From Clostridia bacterium (GTDB lineage: Bacteria; Bacillota; Clostridia; Christensenellales; Aristaeellaceae), in NCBI GenBank assembly GCA_017430225.1, contig JAFRNK010000027.1:1-43252 (forward strand): a DNA stretch of 43,252 nucleotides, written 5' to 3'. Positions within the stretch are counted from its first letter, which is position 1; every line of letters starts with the position of its first letter. Positions 1 through 43,252 of the stretch are shown here, one piece after another. Below the pieces are notes generated by a model. The model worked only from the letters and a program-made list of their open reading frames with translations. It did no database searches and had not been told where the DNA came from. A program made the position numbers and the translations under genes.

Positions 1-322
1 CCTGATGTTGCCGGTTATCGTGCTGGTTGTGGTTTCTCTCCTGAATGGGAGTTCACAGCCTGATGAACCCTTCAAGCATTGGCAGTTGGCACTCGGAATA
101 GGTGTAGCAGTGTTTGCGAGCGTCTTTTTGTTTGAATATATCGGCTATTACCTCTCCAGTGCTTTGTTCCTGGTGCTGATGATGTGGTTGATGAAAGAAC
201 GGAAAGTGCTGCGACTCGTGCTAACACCGGTCTGCTGGTGCCTGTTTACCTGGCTTGTATTTGATAAACTGTTGTATATCAAACTGCCCATTGGACAGTG
301 GTTCCAGAATCTTGGACTGTAA
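1..322 (+). CDS. tctB: TctB-family small membrane subunit of a tripartite tricarboxylate transporter (5' partial)
   Basis: This is the small integral membrane subunit of a TctABC-type secondary transporter, which works with TctA and an extracytoplasmic binding protein (TctC) to take up carboxylates. The visible part is about 106 codons with three or four hydrophobic segments. It includes a charged loop (KERKVLR) between membrane spans, and a C-terminus ending just before the tctA ribosome binding site. TctB proteins are usually about 140-160 residues, and the reading frame is open to the left edge, so the true start lies outside the window; the ATG at position 5 is probably internal. It is 13 bases upstream of tctA and must be co-transcribed with it. 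The substrate cannot be told from the sequence. Family assignment rests on size, topology and the tctA neighbour. Confidence 0.85.
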   Translation, partial: LMLPVIVLVVVSLLNGSSQPDEPFKHWQLALGIGVAVFASVFLFEYIGYYLSSALFLVLMMWLMKERKVLRLVLTPVCWCLFTWLVFDKLLYIKLPIGQWFQNLGL

Positions 323-335
323 GGAGGCGGAATGA

Positions 336-1829
336 ATGGATAATATTTTCACGTATCTGGCCTCCGGATTTGCAAACCTTCTGAATCTGACATCCCTGTT
401 GCTTGTATTGCTGGGCGTCTGCGTCGGTATTCTGGGCGGTGCCATACCGGGTATTTCGCCCTCCATGGCTGTTGCGCTGCTGCTGCCCATGACCTACAAA
501 ATGGAGCCTACACAGGCTATCATCATGCTGATGGGCATTTATATCGGCGCAAACTACGGCGGTTCTATTACTGCGGTTTCGATCAATACACCTGGTACCC
601 CATCCGCTGCTGTAACAGCCTTTGACGGGTATCCGCTGGCGAAATCAGGCCGTGCCGGAGAAGCGATGGGCATTTCGCTGTGGGCCAGCACCTTCGGCGG
701 TATTCTGGGTACCTTCGTGCTGATCTTTTTTTCCATCCCGCTTGCCAGTGTGGCTATCAAGTTCTGGCCTAGCGAATATTTCGCTTTATGCCTGATGGGC
801 TTAACCACCGTTGCGACCCTGGGCGGAAAGCATTGGCAGAAAGCACTTGCCATGGTGTTGTTCGGCCTCCTGCTGAATACGATCGGCAACGATCCGATGT
901 TCGGCATCACGCGCTTCACATGGGGCAATGTGGCGCTGTATGACGGAATCCCCATGGTTCCGATCCTGATCGGTCTCTTTGCTCTCGGTGAGGTATTCTA
1001 CAACCTGGAGCATTATGATCCCGCGGAGACGAAGTTTAAAAAGATTGACTACAAGCTTCCGAAGATGAGCTATTACTGGAAACTCAAGTGGTCTATCCTG
1101 CGTTCCGGCCTGCTGGGCTGCGTGATTGGTGTATTCCCGGGCGCCGGCGGAACAATTGCTTCGTTTATCGCCTATGACATTGAGAAACGCTTCAGCAAAA
1201 CACCCGAGGAATTTGGCCATGGTGCGCCTGCCGGTGTTGTCGCAGCGGAAGCCTCCAACAGCGGTTCCGTGGGCGGCGCGATGGTTCCCCTGCTGGCGCT
1301 GGGTATTCCCGGAAGCTCGACGGCTGCGGTGCTGATTGGCGCGCTGATGATCCATAACTTGACTCCGGGTCCTGAACTGTTCACCAAGAATCCGACGTTG
1401 GTTTATACGCTGTTTGCCAGCATGTTCGTGGCTCACGTCATCATGGCTGCCGTCGGTGTTCTGGGCAGCAAGCTCTGGGTGCGCGTGACGGCGATTCCCA
1501 AGACGATCCTGTATCCGTTGATCTTCTCGTTCTCGATCTTGGGCAGCTACGCGGTGGAGAAGAATATCGTCCACGTCGTTTTCTGCCTGATTTTCGGCTT
1601 GCTCGGCTGGATGATGAAAAAATACAAATATCCGGCTGCCCCGGTCGTGCTGGGTGTTGTATTAGGAAAGTTGATGGAAACCAACTTCAGCCAGATCCCG
1701 GTCGTTGGCAAGGGGAGCTGGGCCGGTTTGTACAACCGCCCACTGACGATCATCCTGTTCCTGATCTCCATTGCCGCGATTGCCTGGCCGATGATTCAGG
1801 ATCACCTCAACAAGAAAAAGGCAAAGTAA
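336..1829 (+). CDS. tctA: TctA-family large permease subunit of tripartite tricarboxylate transporter
   Basis: This is the large transmembrane subunit of a TTT-family carboxylate transporter, driven by an ion gradient and fed by a periplasmic-type binding protein. The 497-residue length is the family norm. It shows both diagnostic glycine/proline-rich repeats: GGAIPGISPSMAVALLLPMT near residues 34-53, and GVFPGAGGTIASFIAYDIEK near residues 266-285. The latter is followed by the conserved HGAPAGVVAAEASNS and LGIPGSSTAAVLIGA stretches. About ten to twelve hydrophobic spans are visible, and the C-terminus ends in a lysine-rich cytoplasmic tail. The start is fixed by an AAGGAGG box at 321-327. 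tctB lies 13 bases upstream and a stem-loop follows at 1850-1883. No tctC or sensor-regulator pair is in the window, so the gene order to the left is unknown. Confidence 0.95.
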   Translation: MDNIFTYLASGFANLLNLTSLLLVLLGVCVGILGGAIPGISPSMAVALLLPMTYKMEPTQAIIMLMGIYIGANYGGSITAVSINTPGTPSAAVTAFDGYPLAKSGRAGEAMGISLWASTFGGILGTFVLIFFSIPLASVAIKFWPSEYFALCLMGLTTVATLGGKHWQKALAMVLFGLLLNTIGNDPMFGITRFTWGNVALYDGIPMVPILIGLFALGEVFYNLEHYDPAETKFKKIDYKLPKMSYYWKLKWSILRSGLLGCVIGVFPGAGGTIASFIAYDIEKRFSKTPEEFGHGAPAGVVAAEASNSGSVGGAMVPLLALGIPGSSTAAVLIGALMIHNLTPGPELFTKNPTLVYTLFASMFVAHVIMAAVGVLGSKLWVRVTAIPKTILYPLIFSFSILGSYAVEKNIVHVVFCLIFGLLGWMMKKYKYPAAPVVLGVVLGKLMETNFSQIPVVGKGSWAGLYNRPLTIILFLISIAAIAWPMIQDHLNKKKAK

Positions 1830-1849
1830 GACTCGTTCGTGGCATAATA

Positions 1850-1883
1850 AATGACCCGCTCCGGTTTTTCGGGGCGGGTCATT
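1850..1883. terminator. Bidirectional stem-loop between tctA and the sufB-like gene
   Basis: The arms at 1850-1863 and 1870-1883 form a 14-bp stem with a single G-T wobble around a 6-base, T-rich loop. It lies between two convergent genes whose stop codons are at 1829 and 1898. There is no long U-run on the plus strand. On the minus strand the stem is followed by TTATTATG, so termination may be better in that direction. Confidence 0.75.
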
Positions 1884-1897
1884 GTGTCATCATAAGC

Positions 1898-2824
1898 TTA
1901 TTTCAGGAACCCGTTCACGATCTGTTCCTCAGCTTCCTGCTCGGTGAGGCCGAGGGTCATCAGCTTGATGATCTGGTCGCCGGCGATCTTGCCGATCGCG
2001 GCTTCGTGCACGAGCGCAGCGTCCACATTGTTGGCCTCAAGGCCGGGAACGGCCAGAATACGGCCGTGGTCCATAATGATGGAGTCGCATTCGGTGTGGC
2101 CGTTGCAGGCGGCGTTGCCCAGCAGCTTGGCGTCGAACTTCTGGTAGGAATCGTCCCTCGCGACGGAGCGGGAGACGACGTCCGCGCTGGCGCCGTCGCC
2201 GTTCAGGCTGACCTCGTAGATGCTGATGGCCTGCTGCTGGCCGTGGGTCATCAGGCGTTCACGGACGACCAGCTTGGCGTCTTTGGCCAGTTCGGCTTTT
2301 GTGGTGCGTGTCGTGTCGTCAACGCCCTTGATCTGCACCATTTCCATTTCTACGGAGCTGCCTTCTTCCTGATAAACCTCCGTCACGGGGTTCAGGATGC
2401 GCTTGCCCTTGCCGTTGCCAGAGCCATAGTGCTTTTCCACGTAGCGGATACGGGCGTTTTTGCCTACGAAAAAGCGGTGGATGCCATCATGCTGGCTGTC
2501 CTGGTTGCCGCAGTTGTCGATACCGCAGCCGGCAATGATCGTGACGTCGGAACCCTCTCCGATATAGAAGTCGTTGTAGACCACTTCGGTCAGGCCGCTT
2601 TCGGTCATGACCACGGGGATGTGCACGCTCTCGCGCTTGGTGCCTGGTTTGATGCGGATCTCGAGACCGCTCACGTCGGTCTTGGGGATGATCTCGATAT
2701 TGGCCGTGGACTGGCGTCCGGCGGATTTGCTGTTGGAACGGATGTTATATGCGCCTTCCGGTACCTCGTGCAGGTCAGCTACCTCGCGGAGAAGGCGTTT
2801 CTGGATCTCGTCAAGCTGCAGCAT
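1898..2824 (-). CDS. SufB/SufD-like Fe-S scaffold protein, short SMS type (SmsB-like)
   Basis: This is a scaffold protein of the SufBCD family, on which iron-sulfur clusters are assembled with the help of the SufC ATPase. At 308 residues it is far shorter than classical SufB (about 465) or SufD (about 400) and consists essentially of the beta-helix core plus the C-terminal SufC-binding helices. The C-terminal part carries TECDS (Cys246), matching the SufB core cysteine region, and VHEAAIGKI (Glu274), matching the conserved glutamate region. A CGIDNCG pair (Cys100, Cys105) in the first half is an additional possible metal ligand. It begins 3 bases after sufC on the same strand. No sufS, sufU or second sufB/D copy is adjacent, as expected for the minimal two-gene SMS (SmsCB) system described in anaerobes and archaea. 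The SMS assignment is inferred from size and gene order. Confidence 0.85.
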   Translation of the reverse strand: MLQLDEIQKRLLREVADLHEVPEGAYNIRSNSKSAGRQSTANIEIIPKTDVSGLEIRIKPGTKRESVHIPVVMTESGLTEVVYNDFYIGEGSDVTIIAGCGIDNCGNQDSQHDGIHRFFVGKNARIRYVEKHYGSGNGKGKRILNPVTEVYQEEGSSVEMEMVQIKGVDDTTRTTKAELAKDAKLVVRERLMTHGQQQAISIYEVSLNGDGASADVVSRSVARDDSYQKFDAKLLGNAACNGHTECDSIIMDHGRILAVPGLEANNVDAALVHEAAIGKIAGDQIIKLMTLGLTEQEAEEQIVNGFLK

Positions 2825-2827
2825 GCC

Positions 2828-3574
2828 TTATTTCCTCCCCGCTTCTTCGGTGTTGATCCGGCAATCCGGAATGGCGGACGATGTCCCGATCAGCTGGGGC
2901 AGGATCCGGTCCTTCGGGCCCTGGGCGGCTACCTGGCCGTCTTTCAGCACCACGACTTCGTCGGCGATATTGAGGATACGCTCCTGGTGGGAAATGATTA
3001 GGATGGAACTGCCGGCGATGGTTGCCCGCATCTCCTCAAACACTTCGATCAGGTTCTGGAAGCTCCACAGGTCGATACCGGCTTCCGGCTCGTCGAAGAT
3101 CGTGAGCGCGGCACTGCGGGCCAGCACGGTAGCGATCTCGATGCGCTTGAGCTCGCCGCCGGACAGGCTGGCGTTGACCTCGCGGTCGATATAGTCGCGG
3201 GCGCAGAGCCCGACACGGCTCAGGTACTGGCAGGCGTCGGCGACCGTCAGTGTTTTCCCGGCAGCCAGGCGGATCAGATCGAATACCTGGATGCCCTTGA
3301 AGCGGACGGGCTGCTGGAAGGCGAAAGCGATGCCCGCTTTGGCGCGTTCGGTGACGCTCCAGTCGGTGATGTCCTGACCGTTCCAGAGAATCTGGCCGGA
3401 GGCGGGCTTCTCAATGCCTGCAATCAGGCGGGCGAGGGTGGATTTCCCGCCCCCGTTGGGGCCGGTGACGACGGTCAGTTGTCCGTCAGGCAGGGTCAGA
3501 CTCACATTGCGGATGATCTCCTTATCCTGGCCCTCCTGGTCAACGTTAAAGGATATGTTTCTGAGTTCAAGCAT
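2828..3574 (-). CDS. sufC: SufC-family ATPase for Fe-S cluster assembly (SmsC-like)
   Basis: This is a soluble ABC-type ATPase that drives conformational change in the SufB/D scaffold during iron-sulfur cluster assembly. The 248 residues contain a Walker A motif GPNGGGKST near residues 39-47, a Q-loop in the segment AFQQPVRF, the ABC signature LSGGELKR and a Walker B LTIFDEPEAGID, followed by the switch histidine in ISHQER. The segment FDEPEAGIDLWSF is typical of SufC rather than of transporter ATPases. The only adjacent partner is the short SufB/D-like gene 3 bases downstream. The start ATG has only a weak Shine-Dalgarno sequence, and the gene lies 31 bases after the LRR lipoprotein gene. 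It may therefore be translated from, and transcribed with, the long upstream CotH operon. Confidence 0.93.
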   Translation of the reverse strand: MLELRNISFNVDQEGQDKEIIRNVSLTLPDGQLTVVTGPNGGGKSTLARLIAGIEKPASGQILWNGQDITDWSVTERAKAGIAFAFQQPVRFKGIQVFDLIRLAAGKTLTVADACQYLSRVGLCARDYIDREVNASLSGGELKRIEIATVLARSAALTIFDEPEAGIDLWSFQNLIEVFEEMRATIAGSSILIISHQERILNIADEVVVLKDGQVAAQGPKDRILPQLIGTSSAIPDCRINTEEAGRK

Positions 3575-3605
3575 GTGTGCGCGTTCTCGCTTTCATATGG
3601 TTCTT

Positions 3606-5435
3606 TTATGTTTCCGGCGCTGTCTCGAACAGCTCCTTGCATGCGTTCCAGATTTCATCGGCGGTCACGGGCTCCCCGCCCAAGCTGGTGCCCTGGACGA
3701 CCCAGCCGGATGCTGGCGGCGACCTGTGGAAGCGATGGATGAGCCAGACTTCGCCGGTCCTGGAGCACAGAAAGATGTCTGTGACCGTGTCGTGTGCCGG
3801 CCCATTGTAATCCGTCCTGGTGATGTACCAGACCTGCTCGTACAGGGCGTATTCGGCCTCCCGGCTGTCATAGGTCCTGCTGTCCGACGGGATCCGGGTA
3901 TCAATCCTGATTATTGGATACACCTTGTGCCCCGCCAGCGCCCCGTTCTCCGGGCGGCGGACGGTCATGTCCTTTTCTTCCTCTTTGGACGGGAGCAGGT
4001 CCCGGAACAGGCGCGCATCGCGGGCAAAGACCGTGCTCGCCAGCGTTTCGGGCGGGATCCATGCGCCGGGCTGCAGGTTCAGCTTTTCCAGGCTGGTGCA
4101 GCCATCGAAGGCCAGGCTCTCAATAGTCCCGACCTTGCCTTCCATTGTAATCTCCCGGAGGTTCGGACAGTTCCGGAACGCTGACATCCGGATGCGTTCG
4201 ACCAAGGCAGGGATGGTGATGGAGGTCAGGGCGTCGCAGTTTTCAAAGGCGGAGATGCCGATCTCCGTCACGGTGTCTGCGATCACTACTTCCTCGACGG
4301 TCCTGTGGTTGTACATCGCTTTTTCGGCGATCGACGTGCCAGTCAGGGTGATCTTCCGGATGGACGCCGGCAATGGGCCGTCCCCTGGATGGCTGTGCAG
4401 CACATTGCCTGGGATCGTCAGCTCAGTCAGGCCCGTGCAGCCGGAAAACGCGCTGCCCGAGCAATAGGTCACAGAGTCAGGAACGACCAGAGTGGTCAGG
4501 CTGGTGCATTTCCGGAACGCGTCATGAGCAATCGAAGTGACGGAATCCGGGATGATGATCTCCGACAGGCTGGGGCAGTCGCTGAAGGAGCTGCCGATGC
4601 GCGTGAGCGAAGGGGGCAGCACGACGGACCGGAGGCTGGTGCAGCCATCAAAGGCCATGTCCTCGATCTCCGTCACGGAATCTGGGATTACGACGGAGGT
4701 CAGGCCATCGCAGCCCCAGAACGTACAGTCTCTGATCACTGTGATCGAATCCGGGATCTCGACCTCGGTCAGACTGTCACAGTTGCTGAAAGCCATTTCA
4801 CCGATCTCCGTCACGGAAGTCGGGATCGTGATGCCCGCCAGCTTCCCGCAGCTCCGGAATGCGCACTCCCCGATCTCCACCAGGGTTTCCGGGAGAGTGA
4901 CCGAAGCCATCTGCTTGCAACCTTCGAAAGCGCACTTGCCGATTCTTTTCACCGTGTCTGTGAGGGTCACGGAGGTGATGAAGTCGCAGCCCTTAAATTT
5001 ACTTTGGGTGATGAAGGGGCCGGTGACTGTCACGGCCAGGTTTTGGGGATATTTCAGGTATCCGCTGTCCGCTGCACGGAAAACGCGCTCATAGGAAGTG
5101 CCTTCGTCGCTGACCGTCGGTTTGCGGCCTGTGGTGCAGTGGCCGGGGAGCACCGCGTTCTTAAGCGCAGTGCAGCCGCCGAAGGCGTAATCTCCGATCT
5201 CAGTCACCGTACTGGGGACCGTGATCTCCTTAAGACGTGAGCACCCGTTGAAGGCATTCTTGCCGATCTTCCGGACGGAAGCGGGGATCTCCACGGTCTC
5301 GAAACCTCGGTTCTTGTAAGCGCCTTCTTCGATCTCGGTGGTGCCTTCGGGGATTACGAGATGGCTGCTCTCACAGCCGGTCAGCAGCGGCAATAAAAGC
5401 AGCAGCAGGAGCCATTTCCAGGGCTTCTTTGTCAT
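3606..5435 (-). CDS. BspA-type leucine-rich-repeat lipoprotein
   Basis: This is a predicted surface lipoprotein of 609 residues. An N-terminal lysine, a run of leucines and the lipobox LLTGC put the lipidated cysteine at about residue 21. From about residue 30 to 470 it is built of BspA/TpLRR-type (LRR_5) repeats of about 23 residues with the pattern xIGxxAFxxCxxLxxIxIPxSVTxI, roughly seventeen copies. The last 130 residues are not repetitive and end in a compact, Trp- and Tyr-containing domain I do not recognise. Such repeats usually bind proteins or polysaccharides outside the cell. I start it at the ATG at 5435, which has a GGGAGGTG box 6 bases upstream, rather than the GTG at 5444. It lies 17 bases after the VTC polymerase gene and 31 bases before sufC, so it is probably the outer-surface component of the CotH/DUF4956/VTC run. 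Confidence 0.88.
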   Translation of the reverse strand: MTKKPWKWLLLLLLLPLLTGCESSHLVIPEGTTEIEEGAYKNRGFETVEIPASVRKIGKNAFNGCSRLKEITVPSTVTEIGDYAFGGCTALKNAVLPGHCTTGRKPTVSDEGTSYERVFRAADSGYLKYPQNLAVTVTGPFITQSKFKGCDFITSVTLTDTVKRIGKCAFEGCKQMASVTLPETLVEIGECAFRSCGKLAGITIPTSVTEIGEMAFSNCDSLTEVEIPDSITVIRDCTFWGCDGLTSVVIPDSVTEIEDMAFDGCTSLRSVVLPPSLTRIGSSFSDCPSLSEIIIPDSVTSIAHDAFRKCTSLTTLVVPDSVTYCSGSAFSGCTGLTELTIPGNVLHSHPGDGPLPASIRKITLTGTSIAEKAMYNHRTVEEVVIADTVTEIGISAFENCDALTSITIPALVERIRMSAFRNCPNLREITMEGKVGTIESLAFDGCTSLEKLNLQPGAWIPPETLASTVFARDARLFRDLLPSKEEEKDMTVRRPENGALAGHKVYPIIRIDTRIPSDSRTYDSREAEYALYEQVWYITRTDYNGPAHDTVTDIFLCSRTGEVWLIHRFHRSPPASGWVVQGTSLGGEPVTADEIWNACKELFETAPET

Positions 5436-5452
5436 CCGGAACACCTCCCGGT

Positions 5453-6160
5453 TTATATATCATCCTTCCGCTCGAACCTTCTGCACCACGTGTACTTGGA
5501 CACGGCGCTGCGGCAGGCTTCGGGTACGGCCCAGGAGAGAACGTCGGCGATGTAGGGCGGGAGGATCCGGTCGTATTTGACTTCAAGGATCGTCCACGGC
5601 TCGTCGAAGGGGGAGACGGTAGGCACATAGGGATTGAAGAGGTCGATGCTCCCCAGGCCGGAATGGAGGTTTTTATCGAAGGTGATGCGCACTGTCTCCG
5701 CCGGATGCAGGTAAGCTTCCCGGTCATAGTCGACGAGGACGATAGGGTGCAGCAGGCGGGTGCGCATTTCCCGGTAGACGTCGCTCAGCAGGCCGTAGTG
5801 GGTCTTTTCCAGCCCCTCAGGGTCAGCTGCGATGAGCTGCTCTGCCAGGTCGCGGGGGATCTTCAGGGAACGCTTGGAAATAAGGTCGCCAAATTTGCTC
5901 TTGCATTCCAGGAAAATGGCGGAATCAGAGTAATTGTAGATGCGGATGCGGTACTTTTGGCGGTAGTGGATGCCGCTCATTTTATCGTACAGCGCATCGT
6001 CCTCCGCCGTATCGAAATAGAGGGAGCGGATGGAATACTGCCCTCCGTTCCTGGCGGCGTGGGGGTCCAGGCTGAGTACGGGCAGGAGGTTGCGGCGCAG
6101 CACATCGACCTGCAGAGGACTCAGCAGAAATTTAAGCTCGTGCCGGAGCGGGATGGCCAT
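5453..6160 (-). CDS. VTC-domain polyphosphate polymerase
   Basis: This is a CYTH/tunnel-fold enzyme of the VTC family. In yeast Vtc4 this domain polymerises the gamma phosphate of ATP into polyphosphate inside a basic tunnel. The 235 residues consist of this domain alone. The tunnel motifs are all present in order: the N-terminal HELKFL, SIRSLYFDT, the paired arginines in KYRIRIYN, LECKSK, YDREAY, RITFDKNL, and the late acid/lysine pair in ILEVKYD. This argues for an active catalyst. There is no SPX domain and no membrane segment of its own. The gene starts 2 bases after the DUF4956 gene and lacks its own clear ribosome binding site, so translational coupling is likely. In the family, a DUF4956 membrane protein commonly accompanies such bacterial VTC enzymes and may serve as the translocation pore; that role is inferred. 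Confidence 0.92.
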   Translation of the reverse strand: MAIPLRHELKFLLSPLQVDVLRRNLLPVLSLDPHAARNGGQYSIRSLYFDTAEDDALYDKMSGIHYRQKYRIRIYNYSDSAIFLECKSKFGDLISKRSLKIPRDLAEQLIAADPEGLEKTHYGLLSDVYREMRTRLLHPIVLVDYDREAYLHPAETVRITFDKNLHSGLGSIDLFNPYVPTVSPFDEPWTILEVKYDRILPPYIADVLSWAVPEACRSAVSKYTWCRRFERKDDI

Positions 6161-6162
6161 GC

Positions 6163-6855
6163 TTATGCACCGGTTTCAGTCTGCATGGCAACGAGGGTCG
6201 CGTCATGCACACCTTCGATGTCCAGCATACGCCCGACCAGGTCGGCCTTCTGATCCATCCTGACCTCATAGGTCATTTCGGCGCCGGCGCGGGTGACGGT
6301 CTTGGAGCGCAGACGGCTGAAGCGCACGCTGCGGCGGAGTTCCGCTTCGATATCGCCCTCGGCATATTCGTCATAGTGCATCACCAGCAAGTAGCTGTTG
6401 GGGTTGCGGAAATGCACGAAGGAGAGCACCAGCAGGATGACGGAGATCATGATGACGACCACCAGCGAGATGATGTACTGGCCCGCGCCGAGCAGGATGC
6501 CCATCGTGATGGCCCAGAACATATATACCGTGTCGAGGGGCTCTTTGACCGCGGTGCGGAAACGCACGATGGAGAGCGCACCGACCATGCCCATGGAGAG
6601 CGCCACGTTCGAGCCGATGGCCATGACCACGGGAGCGGTGACCAGCGTCAGCATGATCAGCGTCAGCGAGAAGTTCGGGCTGTACAGCACGCCGCGATAG
6701 GTCTTTTTGTAGACGAGGGAAATGATGATGCCGGCAATCAGCGCGGCGATCAGAACCAGCGCTACATTGAACGGGGTGAAGTTACTCAGCTGGTTGGCAA
6801 ACCAGTCCGATAAAGCATTGTTGCCGACGATGTCCTTAAAGCTGGTGGTTTCCAT
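6163..6855 (-). CDS. DUF4956 family membrane protein, probable partner of the VTC polymerase
   Basis: This is an integral membrane protein of 230 residues. An N-terminal span (about residues 30-50) and three or four further spans (about 63-150) surround the family hallmark MGMVGALSIVRFRTAVKEP. They are followed by a cytosolic C-terminal domain of about 80 residues with the look of a small ferredoxin-like fold. The arginine-bearing GALSIVRFR loop is the most conserved part of DUF4956 proteins. A CAGGAGG-type ribosome binding site lies just upstream of the ATG. The gene sits 24 bases downstream of the CotH gene and 2 bases upstream of the VTC gene. This order suggests that it forms a membrane complex with them, for example a polyphosphate export channel; this function has not been shown, to my knowledge, and is inference. 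Confidence 0.88.
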   Translation of the reverse strand: METTSFKDIVGNNALSDWFANQLSNFTPFNVALVLIAALIAGIIISLVYKKTYRGVLYSPNFSLTLIMLTLVTAPVVMAIGSNVALSMGMVGALSIVRFRTAVKEPLDTVYMFWAITMGILLGAGQYIISLVVVIMISVILLVLSFVHFRNPNSYLLVMHYDEYAEGDIEAELRRSVRFSRLRSKTVTRAGAEMTYEVRMDQKADLVGRMLDIEGVHDATLVAMQTETGA

Positions 6856-6879
6856 ACGATCCTCCTGAAAATGTGAATG

Positions 6880-9800
6880 TTATTTCTTAGCCAGAGGGTC
6901 TGCCGGCTGTTCGCCGAAGAGCTCCAGCATCTGCGCGTTGGTGAGATTGAAAGATTCCTTGACGTACTGCCACACGAAGTGGTGGCGGCGGTTGATGGTG
7001 TCGCGCATGCGGTTGATACGGGTGTTCCAGTAGCCAAGCGCGCCGTCCTTGGAGAGCGGCGAGTCGCTGTTGATCTTCTTGTCGTTGAGCGGCGCCCAGC
7101 GCTCGAAGTGCATGGGCATTTCGGGCTCCAGGATCGCCTTGATCTGGGTCAGCTTGTCGTTCATGACCTGAGGCGTCAGTGTACGGTATACGTAAGCCAG
7201 GCGCTCCAGGAACTTCTGCTTCATTTCGGCGTTTTCCAGAAGTTTCAGGAAGATCGTGTTGTTGATCAGCTTGTCGCCCATGCCCTTGGGTTTGGTGTAG
7301 GACTTCGGGCTGTTGAAGCTGGAAGAGAACATGCCGTAGTCGAGGTCGAAGATCAGCCACTTCCACTTCTGACCGGGTCCGGGCAGCCTGTAGAACATCG
7401 TGTTACCGATGTCGGAATTGCCGAAGAACATTTCGATGGCCAGGTAGTCGTAATAGCTGTCGACGTCCACGTTGTCCAGAATGTACTGCAGGTCGGCGGG
7501 GTTCTTCCCGGGGGAGGAGGCCTTCACGCGGTCGAGCAGCGCGCGGTATTCTTTGTTGCTGCCCTGTACGGTCGAGTAGCTGGCGCGCAGGATGGTGATC
7601 TGGTCGGCCAGTTCCATGTCCAGGCCTTCCCACTGCGCAATGCAGAAACGGTCCTTGCGCTCACGCATATTGTAATGACCGTAGTATTCGCCGTTGATGT
7701 AGACGATTACGGGCTTGAACGCGAGGTGGATGATATCGGTGTCCAGCAGGTCGATGAGCTGGCTCTGGAAACCGTCTGCCATGCGCGTCCATACGCAGTC
7801 GTTGCCGGAGTTGCGCAGGAGGAAGGACTTGTAATAGGTGAAAGGCCGGTCCTCGAACAGGGGGTATTCAAAGTACTTCTCCCCGTACTTGGCCTGAGCG
7901 CGGATCTTCAGGGTCTTCTGCGGCATGTCGAGGCTGTAGTCGCCGCCCAGCGCGATCTTGATGCCCTGGGAGATGACGGTGCCCGCGCCGTTCTGCTCAA
8001 AGACTTCGATATATGCCGGGCGCGGGATCTTGCCGAACTGGCGGTAGATCGCATTGCGGAAAGGAATGCCCTTGGATTTGTCCAGGTTGGGACCGGCGGT
8101 GAAGAGACCGTCAGTCTCGTTATACAGGTCGTATGGGTCGACGACGACGGAAACCACGGGCAGCGTGAAGTAGGTATTCATGATATAGGACGCTGTCACC
8201 GTGTCGGAGGGCTGCAGGCCGCTCTGGAATGAGCGGGCGCGCAGCACGGTGGAGTTCTGGAAACCGAGCGGCACGGAATAGACCGAGCTGTTTTCCAGCG
8301 TCGGCACGGATCCGTCCGTGGTATAGCGCACCGTTGTGCCTTCGGGCACGTCGATGGTCACGTACAGCGTGCCCTCGTACAGCCCGCCTTTTGCGGACAG
8401 GGTCGGCGCGGGGCTGTATCCTGCGAAGCCAACGCCGTTCTTCAGGCCGGGCGTCGGAACGTCATAATAAAAAAAACCGTTCGTCTCAAGGGAACGGCCG
8501 TAGGAGACGTCTGTGCGCATCTGGGAGATATACAGCTTGTCCAGCACGCGCCCCTGCGGATCGCTCAGGGTAATGGTCTCGCCGCCCGATTTGGTGATGC
8601 CGAAAGAAGCGTGCGGGCTCTGACCGGACCCGGAAGAGGTGGATTTATCACAGCGGACGATTTTGTATTCACCCGGATAGATCGTTGTCCCCATGGGAAA
8701 CTGCCACTTGCGCGGCCAGCCGATATTGTCGCTCAGGCCATGGAGGGACAGGTCGTAAGGCGAAGCTCCCGCATTGTACAGTTCCACCCAGTCGCAGGCC
8801 GCTTCGCCGTTCGCGGGCGCGACCTGGTCAGCCGAAGCCAGGACTTCAACGATGTAGACCTGGCTTTCATTGATCTGGCGCATATACCGGTCCGCGTCGG
8901 ACATGCCCTGCGGATTGTTTGGGCGGCCCGGTGTGGCGATCTGGAAGACGGACCACACGCTGGTGCCCGGATTCTTGCCGTAGGATACGTCCTTGCCGAT
9001 ATTCGGCACCGTGACGCGGTCGATCAGTTCGCCGGCCTTGGTAGACAGGACAATCGTCTCGCCTTCGCCGGACAGCTTATAGTTGGTGTGGGGGATGCCG
9101 TTCTGCTGCATTTTGTTCTTGCCCGAGCAGAACACGATATAGTACTGTCCGGGCTCGATGACCGCGCCTTCGGGGAAAAACCACTTGAGGGGCTTCTGCT
9201 CGTTGTCGCTCAGGGCAAAGTCGCTCAGGCGCAGGGTCGCTGTTCCGGCGTTATAGAGCTCGATCCAGTCGGAGAACTCGCCGTCCTCGTCCCTGAGTCC
9301 GGTTTTCGGCACCGGCATGACCTCGTTGATCATCAGGATGTCGGCTTCGATGTGGAAGTTGTCCAGGTAGGCGATATGGCCTTCGGGGGTCTTTTCATAA
9401 CCCGGGGCGTATTCGTCGGATTTGCGCCATTCGTGAAGGGAAACGCGCTGGTAGCTTTCGTCGGCGTTGAGGGTGGGCACGGTGACCTGGTCGAGGCCCA
9501 CGCCGTGCTGGTCGAACAGGAATACGGTGCAGCCGAGGCTGGACAGCTTGCATTTGGCGTGCAGCGTGCCGGCGGGATCGTCGCGGTTGACCTTGTCGCA
9601 GAACACGATCACGCGGCCGCCGGGCTCCAGCGTCATCTCTGGGAAGAGGAACTGGATCTTGTCCGAACGGTTGGACAGGCCGACGTTCTTCATCTCGATC
9701 GGGTGGTCGCTCGTGTTCCAGACCTCAAGCCAGTCGGCGAACGCGCCGTTTTCGTCCGGAAGCGCGCTGGCGTTGTCGGACATGATTTCACTCAGGTACA

Positions 9801-9960
9801 GTCCGGACGCGCTTGAAGCGCCGCCGCCCACGGAGTTCACGGCCTTGACGACCGGCTCCTTGGGCATCAGCAGGATCAGTGCCGCCAGGACGACGCCCAG
9901 GATGGCGATCAGCAGCAGCTTATCTTCTTTTTTATTATATCGGTTGTTGGATCGGCTCAT
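6880..9960 (-). CDS. Membrane-anchored CotH-kinase protein with three lamin-tail domains
   Basis: This predicted cell-surface protein has 1026 residues. After a short basic cytosolic head comes one membrane anchor (about residues 15-33). Three lamin-tail domains follow at about 54-165, 205-310 and 365-475, each opening with a segment like LYLSEIMSDN, LMINEVMPVP or VYIVEVLASA and containing DWxEx(W/Y)N. A chitobiase-like beta-sandwich (about 505-580, with the TVRYTTDGSVPT motif) comes next, then a CotH domain (about 600-960). The CotH domain shows the LLRNSGNDCVWTRMADGF, VYINGEYYGHYNMRERKDRF and WLIFDLDYGMF motifs, with the acidic and asparagine residues typical of the atypical CotH kinases that phosphorylate spore coat proteins. 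An in-frame extension upstream to 10203 would overlap queH and is rejected: the promoter at 10075-10103 and the ATG at 9960 (AAGGAAG 14 bases upstream) define the gene. It heads a six-gene run with DUF4956 and VTC genes. Confidence 0.9.
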   Translation of the reverse strand: MSRSNNRYNKKEDKLLLIAILGVVLAALILLMPKEPVVKAVNSVGGGASSASGLYLSEIMSDNASALPDENGAFADWLEVWNTSDHPIEMKNVGLSNRSDKIQFLFPEMTLEPGGRVIVFCDKVNRDDPAGTLHAKCKLSSLGCTVFLFDQHGVGLDQVTVPTLNADESYQRVSLHEWRKSDEYAPGYEKTPEGHIAYLDNFHIEADILMINEVMPVPKTGLRDEDGEFSDWIELYNAGTATLRLSDFALSDNEQKPLKWFFPEGAVIEPGQYYIVFCSGKNKMQQNGIPHTNYKLSGEGETIVLSTKAGELIDRVTVPNIGKDVSYGKNPGTSVWSVFQIATPGRPNNPQGMSDADRYMRQINESQVYIVEVLASADQVAPANGEAACDWVELYNAGASPYDLSLHGLSDNIGWPRKWQFPMGTTIYPGEYKIVRCDKSTSSGSGQSPHASFGITKSGGETITLSDPQGRVLDKLYISQMRTDVSYGRSLETNGFFYYDVPTPGLKNGVGFAGYSPAPTLSAKGGLYEGTLYVTIDVPEGTTVRYTTDGSVPTLENSSVYSVPLGFQNSTVLRARSFQSGLQPSDTVTASYIMNTYFTLPVVSVVVDPYDLYNETDGLFTAGPNLDKSKGIPFRNAIYRQFGKIPRPAYIEVFEQNGAGTVISQGIKIALGGDYSLDMPQKTLKIRAQAKYGEKYFEYPLFEDRPFTYYKSFLLRNSGNDCVWTRMADGFQSQLIDLLDTDIIHLAFKPVIVYINGEYYGHYNMRERKDRFCIAQWEGLDMELADQITILRASYSTVQGSNKEYRALLDRVKASSPGKNPADLQYILDNVDVDSYYDYLAIEMFFGNSDIGNTMFYRLPGPGQKWKWLIFDLDYGMFSSSFNSPKSYTKPKGMGDKLINNTIFLKLLENAEMKQKFLERLAYVYRTLTPQVMNDKLTQIKAILEPEMPMHFERWAPLNDKKINSDSPLSKDGALGYWNTRINRMRDTINRRHHFVWQYVKESFNLTNAQMLELFGEQPADPLAKK

Positions 9961-10074
9961 CGAATGAAATCCCGCTTCCTTCAAAATCTTGATCAGTCGT
10001 CTGTCACAGTGTTCAGGAGTTCCGCCGGACGCCGGTTGAAACGCGTTTCGGAACCCGCATGCACGACAGGATGC

Positions 10075-10103
10075 ATTATAACACAAATTCTGTACGGCGA
10101 CAA
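10075..10103 (-). promoter_or_regulatory. SigA-type promoter of the CotH-DUF4956-VTC-LRR(-sufCB) run
   Basis: On the minus strand a TTGTCG -35 box (10098-10103) is separated by exactly 17 bases from a perfect TATAAT -10 box (10075-10080). Transcription would start near 10068, giving a leader of about 108 bases before the ATG at 9960. No other convincing promoter was found in the short gaps between the six downstream genes. Confidence 0.8.
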
Positions 10104-10123
10104 CAGGAAGAAAGAATTTTACA

Positions 10124-10786
10124 TCAATTCTTTGTTTCAGGGTTTGACGCTTCCCGGTCCCGCTTTCTTTTTTCCGCCTGGGCTTTGGAATAGACGCAGC
10201 CACAGTAGTCCTGCCGGTACAGATGGTATTCGCCGCTCAGGCGGATGGAGCGCAGGTAGCCGTCGTGCTTCTTGAAGTCTGAAAACAGATAGGGGACGCC
10301 ATAGGCTTCCGCCAGCTCAGCGCCGATCCTGTTCAGCTTTTCGGCGTTTTTGTAGGGGCTGACCGAGAGCGTGGTGGTAAAGTAGTCGTAACTTCCCGCT
10401 TTTGCGGCGCGCGCGGTTTCTTCGAGACGCAGGCGGTAGCAGCGCGTGCAGCGCTCCCCGCCTTCCGGAACGTCTTCAAGGCCCTTTGCCAGTTCGAAAA
10501 AGCGCTCGTGCTCATAGGCGCCTTTTACGACCTCGGGCACTCCGGCCATCGGCATTTCGCCGGTCAGGCGGACGAGCTCGGCAAACCTGCGCTCGAACTC
10601 CGCTTCCGGCTCAATATTCGGATTATAGTAAAAGCACGTCACCTCGAACGCCTCCGTCAGCTTTTCAAGGCAGGCGGTCGAGCAGGGTGCGCAGCAGACG
10701 TGCAGCAGCAGGCGCGGGCGGACGCCCCGTCTGCGCAGGTTTTCGATTTCCCGGTCCATCAGGAGATCGTATCGGATTTTGGTCAT
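10124..10786 (-). CDS. queH: Epoxyqueuosine reductase QueH
   Basis: This cytosolic enzyme (formerly DUF208) carries out the last step of queuosine synthesis, reducing epoxyqueuosine to queuosine in tRNA; it is a non-homologous replacement for the cobalamin enzyme QueG. The 220 residues show the diagnostic cysteine sets: VCCAPCS (Cys31, Cys32, Cys35), CTRCYR (Cys113, Cys116) and YCGC (Cys195, Cys197), plus FKKHDGY and the YYNPNI segment. These cysteines bind an iron-sulfur cluster and a second metal in characterised homologues. The ATG at 10786 has GGAG about 6 bases upstream. It is divergent from the secreted protein gene at 10907. It ends just upstream of the CotH promoter, so it is not part of that operon. 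No other queuosine genes are in the window. Confidence 0.95.
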   Translation of the reverse strand: MTKIRYDLLMDREIENLRRRGVRPRLLLHVCCAPCSTACLEKLTEAFEVTCFYYNPNIEPEAEFERRFAELVRLTGEMPMAGVPEVVKGAYEHERFFELAKGLEDVPEGGERCTRCYRLRLEETARAAKAGSYDYFTTTLSVSPYKNAEKLNRIGAELAEAYGVPYLFSDFKKHDGYLRSIRLSGEYHLYRQDYCGCVYSKAQAEKRKRDREASNPETKN

Positions 10787-10865
10787 AACCGCTCCAAATG
10801 TAACGAATTCATTAAAATTGCCGAAACTATTGTTAAATCGGGAGAAAAACAGGGTTGAGTTGCGT

Positions 10866-10871
10866 TATAAT
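10866..10871 (+). promoter_or_regulatory. Probable -10 box for the secreted beta-sandwich gene
   Basis: A perfect TATAAT lies 35 bases upstream of the ATG at 10907 in the divergent gap shared with queH. No good -35 box stands at the right distance (TTGAGT at 10855-10860 is too close), so an activator or an extended contact may be needed. Confidence 0.5.
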
Positions 10872-10906
10872 AGTGTACAGCGATTCACGCGATGGAGGTA
10901 TTTCCG

Positions 10907-11665
10907 ATGAAGAGACTCAGTTTGCTGCTCGTGATCCTGCTTTTAGCGGCGGTCACGCTCCCGGGCGCACTTGGAGATGAAGAGCTCCAGGTGGGCGATT
11001 ACTACTGGGGCGGCTCGGAGCAGACATACGGGTATGATTATACAGAGCTTCCGCAGCTCACGTCCCTTACGCACAACTGCCCGAATACGGGCAAGATGCT
11101 GCCCGAGTACTTCAGTCCCTCGGTGACGACCTATCTGCTGACGGTCGCCAGCTGGGTGAGCCGGGTACAGTTTACGCCCGTGGCGAGCGACCCTTATGCC
11201 ACAATCTACGTCAACGGTACCATCGTCCGCAGCGGCGCGGCGTCCAACTACATCAAGATGACCGATAATCCGCAGCAGGTCCTGATCGACGTGGTCAGCG
11301 CCAATGGCCGGCGCACGACCTATACGGTGTACCTGCAGCGCAGGCCCAGCGCAAAGCGCACCCGCGTCTCAGCCGGTTATATCGAGAACATCTACCAGAA
11401 GAGCGGCAAATGGTATATCGACGCTGACCTGGGAACCGTCACCTACGGCAACGGCAACGAATCATCTTTTGTGAACAAGACTACGGATCATTACAAGTAT
11501 GCGTGTACGGACAGCTGCATCTTCTATTACGGTTCGATGTCTTCTCCGCACCGCGCTTACAATATCGCCGACTTCATGTCCCACGCTTCGGTCGGCAGCC
11601 TGTGCCGCTTCGTCTACATCGAGGACGAGATCGTCGCGGTGCTCCCGTACGCGCCAGATTATTAA
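10907..11665 (+). CDS. Secreted cadherin-like beta-sandwich domain protein
   Basis: This is an exported protein of 252 residues of unknown function. The N-terminus MKRLSLLLVILLLAAVTLPG is a classical signal peptide, with cleavage likely after ALG at about residue 23. Residues about 45-145 match the cadherin-like beta-sandwich pattern (PF12733 type): an LTSL opening, YFSPSVTTYLLTV, YATIYVNG, and a closing ANGRRTTYTVYLQR. The C-terminal 110 residues carry many Tyr and Ser, and two cysteines close together (in ACTDSC), and are not recognised. I start at the ATG at 10907, which has GGAGGT 7-8 bases upstream, rather than at 10892, where the ATG overlaps that ribosome binding site. It stands alone, with a convergent LOG-family gene only 10 bases beyond its stop. 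A wall- or matrix-binding role is inference. Confidence 0.8.
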   Translation: MKRLSLLLVILLLAAVTLPGALGDEELQVGDYYWGGSEQTYGYDYTELPQLTSLTHNCPNTGKMLPEYFSPSVTTYLLTVASWVSRVQFTPVASDPYATIYVNGTIVRSGAASNYIKMTDNPQQVLIDVVSANGRRTTYTVYLQRRPSAKRTRVSAGYIENIYQKSGKWYIDADLGTVTYGNGNESSFVNKTTDHYKYACTDSCIFYYGSMSSPHRAYNIADFMSHASVGSLCRFVYIEDEIVAVLPYAPDY

Positions 11666-11675
11666 TACATAAGTT

Positions 11676-12221
11676 TTACAGATTGTCAAGCATGCCGAGG
11701 AGGCTTTCCGGTGCCGTGGAGGTCACGAAGAGGTGATCCCACTTCGGTGCCAGAAAGCCTTCTTTTCGCATGTTTGCAAAGAAATCGAGCAGGGGATCGT
11801 AATATCCGGCGATATTCAGAATGCCGATGGGGCGTGCGACTTCCCCGAGTTGCACGGCGGCGCAGACGTCCGTGAACTCGTCCAGTGTGCCCATGCCCCC
11901 GGGGAACATGATGCAGGCGTCGCTGCGGGCGATCAGCCCGCGCTTGCGTTCGCTGACGTTGTCATGCAGCGTCTCGACGGAATCCGGCAGGCGCGGGCTT
12001 GCATCATACAGACTGCGGACAAACTCGCTGTATACCGTCGCGCCGTTGTTCCGCGCGGCCCACGCGAGTTCCGCCATCAGGCCGTCCAGGCAGCCGCCGA
12101 ACACGAGCGTACGCCCCTGGCGCCCGATCAGTGCGCCGAGCTGTTTTGCCGCCCGGACGTACTCCGGGTCAGCGCCGAGCGAAGAACCGCAGAAAACCGC
12201 GATGTTTTTGCAGAATCCCAT
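11676..12221 (-). CDS. LOG-family nucleotide 5'-monophosphate phosphoribohydrolase (TIGR00730)
   Basis: This cytosolic Rossmann-fold enzyme of the LOG/YvdD family releases the base from nucleoside 5'-monophosphates; the founding members activate cytokinins. The 181 residues begin with the typical IAVFCGSSLGADPEY. They also contain GGCLDGLMAELA, the conserved arginine stretch ERKRGL (residues 91-96) and the catalytic, phosphate-binding PGGMGTLDE (residues 107-115). A clear GGAGGT ribosome binding site precedes the ATG. It starts 14 bases after the secreted beta-propeller-like gene on the same strand and is probably co-transcribed with it. The bacterial role is usually nucleotide salvage or is unknown, and nothing here shows the substrate. 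Confidence 0.92.
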   Translation of the reverse strand: MGFCKNIAVFCGSSLGADPEYVRAAKQLGALIGRQGRTLVFGGCLDGLMAELAWAARNNGATVYSEFVRSLYDASPRLPDSVETLHDNVSERKRGLIARSDACIMFPGGMGTLDEFTDVCAAVQLGEVARPIGILNIAGYYDPLLDFFANMRKEGFLAPKWDHLFVTSTAPESLLGMLDNL

Positions 12222-12235
12222 GGTGATACCTCCAA

Positions 12236-13273
12236 TTACTTGATGCGGACTATCCGGTCCATAGGACTGGTTGAGGCGTTTGAGGGGTCCATATATTTCT
12301 GAGCGGCAGATTCGAAGAGGACATAGACTTCATCATGCGCCGTGCAGAGGCATTCGGTCATGGGCGGACAAATCATCATGCCGGCGAGCCGGTCGTTCAG
12401 CAGAAACCAGACCGGTACCTCCTGTCCGCTGACCGTGGTGTGCATATCCGGGTCTTTGGCGCGGGGATCGTCGAATCGGTACAGGATGGAAGGCGTTTTA
12501 CGCCCGTATGACTGGCTCAGCCAGACCTGGCCTTGCTGCATGGTCATTCCCTGGATGCGTTCAGTAGTTTCAAAGATCACGTCGGGGACTGCCGGACTGC
12601 CGACGCTCAATGCATGTTCCGAAAATTCGCCGTCCTGCAGGATATAGCCGCACAACCAGGCCTGCATCGTATCTTTGCCCAGGCGCAGCCGATGGCTTGC
12701 GTCCGTCTTATAACTGGTGCCGTACTGGAATTCGCCGACCCAGAGCACGCCGTCGGCATAACTGCAATAAGAGGCGTTGTTGGGCACGGGGATTTCCTGC
12801 TCGAAAGCGCAGTATGCCTGTTCAGGCAGGCTCAGGAACTTATCCATGGACAGCCTGTACAGCCGGTGGTTGTTGGCTACATAGATATCCTTGCCGGTGG
12901 CGCAGACGCCGCCCGCGTGGCCGGTATAAAGAGAACCGTCCATGTTTCTGAGCCGGACGGATTTGACGACGGCGCCGCTTTCTGCGTCCACGGCGATCAG
13001 TGCGCTTGCCATGTGCTCGTCCGTATGATATCCGGCGAACAGGAACCAGCCCTGCTCTTCCAGCCAGGTGATTCCCTGGGGGATCCAGTCCTCTTTCAGA
13101 CCCGGAACCAGCAGGGAAAGTTCTCCGGCTTTCGCGAGATCGGGATACTCCTCGAGGCTCTTTTCGCTGTCACAGACCGTTGCGGCCGTGTATCCGGGAA
13201 AATCAGAAGCCGGGGCGATTGCTGTGCCGCCAAGGATGAGTGACATCAGCAGGAAAACTGCCAGGAATCGCAT
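12236..13273 (-). CDS. Secreted beta-propeller-like protein of unknown function
   Basis: This is an exported protein of 345 residues. The N-terminus MRFLAVFLLMSLILGG is a signal peptide with cleavage near AIAPA. The mature protein shows repeated short segments of the type GxxWxxxxGWFLFAGY, GKDIYVANNHRLYRL, DGVLWVGEF, GQVWLSQSYG and DEVYVLFES. These look like blades of a six- or seven-bladed propeller, and the segment DWIPQGITW recalls SMP-30/YncE-like folds. No catalytic set was recognised. The ORF extends to 13309, but the ATG at 13273 has an AAAGGAAC box a few bases upstream and fits the signal peptide, so I use it. It precedes the LOG gene by 14 bases. Its promoter region overlaps that of the divergent glycerophosphodiesterase. 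Confidence 0.75.
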   Translation of the reverse strand: MRFLAVFLLMSLILGGTAIAPASDFPGYTAATVCDSEKSLEEYPDLAKAGELSLLVPGLKEDWIPQGITWLEEQGWFLFAGYHTDEHMASALIAVDAESGAVVKSVRLRNMDGSLYTGHAGGVCATGKDIYVANNHRLYRLSMDKFLSLPEQAYCAFEQEIPVPNNASYCSYADGVLWVGEFQYGTSYKTDASHRLRLGKDTMQAWLCGYILQDGEFSEHALSVGSPAVPDVIFETTERIQGMTMQQGQVWLSQSYGRKTPSILYRFDDPRAKDPDMHTTVSGQEVPVWFLLNDRLAGMMICPPMTECLCTAHDEVYVLFESAAQKYMDPSNASTSPMDRIVRIK

Positions 13274-13292
13274 AAGAGTTCCTTTCTGCCGA

Positions 13293-13321
13293 TTGTATTT
13301 TGTCGGCAATTACGTTATAAT
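13293..13321 (+). promoter_or_regulatory. SigA-type promoter of the glycerophosphodiesterase gene
   Basis: A TTGTAT -35 box (13293-13298) and a perfect TATAAT -10 box (13316-13321) are 17 bases apart, about 70 bases before the ATG at 13395. The complementary strand reads TACAAT across 13292-13297, a possible -10 box for the divergent secreted-protein gene (its -35, TTATAA, would sit 17 bases upstream). The two promoters would overlap. Confidence 0.75.
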
Positions 13322-13394
13322 GGATCATCATCACCGCACCCGTCCGGCCGGGAGAATAGGCGGGCGGACCCTGATCGGGGTCCGGAGGAAAGCC

Positions 13395-14123
13395 ATGCCT
13401 GATACATTGAAGATCCGTGCGCCGCACGTCAAAATGATCGCCCATCGCGGATTGAGCGGCCTTGAGAAGGAGAATTCCGCCGCTGCGTTCGTCGCGGCAG
13501 GGAACCGTCCTTATTACGGGATCGAAACCGACGTGCACCGCACAGCGGACGGCCAGTTCATCATCATTCACGACGAGTCCACGAAGCGCGTCTGCGGGGA
13601 TGAAATGATTGTCGAAGAGAGCCGCTTCGATACGCTGCGCAGGCTCCAGCTTCAGGACGTGTACGGCGGCTACAGCCGCGCTGACCTGGTGCTGCCGTCA
13701 CTCAGGGAGTACGTGGATATCTGCCATCATTACGGCAAAGTCAGCGTACTGGAACTGAAGAACCATTTCGCGACGGACGATATCCGGAAGATCGTTGATA
13801 TTGTCGCCGCCGGCGTGCAGCTGGAACACACGGTGTTCATTTCATTCGACCTGCCGAACATGATCGCCCTGCGCGAGCTGCTGCCCGGCCAGCCGCTCCA
13901 GTTCCTCACCGACGAATACAATCATGAGATTCTTGAAACGCTGCTCAGGCATCACCTGGACCTGGACGTGCATCGCAAAGCGGTGACCCGGGAAATGGTG
14001 GAAGAGCTGCACAGCCACGGCGTAAAGCTCAACTGCTGGACGGTGAACGATCCTGAAGAAGGAGAACGCCTGGCTGAATACGGCGTCGACTTCATTACAT
14101 CCAACATTCTGGAAAAGGAATAA
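13395..14123 (+). CDS. Glycerophosphodiester phosphodiesterase
   Basis: This enzyme hydrolyses glycerophosphodiesters from lipid head groups or teichoic acids to glycerol-3-phosphate and an alcohol. The 242-residue protein is a complete single GDPD TIM barrel: AHRG (His17, Arg18), EN (Glu25, Asn26), ETDVH (Glu43, Asp45), the catalytic HDES (His58) and, near the end, NCWTVND and GVDFITSN. There is no signal peptide, so it acts in the cytosol. The ORF could extend to 13068, but the ATG at 13395 follows GGAGG at 13385-13389 and matches the family start. The gene is monocistronic, with its own promoter at 13293-13321 and a strong terminator at 14138-14190. Confidence 0.93.
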   Translation: MPDTLKIRAPHVKMIAHRGLSGLEKENSAAAFVAAGNRPYYGIETDVHRTADGQFIIIHDESTKRVCGDEMIVEESRFDTLRRLQLQDVYGGYSRADLVLPSLREYVDICHHYGKVSVLELKNHFATDDIRKIVDIVAAGVQLEHTVFISFDLPNMIALRELLPGQPLQFLTDEYNHEILETLLRHHLDLDVHRKAVTREMVEELHSHGVKLNCWTVNDPEEGERLAEYGVDFITSNILEKE

Positions 14124-14137
14124 ACAGGCTTTGAATG

Positions 14138-14190
14138 ACACGGGGCTGCTGCCATACCCATAACGGGCATGCGCGGCAGCCCCGTGTTTT
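14138..14190 (+). terminator. Rho-independent terminator after the glycerophosphodiesterase gene
   Basis: Perfect 12-bp arms (14138-14149 and 14176-14187) are followed by TTT and a T-rich stretch. The loop contains a second small TGCC/GGCA pairing. The stop of the convergent permease gene is at 14202, so the hairpin may serve both strands. Confidence 0.85.
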
Positions 14191-14201
14191 GCTTCGAGAG
14201 G

Positions 14202-15581
14202 TTATTTCATGGCGGCCTTGCTCATGCCCGTCATGATGTATTTCTGGAGGATCAGGAACAGGAATACGATGGGGATGATCGCCATCACGGCGCCGGCCAT
14301 AATCTCGTTGAAGTTGGATACGTACTGGCCGGCATAGGTTTCCTTGAGGCGCTGGACGCCGACCGCGATGGTGCGGCTCGCTTCGGACTGCGTGACCATC
14401 TTGGGCCAGAAATAGCTGTTCCAACCATTGATGAAGCTGATGATGCTGACGGTGATCAGGGTGGGTTTACACATGGGGCACAGGACGTGGATAATCGTGC
14501 CGAAGCGCCCCATGCCGTCGATCTTGCCGGCTTCGATATAGCTGTTGTCTACTGCCATAAAGTTCTGGCGCAGCATGAAGATAAAGTATGCGCTGACCAG
14601 ATTGGGCAGCACCACGCCCAGCCAGGTATCGATAGCGTTCAGGCGTGCGATGATTACGTAGATCGGTACGAAGGTGACCTGGATGGGCACCATGAGTGCG
14701 CCCAGCACCAGCATGAACAGGACGTTCCTGCCCTTGAATTCACCCTTTGAAAAACCGTAAGCCGCCATGACGCCGATGGTCAGCTCGCCGGCCATCATGA
14801 TCAGGGTAGTCACCAGCGTATTGATCAGATACCGGCCGAACGGCGCTTTTTGAAGGACGTTCGGGTAGTTTTCCCAGATGAATTTATTGGGCCAGAGAGT
14901 CGGTACCGCGCGCAGCAGTTCGTCAGAAGTCTTGAACGAGGATATGATCATCCAGTAGATCGGGAAAAGCGAGATCAATACGATCAGGATACAAACTGCG
15001 TATTGCGCCACGGCGCGGTAAACCCCGTGCGCGATCTGCAGGTGTTCGTCAGCCCTTACAATGGGCGAGATAAAGCGCATATAGAGCAGGCATATCGTCA
15101 CTGCTGCGGCGATGACCAGCGCGATCCATCCGAAAGCCTGATAATTGTCCGCGATCAGGTTCAGCGCCTGTTTGAAGTTGTATTCCACAAAGTCCGGATT
15201 GAGCCGCGCTTCTTCCAGCGTTGCCGCACCGGGCGCAAAGCGGGCAAGCGTAGTGTGCCAGGTTATATTCCCGAAAGCCCAGCAGGCGAAAAGTACAAGC
15301 GCGATGATGGAGAACAAGACCAGCAGGTCAAAGAACCCGCTCTGGCGCATCCGGTGCAAGTGGGTACCCTGCAGCGGCTTTGCCTTGAGATTGCGGATGC
15401 CGTCTCGCCACATCAGGGGGATGGGCAGGAGTATCATCAGGGCCGCCACAGGCAGCAGCGCGTATTTCCAGCTGCCGGCCGGCTTCAGCGGCAGGCAGAA
15501 CAAGGCAAAGATCAGGAGTGCGAAGCCGATGATTTCACAGACAGCGCCGATCTGTTTCTGCCTGTTCAGTTTGCGTAACAT
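14202..15581 (-). CDS. Sugar ABC transporter permease, MalG/UgpE type with long N-terminal extension
   Basis: This is an inner-membrane subunit of a CUT1-type carbohydrate importer. Residues about 185-459 form the usual six-span permease: FPIYWMIISSFK, the ENYPNVL segment, and the ATPase-docking EAA loop EAGKIDGMGRFGTIIHVLCP near residue 365. The protein ends SKAAMK. The family norm is about 275-300 residues. Here about 185 extra residues precede the core, with about four or five hydrophobic spans and an extracytoplasmic stretch rich in charged and Ala residues (about 110-140). The extension is not recognised. A strong AAGGAGGGAG site precedes the ATG. It starts 18 bases after the partner permease. 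No ATPase is encoded nearby, so a shared MsmX/UgpC-like ATPase is probably supplied from elsewhere. Confidence 0.92.
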   Translation of the reverse strand: MLRKLNRQKQIGAVCEIIGFALLIFALFCLPLKPAGSWKYALLPVAALMILLPIPLMWRDGIRNLKAKPLQGTHLHRMRQSGFFDLLVLFSIIALVLFACWAFGNITWHTTLARFAPGAATLEEARLNPDFVEYNFKQALNLIADNYQAFGWIALVIAAAVTICLLYMRFISPIVRADEHLQIAHGVYRAVAQYAVCILIVLISLFPIYWMIISSFKTSDELLRAVPTLWPNKFIWENYPNVLQKAPFGRYLINTLVTTLIMMAGELTIGVMAAYGFSKGEFKGRNVLFMLVLGALMVPIQVTFVPIYVIIARLNAIDTWLGVVLPNLVSAYFIFMLRQNFMAVDNSYIEAGKIDGMGRFGTIIHVLCPMCKPTLITVSIISFINGWNSYFWPKMVTQSEASRTIAVGVQRLKETYAGQYVSNFNEIMAGAVMAIIPIVFLFLILQKYIMTGMSKAAMK

Positions 15582-15599
15582 ATCGCTTCTCCCTCCTTC

Positions 15600-17309
15600 T
15601 CACGCGTCATAGTTGACATTGCGGTTGGAAAACCGCATCGTGGCTGCCGTGCAGATCAGCAGGATCACAAAGAACACCAGCGATACCGCCGCGCCGCGTG
15701 CGGTGTGGAAATCCTTGAAGGTCAGGTTGTATATCCACTGGACCATCACGTTGGTGGAGGTGCCGGGTCCGCCGCCGGTCATGACGTCGACGCTCTGGAA
15801 AACTTTCATTGACGCGATGAACGTCGTCACGAACAGGAACAGGGTCGTGGGCGCCAGCAGGGGAATGGTGATGTACCGGAAACGCTGCACCCCGTCTGCT
15901 CCGTCAATGGCTGCAGCCTCGTAATAATCCTGGCTGATGCCCTTCATGGCGGAGAGATAGATCATCATGGCGTAGCCCACCACGCGCCATCCGGTCAACA
16001 GCAGAATACCCGAAAGGGCGCTGCTGGCGTCGATCAGCCAATGCGGGCCCTGTATGCCGAACAGCGCCAGTGTGTAGTTCAGAATACCTTCGCTCTGGCC
16101 GATGCCGGTAGCGATGGTACTGTACAGGATCCACTGGAACACTACCGCGCTGGTGGATACCGCGATGTATTTGGGCATAAACACGATGGTGCGCATGGTG
16201 TTGAAGGCGCGGGTCATGCGGTTGAAAAGCATGGCCAGCAGCATGCCGCCGACGAGTGTGATAAAGACCTCCCAGAACATGTAAATGCCGGTGATCTTCA
16301 GACTCTCCCAGAAATAGCGCTTGCCCGCGCCGTTGAAGAGCCAGTCAAAATTGGCAAAGGCAACAAAGTCCTGTTTGCCGGTCGTCAGCACCGACATATT
16401 GGTGAAGGAGATGCGAATCAGGTCGATGACCGGATAATATACGAACAGCAGGAAGAGCAGCAGCGCCGGCTCCACAAAAAACAGGTCCTTCATCCGTTCC
16501 CAGCGCTGCATGCGCATCATGATGCCGTTGAAAACCAGCACGAGCCCGCCAAGCAGGATGATGATCGCATAGCTCATAATGGCGCTGACAAGGGCGATGG
16601 GGACGTCGCCTTTGACAGACACGTAATACGTGCCCGCCGCAGGCAGCCGCAGGGTCACGGCGGCGACTGTCTTTCCCGCGTCAAAAGCGGGCACAGAGGC
16701 GGTATCGACTTCCTCGCCGGTCAGGCTGTTGTACAGCACGACCCGCCGTTCACGGTTCGTGAGGGAGGACAGGGCATACAGGCGCAGCTCGCAGGCGCCT
16801 TCCACGGTCATTTTCAGGCTGCGGTATTTGCTGCTGCCTGCGCCGGGAAATTTGACCGCCTTGCCGACTGTGAGCCCGTTGTCCAGGGTGAGCGGTGTGT
16901 CTTCCGCGATGACCAGCGTCTGGCGTTCCTTGGTGGCTGGGAACTGCAGCGAGCCGCCCTTCAGCGCTTTTTTGGATTCTCCTTCATCAAAATCATCCGC
17001 GTTGATCACCGAGGTATCCGCGCCGGTCAGTTCAGCGTAGAAAACGTGCATGCCGCTATCTTCGCCATCCACGTCAAATGCGCCGGAAACCGGCGTCCCC
17101 GTGCTGGTCGCCACTTCGCGGGCGATGAACACCTGGTCGGTCATCCAGCTCAGCGGGGCAATCTGCCAGTCGCCTGCCAAATAACCAAAAAGCCCCACCA
17201 GCATGATGAGGATTCCGAGGATGATTAAAACCAGACCGATATTACGCTGTGCTGGAGATATCAGCTTTCGCTCCCGCTGTTTCCAGTCAGGCACCTGCAT
17301 TCTATCCAT
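15600..17309 (-). CDS. Sugar ABC transporter permease, MalF/UgpA type with extracytoplasmic insertion
   Basis: This is the other permease of the same CUT1-type importer, 569 residues against about 300 for the usual family member. Residues about 22-45 form a first membrane span, and residues about 46-230 form a beta-rich, probably extracytoplasmic domain with repeated short strands (for example AGTYYVSVKGDVP). A second span covers about 235-262, and the canonical six-span core starts at about 277 with VEPALLLFLLFVYYPVIDLIR. The EAA loop YYEAAAIDGADGVQRFRYITIPLL is intact. The additional domain recalls the P2-loop domain of MalF, which touches the binding protein, but it sits at the N-terminus here. 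The ATG at 17309 has AAGGAAA upstream. A hairpin at 17390-17416 separates it from the binding-protein gene. Confidence 0.92.
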   Translation of the reverse strand: MDRMQVPDWKQRERKLISPAQRNIGLVLIILGILIMLVGLFGYLAGDWQIAPLSWMTDQVFIAREVATSTGTPVSGAFDVDGEDSGMHVFYAELTGADTSVINADDFDEGESKKALKGGSLQFPATKERQTLVIAEDTPLTLDNGLTVGKAVKFPGAGSSKYRSLKMTVEGACELRLYALSSLTNRERRVVLYNSLTGEEVDTASVPAFDAGKTVAAVTLRLPAAGTYYVSVKGDVPIALVSAIMSYAIIILLGGLVLVFNGIMMRMQRWERMKDLFFVEPALLLFLLFVYYPVIDLIRISFTNMSVLTTGKQDFVAFANFDWLFNGAGKRYFWESLKITGIYMFWEVFITLVGGMLLAMLFNRMTRAFNTMRTIVFMPKYIAVSTSAVVFQWILYSTIATGIGQSEGILNYTLALFGIQGPHWLIDASSALSGILLLTGWRVVGYAMMIYLSAMKGISQDYYEAAAIDGADGVQRFRYITIPLLAPTTLFLFVTTFIASMKVFQSVDVMTGGGPGTSTNVMVQWIYNLTFKDFHTARGAAVSLVFFVILLICTAATMRFSNRNVNYDA

Positions 17310-17389
17310 TTGGGTGTTTCCTTCGTCGCTTTATCGTTGCGGCCGGTGTGCCGCGATGCGGTTTCTACACGGATCTGTGTCATCAGGAA

Positions 17390-17416
17390 GGCAGGCGGGG
17401 ACATGCCCCGCCTGCC
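17390..17416 (-). repeat. Intercistronic hairpin between the binding-protein and permease genes
   Basis: The 11-base arms GGCAGGCGGGG and CCCCGCCTGCC are perfectly complementary around a 5-base loop, just after the binding-protein stop at 17428. There is no U-run, so it is more likely a 3'-end stabiliser or partial attenuator that lets the binding protein outnumber the permeases, as known for malE-malF. Confidence 0.75.
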
Positions 17417-17427
17417 GTATTGGCTGC

Positions 17428-18738
17428 TTATTTCACGGAATCCAGTTCGGCCTGGATTTCGACGGCCAGCTGATCAAGGGTCTCCTTGATCGGAGCGCCG
17501 TTGTTGTAGATTTCGCCCAGCGCTTCGCGCCAGAGGTTGCCGCAGTTGTTGTAGGCGGGATTCTGGTTGCGCGGGTTGATCCAGGAAGCCATCTTGATGA
17601 TGGGATCCATGGCCGGTTTCTTGGCCAGGTATTCCTGATACTCGGGCAGATTGACGACGCTGCCGCGGGTGGGCAGGTAGCCGGTATTGTCAGACCAGTA
17701 GAGGTTGATTTCCGGGCTGGCCATGAACATCATGAACTGCCATGCCGCATTCTTCTGGGCCTGAGACGCCTTGGCGGGGATAAAGATGGCCGCGCCGCCG
17801 ACTTCACTCTTGAAGGACTCGCCGTCGCTGCCGCCGGGCAGCCAGGCCATGCCGACTTCAAAACGGGCGCTCTCATCTTCCAGAGCGTTGACACGGTTGA
17901 CATAGGTGGTGTACAGGGAAGAAGTGTGGAAGACGGAGAACGCGCCGCCGGCGATGAACAGGTCGCGCATGTTGCTGGACGCGCCGCTGCCGATTGCATA
18001 ATAGGCATAGCCCTTGTCGATCCATTCCTTGATCTTCGTGTTCAGCTCTATGCTCTTTTCGCTGTTTACGTCGGTGGTGCCGTCTTCGGTGACGATCTGT
18101 ACGCCGTTGTTCTTGAACAGCATCTCATGATACCAGTAGTCCCAGCCGCCGAATACGGTGCCGTAACGCTTGGTGGTGCCGTCCTCGTTAAAGAGGGTGG
18201 CTTTCTGCAGGAAAGCGTCCATCTCGTCAATGGTCTTGGGCATTTCGATGCCTTCGGCCTCGGCTGCGGTCTTGTTGTAGTACATGCACTGGGTGGAGAT
18301 CAGGTAGGGCAGAGCGATCTGCTCGTCGTCATAGCTGGTGGAAGCCAGCAGACCTTCGCCGAAATCCTCGACATCGTAGCCATAGGCGTCGATGTAGGGA
18401 TCCAGTACTTCGCACAGCCCGGCAGCGCCGTAGGACGCGGGGTAGGAAGTATTGCAGCATACCAGGGCAGGCACGGTCTCAGCGGCCTCGGCGCCACGGA
18501 AAGCGGTGTCGATTTCAGTATAGCTGCCCATGTACTTGGGGACAACGGTGATGCCCATTTCGTTTTCGCTGTTGAACTTATTGACCATATACTCGATCTG
18601 CGGGTCGAACTGGCTCTCATGTGCGTGCCACCACTCGATGGTGATGGGTTCGAGTACGTCATACTCGGTAGCGGCCATGGCAGGTACCAGGCTCAGCAGC
18701 AGCGCTGCCGCCAGCAGCAATGCAAATAGTTTCTTCAT
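17428..18738 (-). CDS. Extracellular sugar-binding protein of an ABC importer (family 1)
   Basis: This is the extracytoplasmic substrate receptor of the importer encoded downstream. Its 436 residues start with a signal peptide MKKLFALLLAAALLLSLVPA, cleaved after AMA at about residue 22. No lipobox cysteine is present, which is unusual for a Gram-positive binding protein without an outer membrane. The body has the family 1 (UgpB/MalE-like) landmarks: ITIEWWHAHES near the N-terminus, TVPALVCCNTSYPASYGAAG, LPYLISTQCMYYNKTAAEA, and the C-terminal KNAAWQFMMFMASPEINLYWSDNTGYLPTR. Glycerol-3-phosphate- or oligosaccharide-type ligands are possible and the true ligand is unknown. An AAGGAGG site precedes the ATG. 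It is first in the operon behind a perfect-consensus promoter, and a hairpin follows at 17390-17416. Confidence 0.94.
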   Translation of the reverse strand: MKKLFALLLAAALLLSLVPAMAATEYDVLEPITIEWWHAHESQFDPQIEYMVNKFNSENEMGITVVPKYMGSYTEIDTAFRGAEAAETVPALVCCNTSYPASYGAAGLCEVLDPYIDAYGYDVEDFGEGLLASTSYDDEQIALPYLISTQCMYYNKTAAEAEGIEMPKTIDEMDAFLQKATLFNEDGTTKRYGTVFGGWDYWYHEMLFKNNGVQIVTEDGTTDVNSEKSIELNTKIKEWIDKGYAYYAIGSGASSNMRDLFIAGGAFSVFHTSSLYTTYVNRVNALEDESARFEVGMAWLPGGSDGESFKSEVGGAAIFIPAKASQAQKNAAWQFMMFMASPEINLYWSDNTGYLPTRGSVVNLPEYQEYLAKKPAMDPIIKMASWINPRNQNPAYNNCGNLWREALGEIYNNGAPIKETLDQLAVEIQAELDSVK

Positions 18739-18763
18739 AGATATGGACCTCCTTCAATATTGA

Positions 18764-18811
18764 TGCACGGATTTCTTGTCTCATAGCGAGAACCAACGAC
18801 AATTCCGTGCA
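18764..18811. promoter_or_regulatory. Inverted repeat in the leader of the sugar ABC operon (operator or attenuator)
   Basis: The half-sites TGCACGGA (18764-18771) and TCCGTGCA (18804-18811) are perfect inverted copies 32 bases apart. Further pairing exists inside after one mismatch. The repeat lies entirely between the predicted transcription start (about 18817) and the ribosome binding site. It could be a hairpin in the 5' leader or two operator half-sites for a sugar-responsive repressor. Confidence 0.6.
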
Positions 18812-18823
18812 TTTGTTGCCCAT

Positions 18824-18852
18824 ATTATACAATTATTGAAGATGAATGTCAA
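18824..18852 (-). promoter_or_regulatory. Perfect-consensus SigA promoter of the sugar ABC transporter operon
   Basis: On the minus strand a perfect TTGACA (18847-18852) stands exactly 17 bases from a perfect TATAAT (18824-18829). Transcription should start near 18817, about 79 bases before the binding-protein ATG. Such an ideal promoter usually needs a repressor, and the adjacent inverted repeat is the candidate site. Confidence 0.92.
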
Positions 18853-18865
18853 GGCATCTTTCAAA

Positions 18866-18897
18866 TTGGAAAGAAGTATGGTATAATCTGATGAAAA
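18866..18897 (+). promoter_or_regulatory. Extended -10 promoter of the MATE exporter gene
   Basis: TGGTATAAT (18889-18897) is an extended -10 element. A weak TTGGAA at 18866-18871 is 20 bases from the -10 box, longer than ideal. It is back-to-back with the ABC operon promoter, the two -35 regions being only about 14 bases apart. Confidence 0.65.
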
Positions 18898-18968
18898 GCC
18901 GCGGGAAGCCTTTGGGGGGTTACACTTGCGGGTCGGTCATACGAGTCATATTTGAGAGGGGGCGGCAT

Positions 18969-20339
18969 ATGCGCGCACAGGCGGACAAAGGCAATTTCGC
19001 GACGGGCAAAGTCTGGCGTCGCATTCTTTCGCAGGCGCTGCCCCTGACGCTCGCGGAAATCGTACAGGTCACCTATACGATCGTCGACCGCATTTATCTG
19101 GGCCATCTGTCCGAGCAGGACAGCATGGCGCTGATCGGGATCGGCGTCGCATTCCCGATCATTGCGCTGATCGCCGCTTTTACCAGCCTCTTCGGCCAGG
19201 GCGGCGCGCCGCTGTTCGCGATCGCCCGCGGAGCGGACAGGGACGACCGCGCCGTGCGCCTGCAGGGGTGCACATTTACATTGCTGCTGACTTCGGGCTG
19301 CGCGCTCACGGCCCTCTTCCTGCTGCTCAGGCGGCCGATGCTGATGCTGTTCGGCGCGAGCGAAGCGTCTTACCCTTACGCCGATGTGTATATGCAGGTG
19401 TACCTGCTGGGGACGCCTTTCACCATGATCGCTACGGGCATGAACGGCTTTATCAACGCGCAGGGTTATCCCCGCATCGGCATGGGGACGACCATTCTCG
19501 GCGCGGCGATCAACCTGGTGCTGGACCCGCTTTTCCTGTTCGTTTTCGGTTGGGGCATCCGCGGGGTGGCGGTCGCAACGGTCATCAGCCAGATCATGTC
19601 CTGTCTGTGGGTCATGCGTTTCCTGACCGGCAAGCAGGCGCAGCTGCCCCTGAAGCGAAAAGACATGCGCGTCGAAGGCTGCCTGCTCAAGGATATCGTC
19701 TCGCTCGGTATCGTTGGCTTCATCATGAAGGCGACCAACTCCCTGGTCCAGATCACGGCCAATTCGATGCTGCGCAATTACGGCGGCGACCTGTACGTAG
19801 GCGCGATGACAGTCGTCAATTCCGTGCGCGAAATCCTGGCGCTGCCGGTCACCGGCGTGACCAGCGGCGCTTCGCCGGTGCTGGGCTACAATTACGGCGC
19901 GAAGAAATATGAGCGCGTGCGTGCGGGCATTCGCTTTACCACGGTCACCGCGGTCAGCTATACCCTGCTGGCGTGGGTGCTCGTCCTATGGCAGGCACCA
20001 GCACTGACACGGCTGTTCACCGCGGATGCCGCGCTGCACGCCATCACGCCGCACGCGCTGAGGCTCTACTTCTTCGGGTTCTTCTTCCAGGCCTTCCAGG
20101 TGTCTGCGCAATCCACCTTCCAGGCGATCGGCGACGCAAAGCACGCGATCTTCTTCTCGCTGCTGCGCAAGGTGGTCATCGTGACGCCGCTCACCTTCCT
20201 TTTGCCGGCAATGGGGCTGGGAGTCGACGGTGTATTCTGGGCTGAACCGGTCTCCAACGCGCTGGGCGGGATGGCGGCGTTCCTGACGATGATGACGGTG
20301 ATCTATAACAGAAAGCTCAGGGAAAGCGATAGAGCATAA
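18969..20339 (+). CDS. MATE-family multidrug/sodium antiporter
   Basis: This is a twelve-span membrane exporter of the MATE family, which expels cationic drugs or metabolites against sodium or proton entry. Its 456 residues match the family length. The N-terminal half shows LPLTLAEIVQVTYTIVDRIYLGHL and the GIGVAFPI segment, with the equivalent in the second half at LGIVGFIMKATNSLVQITANSML and PVTGVTSGASPVLGYNYGAKKYERV, the latter being a strong MATE signature. I start at the ATG at 18969, preceded by a GAGAGGGGG stretch; the upstream in-frame residues to 18846 cross the promoter and are not coding. It is divergent from the sugar ABC operon and convergent with galM, sharing the terminator at 20356-20405. 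The substrate cannot be inferred. Confidence 0.93.
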   Translation: MRAQADKGNFATGKVWRRILSQALPLTLAEIVQVTYTIVDRIYLGHLSEQDSMALIGIGVAFPIIALIAAFTSLFGQGGAPLFAIARGADRDDRAVRLQGCTFTLLLTSGCALTALFLLLRRPMLMLFGASEASYPYADVYMQVYLLGTPFTMIATGMNGFINAQGYPRIGMGTTILGAAINLVLDPLFLFVFGWGIRGVAVATVISQIMSCLWVMRFLTGKQAQLPLKRKDMRVEGCLLKDIVSLGIVGFIMKATNSLVQITANSMLRNYGGDLYVGAMTVVNSVREILALPVTGVTSGASPVLGYNYGAKKYERVRAGIRFTTVTAVSYTLLAWVLVLWQAPALTRLFTADAALHAITPHALRLYFFGFFFQAFQVSAQSTFQAIGDAKHAIFFSLLRKVVIVTPLTFLLPAMGLGVDGVFWAEPVSNALGGMAAFLTMMTVIYNRKLRESDRA

Positions 20340-20355
20340 TAAGGCATAATAATAT

Positions 20356-20405
20356 GGCATAAGGCATCAATGAGGGATTTGAATTCACTGTGCCTTATGC
20401 CTTTT
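20356..20405. terminator. Terminator shared by the MATE gene and galM
   Basis: The 11-base arms GGCATAAGGCA (20356-20366) and TGCCTTATGCC (20391-20401) are perfectly complementary and are followed by TTTTGTTTTG on the plus strand. The minus-strand side is followed by ATATTATTATG, so it can act in both directions. Another GGCATAA copy lies just upstream at 20343. Confidence 0.85.
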
Positions 20406-20422
20406 GTTTTGTTTCCCGGTGA

Positions 20423-21469
20423 TTATTTGACGGAGAAAATGTACTGTGTGACAGACTTGAACGTCTCGCCTGCTTTCAGCACGGTGCTCGGGAATTCGGG
20501 ATGGTTCGGGCTGTCGGGATAATGCTGGGTTTCGAGGGCGAAGCCGGAATAGGGGGCGTACTGCTGGCCGTTGTGGCCCTTCTGGTGCAGGCCCTGGCCA
20601 GAGTAGAACTGGATGCCTGGCTGGTCGCTCATGACTGTCATCACGCGGCCGGAAGCGGGATCCTCGGCTTTCGCCAGTTCACGCAGGCCTTCGCCGGGGA
20701 CGCAGTAGTTCAGGTCGTAGCCGTTCGCATTCTCCAGCGCGTGGCATTCAGCCTTCTGGGCGAGTCCGTCGCCGACGCGCAGGCCGGCGCGCAGGTCCAG
20801 CGGGGTGCCGGCGATGCTGATGATGCGGCCGGTGGGGATCAGTTCGTCGTCCGTTTCGGTCGTTTTATCGGTGTGTACGGTGATGACGTGGTTGAGGATA
20901 TCACCTTCGCCCGCGAGATTGAAATAGGCGTGGTTGGTCAGGTTGATGACCGTATCCTGGTCGCAGTCCGCAAGATAGCGGATGGTCAGGGTGTTGCTGT
21001 TGTCGAACGCCATGGTCACCTGTATGCGCATCTTGCCGGGGAAGCCTTCTTCGCCGTCGTGGGAGACGTAGGTGAACAGCACTGCGTCTTCGGATTCGCT
21101 TTCCAGCGTTTCTGCTTTGAACCATTTAAACTGGAAGTTTTCAATACCGCCGTGCAGGCAGTTTTTCCCGTCGTTGGCAGGTACGTGATAGATCTTGCCG
21201 TTCAGCGGGAACTGCGCGTTGCCCAGGCGGTTGGCGAAGCGGCCGACGGTAGCGCCGATGCTGCCGTGGGATCCGAGATAAGGCGCGAGCTCGTCAAAAC
21301 CGAGATTGACTTCAGCGAGTTTTCCGCTGCGGTCGGGCACAATAATGCTGACGACGTGCGCGCCGAAATCCGTGACAGAGACGGAGGCGCCGGACGCGTT
21401 GGTCATGGTGAAAAGGGTCATCGTGCGCCCGTTCGGATCCTGGCCGAAGGGCTTCGTGGTGATGCTCAT
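20423..21469 (-). CDS. galM: Galactose mutarotase (aldose 1-epimerase)
   Basis: This cytosolic enzyme interconverts the alpha and beta anomers of galactose or glucose, feeding the Leloir pathway. The 348 residues carry all family signatures: GATVGRFANRLGNA, CLHGGIENFQFKW (His106), INLTNHAYFNLAG (His180, the catalytic acid) and FALETQHYPDSPNHPEFP (Glu313, the catalytic base). There is no signal peptide. An AAAGGAGGTCG ribosome binding site precedes the ATG at 21469. The promoter at 21509-21537 serves it alone. No galK, galT or galE is nearby. The neighbouring sugar importer may supply its substrate, but the two are separately transcribed. Confidence 0.97.
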   Translation of the reverse strand: MSITTKPFGQDPNGRTMTLFTMTNASGASVSVTDFGAHVVSIIVPDRSGKLAEVNLGFDELAPYLGSHGSIGATVGRFANRLGNAQFPLNGKIYHVPANDGKNCLHGGIENFQFKWFKAETLESESEDAVLFTYVSHDGEEGFPGKMRIQVTMAFDNSNTLTIRYLADCDQDTVINLTNHAYFNLAGEGDILNHVITVHTDKTTETDDELIPTGRIISIAGTPLDLRAGLRVGDGLAQKAECHALENANGYDLNYCVPGEGLRELAKAEDPASGRVMTVMSDQPGIQFYSGQGLHQKGHNGQQYAPYSGFALETQHYPDSPNHPEFPSTVLKAGETFKSVTQYIFSVK

Positions 21470-21508
21470 GAGAATCGACCTCCTTTGTGTGCTTTTGCGG
21501 TTGATGTT

Positions 21509-21537
21509 ATTGTAGCAGATGTTTGATAAAAGGTAAA
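21509..21537 (-). promoter_or_regulatory. Promoter of galM
   Basis: On the minus strand TTTACC (21532-21537) is separated by 17 bases from TACAAT (21509-21514), and the latter is extended by an upstream TGC. It is divergent from the Mrp gene promoter. Confidence 0.7.
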
Positions 21538-21569
21538 GCGTCCGCCGGTGAATCTTTCAATTTTTCTCC

Positions 21570-21598
21570 TTGTCTTTTTTGCCTTTTCGGGATAGAAT
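21570..21598 (+). promoter_or_regulatory. Promoter of the Mrp-ATPase gene run
   Basis: TTGTCT (21570-21575) and TAGAAT (21593-21598) are 17 bases apart, 65 bases before the ATG at 21664. It may drive the whole run mrp-yycJ-comEC-holA-rsmG, whose genes overlap or nearly touch. Confidence 0.65.
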
Positions 21599-21663
21599 AG
21601 CATGGAAGGTTCCGCCGGACGGCGTGCGCCTGCACAATATCATTAAATGAGGGTATTATCGCT

Positions 21664-22482
21664 ATGAGTGAATGCAATCATGACTGCTCCTCCTGCTCCC
21701 AGAACTGTTCGGACCGGGATCCGCGTTCCCTGCTGGCCGAACCGCATGCCGGAGCGTCGTTTGATAAGATCATCGCTGTGGTCAGCGGTAAGGGCGGTGT
21801 CGGCAAGTCTCTGGTCACGGGCCTGATGGCCGTCAACGCGCAGCGCGCGGGATTCCAGACGGCGATCCTGGACGCGGACGTGACCGGTCCTTCCGTGCCG
21901 AAAATGTTCGGCATCCATGACAAGGCCATGGGCACCGACACCGAGATCTATCCGCTGATCAGCAAGACCGGCATTAAAACCATGTCCCTGAACAACCTGC
22001 TGGAGGACGAAACCTCTCCGGTCGTCTGGCGCGGCCCGGTGATCGCGGGAACGGTCAAACAGTTCTGGACCGACGTGGACTGGGGACGCAACGACGTGAT
22101 GTTCATCGACATGCCTCCCGGAACCGGGGACGTACCGCTGACCGTGTTCCAGAGCATTCCGGTGACGGGCATCATCGTGGTCACTTCCCCGCAGGAACTG
22201 GTATCCATGATCGTGGAAAAGGCCGTCAACATGGCTGGAATGATGAAAATTCCTGTGCTGGGTCTGGTCGAAAACATGAGTTACGCCGTCTGCCCGGACT
22301 GCGGCAAGCATATTCCGGTATTCGGCGAGAGCCATGTCGCCGAGGTGGCTGCCAAGTACAGCCTGCCGGTACTCGGGCGCATCCCGATCAATCCCAAACT
22401 GGCTGCTGCCTGTGATGCCGGCCTGATCGAGCTTTTCGAAGGCGACTGGCTGGACGCGGCGCTGAAAGCTGTCATGGGTTGA
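21664..22482 (+). CDS. Mrp/NBP35-family Fe-S carrier ATPase
   Basis: This is a cytosolic P-loop ATPase of the Mrp/ApbC/NBP35 family, which carries iron-sulfur clusters to apoproteins. Its 272 residues open with a cysteine-rich head (Cys4, Cys8, Cys11, Cys15), as in NBP35-type proteins. The deviant Walker A GKGGVGKS (residues 42-49), DADVTGPSVPKMFG, IDMPPGTGD and SPQELV follow, and then a CPDC pair (Cys210, Cys213), the cluster-binding site at the dimer interface. A GAGGG sequence lies before the ATG. The next gene begins 5 bases after its stop. It may serve as the carrier for the SMS-like SufBC machinery encoded on the opposite strand of this window, but that is inference. Confidence 0.93.
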   Translation: MSECNHDCSSCSQNCSDRDPRSLLAEPHAGASFDKIIAVVSGKGGVGKSLVTGLMAVNAQRAGFQTAILDADVTGPSVPKMFGIHDKAMGTDTEIYPLISKTGIKTMSLNNLLEDETSPVVWRGPVIAGTVKQFWTDVDWGRNDVMFIDMPPGTGDVPLTVFQSIPVTGIIVVTSPQELVSMIVEKAVNMAGMMKIPVLGLVENMSYAVCPDCGKHIPVFGESHVAEVAAKYSLPVLGRIPINPKLAAACDAGLIELFEGDWLDAALKAVMG

Positions 22483-22486
22483 CGCG

Positions 22487-23287
22487 GTGAGCATGATCTT
22501 TTGCCCGCTGTACAGCGGGTCGAGCGGCAACTGCGCTTATCTGAGCGACGGAGAGACCGGTATCCTGATCGATGCCGGTCTTTCCGGCAAACAGATCACG
22601 GACGCGCTGAACCTGATCGGCGTACTGCCTGAATCCCTGGCGGGGATCGTCATCACGCACGAGCATTCGGACCACGTGAAGAGCGCCGGCATCCTGAGCC
22701 GCCGCTATCATTTGCCGATCTACGCGAACGAAGGCACCTGGCAGGGGATGGCGAAGCAGGTCGGCGTGATCCCTCCCGGCCTGGGCAGGACGTTCGAAAC
22801 GGGACGGGATTTCTATGTCGACGGGCTGGCGGTGCATCCGTTCGCGATCCCGCACGACGCCAACGATCCCGTCGGTTTCCGCGTATATGCAGGCGCGCGC
22901 AGCGTCGCAACGGCGACGGACATGGGCTATGTGCGCAAGGAAGTGCTGGAAGACCTGCGCGGAGCGGATATGGTCCTGTTCGAAAGCAACCACGATCCGG
23001 AAATGCTCATGCACAATCCACACTATTCCAGCACACTGAAGCAGCGCATTCTGGGGCGTCATGGCCACCTGAGCAACGAGGCCTGCGGGAAGGGCATCTG
23101 CGCCCTCGCGGAGCGCGACGTGCGGCATGTGGTTCTCGGCCATCTGAGCGGGGAAAACAACACCCCTGAACTGGCGATGGATACGTCCCTCAAAATCCTG
23201 ACACAGGCGGGCATCACGCCGAATCAGGATGTCAACCTGTATATGGCCTGGCGTGACCATGTGGGACAGGTTTATACAATCAGTTAA
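22487..23287 (+). CDS. WalJ/YycJ-family metallo-beta-lactamase-fold hydrolase
   Basis: This 266-residue cytosolic protein is made of one metallo-beta-lactamase fold of the YycJ/WalJ/VicX type, implicated in DNA processing and in the coordination of cell wall and division. It shows the opening LYSGSSGNCAYLSDGETGILIDAGLS, the metal-binding THEHSDH (residues 57-63), a YANEGTW segment, and the later SNHDPEML and GHLSGENN motifs. The start is GTG at 22487 or ATG at 22493; neither has a strong ribosome binding site, so coupling to the upstream gene is likely. In Bacilli this gene sits with walRK, which are not present here. It overlaps the start of comEC by about 29 bases if the ATG at 23259 is used. 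Confidence 0.9.
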   Translation: MSMIFCPLYSGSSGNCAYLSDGETGILIDAGLSGKQITDALNLIGVLPESLAGIVITHEHSDHVKSAGILSRRYHLPIYANEGTWQGMAKQVGVIPPGLGRTFETGRDFYVDGLAVHPFAIPHDANDPVGFRVYAGARSVATATDMGYVRKEVLEDLRGADMVLFESNHDPEMLMHNPHYSSTLKQRILGRHGHLSNEACGKGICALAERDVRHVVLGHLSGENNTPELAMDTSLKILTQAGITPNQDVNLYMAWRDHVGQVYTIS

Positions 23288-25604
23288 TCGTTTGAAGGGC
23301 AAGCCTGTGCGCAGGCCGCTGGTCCTGTGCGCTCTGGCTGCCGCGGCCGGCACGTGGCTGGGTCTTTCCCTGCCCGGACGCTTCTTTTATATCTGGCTGG
23401 TGGCGGGGATCATACTGCTGCTGGCGATTGCCCTTGCCCGTCCCCGCGAGAAGGCGTTGAGGGTGGCTGTTGCTATCTCAGCCGCGCTGCTCTTCACTGC
23501 TCGTTCGTCTGCTGTGAACAGCGTTCCGCTTCCGCCGGCCGGCGAGTATGCCGTGGAAGGCGTGGTCATGCAGGCTCCGCGGGTCAACCGGAACGGCCAG
23601 CATGTGTCGGTACAGCTCCGGGATGTGATGCTGACCGGCTCGGACGGGCAGACGCGCCATGCGCAAGGCCTGTACTGGACAGCGTATGTCGACGAGGAAT
23701 GGCGTCTCCCGGAACCCGGCAGTATCGTGCGCCTCGCCGGCAGGCTGTATCACGCGGACGGCCGGCGCAACCCATACGGTTTTGATTTCAGCCTGTATCT
23801 GAAACAGAATCATATGACGGCGGGCTTTTACAACAGCGGGGAGTATGAAACGGCTGTGGATGCTCCACTCAGCTTTCTCGCCGCGGCAGTCCGCCTGCGT
23901 TACGCGCTGCTCAGCCGGCTGGATGAAGCGTTCGGGGAGCGTTCCGCCCTGCCCAAGGCGCTGCTGCTGGGCGAACGGGACGCGATGAGTGATGAAGACA
24001 GGGCCGCGTTCGCCCGTGTGGGCATTGCGCATGTGCTCGCGGTTTCAGGCCTGCACATCTCCCTGATCGTAGCGGCACTCAGTTTGATCGTCCGGCATTT
24101 CATGTCGGGGAAGAAACAGCTCTGGCTGTTCGGGACATTCCTGCTTTTGTACGCGCTTCTGCTGGATTTCAGGGCTTCAGTGGTGCGTGCCGCTATCCTG
24201 ACCTTTACCTATCTTTTCGTACGCTCGCGGGGCCGCAGCGGTGATCCTCTGAGCGCTTTGTCGCTCGCTTTTATGATCATCCTCATGCTCTCTCCCGTCG
24301 AATTGATGAGCGCAGGGTTCCAGCTTTCGTTTGCCGCCGCGCTCGGGATCGTGCTCCTGAACCGGCCTGTACGGCGGGTGACGGACAGGCTGCTGGGCAG
24401 GAAGGCTGGCGGTGTTTTCGCGTCGACGGTCTCCGCAATCGCCGGTACGGCGCTGCCTTCTATCCAGACTTTTCACAGCTTCTCACTCGCGGGCTTCGTC
24501 TTCAGCCCGATCGTATGCGTGCTGCTGGCCTGTCTTTTGCCCCTGTGCCTGGTGACGCTGGTCCTGAGCCTGGTCTGGATGGACGCGGCGCGGATCCTGG
24601 CGTTTCCGGTGGGCTGTATCCTCCAATGGATGACGGACGGGGTTTCAGCCGCGGCGCAATGGCCTTATATGTCGGTCAACTGCCCGTCGATCCCATGGCC
24701 TTTCTATCCGCTGATCATCGCGGCTATTCTGCTGTTTTCGGGTTACGTGCCCATACGTATGCGGGGCAGGAGAAGGCTGGCGGTCCTGGCAGCGCTATTC
24801 GCTGTCGGTAGCGTGCTGCATCTCGCTATGCTGGACAACGGGGTCAGTTATCTGCAGCTGGACGTCGGCAGCGCTGACTGCGCTGTCATCCAGGACGGAC
24901 GGCATACGACCGTGATCGACTGCGGCGAGGACGGCCGCGACCTGTGCGATTATCTGCTGGCGAAAGGCCGCAGGGTCAACACGCTGGTACTGACGCACCT
25001 GCATGCCGACCATTGCCTCGGCGCTCAGGACCTGATCGACAACCGCATCCCGATCGACCGGCTGGTACTGCCCGAAGGAGCGGAACGCATGGCCGTCTCT
25101 GAAGAAGCGCTCGAACTCTTCGGAAAGCTGCGTGAGTATTGCGGCGAAGTGGCCGTGGTTTCCGCGGGGGATACCTGGAATACGGAGAGAACTATCGCGG
25201 CGGTGCTGTGGCCTGAGAAAAACGGTATCAGGAGCGGCAAGGACGCCAACGACTACTGCCTTTGCCTCGAATACCGCCTGAGCGATACGGTGATGCTGCT
25301 CATGGCTGATTTGCCGGGCGTCTATGAGCCTTATGTCCGGGCACGGGCCGATATACTGAAGGTCGCGCATCACGGCAGCCGGTCGAGCACTACCGAGAGT
25401 TTCGTCGCTTATGCGGCGCCGAAAACGGCGATCATCAGCGTTTCGCACAACGCGGACGCCGCCGATCCGGAAGGGATTGTACAGACTCGTCTTGCCGCGT
25501 CAGGCGCGGAGGTCTGTACGACGGCGGACTGCGGCGCGATCCGCATACAGCCGGTTGATGGCGGGTACCGCGTCATCCGGTTCACGAAAGAAGGAGCCCC
25601 ATGA
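23259..25604 (+). CDS. comEC: ComEC/Rec2 DNA-uptake channel
   Basis: This is the membrane channel for single-stranded DNA uptake during natural transformation. At about 781 residues it is complete: a pair of N-terminal membrane spans, an OB-like DUF4131 domain (about 55-190), a Competence domain with about eight to ten spans (about 215-480; hallmark VGIAHVLAVSGLHISLI), and a C-terminal metallo-beta-lactamase nuclease-like domain. The latter has LQLDVGSADCAVIQ, THLHADH and VAHHGSRSSTTESF. The zinc-binding histidines are present. The start is uncertain: ATG 23259 overlaps the previous gene, while GTG 23307 has an AAGGG box 7 bases upstream. It ends with a 4-base ATGA overlap into holA, a conserved comEC-holA pairing. 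No comEA or comF is visible. Confidence 0.95.
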   Translation: MWDRFIQSVNRLKGKPVRRPLVLCALAAAAGTWLGLSLPGRFFYIWLVAGIILLLAIALARPREKALRVAVAISAALLFTARSSAVNSVPLPPAGEYAVEGVVMQAPRVNRNGQHVSVQLRDVMLTGSDGQTRHAQGLYWTAYVDEEWRLPEPGSIVRLAGRLYHADGRRNPYGFDFSLYLKQNHMTAGFYNSGEYETAVDAPLSFLAAAVRLRYALLSRLDEAFGERSALPKALLLGERDAMSDEDRAAFARVGIAHVLAVSGLHISLIVAALSLIVRHFMSGKKQLWLFGTFLLLYALLLDFRASVVRAAILTFTYLFVRSRGRSGDPLSALSLAFMIILMLSPVELMSAGFQLSFAAALGIVLLNRPVRRVTDRLLGRKAGGVFASTVSAIAGTALPSIQTFHSFSLAGFVFSPIVCVLLACLLPLCLVTLVLSLVWMDAARILAFPVGCILQWMTDGVSAAAQWPYMSVNCPSIPWPFYPLIIAAILLFSGYVPIRMRGRRRLAVLAALFAVGSVLHLAMLDNGVSYLQLDVGSADCAVIQDGRHTTVIDCGEDGRDLCDYLLAKGRRVNTLVLTHLHADHCLGAQDLIDNRIPIDRLVLPEGAERMAVSEEALELFGKLREYCGEVAVVSAGDTWNTERTIAAVLWPEKNGIRSGKDANDYCLCLEYRLSDTVMLLMADLPGVYEPYVRARADILKVAHHGSRSSTTESFVAYAAPKTAIISVSHNADAADPEGIVQTRLAASGAEVCTTADCGAIRIQPVDGGYRVIRFTKEGAP

Positions 25605-26629
25605 CACACGACGAGTTTTTCAAGAGCATCAGGTCATCGACTCCCGCTGGACTGTATCTGTTCGAAGGAGAGGAAGAGCATATCAAGCGCAGCGCGCTCT
25701 CACAGCTGGAGGCTGCGCTTCCGCTGGGCGCTTTCGCGGATATGAACAAAACGCTCCTCAAGGATCCGGATGCCGACCGCCTGATCGCGGCCGCGGAGAC
25801 GCTGCCGTTCATGTCGGAAAAGCGCCTGGTGGTGGTCAGGGAATCGGGCATGCTTTCGGGGAAGGCCCGGGATTATGACGAGGCGGACAGCGCGGAGCGC
25901 CTGAAAGCGTACCTCCCGACGCTGCCGTCCACAACGACGTTGGTGTTCTACGTGCGCGGGGCCGCGGATAAACGGAAAAAACTCTACCAGACGCTGAAAA
26001 AAGCTGGAGAGATCGTAACCTTCGACCGTCTCGACCAGCGGCAGCTGCAGAGCTATATCGCGAAAACAATGCGCAAGGCAGGGCTTGCGGTGACAGCCGA
26101 TGCCTGCGACCAGCTGATCTACTCGGTGGGCGACGATCTGTCGACCGTCCTTACTGAAACCGAGAAGCTGATCGCTTACTGTGACGGCCGGGAAAGCGTG
26201 ACCGCGGACGATATCCGGGCGGTATGCTCCGCCAGGACAGAGTACCGCGTCTTTGAACTGGCACAGACTGTGCTACAGGGCAGGAGCGTGCAGGCATTTA
26301 GCATGCTGCGCGCGATGCTTGTGGACGGGGAGCAGCCGCTGATGCTCTTGTCGCTGCTCAACCGGCAGTGCCGGCAGGTCTATGACACGAAGCTGTATCT
26401 GGATTCCGGCCTGTCCCAGGCGGCGGTCGCCGGCAAGATCGGCATCCCGCCCTTCGCGGTCCGGCAGATGATTCCTCTGACCAGGACGTATTCCGCAGAA
26501 GAGCTTGCCGACATGATCCGTTACTGCACGGAAGTGGAATTCGAGGTCAAGTCTGGCCAGCTGACGGAAGACGGCGCGATGGAGCAGGCGATGCTGCACA
26601 TACTGAATATGAAAGGATCTGCCGCATGA
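25601..26629 (+). CDS. holA: DNA polymerase III delta subunit
   Basis: HolA is the clamp-loader wrench subunit, which opens the beta sliding clamp. It has 342 residues, the usual length. Domain I begins with the typical GLYLFEGEEEHIKRSAL and contains SEKRLVVV and TTLVFYVRG. The central part includes DLSTVLTETEKLIAYC, and the C-terminal collar domain carries LLNRQCRQVYDTK and PPFAVRQMI. No Walker A is expected in delta and none is seen. It overlaps comEC by 4 bases at the start and rsmG by 4 bases at the end, so the three are translationally coupled. Confidence 0.95.
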   Translation: MTHDEFFKSIRSSTPAGLYLFEGEEEHIKRSALSQLEAALPLGAFADMNKTLLKDPDADRLIAAAETLPFMSEKRLVVVRESGMLSGKARDYDEADSAERLKAYLPTLPSTTTLVFYVRGAADKRKKLYQTLKKAGEIVTFDRLDQRQLQSYIAKTMRKAGLAVTADACDQLIYSVGDDLSTVLTETEKLIAYCDGRESVTADDIRAVCSARTEYRVFELAQTVLQGRSVQAFSMLRAMLVDGEQPLMLLSLLNRQCRQVYDTKLYLDSGLSQAAVAGKIGIPPFAVRQMIPLTRTYSAEELADMIRYCTEVEFEVKSGQLTEDGAMEQAMLHILNMKGSAA

Positions 26630-27348
26630 ACAGTGTGACGACCGTCATCGAAGATGCGCTGCGCGCGTACGGCGTTCAGCCCGATCCTGTCGCGATGGAG
26701 CGCTTCCTGGCTTACCATCAGCTTTTCGTGGAGCGCAACCGCCTGATGGACCTGAGCAACGTGCCCGATGCGGAGATGCCGCGCCGGCATTATGTGGACA
26801 GCATCCTGCCCCTTCTCCGGTATCCCGGTTTGGTCTGTCCGGAAGAGAGCATCCTGGACGTCGGTTCCGGGGCGGGGCTGCCCGGCGTTCCGCTGGCGAT
26901 ATATCTGCCGGATCATCCTGTCGCGCTTCTGGAATCCAACGGCAGGCGCTGCGATTTCCTGCGGGAAGTGATCGGGAAACTGGCGCTCAATCATGCGCAG
27001 GTGATCGAATCCCGGGCAGAAACCGCGGGCAGGGATGTACAGTACCGTGAAAAGTTCGATATCACGGTTTCACGCGCTGTCGCCGCGCTTCCGGAACTGC
27101 TGGAATACATGCTGCCCCTGACGCGTACGGACGGAAAGGCGCTGTGCTGGAAGGGCCGGCGGGCGGAAGAGGAAATCGCTGCCGCGGCGGAAGCCGCGCA
27201 GAAGCTGGGCGGCGCGGAACTGGCTGCACTGCCTTATGGCACTGATGGGGAGGAGAGCGTCCTGATCAGGGCGGACAAGCGTGTGGCCACTCCGGACGCT
27301 TATCCCCGACGTGTCGGAATCCCGCATAAACGGCCGATCGGCGGGTAA
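26626..27348 (+). CDS. rsmG: 16S rRNA (guanine-N7) methyltransferase RsmG
   Basis: RsmG (GidB) methylates N7 of G527 in the 530 loop of 16S rRNA; its loss gives low-level streptomycin resistance. The 240-residue protein has the family architecture: N-terminal helices with NRLMDLSNV and RHYVDSI, the SAM-binding ILDVGSGAGLPGVPLAI (about residues 76-92), LLESNGRRCDFLREV, FDITVSRAVAALPELLEYMLP and a final PRRVGIPHKRPIGG. The usual NLT(A/S) motif reads DLSN here, a modest variation. It has a 4-base overlap with holA. In most bacteria it sits with gidA and parAB, so its place behind holA is less usual. Confidence 0.95.
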   Translation: MNSVTTVIEDALRAYGVQPDPVAMERFLAYHQLFVERNRLMDLSNVPDAEMPRRHYVDSILPLLRYPGLVCPEESILDVGSGAGLPGVPLAIYLPDHPVALLESNGRRCDFLREVIGKLALNHAQVIESRAETAGRDVQYREKFDITVSRAVAALPELLEYMLPLTRTDGKALCWKGRRAEEEIAAAAEAAQKLGGAELAALPYGTDGEESVLIRADKRVATPDAYPRRVGIPHKRPIGG

Positions 27349-27356
27349 AATAGTAC

Positions 27357-27385
27357 TTGCTATTCCCATATGATCGTAGTATAAT
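27357..27385 (+). promoter_or_regulatory. Promoter of the zinc-ribbon protein gene
   Basis: TTGCTA (27357-27362) and a perfect TATAAT (27380-27385) are 17 bases apart, and an AAAGGAGG ribosome binding site (27413-27419) precedes the ATG at 27426. Confidence 0.8.
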
Positions 27386-27425
27386 GCCGTTGCTTTCAGC
27401 CAATATACATCAAAGGAGGCTGTTT

Positions 27426-27848
27426 ATGGGCTTTGTAAAATGTCCTCGTTGTGAGCTGAATTATATTGAAGAATCAGAAGGATTCTGCAAAATCTGCAAA
27501 CGTGAGATGCAGGGCGAGAACAGCTCGGACGACGTGGAACTCTGCACGATCTGCAATGAGCGTCCGGCGATGCCGGGAAAAGATATCTGCCTGGTCTGCC
27601 TGAAGGAAATGAACGCTGCGAACGATGAAGACACGGACGATTTGGACCGCGACGGCGAAACGGTGGAGACAGTGGATGAAAGCGCGATCGGTTCTATCGA
27701 CCCGGTGAGCTCCATGGACGAGATCATGCCGGACATCAACGACGATATCCCCGAAGGCGAGTATTCAGAAATTGAGAACGAGCTTTCCCTGGAGGCTATG
27801 AGCGACGAAGAAGAGGAAGACGAGCGAGAGGACGAAGAAAGCGAGTGA
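27426..27848 (+). CDS. Small acidic protein with two zinc-ribbon motifs
   Basis: This 140-residue cytosolic protein is of unknown function. Its first 60 residues hold two C4 zinc ribbons: Cys6/Cys9 with Cys21/Cys24, and Cys40/Cys43 with Cys55/Cys58, spaced as CxxC-11-CxxC in both. The rest (about 65-140) is disordered and strongly acidic, ending in a run of Glu and Asp. The layout resembles short zinc-ribbon adaptor proteins whose acidic tail mimics nucleic acid or binds a basic partner. The ATG at 27426 is set by AAAGGAGG; an in-frame ATG at 27357 is inside the promoter. It has its own promoter and is followed after 3 bases by a metallophosphoesterase, suggesting joint function. Confidence 0.8.
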   Translation: MGFVKCPRCELNYIEESEGFCKICKREMQGENSSDDVELCTICNERPAMPGKDICLVCLKEMNAANDEDTDDLDRDGETVETVDESAIGSIDPVSSMDEIMPDINDDIPEGEYSEIENELSLEAMSDEEEEDEREDEESE

Positions 27849-27851
27849 CCT

Positions 27852-28556
27852 GTGAGGGTATTTGCGATTGGCGACCTGCACCTTGACGGGGGAGCCGGCA
27901 AACCCATGGACGTCTTTGGCAGCCATTGGGAAGGCCATTTCGAAAAGATCAGCGCGGACTGGCGTGAAAGAGTCGGCCAGGACGACCTGGTGCTGATCCC
28001 CGGCGATATATCCTGGGCGATGCAGCTGGAGCAGGCTTTGCCGGATCTCCTGAAAATTGCCGAATTGCCGGGTCACAAGGTCCTGCTGCGCGGCAACCAC
28101 GATTACTGGTGGTCGGGCATCGGCAGGCTGCGGGCCCTTCTTCCGGAAAAGATGTACGCCGTCCAAAACGACGCGCTGCGGTTCGGTGATTTTACGGTCG
28201 CCGGCTCGCGCGGCTGGACGCTGCCCGGAACGGGCGGTTCGGCGGAGGATGAGCGCATCTATCAGCGGGAGCTTGGCCGGCTTTCACTGTCGCTTGGCCA
28301 GGCCGCGAGGCTTGGCGGGACCCTGCTTGTCATGACGCATTTCCCGCCGGTGGGAGAGAACGGGGCGGAAACGGAGGTTTCCCGCCTGATATCCGAAGCA
28401 GGAACGCGCTTCTGTGTCTACGGCCATCTGCACGGCGCATCGGGTCACAGTGCGTTTAACGGTTTCCTGTCCGGAACGGATTACGCCTGCGTCGCCTGTG
28501 ATCAGTTGTACTTTCATTTGTACGAACTGCCAGATTTCAACACGGGAGTGGCGTGA
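27852..28556 (+). CDS. Calcineurin-like metallophosphoesterase
   Basis: This 234-residue cytosolic two-metal phosphoesterase shows the five family blocks in order: AIGDLHL (metal-binding Asp and His), LIPGDISW, LRGNHDYWW, LVMTHFPP and VYGHLHG. The GDISWAMQLEQA and GNHDYWW wording is typical of a clostridial subgroup usually annotated only as metallophosphoesterase. The start is a GTG at 27852, 3 bases after the acidic zinc-ribbon gene and with no strong ribosome binding site, so coupled translation is likely. A terminator follows at 28636-28671. The substrate is unknown. Confidence 0.9.
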   Translation: MRVFAIGDLHLDGGAGKPMDVFGSHWEGHFEKISADWRERVGQDDLVLIPGDISWAMQLEQALPDLLKIAELPGHKVLLRGNHDYWWSGIGRLRALLPEKMYAVQNDALRFGDFTVAGSRGWTLPGTGGSAEDERIYQRELGRLSLSLGQAARLGGTLLVMTHFPPVGENGAETEVSRLISEAGTRFCVYGHLHGASGHSAFNGFLSGTDYACVACDQLYFHLYELPDFNTGVA

Positions 28557-28635
28557 TAAACCATTAAGTGGAATACCATTCCCTTTTTTGATGAAAAACT
28601 CCGAACAATTTGAATAATTTTCGACGATTTTGACA

Positions 28636-28671
28636 CGCTGTTTCCCAGAAAGTGGAAGCAGCGCGTTTTTT
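28636..28671 (+). terminator. Rho-independent terminator after the metallophosphoesterase gene
   Basis: The 10-base arms CGCTGTTTCC (28636-28645) and GGAAGCAGCG (28654-28663) pair with one G-T wobble, followed closely by a run of six T. The hairpin separates the zinc-ribbon/phosphoesterase unit from the dcw control region. Confidence 0.85.
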
Positions 28672-28946
28672 ATTGCTTTTTGATCCGTGGAATCCGGTGG
28701 ATGAATTTGTGGATTTCACTGTGGGCGAATCCTTGTATTTCCCAAATGAATTCGGACTGAAAAAACGTCAACAAGTCTAAATTTATATAAAAATTTAGTG
28801 CAATATGTACAAAGAGTTTACGGCAAATTACAATATATGAAACTTTTCAAAAACGGAAGATAAAAGATGCTACATTTTGCCCGAAAAAGTCGCGCCAGAA
28901 TAGCAAAAATACGGGCGTAAGCAGTAAAACTCATCGCGATTATCGC
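28672..28946. other. AT-rich intergenic region upstream of the dcw cluster
   Basis: I see no gene here. The stretch is clearly more AT-rich than its surroundings. It contains a palindrome CTAAATTT/AAATTTAG (28777-28784 and 28791-28798) and a possible upstream promoter, TGTACA (28806-28811) 17 bases from TACAAT (28829-28834). It probably holds additional control for the division cluster. Confidence 0.5.
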
Positions 28947-28975
28947 TTGCAAAGGAGCAAAAAGTGGGTTAAAAT
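28947..28975 (+). promoter_or_regulatory. Probable main promoter of the mraZ-led dcw cluster
   Basis: TTGCAA (28947-28952) and TAAAAT (28970-28975) are exactly 17 bases apart. The -10 box is embedded in the TGG repeats described separately, so occupancy of those repeats would block it. Transcription would start near 28982. Confidence 0.7.
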
Positions 28976-29020
28976 GGTTTTCGAGCCCATAAAGTGGTGA
29001 AAATATGGCAGATTGTGTGG
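28961..29020 (+). promoter_or_regulatory. Probable MraZ-binding repeats (operator)
   Basis: AAAGTGG occurs at 28961-28967 and again at 28991-28997, and each is followed by further TGG steps. TGG triplets start at 28965, 28975, 28995, 29006 and 29018, about one helical turn (10-12 bases) apart. MraZ is known to bind arrays of TGG-containing direct repeats ahead of its own gene. The array covers the -10 box and the start region, as expected for autorepression. Confidence 0.7.
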
Positions 29021-29027
29021 TGAGGGT

Positions 29028-29597
29028 ATGTCAGACGCTGAGAATCATGTCCGCGAAGGCGCGAAAAACGCTTCACAGGCTGGGTCCGATGCTGACAATG
29101 CCCGGGCTGCACAGGCTGAAAGACTGAATAAATGCCACTTCTCCGGTGCCTTCGTCCATGGAGTCGACTCGAAGGGCCGAATGATTATACCCGCGAACTT
29201 CCGTGATGCCCTGGGCGATCGTTTCGTCGTTGCGCTGACACCGGATTTCCAGAACGTCGCGATTTATCCGATGGATGAATGGCTGAACCAGCAGGACAAG
29301 CTTGAAGCCCTCGCGGAACTGGACGCCAGGGTCCTTAAACTGATCGAGCAGTTCAACAAGTACAGTTATACGGACTGTGAGACTGACCAGCAGGGCCGTT
29401 TGCTGCTGCCCCAGAAAATGCGCGCGAAATACCTGGACAACTGCCGCGAAGTGGAAATCAGCGGTGCGAAGAAGTATATCCGCATCCTGAAGTCCGAAGC
29501 CGGCGCTGCCGAAGACGATACGTTCCGCACCGAGTTCCCGGATCCGCTCGCATTCCTGGCGGACGTCCAGCGCAGCGCGAGGCCGCGTAACGACTAA
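29028..29597 (+). CDS. mraZ: Transcriptional regulator MraZ with N-terminal extension
   Basis: MraZ is a ring-forming AbrB-like (SpoVT/MraZ fold) DNA-binding protein that represses the dcw cluster. Both half-domains are present: VDSKGRMIIPANFRDALG and, later, TDQQGRLLLPQKMRAKY, the two DNA-contact loops. The protein is about 189 residues against the usual 143. About 35 extra polar, Ala-rich residues precede the normal beginning (FSGAFVHGVDSKG), with about 12 more at the C-terminus. No ATG, GTG or TTG closer to the domain is in frame, so the extension appears real. The ATG at 29028 has only a close GAGGG. Another ATG lies upstream at 29013. Unusually, rsmH does not follow; 147 bases of non-coding DNA and ftsL come next. 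Confidence 0.93.
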   Translation: MSDAENHVREGAKNASQAGSDADNARAAQAERLNKCHFSGAFVHGVDSKGRMIIPANFRDALGDRFVVALTPDFQNVAIYPMDEWLNQQDKLEALAELDARVLKLIEQFNKYSYTDCETDQQGRLLLPQKMRAKYLDNCREVEISGAKKYIRILKSEAGAAEDDTFRTEFPDPLAFLADVQRSARPRND

Positions 29598-29600
29598 AGC

Positions 29601-29638
29601 GCCTGTCTGCTCCAAAGAAATTCTTTCAGGACACAGGC
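29601..29638 (+). repeat. Imperfect hairpin between mraZ and ftsL
   Basis: Outer arms GCCTGT/ACAGGC (29601-29606, 29633-29638) enclose an inner AAAGAA/TTCTTT stem (29614-29619, 29621-29626). No T-run follows. It lies where rsmH would normally be and may be an attenuator or an RNA-processing site. The remainder of the gap to 29744 holds a GCAGGA/TCCTGC inverted pair and nothing else I recognise. Confidence 0.4.
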
Positions 29639-29744
29639 TCATCATAAACAGTGCCGGCAGGATACACGGTACAGGATTCCTGCAGCCATTTCGGCCGAAG
29701 TGTAACAATTCCGGAATTGATTTCAAACGAAAGGGGAGAGGAAA

Positions 29745-30239
29745 ATGTCTCTGGTACGGGGAAACAGCTACAGCACAGCCGGTTTTGCGAATGCCAACAG
29801 GGACAGGTTTGAAGTCAATAACAGCGTTTTTATTCTTGACGCGACGGCCGGACGGGGGTATGATGCATACGATGACCGTCACTATCCCGTTGAGGGTCAG
29901 GTGCGCCGGGAGAGCTTCGGACTTTCCGGAAAGCATACCGCGTGGCTTTTCTGTGCGCTCGCGGTCGTGCTGTTGATTGTGATGGCGGCCAAGTATGTCA
30001 ATATTCGCAAACGCGCTTATGATGTCAGCATCCTGGAAGAACAGGTGCGCGTCCTTTCCGAGATCAATTACGACCTTGACCAGAAAGTGATGGCGGCGCG
30101 CGAGATGACACATATCAGCTTATTTGCTTCGAAAATGGGCATGGTCCTGGTGGAGGAACAGGAAGTCCACCATGTGACGGCTCCCGATACACGTCCGTTT
30201 GCCGTGAGAGGAGTACTGACGAATGAAAACACTGAATGA
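29745..30239 (+). CDS. ftsL: Cell division protein FtsL-like (bitopic, coiled coil)
   Basis: FtsL is a single-pass divisome protein that bridges FtsQ/DivIB and FtsB/DivIC to the septal synthase. This 164-residue protein has a long cytosolic head (about 1-62), one membrane span (about 66-84, LFCALAVVLLIVMAAKYV) and a coiled coil with heptad leucines and isoleucines (about 90-125; ILEEQVRVLSEINYDLDQKV). The tail follows with the usual FASKMGMV segment, as in FtsL proteins. Sequence identity in this family is poor, so the call depends on topology and on the place between mraZ and murE. It could alternatively be a DivIC-like protein. A GGGGAGAGGA site precedes the ATG. Its end overlaps murE by 17 bases. 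Confidence 0.8.
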   Translation: MSLVRGNSYSTAGFANANRDRFEVNNSVFILDATAGRGYDAYDDRHYPVEGQVRRESFGLSGKHTAWLFCALAVVLLIVMAAKYVNIRKRAYDVSILEEQVRVLSEINYDLDQKVMAAREMTHISLFASKMGMVLVEEQEVHHVTAPDTRPFAVRGVLTNENTE

Positions 30240-31689
30240 CCTTGCGGTCAGCATGGGTTTAGAAAACGCTTCTGCCGCTGGAGAGCTGCAGATCGCGGAG
30301 TTATGCATGGACAGCCGGAAACAGGAGGATCACGGGCTGTTCTTTTGCATTTCCGGGTCGCATTTCGATGGGCACGCTTTTGCACCGACCGCGGTGAAGA
30401 ACGGCGCGGTCGCGCTGGTGACCGAGCGTCCGCTGCCGGAACTTGCGGTCCCGCAGCTCGTCGTCGAGAACAGCCGTGTCGCCATGGCGCTCGCGGCGGC
30501 GGCGTTTTATGACCATCCGGACCGCCAGATGCGTTTGCTGGGCCTGACAGGCACCAAAGGCAAGACGACGACCAGTTACCTGATCCAGGGCGTGCTGGAG
30601 CAGACCGGCGCCGCCTGTGGCGTGATCGGGACCATCGGCGCCTATATGGGCGGCAAACTGCTGAAGAGCGGCCTCACGACCCCGGACCCGATCGACCTGC
30701 AGAAGACTTTGCGCGTGATGGCCGACGCCGGTGCCGAGTACGTCTCCATGGAGGTCTCGGCGCACGCGATCGCCATGCACCGTCTGGAAGGCGTACGCTT
30801 TGAAACAGGCTGCTATACGAACCTGTCGCAGGACCATCTGGACTATTTCGGCACGATGGAGCGGTATTTCGACTGTAAGCGCAGCTTCTTCCACTCGCAT
30901 TTCATCCGCAACGCCGCGCTTAACGCGGACGATGAGCATACGCCGCAGATCCAGAAGACCATGGACGTACCGTCGCTGACTTACGGCATCTGCACGCCTG
31001 CGGACGTGATGGCGACCGATATCGAGATCACCGAGGACGGCGTCGATTTCGTGATGCGCGTGCTCAATACAGACAAATACCCGGTCCATCTGCAGCTGAC
31101 GGGCATGTTCAATGTCTATAACGCGCTGGCCGCGGCGGCAGTCTGCCTGAATCAGGGCATTGACCCCAAGGACATCGCGGCGGCGCTGGGCACGGTGCGC
31201 GCCGTGCCGGGGCGTGCAGAAGTGCTGGATACCCATACCACGTACAAGGTCATCCTCGATTATTCGCATTCGCCGGACGCACTGGAGAATATCCTCAATA
31301 CCGTGCGGGAATTCACCCGCGGCCGCGTGATCGCGCTGTTCGGCTGCGGCGGCGACCGGGATCACATCAAACGGCCCATCATGGGCGAGATCGGCGGCAA
31401 ACTGGCGGATTACTGCGTGCTGACCAGCGACAACCCCAGGACGGAGGACCCGTACGAGATCCTGGCTGCTGTCGAAAAAGGCGTCAAGCACACCCAAACC
31501 CCGTACAGCGTGATCGAAAACCGGCGCGAGGCGATCCGCTTTGCGCTGGAAATGGCCCGTGACGGCGACGTCATCGTGCTTGCGGGCAAAGGCCACGAAA
31601 CCTATCAGGAGATCAACGGCGTCAAGCGCCCCTTCGATGAGAAGGTCGTCGTGGCTGAGCTGCTGAAGGAAATGAGAAAGGACGCGTAA
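30223..31689 (+). CDS. murE: UDP-MurNAc-tripeptide synthetase, meso-DAP-adding MurE
   Basis: MurE is the cytosolic ATP-dependent ligase that adds the third residue of the peptidoglycan stem peptide. The 488-residue protein shows the Mur-ligase ATP loop GLTGTKGKTTT (107-117), the UDP-MurNAc segment TTPDP, the lysine region FDCKRSFF (Lys219, equivalent to the carbamylated lysine) and YSHSPDALENIL. It also shows DNPRTEDP (403-410), whose DNPR signature marks enzymes that add meso-diaminopimelate rather than lysine. It overlaps ftsL by 17 bases at its start and is followed after 4 bases by mraY. The usual ftsI/spoVD gene before it, and murF after it, are missing from this position. Confidence 0.97.
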   Translation: MKTLNDLAVSMGLENASAAGELQIAELCMDSRKQEDHGLFFCISGSHFDGHAFAPTAVKNGAVALVTERPLPELAVPQLVVENSRVAMALAAAAFYDHPDRQMRLLGLTGTKGKTTTSYLIQGVLEQTGAACGVIGTIGAYMGGKLLKSGLTTPDPIDLQKTLRVMADAGAEYVSMEVSAHAIAMHRLEGVRFETGCYTNLSQDHLDYFGTMERYFDCKRSFFHSHFIRNAALNADDEHTPQIQKTMDVPSLTYGICTPADVMATDIEITEDGVDFVMRVLNTDKYPVHLQLTGMFNVYNALAAAAVCLNQGIDPKDIAAALGTVRAVPGRAEVLDTHTTYKVILDYSHSPDALENILNTVREFTRGRVIALFGCGGDRDHIKRPIMGEIGGKLADYCVLTSDNPRTEDPYEILAAVEKGVKHTQTPYSVIENRREAIRFALEMARDGDVIVLAGKGHETYQEINGVKRPFDEKVVVAELLKEMRKDA

Positions 31690-31693
31690 TGCC

Positions 31694-32719
31694 GTGCTGA
31701 TTATTGCAGTGATCGTTTTTCTGGTATCTCTGGCGGGAATGCTGCTGCTCATGCCGAAGCTCCTGCCGCGCCTGCGTGCGCTGAAGCTTGGCCAGACCAT
31801 CTACGAGCTGGGGCCCAAACACCAGCAAAAGCAGGGAACGCCCAATATGGGCGGCATCCTGATCGGGTTCTGCGCGGTTTTCGCGACGTTTTTCGGGGTG
31901 CTGTGGCTGTGCCTGCGGGACGGCATTCCCTTCCCGTCGCTGGATAATCCGCTGTGGGCGCTTTTGTTCATATCGGTATTTTCCATGCTCATCGGATTCT
32001 CGGACGATTATATCAAGGACGTCAAAAAGCGTCATGACGGTCTGTCACCCAAACAGAAGCTGCTGATGCAGCTGGTGGTCGGGGTGATTTTTTCGCTTTA
32101 TAGCCGGTATCTGGTGGGGACGGAAATCCTGCTGCCTTTCACAGACAAAACATGGAACCTGGGCATCTTTTACGTCCCGGTCATGACGGTGGCGGTTATG
32201 TTCATGACCAACAGCGCAAACCTGCAGGACGGCCTGGACGGGCTGCTTTCAACGGTTACCGCCGTGGGCATGACGGCGTTCGGGATTTTCTGCTATTTCC
32301 TGAACACGAAATCCGGGCTGCCGATGGCCATGCGGCCGGTGCTGCTGACGGGCTGCGTCGCGCTTTGCGGCGCGGTGGTCGGTTTCCTGAAATTCAACCA
32401 TTATCCCGCAAAGATCTTCATGGGGGATACCGGGAGCATGTTTATCGGCGGCATGATGATCGGGGTGGGCATGCTTTCCCGCTGCGCCTTCCCGATGCTC
32501 CTGTTCTGCCTGACGTCTGTATGTTCGTCGCTTTCCGTCATGATCCAGGTCGGGTATTTCAAGCTGACGCACGGGAAACGGCTCTTCAAAATGTCGCCGA
32601 TCCACCATCATTTTGAGCTCTGCGGCATGAAAGAGCCGCAGATCGTGCGCATGTACGCGATCGTCACGGCAATCGCCTCCGCGGTCGCCGTACTGACGAT
32701 GATCGGCTTCCTGCGCTGA
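31694..32719 (+). CDS. mraY: Phospho-MurNAc-pentapeptide transferase MraY
   Basis: MraY is an integral membrane enzyme that joins UDP-MurNAc-pentapeptide to undecaprenyl phosphate to make lipid I. The 341 residues have about ten spans and the family motifs GPKHQQKQGTPNMGG (40-54), FSDDYIKDVKKRHDGLSPKQK (103-122, split aspartates Asp104 and Asp105), NLQDGLDG (176-183), FMGDTGS (242-248) and MSPIHHHFELCG (300-311). The third motif usually reads NLTDGLDG; here Thr is replaced by Gln, next to the catalytic aspartates. The start is a GTG at 31694, 4 bases after murE. It continues to murD after 11 bases. Confidence 0.97.
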   Translation: MLIIAVIVFLVSLAGMLLLMPKLLPRLRALKLGQTIYELGPKHQQKQGTPNMGGILIGFCAVFATFFGVLWLCLRDGIPFPSLDNPLWALLFISVFSMLIGFSDDYIKDVKKRHDGLSPKQKLLMQLVVGVIFSLYSRYLVGTEILLPFTDKTWNLGIFYVPVMTVAVMFMTNSANLQDGLDGLLSTVTAVGMTAFGIFCYFLNTKSGLPMAMRPVLLTGCVALCGAVVGFLKFNHYPAKIFMGDTGSMFIGGMMIGVGMLSRCAFPMLLFCLTSVCSSLSVMIQVGYFKLTHGKRLFKMSPIHHHFELCGMKEPQIVRMYAIVTAIASAVAVLTMIGFLR

Positions 32720-32730
32720 GGGAGGGACTT

Positions 32731-34122
32731 ATGCATAAACCCTTTGATTTCCGGGGAAAACGGGTGCTTGTGATCGGCATGGCGCGCAGCGGCATCCAGG
32801 CGGCGCTGCTGCTCATCAGGCACGGCGCTTTCCCGATCCTGAACGATATTAAATCCCGCGACGCATTCGGCAGCGCGCTGGACGTGCTGGAAGGGCAGAG
32901 CGTGGAGTGGCGCCTGGGCGAAAGCCCGCTTCCGCTGCTCGAAAACGCGGATGCCCTCGTGATCAGCCCCGGGGTGCCGATCGACAATCCCGCTGTGCTT
33001 GCGGCGCAGGAGCGCGGACTGTACGTCATCGGCGAGCTGGAACTCGCGGCGCAGTTTGCCGCCGGAACGCTGATCGGCGTCACCGGCACGAACGGCAAAA
33101 CGACCACGGTCACGCTGCTGGATACGATGTTCCGCGAGGCGGGCCGCACTTCCTGGCTTTCGGGCAATATCGGCACGCCCTTCAGCCTGACCGCGCTGTC
33201 TTCCAAACCGGAGGACATCCTGGTCACCGAAGTCTCGTCCTTCCAGCTCGAGAGCATCGATATATTCCATCCGCGGGCGGCAGCCGTCCTCAACGTGACA
33301 GAGGATCACCTGATCCGGCACTATACGATGGAATGCTACATCGCGATGAAGCGCCGGATTTTCGAGAACCAGAAGGCGTCTGACCTGGCTGTTCTGAATT
33401 ATGACGACCCGATCTGCGTCGGCATGGCGGACGGCCTGAAAGCCCGAGTGGCTTGGTTCTCGCGGAAAACTGAGGTCTGCCAGGGCGCTTTCGTGCGTGA
33501 TGGGAAACTGACCGTACGCCTGGGCAAGCGGGAATGGACGCTCTGCGACACTGAAGAAATCGGGATCCCCGGCCCGCACAATCTGGAAAACGCGATGGCG
33601 GCCGCGGTGATCGCGCTTGATCTGAACGCTTCGCCTGAAGCGGTCGTCCACGCGCTGAAAACGTTCAGGGGCGTGGAGCACCGCATCGAATTCGTCCGGG
33701 AGCTGGACGGGGTACGCTATATCAACGACTCCAAGGGTACGAATCCGGATTCCACTGTCAAAGCGGTGGATACCATGCGCAAGCCGACCGTCCTGATCCT
33801 GGGCGGTTACGACAAGCACGTATCGTTCCTGACCATGGCGAAGCATATTGCAGAGTCGCCGCAGATCGCGGAACTGATCATCATCGGCGCGACCAAAGAC
33901 CAGCTCAGGCGCGAGCTGGCCGAAGCCGGCACGGTCACGCCGCACGAAGCGGGCAGTTTCGAGGAAGCGCTTGATATGGCGCGCAAACTGGCGCAGCCCG
34001 GCTGGAATGTACTGATGAGTCCGGCCTGTGCTTCCTTTGATATGTTCACTTGTTTTGAGGAGCGCGGCGAGCGGTTCAAAGCCATCGTCAACGGCTGGCC
34101 GTCCGGGGACGCTCAGGCATGA
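32731..34122 (+). CDS. murD: UDP-MurNAc-L-alanine:D-glutamate ligase MurD
   Basis: MurD is a cytosolic ligase that adds D-glutamate to UDP-MurNAc-L-alanine. The 463-residue protein has the N-terminal nucleotide-fold RVLVIGMARSGIQAA, ISPGVPIDNP, the ATP loop GTNGKTTT (119-126), VSSFQLES, NVTEDHLIRH, GVEHRIEFV, NDSKGTNPDST, ILGGYDKHVSF and the final SPACASFDMFTCFEERGERF. The usual wording is TEDHLDRH; here the equivalent D reads I, a small variation. GGGAGGGA lies before the ATG. A 4-base ATGA overlap joins it to ftsQ. The ftsW and murG genes that normally come between murD and ftsQ are absent. Confidence 0.97.
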   Translation: MHKPFDFRGKRVLVIGMARSGIQAALLLIRHGAFPILNDIKSRDAFGSALDVLEGQSVEWRLGESPLPLLENADALVISPGVPIDNPAVLAAQERGLYVIGELELAAQFAAGTLIGVTGTNGKTTTVTLLDTMFREAGRTSWLSGNIGTPFSLTALSSKPEDILVTEVSSFQLESIDIFHPRAAAVLNVTEDHLIRHYTMECYIAMKRRIFENQKASDLAVLNYDDPICVGMADGLKARVAWFSRKTEVCQGAFVRDGKLTVRLGKREWTLCDTEEIGIPGPHNLENAMAAAVIALDLNASPEAVVHALKTFRGVEHRIEFVRELDGVRYINDSKGTNPDSTVKAVDTMRKPTVLILGGYDKHVSFLTMAKHIAESPQIAELIIIGATKDQLRRELAEAGTVTPHEAGSFEEALDMARKLAQPGWNVLMSPACASFDMFTCFEERGERFKAIVNGWPSGDAQA

Positions 34123-34970
34123 GCAAACAGGACGATTACCAGAATTATCCGGGTTTCGACGACGCGGATGATTTCCTGCCGACCGAAGCTGATCTGCAGC
34201 ACGGTACTGAGGGAACATACGCGGATCAAAGCGTGTGGACGGGCAAGCGCCGCATCAGGCCGCTGATGAAGCTCATCATGTTCCTGCTGGTGGCCGGCGC
34301 GCTGTTCGTGGTGCTGAACGCGACGCTGCTGAAGATCCGCAGTGTCCGTGTGAACGGCAACCGCACGATCCCCGCTTCGACCATTGCGGAACTGGCGGGA
34401 CTGAACCGGGATATGGGCTACTTCACCGTCGATGTCGCGCGCGTTCGCGAAGGGGTGGAGCAGAACCCGTACCTGAAGTTTGTCGACCTCAGGAAGCAGC
34501 TTCCGGGCACGGTCGTCCTGTTCGTCAAGGAACGCGCGCCGTGCGCGAACGTTCTGGGCGGTGGCACCATGTACCTGGTCGACGAGGACGCCTATGTGCT
34601 GCAGACGATCAACGACGTCAAAAACGGCAACACCCTGCCGGTCGTGATCGGCATGCAGGTGAGCGAAGCGCGGCCAGGCAGCCAGGTCATTTCGAGCCGT
34701 CCCGGTAAGGTGGATGAATACCGTGCCATCATCGAGGAACTGCTGCTGCAGGGCGTCGTCAACCAGTTTACCCAGATCGACATCACCGATTCCGATCACA
34801 TCTACCTCCGGCATACGAGCGGATATATGGCAGAACTGGGTACCGCAAAAGAACTGATGGCCAAGATCGGCACGCTCCGCGCCGTGATTTCCGCGCTGCA
34901 AGCGGACGGCCTCATGAACGGCTATATCGACGTGACAATCCCCGGGGAAGCGATCTATTCTCCCCAGTAG
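34119..34970 (+). CDS. ftsQ: Cell division protein FtsQ/DivIB
   Basis: FtsQ/DivIB is a bitopic divisome protein that recruits FtsL and FtsB/DivIC. The 283 residues comprise an acidic cytosolic head (1-45), one membrane span (about 50-70), a POTRA domain (about 71-140) beginning IRSVRVNGNRTIP, and a beta domain containing RKQLPGTVVLFVKERAP and MYLVDEDAYVLQ. The latter two are the standard FtsQ segments. The ATG overlaps the murD stop by 4 bases, so translation is coupled. ftsA and ftsZ do not follow; instead two carboxypeptidase genes begin 33 bases later. Confidence 0.94.
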   Translation: MSKQDDYQNYPGFDDADDFLPTEADLQHGTEGTYADQSVWTGKRRIRPLMKLIMFLLVAGALFVVLNATLLKIRSVRVNGNRTIPASTIAELAGLNRDMGYFTVDVARVREGVEQNPYLKFVDLRKQLPGTVVLFVKERAPCANVLGGGTMYLVDEDAYVLQTINDVKNGNTLPVVIGMQVSEARPGSQVISSRPGKVDEYRAIIEELLLQGVVNQFTQIDITDSDHIYLRHTSGYMAELGTAKELMAKIGTLRAVISALQADGLMNGYIDVTIPGEAIYSPQ

Positions 34971-35003
34971 TCACGATACAATCATCGCAGAAAGGTTCTT
35001 TTC

Positions 35004-35681
35004 ATGATCTCCAAAGCGCTGGCGCTGATGATGGTGCTGCTCTCGCTGAGCCAGGGCACTGTCGCCAACTATGAAGACCAGATGTCCCTGGGTGGGACGC
35101 TGTTCCTCGTCAACCGGGAATACATGATCACGGCGGATTACGTACCCGACGACCTGGTCATGCCGAATGTGAGAAGAAACAGTTCTTCCGTGCTGATGCG
35201 GCGGGAAGCTGCGGAAGCGCTGGAAGCACTTTTTAATGCCGCGAAAGAGGAAAAGGGCTATACGCTGGTCGCGGTTTCCGGCTACCGGAGCTACCAGACC
35301 CAGCAAAGCATTTACAATCGCCGCGTCAAAAACGCCGGCCAGGCGAAAGCGGATTTGTATGTGGCGCTCCCGGGTTCAAGCGAACACCAGCTCGGGCTGG
35401 CGATGGACGTGGGCCGGCGTAGCAACACCAAACTGAAAGCCTCGTTTGGCAAGAGCCCGGAAGGCCAGTGGCTTGCGGAAAACTGCTATCGCTTCGGCTT
35501 CATCCTTCGTTACAAAGAAGAATGGACGGAGACGACCGGCTACGCGTATGAGCCGTGGCATATCCGTTATGTGGGCCTGGAGCATTCACTGCGCGTCCAG
35601 AAACTGAATATCCCGTTTGAGGATTATATCGCTCTGCTGCGATCTGCTCAGCAAACTTCGGAACAAGGAGAAGGATCATGA
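35004..35681 (+). CDS. Secreted M15B D-alanyl-D-alanine carboxypeptidase (VanY/DacB type), copy 1
   Basis: This zinc enzyme trims the terminal D-alanine from peptidoglycan stem peptides outside the membrane. Of its 225 residues the first 21 form a signal peptide. The M15B motifs are SGYRSYQTQ (Arg95), SEHQLGLAMD with zinc ligands His128 and Asp135, and EPWHIRYVG with the catalytic Glu183 and zinc ligand His186. AGAAAGG lies before the ATG. It overlaps the next gene, a paralogue, by 4 bases (ATGA). Its place right after ftsQ links peptide trimming to septal wall synthesis; VanY-type glycopeptide resistance is possible but no vanRS/HAX genes are near. Confidence 0.94.
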   Translation: MISKALALMMVLLSLSQGTVANYEDQMSLGGTLFLVNREYMITADYVPDDLVMPNVRRNSSSVLMRREAAEALEALFNAAKEEKGYTLVAVSGYRSYQTQQSIYNRRVKNAGQAKADLYVALPGSSEHQLGLAMDVGRRSNTKLKASFGKSPEGQWLAENCYRFGFILRYKEEWTETTGYAYEPWHIRYVGLEHSLRVQKLNIPFEDYIALLRSAQQTSEQGEGS

Positions 35682-36487
35682 AGCGCCTGCTGTGCCTCAT
35701 ATTGATATCGGTGCTGCTCTGTATGGGCTGCCTGGCGGAAGGAATGGACATGCCGGCCTGGGAATACCCGCTGGAACCGGAAATCCTGGAAAACAAGTCC
35801 GGCTACATCACGCTGGTTGATCGGGAGCATTTGCTGGGCAGTGATTACGAGCCCAGCGACCTGGTCACGATCAATATACGCTGCGTGTCTTCCATCAAGG
35901 GCGATATGCTGCGCAAAGCCGCGCTCAAGGCGGCCCAGAGGATGTTTGACGCCGCTGAGGCGGACGGCATGATCCTGTACCTGAAGAGCGTATACCGCGC
36001 GTATTCGACGCAGAAATACATGTACAACAACCGCCTGAATAACGTCGGCCGGGACGACGGAGTCGTTGCCTATCCGGGCTCCAGCGACCACCAGACCGGA
36101 CTCGGCGCGGATATCCTCAACCTCGAATGGACCAAAAAGAGCGGTATGACGCCCGCTTTCGCGCAGACGGCGGAAGCGCAGTGGATGGACCAGCATTGCG
36201 CGGAATACGGCTTTATCATCCGATACATGGAGGACAAGGAAGCCATTACCGGGATCATCTACGAGCCGTGGCATCTGCGGTACGTGGGAGAGGAAGCCGC
36301 CCGGTATATCATGGACAATCATCTGTCCCTGGAAGAATTCGACGAGGAATGGCACGCTTACATCGAGGACTGGGAATCCCGCGGCGGCGATTTCAAAGAA
36401 TTGCTCCGGATCCGGGCGATCCCGAATCCCGCGGAAGTCCTCTATACGACTGAGGAGGGAGAAGAAGAAATCTCCCTGTTCCCCTGA
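35678..36487 (+). CDS. Secreted M15B D-alanyl-D-alanine carboxypeptidase, copy 2
   Basis: This 269-residue paralogue of the upstream enzyme keeps the full zinc and catalytic set: SDHQTGLGAD (His138, Asp145) and EPWHLRYVG (Glu196, His199), plus the arginine in SVYRAYSTQKY (usually SGYRS). The N-terminus MKRLLCLILISVLLCMGCLA is a signal sequence. The cysteine in CMGC is not a good lipobox, so plain secretion is more likely than lipidation. An acidic C-terminal extension of about 40 residues is absent from copy 1. It begins in a 4-base overlap with copy 1 and is followed after 1 base by the exonuclease gene. It is probably an ancient tandem duplication with diverged specificity. Confidence 0.93.
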   Translation: MKRLLCLILISVLLCMGCLAEGMDMPAWEYPLEPEILENKSGYITLVDREHLLGSDYEPSDLVTINIRCVSSIKGDMLRKAALKAAQRMFDAAEADGMILYLKSVYRAYSTQKYMYNNRLNNVGRDDGVVAYPGSSDHQTGLGADILNLEWTKKSGMTPAFAQTAEAQWMDQHCAEYGFIIRYMEDKEAITGIIYEPWHLRYVGEEAARYIMDNHLSLEEFDEEWHAYIEDWESRGGDFKELLRIRAIPNPAEVLYTTEEGEEEISLFP

Positions 36488-36488
36488 A

Positions 36489-37607
36489 ATGATCAGTTTA
36501 CGGGACAAGCTGAAAAGTTACGGTACAAAGCAGGAGCGTCCCAAGGCGCCGCCTGCGCAGGCCGACTGTTACCGGGTCTCGGGCAGGACGAAGCGCGGGG
36601 ATTACGGACTGCCGGATTTCCTGAACGCGGACCTGATCAAAGACCTGAGCGGAATGGAATTATCCGCGGACGTGCCGCTGGAGTCCCTGCTGTTTCTGGA
36701 TACGGAGACGACAGGCCTGTCCGGCGGAGCGGGCACCATCGCATTCCTGACCGGCCTGGGCTGGTTTGAGGGGAATGAATTTGTGGTCGAACAGGACCTC
36801 ATGCGGGATTATCCCGAGGAAGGAGCGATGCTCGACCGGGTGCAGGAACTTGTGGAACGCTCGCAAATGCTGGTGACCTTCAACGGCCGGACTTTCGACC
36901 TTCCTCTGCTCGAAAGCAGATATACCATGAACGGGCGCCGCGTCGCGCTGACCAGGCGGCAGCACCTGGACCTGCTGCATCCGGCCCGAGCGGTGTTCAA
37001 GCTCAGGCTGCGCCACTGTCGGCTTTCAAACCTGGAAGAAGCCGTACTGGGCATCGCGCGCGAGGACGACATGCCGGGCAGCGAGATCCCGAAAGCCTGG
37101 TTCGATTACCTGAAAACAGGGGATTTTACGCTGATTGAGCAGATCCTGGACCACAACGCGCAGGATATCCGGTCTATGCCGCTCATACTGGGGCGGCTGA
37201 TGGAAATGTACCGCGCCCCGCTCAGTGAGCCGTACCAGGAGGATATCTATTCCATCGGTCGCGTGCTGGACCGGCGCGGGCAGACGGAACGCGCAAGGAA
37301 ATGCTACCACGCAGCGGACAAAGGCGCCATGTCGCTGCTTTCACGCCTGAGCCTGGCGGAAAGCTACCGCAAGGGCACGGACTACCAGGCATCTGCTCAG
37401 GTCTATGAGCGGATGCTGAAGGAGGGCCAGGGCAGCGTCGAGGTACTGGTCCGACTGGCGATCCTTTACGAGCACCGGCTCGGCAGGCCGGAGGAAGCAT
37501 TGCGCCTGACGCAGCGCGCGATGCTGCTCTGCGAAGACGATGAACAGGCCGAACAGCTGAACAGGCGGTATCGGCGGCTGAAATCCAAAACCGAAAGGAC
37601 GGTATGA
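36489..37607 (+). CDS. YprB-like RNase H-fold exonuclease with TPR tail
   Basis: This cytosolic protein of 372 residues carries an RNase_H_2 (DEDD-type 3'-5' exonuclease) domain at about 65-240: FLDTETTGL (Asp71, Glu73), TFNGRTFDLPLLESR (Asp137) and HNAQDIRSM (His222, Asp226). Helical repeats of the TPR kind follow at about 250-365. The same domain order is seen in Bacillus YprB, whose gene normally sits with the helicase gene yprA. No helicase is adjacent here. The nucleic acid target is unknown. It begins 1 base after the second carboxypeptidase gene and overlaps the downstream TPR gene by 4 bases, so it seems bound into the cell wall operon. Confidence 0.88.
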   Translation: MISLRDKLKSYGTKQERPKAPPAQADCYRVSGRTKRGDYGLPDFLNADLIKDLSGMELSADVPLESLLFLDTETTGLSGGAGTIAFLTGLGWFEGNEFVVEQDLMRDYPEEGAMLDRVQELVERSQMLVTFNGRTFDLPLLESRYTMNGRRVALTRRQHLDLLHPARAVFKLRLRHCRLSNLEEAVLGIAREDDMPGSEIPKAWFDYLKTGDFTLIEQILDHNAQDIRSMPLILGRLMEMYRAPLSEPYQEDIYSIGRVLDRRGQTERARKCYHAADKGAMSLLSRLSLAESYRKGTDYQASAQVYERMLKEGQGSVEVLVRLAILYEHRLGRPEEALRLTQRAMLLCEDDEQAEQLNRRYRRLKSKTERTV

Positions 37608-38308
37608 ACATGGGACTGTTTGATGCGATCAAGGTCAGGAAAGCGATTACACTGCATAACAAGGGCGATCTGAAGGCTGCGCAGGCGGCTTATGCTGAAC
37701 TATACGACGCGCAGGTGATGGATCCAAGCTACCTGCTGCCCTATACGGTTCTGCTGCTGCGCGAGGGCGGTGACGAGGAAGCCGAAAAGGTCAAGGAGAT
37801 CCTGAAAAAGGTCCAGAAGTTCCCGGGAATCAACCCGCAGCAGAGGACGGAGATCCACGTCAATTATGCGTGCGCTAATTACAAACTGGGTCACCTGGAG
37901 GACGCCGTCAAACTGCTGGAAGCCTCGCATCAGCGCCGTCCCTGCGGCAGCGTTTACCAGACCTTGGGGTATCTCTACGTCGAGGCCGGCGACAGTGAAA
38001 AGGGCATTCCCTTTCTGGAAGAGGCCCTCGAATACGACGATGAAGACCCGATCACCCTGGACAACCTGGGCCAGATGTACTACCGTGTCCTGAACGATCC
38101 GGAAAAGGCGCTGCCGTACTTCCAGAAAGCGATCGAGCAAAAGGACAACCAGATCGATACCCTGTATTTCCTGTCCAGGTACGATCTGGAGGCCGGCGAC
38201 AAAGCCGCGGCGAAGGAAAAGCTGGAAAAGGCCCTGGGCGGCCGCTTCTCACCGCTCAATTACGTGAAGAAAGAGACGCTGCAGAAGGAACTGGAAGAAC
38301 TGGGCTGA
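37604..38308 (+). CDS. Tetratricopeptide-repeat protein
   Basis: This cytosolic protein of 234 residues is composed almost wholly of TPR helices. Canonical repeats are visible at about 20-50, 90-125, 125-160 (PCGSVYQTLGYLYVEAGDSE), 160-195 (DPITLDNLGQMYYRVLNDPE) and 195-230. TPRs hold protein complexes together; no enzyme motif is seen. It starts in a 4-base overlap with the exonuclease gene, whose own tail is TPR-like, so the two may form a complex. The rho-independent terminator at 38333-38375 ends the transcription unit that begins at mraZ. Confidence 0.85.
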   Translation: MNMGLFDAIKVRKAITLHNKGDLKAAQAAYAELYDAQVMDPSYLLPYTVLLLREGGDEEAEKVKEILKKVQKFPGINPQQRTEIHVNYACANYKLGHLEDAVKLLEASHQRRPCGSVYQTLGYLYVEAGDSEKGIPFLEEALEYDDEDPITLDNLGQMYYRVLNDPEKALPYFQKAIEQKDNQIDTLYFLSRYDLEAGDKAAAKEKLEKALGGRFSPLNYVKKETLQKELEELG

Positions 38309-38332
38309 TATATCAATTGGATGACTGCAAAC

Positions 38333-38375
38333 CTCCAAAGCCGTTTTGATCGGAATATGGCTTTGGAGTTTTTTT
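38333..38375 (+). terminator. Rho-independent terminator of the dcw-carboxypeptidase-TPR unit
   Basis: The perfect 10-base arms CTCCAAAGCC (38333-38342) and GGCTTTGGAG (38359-38368) are followed by seven T. Confidence 0.95.
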
Positions 38376-38423
38376 CTGCGGCGGGTTGAGTGGGTGTGAC
38401 AGGGATGAGTGCCAAGAATAACG

Positions 38424-38452
38424 TTGTCTTTCGGGAGTTCATGTAGTATAAT
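38424..38452 (+). promoter_or_regulatory. Promoter of the aminoglycoside-modification-like fusion gene
   Basis: TTGTCT (38424-38429) and a perfect TATAAT (38447-38452) are 17 bases apart; transcription would start near 38459, about 62 bases before the ATG. Confidence 0.82.
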
Positions 38453-38500
38453 TTTACTGATCTGAGTTGATTACACAGACGCATGGACAGCATGAACTCC
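38434..38500. repeat. Promoter-spanning 10-base inverted repeat
   Basis: GGAGTTCATG (38434-38443) and CATGAACTCC (38491-38500) are perfect inverted copies whose centres are 57 bases apart. The left copy lies in the spacer between the -35 and -10 boxes, and the right copy about 20 bases before the start codon. Since the left copy is upstream of the transcription start, an RNA hairpin is not possible from this promoter; paired operator sites are more likely. Confidence 0.65.
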
Positions 38501-38520
38501 AGCAATAACGGGGAAACAGT

Positions 38521-40677
38521 ATGGATCACAGCTCAAAAACAGGCATCACAACTAAACAGTTTCAGCTGCTGTCAGATCTGAACCTTGTATGGGATTTTAT
38601 GGTGGAGATATATGGCAGGGAAAACGGGAGCGGCATGCCGGCCCCGTTCTTTGAGCACGCGCTTCAGTCCTCCTGGATGGATGTGAGCTATACTTATCTG
38701 GACCGGCTGTGGTTTGACGGAAACAGAGTGGTTGCCTTTGTTTATTACGAATCGCCGGTGACGGATATCTATTTCAACGTCCGGAAAGGCTACGAGTTTC
38801 TAGCGGACGAGCTGGTTGACTATGCGGTTTCGGCCATGCCGGATTTCCGGCATCAGCAGCGGCTGGTACTTTTCGGTGGTCAGGAGTTTCTGAAAGAAGC
38901 GGCGGAAAGACGCGGATTCAGGATGGTGCATGAGTACCGTGATCGGGAATTCGACTTCAGAAACGAGCTGAATTATGAGCTCCCAGCCGGCTATCATTTT
39001 GTCGAGCCTGAGAACGTCGATGTTCTCAAGCTGGCGAAGCTCTGTTGGTACGGCTTTGACCACGGCGAGGACGGTCCGTTTGAAAACTGGGACAGGCAGG
39101 ATGACTCTTATGCATGGACGCCGGCCAAATCCTATAAGGGTGTGATCGGGCCTTATCTGGCCCCGTCGCCGCATTCCACGCACCAGTATGACGTTGTCAT
39201 TGCCGATGAAAAGGATGAATATGTGTGTTTTTCCGGCATGTGGTGGGTTCCGGAGAACAGGCTCGCGTATATGGAGCCGCTATGCACAGCGCCGGAATAC
39301 CGCAGGAAAGGTCTGGCCGCCGCTGCGCTCACGAAGCATTACCGCCGGATGAAAGCGCTCGGTGCCGCCCGCATGACGGGCGGAGCGGATCCATTCTATG
39401 AAAGGATCGGCTATGGCGAAGGCACTCATTGGACCTTCTGGAAAAAGGATTCTGATATTTCAGGGGAAAATGAACCGCTGATCGAACGTTTTGTCTCGCA
39501 TTCAAAGAATATCCTGAAGGATAACCTGGTGGGCATTTATCTGCACGGTTCAGCCGCCATGGGATGCTATCGGCCTGACAAGAGCGATCTGGATCTCCTG
39601 GTGGTGGTCAGTGAGCAGATGCCGGATCCTGTCAAACGGGAATACATGGATATGATAATCGGGCTGGATGCGGAAGGGCCTGCCAAAGGGATCGAAATGA
39701 GCGTTGTCACAGCTGACGTCTGCGACCCGCTTGTATACCCGACACCGTTCGACCTGCATTATTCCAGGATGCATCGCGGCTGGTATAATAGTGATCCGGA
39801 GGATTATATCCGGAAAATGAATGGTACAGATATCGACCTGGCTGCGCATTTCACCGTGATACGCACCAGAGGCCGATGCTTGTACGGCCGGCCGATCGCT
39901 GATGTGTTCGCTTCGGTTCCTGAGCGGTACTATACGGAATCCATCGTGAATGATGTATCCAGCGCCGAGAATGAGATCCTGGATCATCCCATGTATTTCA
40001 TTCTGAATCTGGCCAGGGTGCTGGCATACCTGGAGGAAAAATTGATCCTTTCCAAACAGGAAGGCGGCAAATGGGGACTGAAGGCTTTGCCGGAAAAATA
40101 CCATCCGCTCCTCAATTCCGCATTACGTGAATACGGCAGCGGGGGAGACGCGGAATATGATCCGGAGCTTGCCGTACGCTATGCGCGGTACATGCTGGAT
40201 CGGATATCAGGCGAAGCCGGCAGAATACGGGAACAGGCAGGAAGAATAGAACGCGCAAAGCCCGGGGATGCAGATGCTGTCGCACGTCTTGCCTGTGAGC
40301 TGTGGCCGGATCATTCGCCGGAAGAGATGGCTCCGGATTTCGAATCAGTGCTTTCTGATAATGGCGCCGCTGTTTTTCTGTATCGGCAAGCCGGCCGGGC
40401 AGCCGGTTTTGCACAGTGTCAGCTCCGCCATGATTATGTGGAAGGAACTGAGACCAGTCCTGTCGGTTACCTTGAAGGAATCTATGTCCAGGAACCGCTG
40501 CGGCGTCAGGGAATTGCCCGCAAGCTGCTGGACGCCTGTGAAGACTGGGCCAGGGAGCAGGGCTGCACTGAATTTGCCAGCGACTGCGAACTCACGAACC
40601 TGGAAAGCCAGCGCTTTCATCGGGCTGTCGGATTTGAGGAGGCGAACCGCATTGTCGCGTATGTCAGGAAACTTTGA
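38521..40677 (+). CDS. Fusion: GNAT acetyltransferase + ANT-like nucleotidyltransferase + AAC(6')-like acetyltransferase
   Basis: This single 718-residue cytosolic protein has at least three enzyme domains. Residues 1-315 look like a tandem GNAT, the second half with the acetyl-CoA loop APEYRRKGLAAAAL (257-270). Residues about 320-575 form an ANT/AadA-like nucleotidyltransferase: YLHGSAAMGCYRPDKSDLDL (340-359), with the metal-binding pair Asp356 and Asp358 in the GSx(n)DxD pattern. A C-terminal helical part resembles spectinomycin/streptomycin adenylyltransferases. Residues 577-718 closely follow the AAC(6') pattern: ACELWPDHSPEEM, LEGIYVQEPLRRQGIARKLL, FASDCELTN and SQRFHRAVGFEEANRI. The gene has its own promoter and overlaps the APH(3')-like gene by 17 bases. 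Drug resistance is likely but the actual substrates are inferred. The chain is unbroken, with no frameshift. Confidence 0.88.
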   Translation: MDHSSKTGITTKQFQLLSDLNLVWDFMVEIYGRENGSGMPAPFFEHALQSSWMDVSYTYLDRLWFDGNRVVAFVYYESPVTDIYFNVRKGYEFLADELVDYAVSAMPDFRHQQRLVLFGGQEFLKEAAERRGFRMVHEYRDREFDFRNELNYELPAGYHFVEPENVDVLKLAKLCWYGFDHGEDGPFENWDRQDDSYAWTPAKSYKGVIGPYLAPSPHSTHQYDVVIADEKDEYVCFSGMWWVPENRLAYMEPLCTAPEYRRKGLAAAALTKHYRRMKALGAARMTGGADPFYERIGYGEGTHWTFWKKDSDISGENEPLIERFVSHSKNILKDNLVGIYLHGSAAMGCYRPDKSDLDLLVVVSEQMPDPVKREYMDMIIGLDAEGPAKGIEMSVVTADVCDPLVYPTPFDLHYSRMHRGWYNSDPEDYIRKMNGTDIDLAAHFTVIRTRGRCLYGRPIADVFASVPERYYTESIVNDVSSAENEILDHPMYFILNLARVLAYLEEKLILSKQEGGKWGLKALPEKYHPLLNSALREYGSGGDAEYDPELAVRYARYMLDRISGEAGRIREQAGRIERAKPGDADAVARLACELWPDHSPEEMAPDFESVLSDNGAAVFLYRQAGRAAGFAQCQLRHDYVEGTETSPVGYLEGIYVQEPLRRQGIARKLLDACEDWAREQGCTEFASDCELTNLESQRFHRAVGFEEANRIVAYVRKL

Positions 40678-41458
40678 GCGGATCCCAGCTTCCATGGCCA
40701 GGATCCTCGGCGGTCAGGCCGGGAAAGCGGACGGGCTGGGAAAGTCCGGAGCGCAGGTGGTGCTTTTTGACGATTATGTCCTGAAAGTCCGTCCTGCGGA
40801 CGGTTGGGATACTGTCGATACCCAGATCCTCCTGTGGCTGGAAGGAAAAGCCCCTGTCCCGCGGGTGGCGGCGCACGAAGTGGAAGACGGTCTGGACTGG
40901 CTGCTGATGACCCGGGTCAGGGGGCAGGAACTGTGCAAGCCTGCAGTAATGGAAAACCCGGCGCTGCTGCTGGACTGCATGGCGGAAGCGCTGCATATCC
41001 TGTGGTCGATCCCTGTGGAAGACTGTCCGTTTGAACGGCCTGTAAATGATATCCTTGCCCACGCGGAGGAAGCGATCCTGACCGGACGGTTCGACGCATC
41101 CGACTGTGAGCCGGAGACTTTCGGCCCTCGCGGATTTGAAAGCCCGAAGGCGCTGCTGGACTGGCTGAAAGAGAACCTGCCCGCGCAGAAACGTGTGCTG
41201 ACGCACGGCGATTTCTGCCTGCCGAATCTGTTCACGGACGGAAAACGGTTTACGGGCTTTATCGATGTCGGCAATGCCGGAATCGGCGACCGCTGGATGG
41301 ATCTGGCGCTGGGCTGGCGCAGCCTGAAACATAACAGCGATGGGCATTACGGGCATGTTTATCCGAACATCGATCCGGATGATCTCTTCCGCGCGGCGGG
41401 GGTCCCCAAAGATGAGGAAAAGCTGCGCTACTATATCCTGTTGGATGAGCTGAACTGA
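40661..41458 (+). CDS. APH(3')-like aminoglycoside O-phosphotransferase
   Basis: This is an antibiotic kinase-fold enzyme that transfers phosphate from ATP to a hydroxyl of an aminoglycoside. At 265 residues it equals the APH(3') family length. Visible are the ATP lysine in YVLKV (Lys42), LLMTRVRGQEL, the catalytic loop THGDFCLPNLF (Asp184, Asn189), the metal-binding GFIDVGNAGIGDRWMDLAL (Asp202), and the C-terminal LRYYILLDELN. That tail is nearly the terminal motif of APH(3')-III. The ORF remains open upstream within the preceding gene, but the ATG at 40661 gives the family-typical length; ATG 40694 is the alternative. It overlaps the fusion gene by 17 bases and shares its promoter, so nucleotidyl-, acetyl- and phosphotransferase activities are made together. 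Confidence 0.92.
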   Translation: MSGNFERIPASMARILGGQAGKADGLGKSGAQVVLFDDYVLKVRPADGWDTVDTQILLWLEGKAPVPRVAAHEVEDGLDWLLMTRVRGQELCKPAVMENPALLLDCMAEALHILWSIPVEDCPFERPVNDILAHAEEAILTGRFDASDCEPETFGPRGFESPKALLDWLKENLPAQKRVLTHGDFCLPNLFTDGKRFTGFIDVGNAGIGDRWMDLALGWRSLKHNSDGHYGHVYPNIDPDDLFRAAGVPKDEEKLRYYILLDELN

Positions 41459-41635
41459 ACGGCTTTACGTCGAAAGCAGTTTTAGACGGATGAAATAATC
41501 TACATGCTTATCGGGATTGAAAAGCAGGCGCCTGAGGAGCATTTGGGACGGGGCTTGCCTGATTAAGATTCAGTCCCTGATCTCTTGATATAAGGCGCAT
41601 ACCTGAGCCGGGCGGACGATCGAAAGGGGCAGCAT

Positions 41636-42742
41636 ATGAAACACTGCGGAACAAAGCGTTTGGAAACAGAAAGACTGGTATTGAGGAGGTTTACCCTGGA
41701 AGACGCTGAAGCGATGTACCGCAACTGGGCTTCCGACAGTGAGGTCACCAGATTCCTGACCTGGCCGACGCATCCGAATGTCGGTGTCACCAGGCACGTT
41801 CTTGAGAATTGGATCTCGTCCTACGGGGAGGACGCGTATTACCAGTGGGCGATCGTGCTCAAGGTCGAGGGCGATGAACCCATCGGCAGTATCGCCGCGG
41901 TGAAAATGGATGAGAGCATTTCTATGGTGCACATCGGCTATTGCATCGGCAGGAAATGGTGGCACCGGGGCATCACGTCGGAAGCGCTGAAGGCGGTCAT
42001 GGAGTTCTTTTTCGATCAGGTTGGCGTCAACAGGATCGAGGCGAGACACGATATCAACAATCCGCATTCGGGCATGGTCATGATAAAGTGCGGGATGAGA
42101 TATGAGGGGACGCTGCGCAGCGCCGGGCTGAACAATCAGGGCATCTGTGACGAGCGTTATTACGCCATGCTGAAATCGGACCGCCGGCCCGAAAATCACG
42201 AGAGGGATCACGCTTTTTATGTGGGATTGTTCAACGGCATGCATCCGGGGTTCTTTCAGAAGGAATACATCCGGCGTCTGCCGGAGGATGCCGTCTTTGC
42301 GGAACTGGTGATGGATCTGCATCAGGACGAGCCGATCGCGAAAACAGGTTTCAGTGCGGAAGGCATTACATTCGGGGAATACCGCGGCGGGATCGAAGCG
42401 CTCAGGGATGCGGTTCGCCGGGTGGATGAAGATTGGGTGAAATACTTTTACGAAGGCAGCCGTTATTTCTGCGCTTTCGACGGCAATCGGATCGCCGCGT
42501 TCTGCATCTTGGAGGATATGGGCCGTTATGGGAGTCTGCACATCAGCGGCCCGGGATGTGTCGGCACGATCCCCGAATACCGGCGGCGCGGCATCGGCCT
42601 TGAAATGGTGCGCCTGGCCACGGAAGTGCTGAGGAAAGAAGGATTTGACCTTTCCTGGATCCACTATACGCACCTGGAGCACTGGTACAGCAGGCTGGGT
42701 TACAGGACAGTGCTGCACTGGAACCGCAATGGCATCCTGTAA
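41636..42742 (+). CDS. Tandem GNAT protein (RimJ/RimL-like plus second GNAT)
   Basis: This 368-residue cytosolic protein has two acetyltransferase domains. Residues about 6-180 are RimJ/RimL-like: RLETERLVLRRFTLEDAEAMYRNWASD, HIGYCIGRKWWHRGITSEAL and NRIEARHDINNPHSGMVMIKCGMRYEG. Residues about 195-368 form a different GNAT with the acetyl-CoA loop TIPEYRRRGIGLEMV and the end HWYSRLGYRTVLHW. Such fusions are often found near drug-modification genes, but the substrate could equally be a protein N-terminus or a metabolite. An AAGGGG box lies before the ATG. The 177-base gap from the APH-like gene holds no clear promoter or terminator, so co-transcription is possible. Confidence 0.85.
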   Translation: MKHCGTKRLETERLVLRRFTLEDAEAMYRNWASDSEVTRFLTWPTHPNVGVTRHVLENWISSYGEDAYYQWAIVLKVEGDEPIGSIAAVKMDESISMVHIGYCIGRKWWHRGITSEALKAVMEFFFDQVGVNRIEARHDINNPHSGMVMIKCGMRYEGTLRSAGLNNQGICDERYYAMLKSDRRPENHERDHAFYVGLFNGMHPGFFQKEYIRRLPEDAVFAELVMDLHQDEPIAKTGFSAEGITFGEYRGGIEALRDAVRRVDEDWVKYFYEGSRYFCAFDGNRIAAFCILEDMGRYGSLHISGPGCVGTIPEYRRRGIGLEMVRLATEVLRKEGFDLSWIHYTHLEHWYSRLGYRTVLHWNRNGIL

Positions 42743-42779
42743 GCGGGTAGTGGCAGGAAATAATCACAGGGAGCCTTTT

Positions 42780-43252
42780 ATGGATAAAATCACGCTGATC
42801 AGCCCGACGCTCGGGTATGCAGACCGGATTGCGGATTATCGCGCTGAGTTTCCCTCGGACAGGATGAGGGTGACGTATGAGCCGGACCGCATCCCGGGGC
42901 TTGATTATCTGGAACAGTATGAAAACGTCACCGATTGGCTCAGGTTTTGCGATTCGATGGCGGGGAAGATTTCGTGGTACATGTCCGTCCGCACCAGCGA
43001 TGGGAGGGTGATCGGCTTCGCCTGTCTTCGCCATCGCCTGGAATACGATGACGACGATGATGAGTTTGCCTCCCACATCGGCTATTCGGTCCGTCCGTCG
43101 GAACAGGGCAAAGGGTACGGCAGGGAACAGTTGCGCCTCATGCTTACGAAGGCGAAGGAACTTGGCCTGGACCGGGTGCGCCTGATCTGCCGCGACATCA
43201 ATATAGGCAGCAACCGTGTCATCCTCGAAAATGGCGGGGTATACGTGGATAC
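42780..43252 (+). CDS. GNAT family N-acetyltransferase (3' partial)
   Basis: The reading frame runs from the ATG at 42780 (AGGGAG 6 bases upstream) to the window edge, giving 157 codons. The N-terminal part contains PGLDYLEQYENVTDWL. The acetyl-CoA-binding region reads SHIGYSVRPSEQGKGYGREQ, followed by AKELGLDRVRLICRDINIGS and NRVILENGGVY. This is typical of a family of about 175-residue GNAT proteins, so only perhaps 20 residues are missing. A short acidic run (Tyr followed by five Asp/Glu) lies before the loop. It follows the tandem GNAT gene by 37 bases and probably belongs to the same operon. Confidence 0.88.
   Translation, partial: MDKITLISPTLGYADRIADYRAEFPSDRMRVTYEPDRIPGLDYLEQYENVTDWLRFCDSMAGKISWYMSVRTSDGRVIGFACLRHRLEYDDDDDEFASHIGYSVRPSEQGKGYGREQLRLMLTKAKELGLDRVRLICRDINIGSNRVILENGGVYVD

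What the first reader, a model, noticed from the sequence alone, without database searches (positions are those of the whole stretch)
3606..10103. CotH kinase / DUF4956 / VTC polymerase / LRR lipoprotein operon: a candidate surface polyphosphate or phosphorylation system
Four consecutive genes from one strong promoter encode a membrane-anchored CotH-type kinase with lamin-tail domains, a DUF4956 membrane protein, a VTC enzyme with all tunnel motifs and a surface LRR lipoprotein. VTC enzymes make polyphosphate from ATP and, in yeast, pass it through a membrane. CotH domains are atypical kinases that act outside the cytosol. Together they could make polyphosphate, export it through DUF4956 and attach it, or phosphate, to a surface protein such as the LRR lipoprotein. 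I know of no experimental description of such a system.
Basis: partly seen in the sequence, partly recalled or inferred. Interest (0 to 1): 0.8.

Follow-up and report, generated by a model that had tools for sequence, protein, structure and literature searches.

The report
Surface kinase paired with polyphosphate maker
A gut-type bacterium carries a three-gene set (a kinase anchored outside the cell, a polyphosphate-type polymerase and a membrane protein) that recurs in many bacteria and hints at how a kinase could work outside the cell, where ATP is scarce.

Summary
All four genes are present. CotH, DUF4956 and VTC form a recurrent module; the LRR lipoprotein does not belong to it. In 147 genomes of the class, 90 of 97 VTC hits have DUF4956 beside them and 42 of 97 also CotH. 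The LRR gene is absent beside VTC in 71 of 71 scored named relatives.

New here: exported CotH follows VTC, the cytosolic spore-coat CotH does not. In 249 Bacilli, 42 of 42 genomes with exported CotH have VTC, against 2 of 25 with only the spore type (the cut was set after seeing the data). In the class: 56 of 60 CotH genomes against 20 of 87 others; PPK1 shows no such tie. Five genomes break the rule.

The linkage was in print for Pel loci (PMC7112168, PMC12345266), but 30 of 35 class genomes with the linked set have no PelG match, the window's among them.

Best reading: VTC and DUF4956 supply CotH from inside, perhaps with polyphosphate as outside phosphate donor. That step is inferred; a published VTC deletion with no reported effect speaks against it.

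The parts
6880..9960 (-). cotH: N-terminal membrane anchor, three lamin tail domains, Fn3-associated domain, CotH kinase domain (domain at 6976-7944)
6163..6855 (-). DUF4956 membrane protein, weakly MgtC-like, with conserved RFR motif (R98-F99-R100)
5453..6160 (-). VTC-domain (triphosphate tunnel) enzyme, polymerase-type tunnel residues
3606..5444 (-). LRR_5 (BspA-type) lipoprotein; in the same run of genes but judged a local addition, not part of the module
10075..10103 (-). candidate sigma-70-like promoter (consensus match only)
10124..10786 (-). queH, upstream neighbour, not part of the module
1898..3574 (-). SufC-like and SufB/D-like genes, downstream neighbours, not part of the module

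Best explanation
CotH, VTC and DUF4956 form one functional module. CotH is an atypical kinase anchored in the membrane with its kinase domain outside. VTC is a polymerase-type tunnel enzyme that makes polyphosphate from ATP on the inner face. DUF4956 holds VTC at the membrane and passes the chain out. The exported chain is what CotH kinases need in order to work where ATP is scarce: in the most economical version it is their phosphoryl donor, for phosphorylating surface polysaccharide (Pel in some hosts) or surface proteins. One VTC-DUF4956 pair could serve several CotH kinases of a cell (ten CotH and two pairs in the window's genome). Shown: presence, order, conservation, linkage, and co-occurrence of exported but not spore-type CotH with VTC. 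Inferred: polymer synthesis, export, use by CotH, and the substrate.
For: Linkage: 90 of 97 VTC hits with DUF4956 within 2.5 kb and 42 of 97 with CotH within 5 kb, all same strand, none on the other strand. Co-occurrence: CotH with VTC 56 of 60 against 20 of 87 genomes without CotH; where no CotH is linked, still 21 of 25 against 20 of 86. Bacilli: exported CotH 42 of 42, spore type only 2 of 25, no CotH 25 of 182. In genera g280 and g301 VTC tracks the exported kind. PPK1 shows no positive tie (16 of 60 against 36 of 87). Tunnel of polymerase rather than hydrolase type: two of the three second-metal glutamates (PMC4641920, passages) are invariant Arg/Lys, and the Lys aligned with the catalytic Lys of Vtc4 is invariant. 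Eukaryotic VTC couples synthesis to translocation through a basic channel (PMC9911596, passages). PelG-CotH fusion proteins tie CotH to polysaccharide export. Control genomes: of 14, CotH is found in B. subtilis, C. glutamicum and M. acetivorans, VTC and DUF4956 in the latter two and in Bacteroides ihuae.
Against: In S. intermedius no effect on Pel or aggregation is reported for deletion of the VTC gene, while deletion of the CotH gene has one (PMC12345266, passages); a donor should be missed. Five genomes have an exported CotH and no VTC match (G003, G018, G109, G145, G212), and the four of the class lack PPK1 too. 20 of 76 VTC genomes of the class have no CotH. No polyphosphate activity of these proteins and no DUF4956 fold was tested. 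Genomes are related; in Bacilli the unlinked cases are ten of one genus plus one. VTC keeps one of the three glutamates (E8) of the hydrolase second-metal site.
Confidence: 0.35

Rival explanations
1. Regulatory module: DUF4956 (MgtC-like membrane part with a cytosolic ACT-like domain) and VTC sense or set a phosphate or nucleotide state and control exopolysaccharide output, while CotH phosphorylates a component of export machinery or matrix, using ATP that reaches the surface.
For: In S. intermedius deletion of the DUF4956 gene raises Pel and lowers aggregation, deletion of the CotH gene lowers both (PMC12345266, passages); PMC7112168 (passages) also suggests regulation of Pel by phosphorylation. 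PelG-CotH fusions. Two-component genes lie in the same run as the set in several linked loci. Weak MgtC similarity.
Against: 30 of 35 class genomes with the linked set have no PelG match. It does not by itself explain why exported but not cytosolic CotH follows VTC.
Confidence: 0.3
2. One reading: polyphosphate is made, exported through DUF4956 and kept at or attached to the surface as a polymer in its own right; CotH attaches it or modifies what it binds to.
For: Same linkage data. VTC-DUF4956 also occurs without CotH: 20 of 76 VTC genomes. Some of those pairs lie beside secreted Cthe_2159 carbohydrate-binding-domain proteins (three proteins tested), so the pair may have other surface clients.
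Against: No attachment chemistry or conserved acceptor found; the LRR protein is not conserved.
Confidence: 0.2
3. The genes are merely inherited together, without a shared function.
For: Genomes in the samples are related, and much of the co-occurrence comes from linked copies.
Against: Linked always on the same strand, unlinked copies co-occur too, while the spore-type relative and PPK1 do not.
Confidence: 0.04

Closest known systems
Pel accessory genes cotH / poly-phosphate polymerase / DUF4956 of streptococci, clostridia and bifidobacteria (PMC7112168, passages) and S. intermedius SIR_1594/1593/1592 (PMC12345266, passages)
   Same: Same three protein families side by side; deletions of the CotH and DUF4956 homologues alter Pel and aggregation there.
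   Different: The window's genome has no PelG match (82% complete) and no Pel gene among the neighbours scanned. Gene order is CotH-DUF4956-VTC, CotH carries three lamin tail domains, and an LRR gene follows.
NELoc-2 of Clostridium perfringens (PMC2879425, passages)
   Same: VTC-domain genes next to a CotH gene; the adjoining 'tubulin/FtsZ' proteins of 222-226 aa may be DUF4956 (inferred from size and place, not tested).
   Different: NELoc-2 also lists a chitin-synthase-like glycosyltransferase and a HEAT protein, as in 7 of 42 linked loci here; the window does not have them nearby.
Eukaryotic VTC complex (Vtc4; PMC9911596, passages)
   Same: Tunnel domain with the same key residues; profile match to Vtc4 at 4.4e-21.
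   Different: No SPX domain in the protein and a DUF4956 protein beside it instead of the yeast subunits' own membrane domain.
Spore coat kinase CotH of Bacillus (structure 5jd9)
   Same: Same kinase family; the profile of the linked kinases (40 rows, two of them spore type) finds 5jd9 at 1.3e-65.
   Different: The spore type has no N-terminal anchor or signal and, as a rule, no VTC in the genome; it is one group in the tree.

Membership tests
VTC polyphosphate polymerase (triphosphate tunnel) | VTC domain with conserved tunnel residues and catalytic Lys | tested here: met
   Pfam 2e-38; 20 invariant columns in 56 rows; aligned with Vtc4
VTC polyphosphate polymerase (triphosphate tunnel) | Second-metal (hydrolase) glutamates replaced | tested here: inconclusive
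   Two of three positions are invariant Arg/Lys, one keeps Glu (E8); positions set by motif, reading PMC4641920 passages
VTC polyphosphate polymerase (triphosphate tunnel) | Makes polyphosphate from ATP | not testable with these tools
   needs enzyme assay
Eukaryotic VTC complex | SPX domain in the subunit | tested here: not met
   only the VTC domain is found in the protein
CotH kinase family | CotH domain with conserved active-site residues | tested here: met
   Pfam 1.7e-31; G754, G842, D953 invariant, E848, N929, D931 in 90% or more of 40 rows; aligned with 5jd9
CotH kinase family | Kinase activity | not testable with these tools
   needs enzyme assay
Spore-coat CotH | Short protein without signal or anchor, in the spore-type group of the tree | tested here: not met
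   anchor by eye, 1027 codons from the ATG at 9960; the window's kinase lies outside the spore group
Pel accessory cassette | cotH, polyphosphate polymerase and DUF4956 contiguous | tested here: met
Pel accessory cassette | Lies in a Pel locus | tested here: not met
   no PelG match in the genome (82% complete), none among neighbours scanned
DUF4956 as polyphosphate channel | Conducts polyphosphate | not testable with these tools
   no sequence relative of known structure; structure prediction off

The most novel reading that the evidence does not exclude
Polyphosphate is the phosphoryl currency of surface kinases: VTC and DUF4956 make and export it so that CotH kinases, which sit where ATP is scarce, can phosphorylate polysaccharides and proteins of the cell surface, in Bacteria and perhaps also in Archaea (a Bathyarchaeota MAG contig carries DUF4956-CotH-VTC, L211). 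On this view the spore coat kinase is a branch that works in the ATP-rich cytosol and does not need the supply.
Probability: 0.22. Interest if true: 0.9.

Novelty: new variant of a known kind. Interest (0 to 1): 0.62.

Why it matters
How a bacterial kinase could work outside the cell, and what the bacterial VTC and DUF4956 families do, are open questions. The rule found here (exported CotH goes with VTC, spore-type CotH does not) makes both directly testable. It also widens a cassette that print ties to Pel biofilms to a larger set of bacteria, many of them gut MAGs.

Tried and rejected
LRR lipoprotein as part of the system: rejected. The second VTC-DUF4956 pair of the same genome (L013) has no CotH beside it and follows a NAGPA-type phosphodiester glycosidase gene; kept as context. 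PPK1 as supplier in the genomes that break the rule: none of the four class exceptions has a match.

Choices made after seeing data. In Bacilli I first split CotH by open-frame length at 400 aa: 43 of 45 genomes with a long CotH had VTC (exceptions G448, G531) and 1 of 22 with only short ones. A hydrophobicity cut of 1.7 then gave 38 of 39 exported and 6 of 28 others. The figures reported (42 of 42; 2 of 25) use length from the first start of at least 480 aa, chosen because one search showed two clear length groups (407 or less, 483 or more); the hydrophobicity gap between the groups is narrow (at most 1.41 against at least 1.49). G531 and G527 fall in the short group. G448 is long only by an in-frame upstream stretch of doubtful coding; its kinase domain lies in the spore group of the tree, so I set it there.

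A tree-aware regression was not done. In the class sample the unlinked CotH genes were not each read for a signal, except those of the window's genome and the exceptions, so 'exported' there is partly assumed.

Rows dropped before counts: second halves of split CotH hits; one CotH row (G026) and four DUF4956 rows below cut-off, while one split CotH gene (G071) is still counted twice there; G302, below cut-off, in the phylum sample; G065 (26 bits, 2116 aa) in the class test; G432 (broken fragments) counted as no CotH; 60 of 89 Bacilli CotH rows used in the tree; 9 of 80 named relatives not scored because my gene caller missed VTC. The samples overlap: at least six genomes are in both class and phylum samples, and at least six in both phylum and Bacilli samples.
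Full report
What is in the window. On the minus strand CotH (ATG at 9960, end 6880), DUF4956 (6855-6163), VTC (6160-5453) and an LRR_5 lipoprotein (5444-3606) follow each other with 2 to 24 bases between them, then SufC-like and SufB/D-like genes. QueH lies upstream. The genome is an 82% complete assembly of 2.65 Mb. Its nearest named relatives by VTC are MAGs titled Clostridiales or Clostridia, many from rumen or gut. It has ten CotH matches and two VTC-DUF4956 pairs, and no match to PPK1 or PelG.

Active sites. In 56 VTC proteins 20 columns are invariant, the tunnel residues among them, and the family profile aligns them with yeast Vtc4. In tunnel hydrolases three glutamates bind a second metal (PMC4641920, passages). 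Two of these positions are invariant Arg and Lys here, as in Vtc4, and one keeps Glu, so the enzyme looks more like a polymerase than a hydrolase. CotH keeps the family's conserved acids. DUF4956 has R100 invariant and R98 and F99 in 90% or more of 58 rows, no relative of known structure by sequence and a weak MgtC match.

Linkage. In 147 genomes of the class there are 97 VTC hits in 76 genomes, 92 DUF4956 hits above cut-off in 74 and 120 CotH rows above cut-off in 61. 90 of 97 VTC have DUF4956 within 2.5 kb on the same strand; 42 of 97 also have CotH within 5 kb on the same strand, none on the other. Of 80 named relatives 71 could be scored: DUF4956 is within two genes of VTC in 70, CotH within three genes in 66, an LRR relative in none. 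These relatives were chosen by likeness to VTC of CotH-linked loci, so their CotH share is not a free sample. In the relative with 96% identical VTC (L161) the DNA matches the window on both sides of the LRR gene but not in it. So the LRR gene is a local addition.

The cassette beyond Pel. Print already links CotH, a polyphosphate polymerase and DUF4956 with Pel operons (PMC7112168, passages), and NELoc-2 of C. perfringens lists VTC and CotH genes (PMC2879425, passages; also PMC11677781, passages). PMC12345266 (passages) deleted the genes in S. intermedius and says its analyses fail to find the arrangement of the three outside the Pel locus; how widely it looked I did not see. Here 5 of 147 class genomes have PelG. 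All five have a VTC-linked CotH, but 30 of the 35 genomes with a linked set have no PelG match. Other linked loci carry a weakly GH72-like protein (8 of 42) with a HEAT protein and a family 2 glycosyltransferase (7 of 42), or two-component genes, or nothing that I could name in the fetched stretch. PelG-CotH fusion proteins exist: L291 and L227 are confirmed by Pfam and two more (G452, G508) have a like N-terminus. In seven named loci a separate protein follows the set; one was tested and has two lamin tail domains.

Exported CotH follows VTC. In the class 56 of 60 CotH genomes have VTC against 20 of 87 others. Counting only genomes in which no CotH is linked to VTC, 21 of 25 have VTC against 20 of 86. 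PPK1 shows no positive tie: 16 of 60 against 36 of 87. In a phylum sample of 199, which shares at least six genomes with the class sample, 24 genomes have both, 3 CotH only and 3 VTC only; two of the CotH-only ones have a short CotH without signal (G258, G272), the third (G212) an exported one. This led to a prediction: spore-type CotH, which works in the cytosol, should not follow VTC. It was tested in 249 Bacilli, a few of which (such as G166, G207, G243, G272) had been seen before. 88 of 89 CotH rows were read: 54 are at least 480 aa with a hydrophobic N-terminal stretch, 33 are at most 407 aa, and G448 was set with the spore type on tree evidence. Genomes with exported CotH: 42 of 42 have VTC. 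Spore type only: 2 of 25, one of them (G527) a partial VTC match. No CotH: 25 of 182. Earlier cuts gave 43 of 45 and 1 of 22, and 38 of 39 and 6 of 28; see Tried and rejected. In genera g280 and g301 the one genome with exported CotH has VTC and the five sister genomes with only the spore type do not. The tests are simple Fisher counts and ignore relatedness.

Results against. Five genomes have an exported CotH and no VTC match (G003, G018, G109, G145, G212); at 93 to 99% completeness assembly gaps can explain some, probably not all. In Bacilli the genomes with exported CotH and VTC apart are ten of one genus plus one other, so they are few independent cases. 20 of 76 class genomes with VTC have no CotH. 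In S. intermedius no effect on Pel or aggregation is reported for the VTC deletion.

Tree. In a quick tree of 119 CotH domains the 24 spore-type rows form one group (SH-aLRT 99). VTC-linked kinases occur in every other large part, and the window's kinase sits in the lamin-tail part, grouped with four others of its own genome. The root is the midpoint, so the direction of change is a guess.

Mechanism. That the three proteins work together I hold at about 0.9; that VTC makes polyphosphate, about 0.65; that DUF4956 carries it out, about 0.35; that CotH uses it as donor, about 0.2. The donor idea is the boldest reading and would explain at once the unlinked co-occurrence, the exemption of the cytosolic kinase and the polymerase-type tunnel. 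The regulatory reading is nearly as good and fits the published deletions better.

What was looked for in print. The listings of searches showed no paper on the activity of a bacterial VTC-domain polymerase next to CotH and none that states the rule above. Several listings were capped (one search shows 20 of 86 papers), and most subscription papers and all preprints are missing from the library, so this is no proof of absence. The PNAS paper on CotH kinases that I recalled is not held.

Noticed in passing
L013:6637-9332 (contig C64 of the window's genome): A second VTC-DUF4956 pair lies downstream of a NAGPA-type phosphodiester glycosidase gene, with no CotH beside it.
   Followed up: partly
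L093, L094, L096, L099, L106, L107, L109, L110: Where VTC-DUF4956 has no CotH, a protein of one cluster often lies beside it (7 of 20 unlinked loci, plus L109). The three proteins tested (L096, L099, L109) are Cthe_2159 carbohydrate-binding-domain proteins, as if they took the place of CotH.
   Followed up: partly
L291:865-3981 and L227:5868-8975: PelG and CotH are fused in one protein in some Bacilli; two more genomes, G452 and G508, have a like N-terminus.
   Followed up: partly
L192, L193, L195, L196, L201, L204, L205: A membrane protein follows CotH-VTC-DUF4956; the one tested (L192) has two lamin tail domains, and several have an Arg/Ser/Pro-rich N-terminal tail. A possible partner or substrate of the kinase.
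   Followed up: partly
L211: A Bathyarchaeota MAG contig carries DUF4956-CotH-VTC, so the set may reach Archaea; misbinning was not ruled out.
   Followed up: no
window 38521-41458: A GNAT protein with an AadA-type C-terminal domain, followed by an ORF that by eye resembles aminoglycoside phosphotransferases.
   Followed up: no
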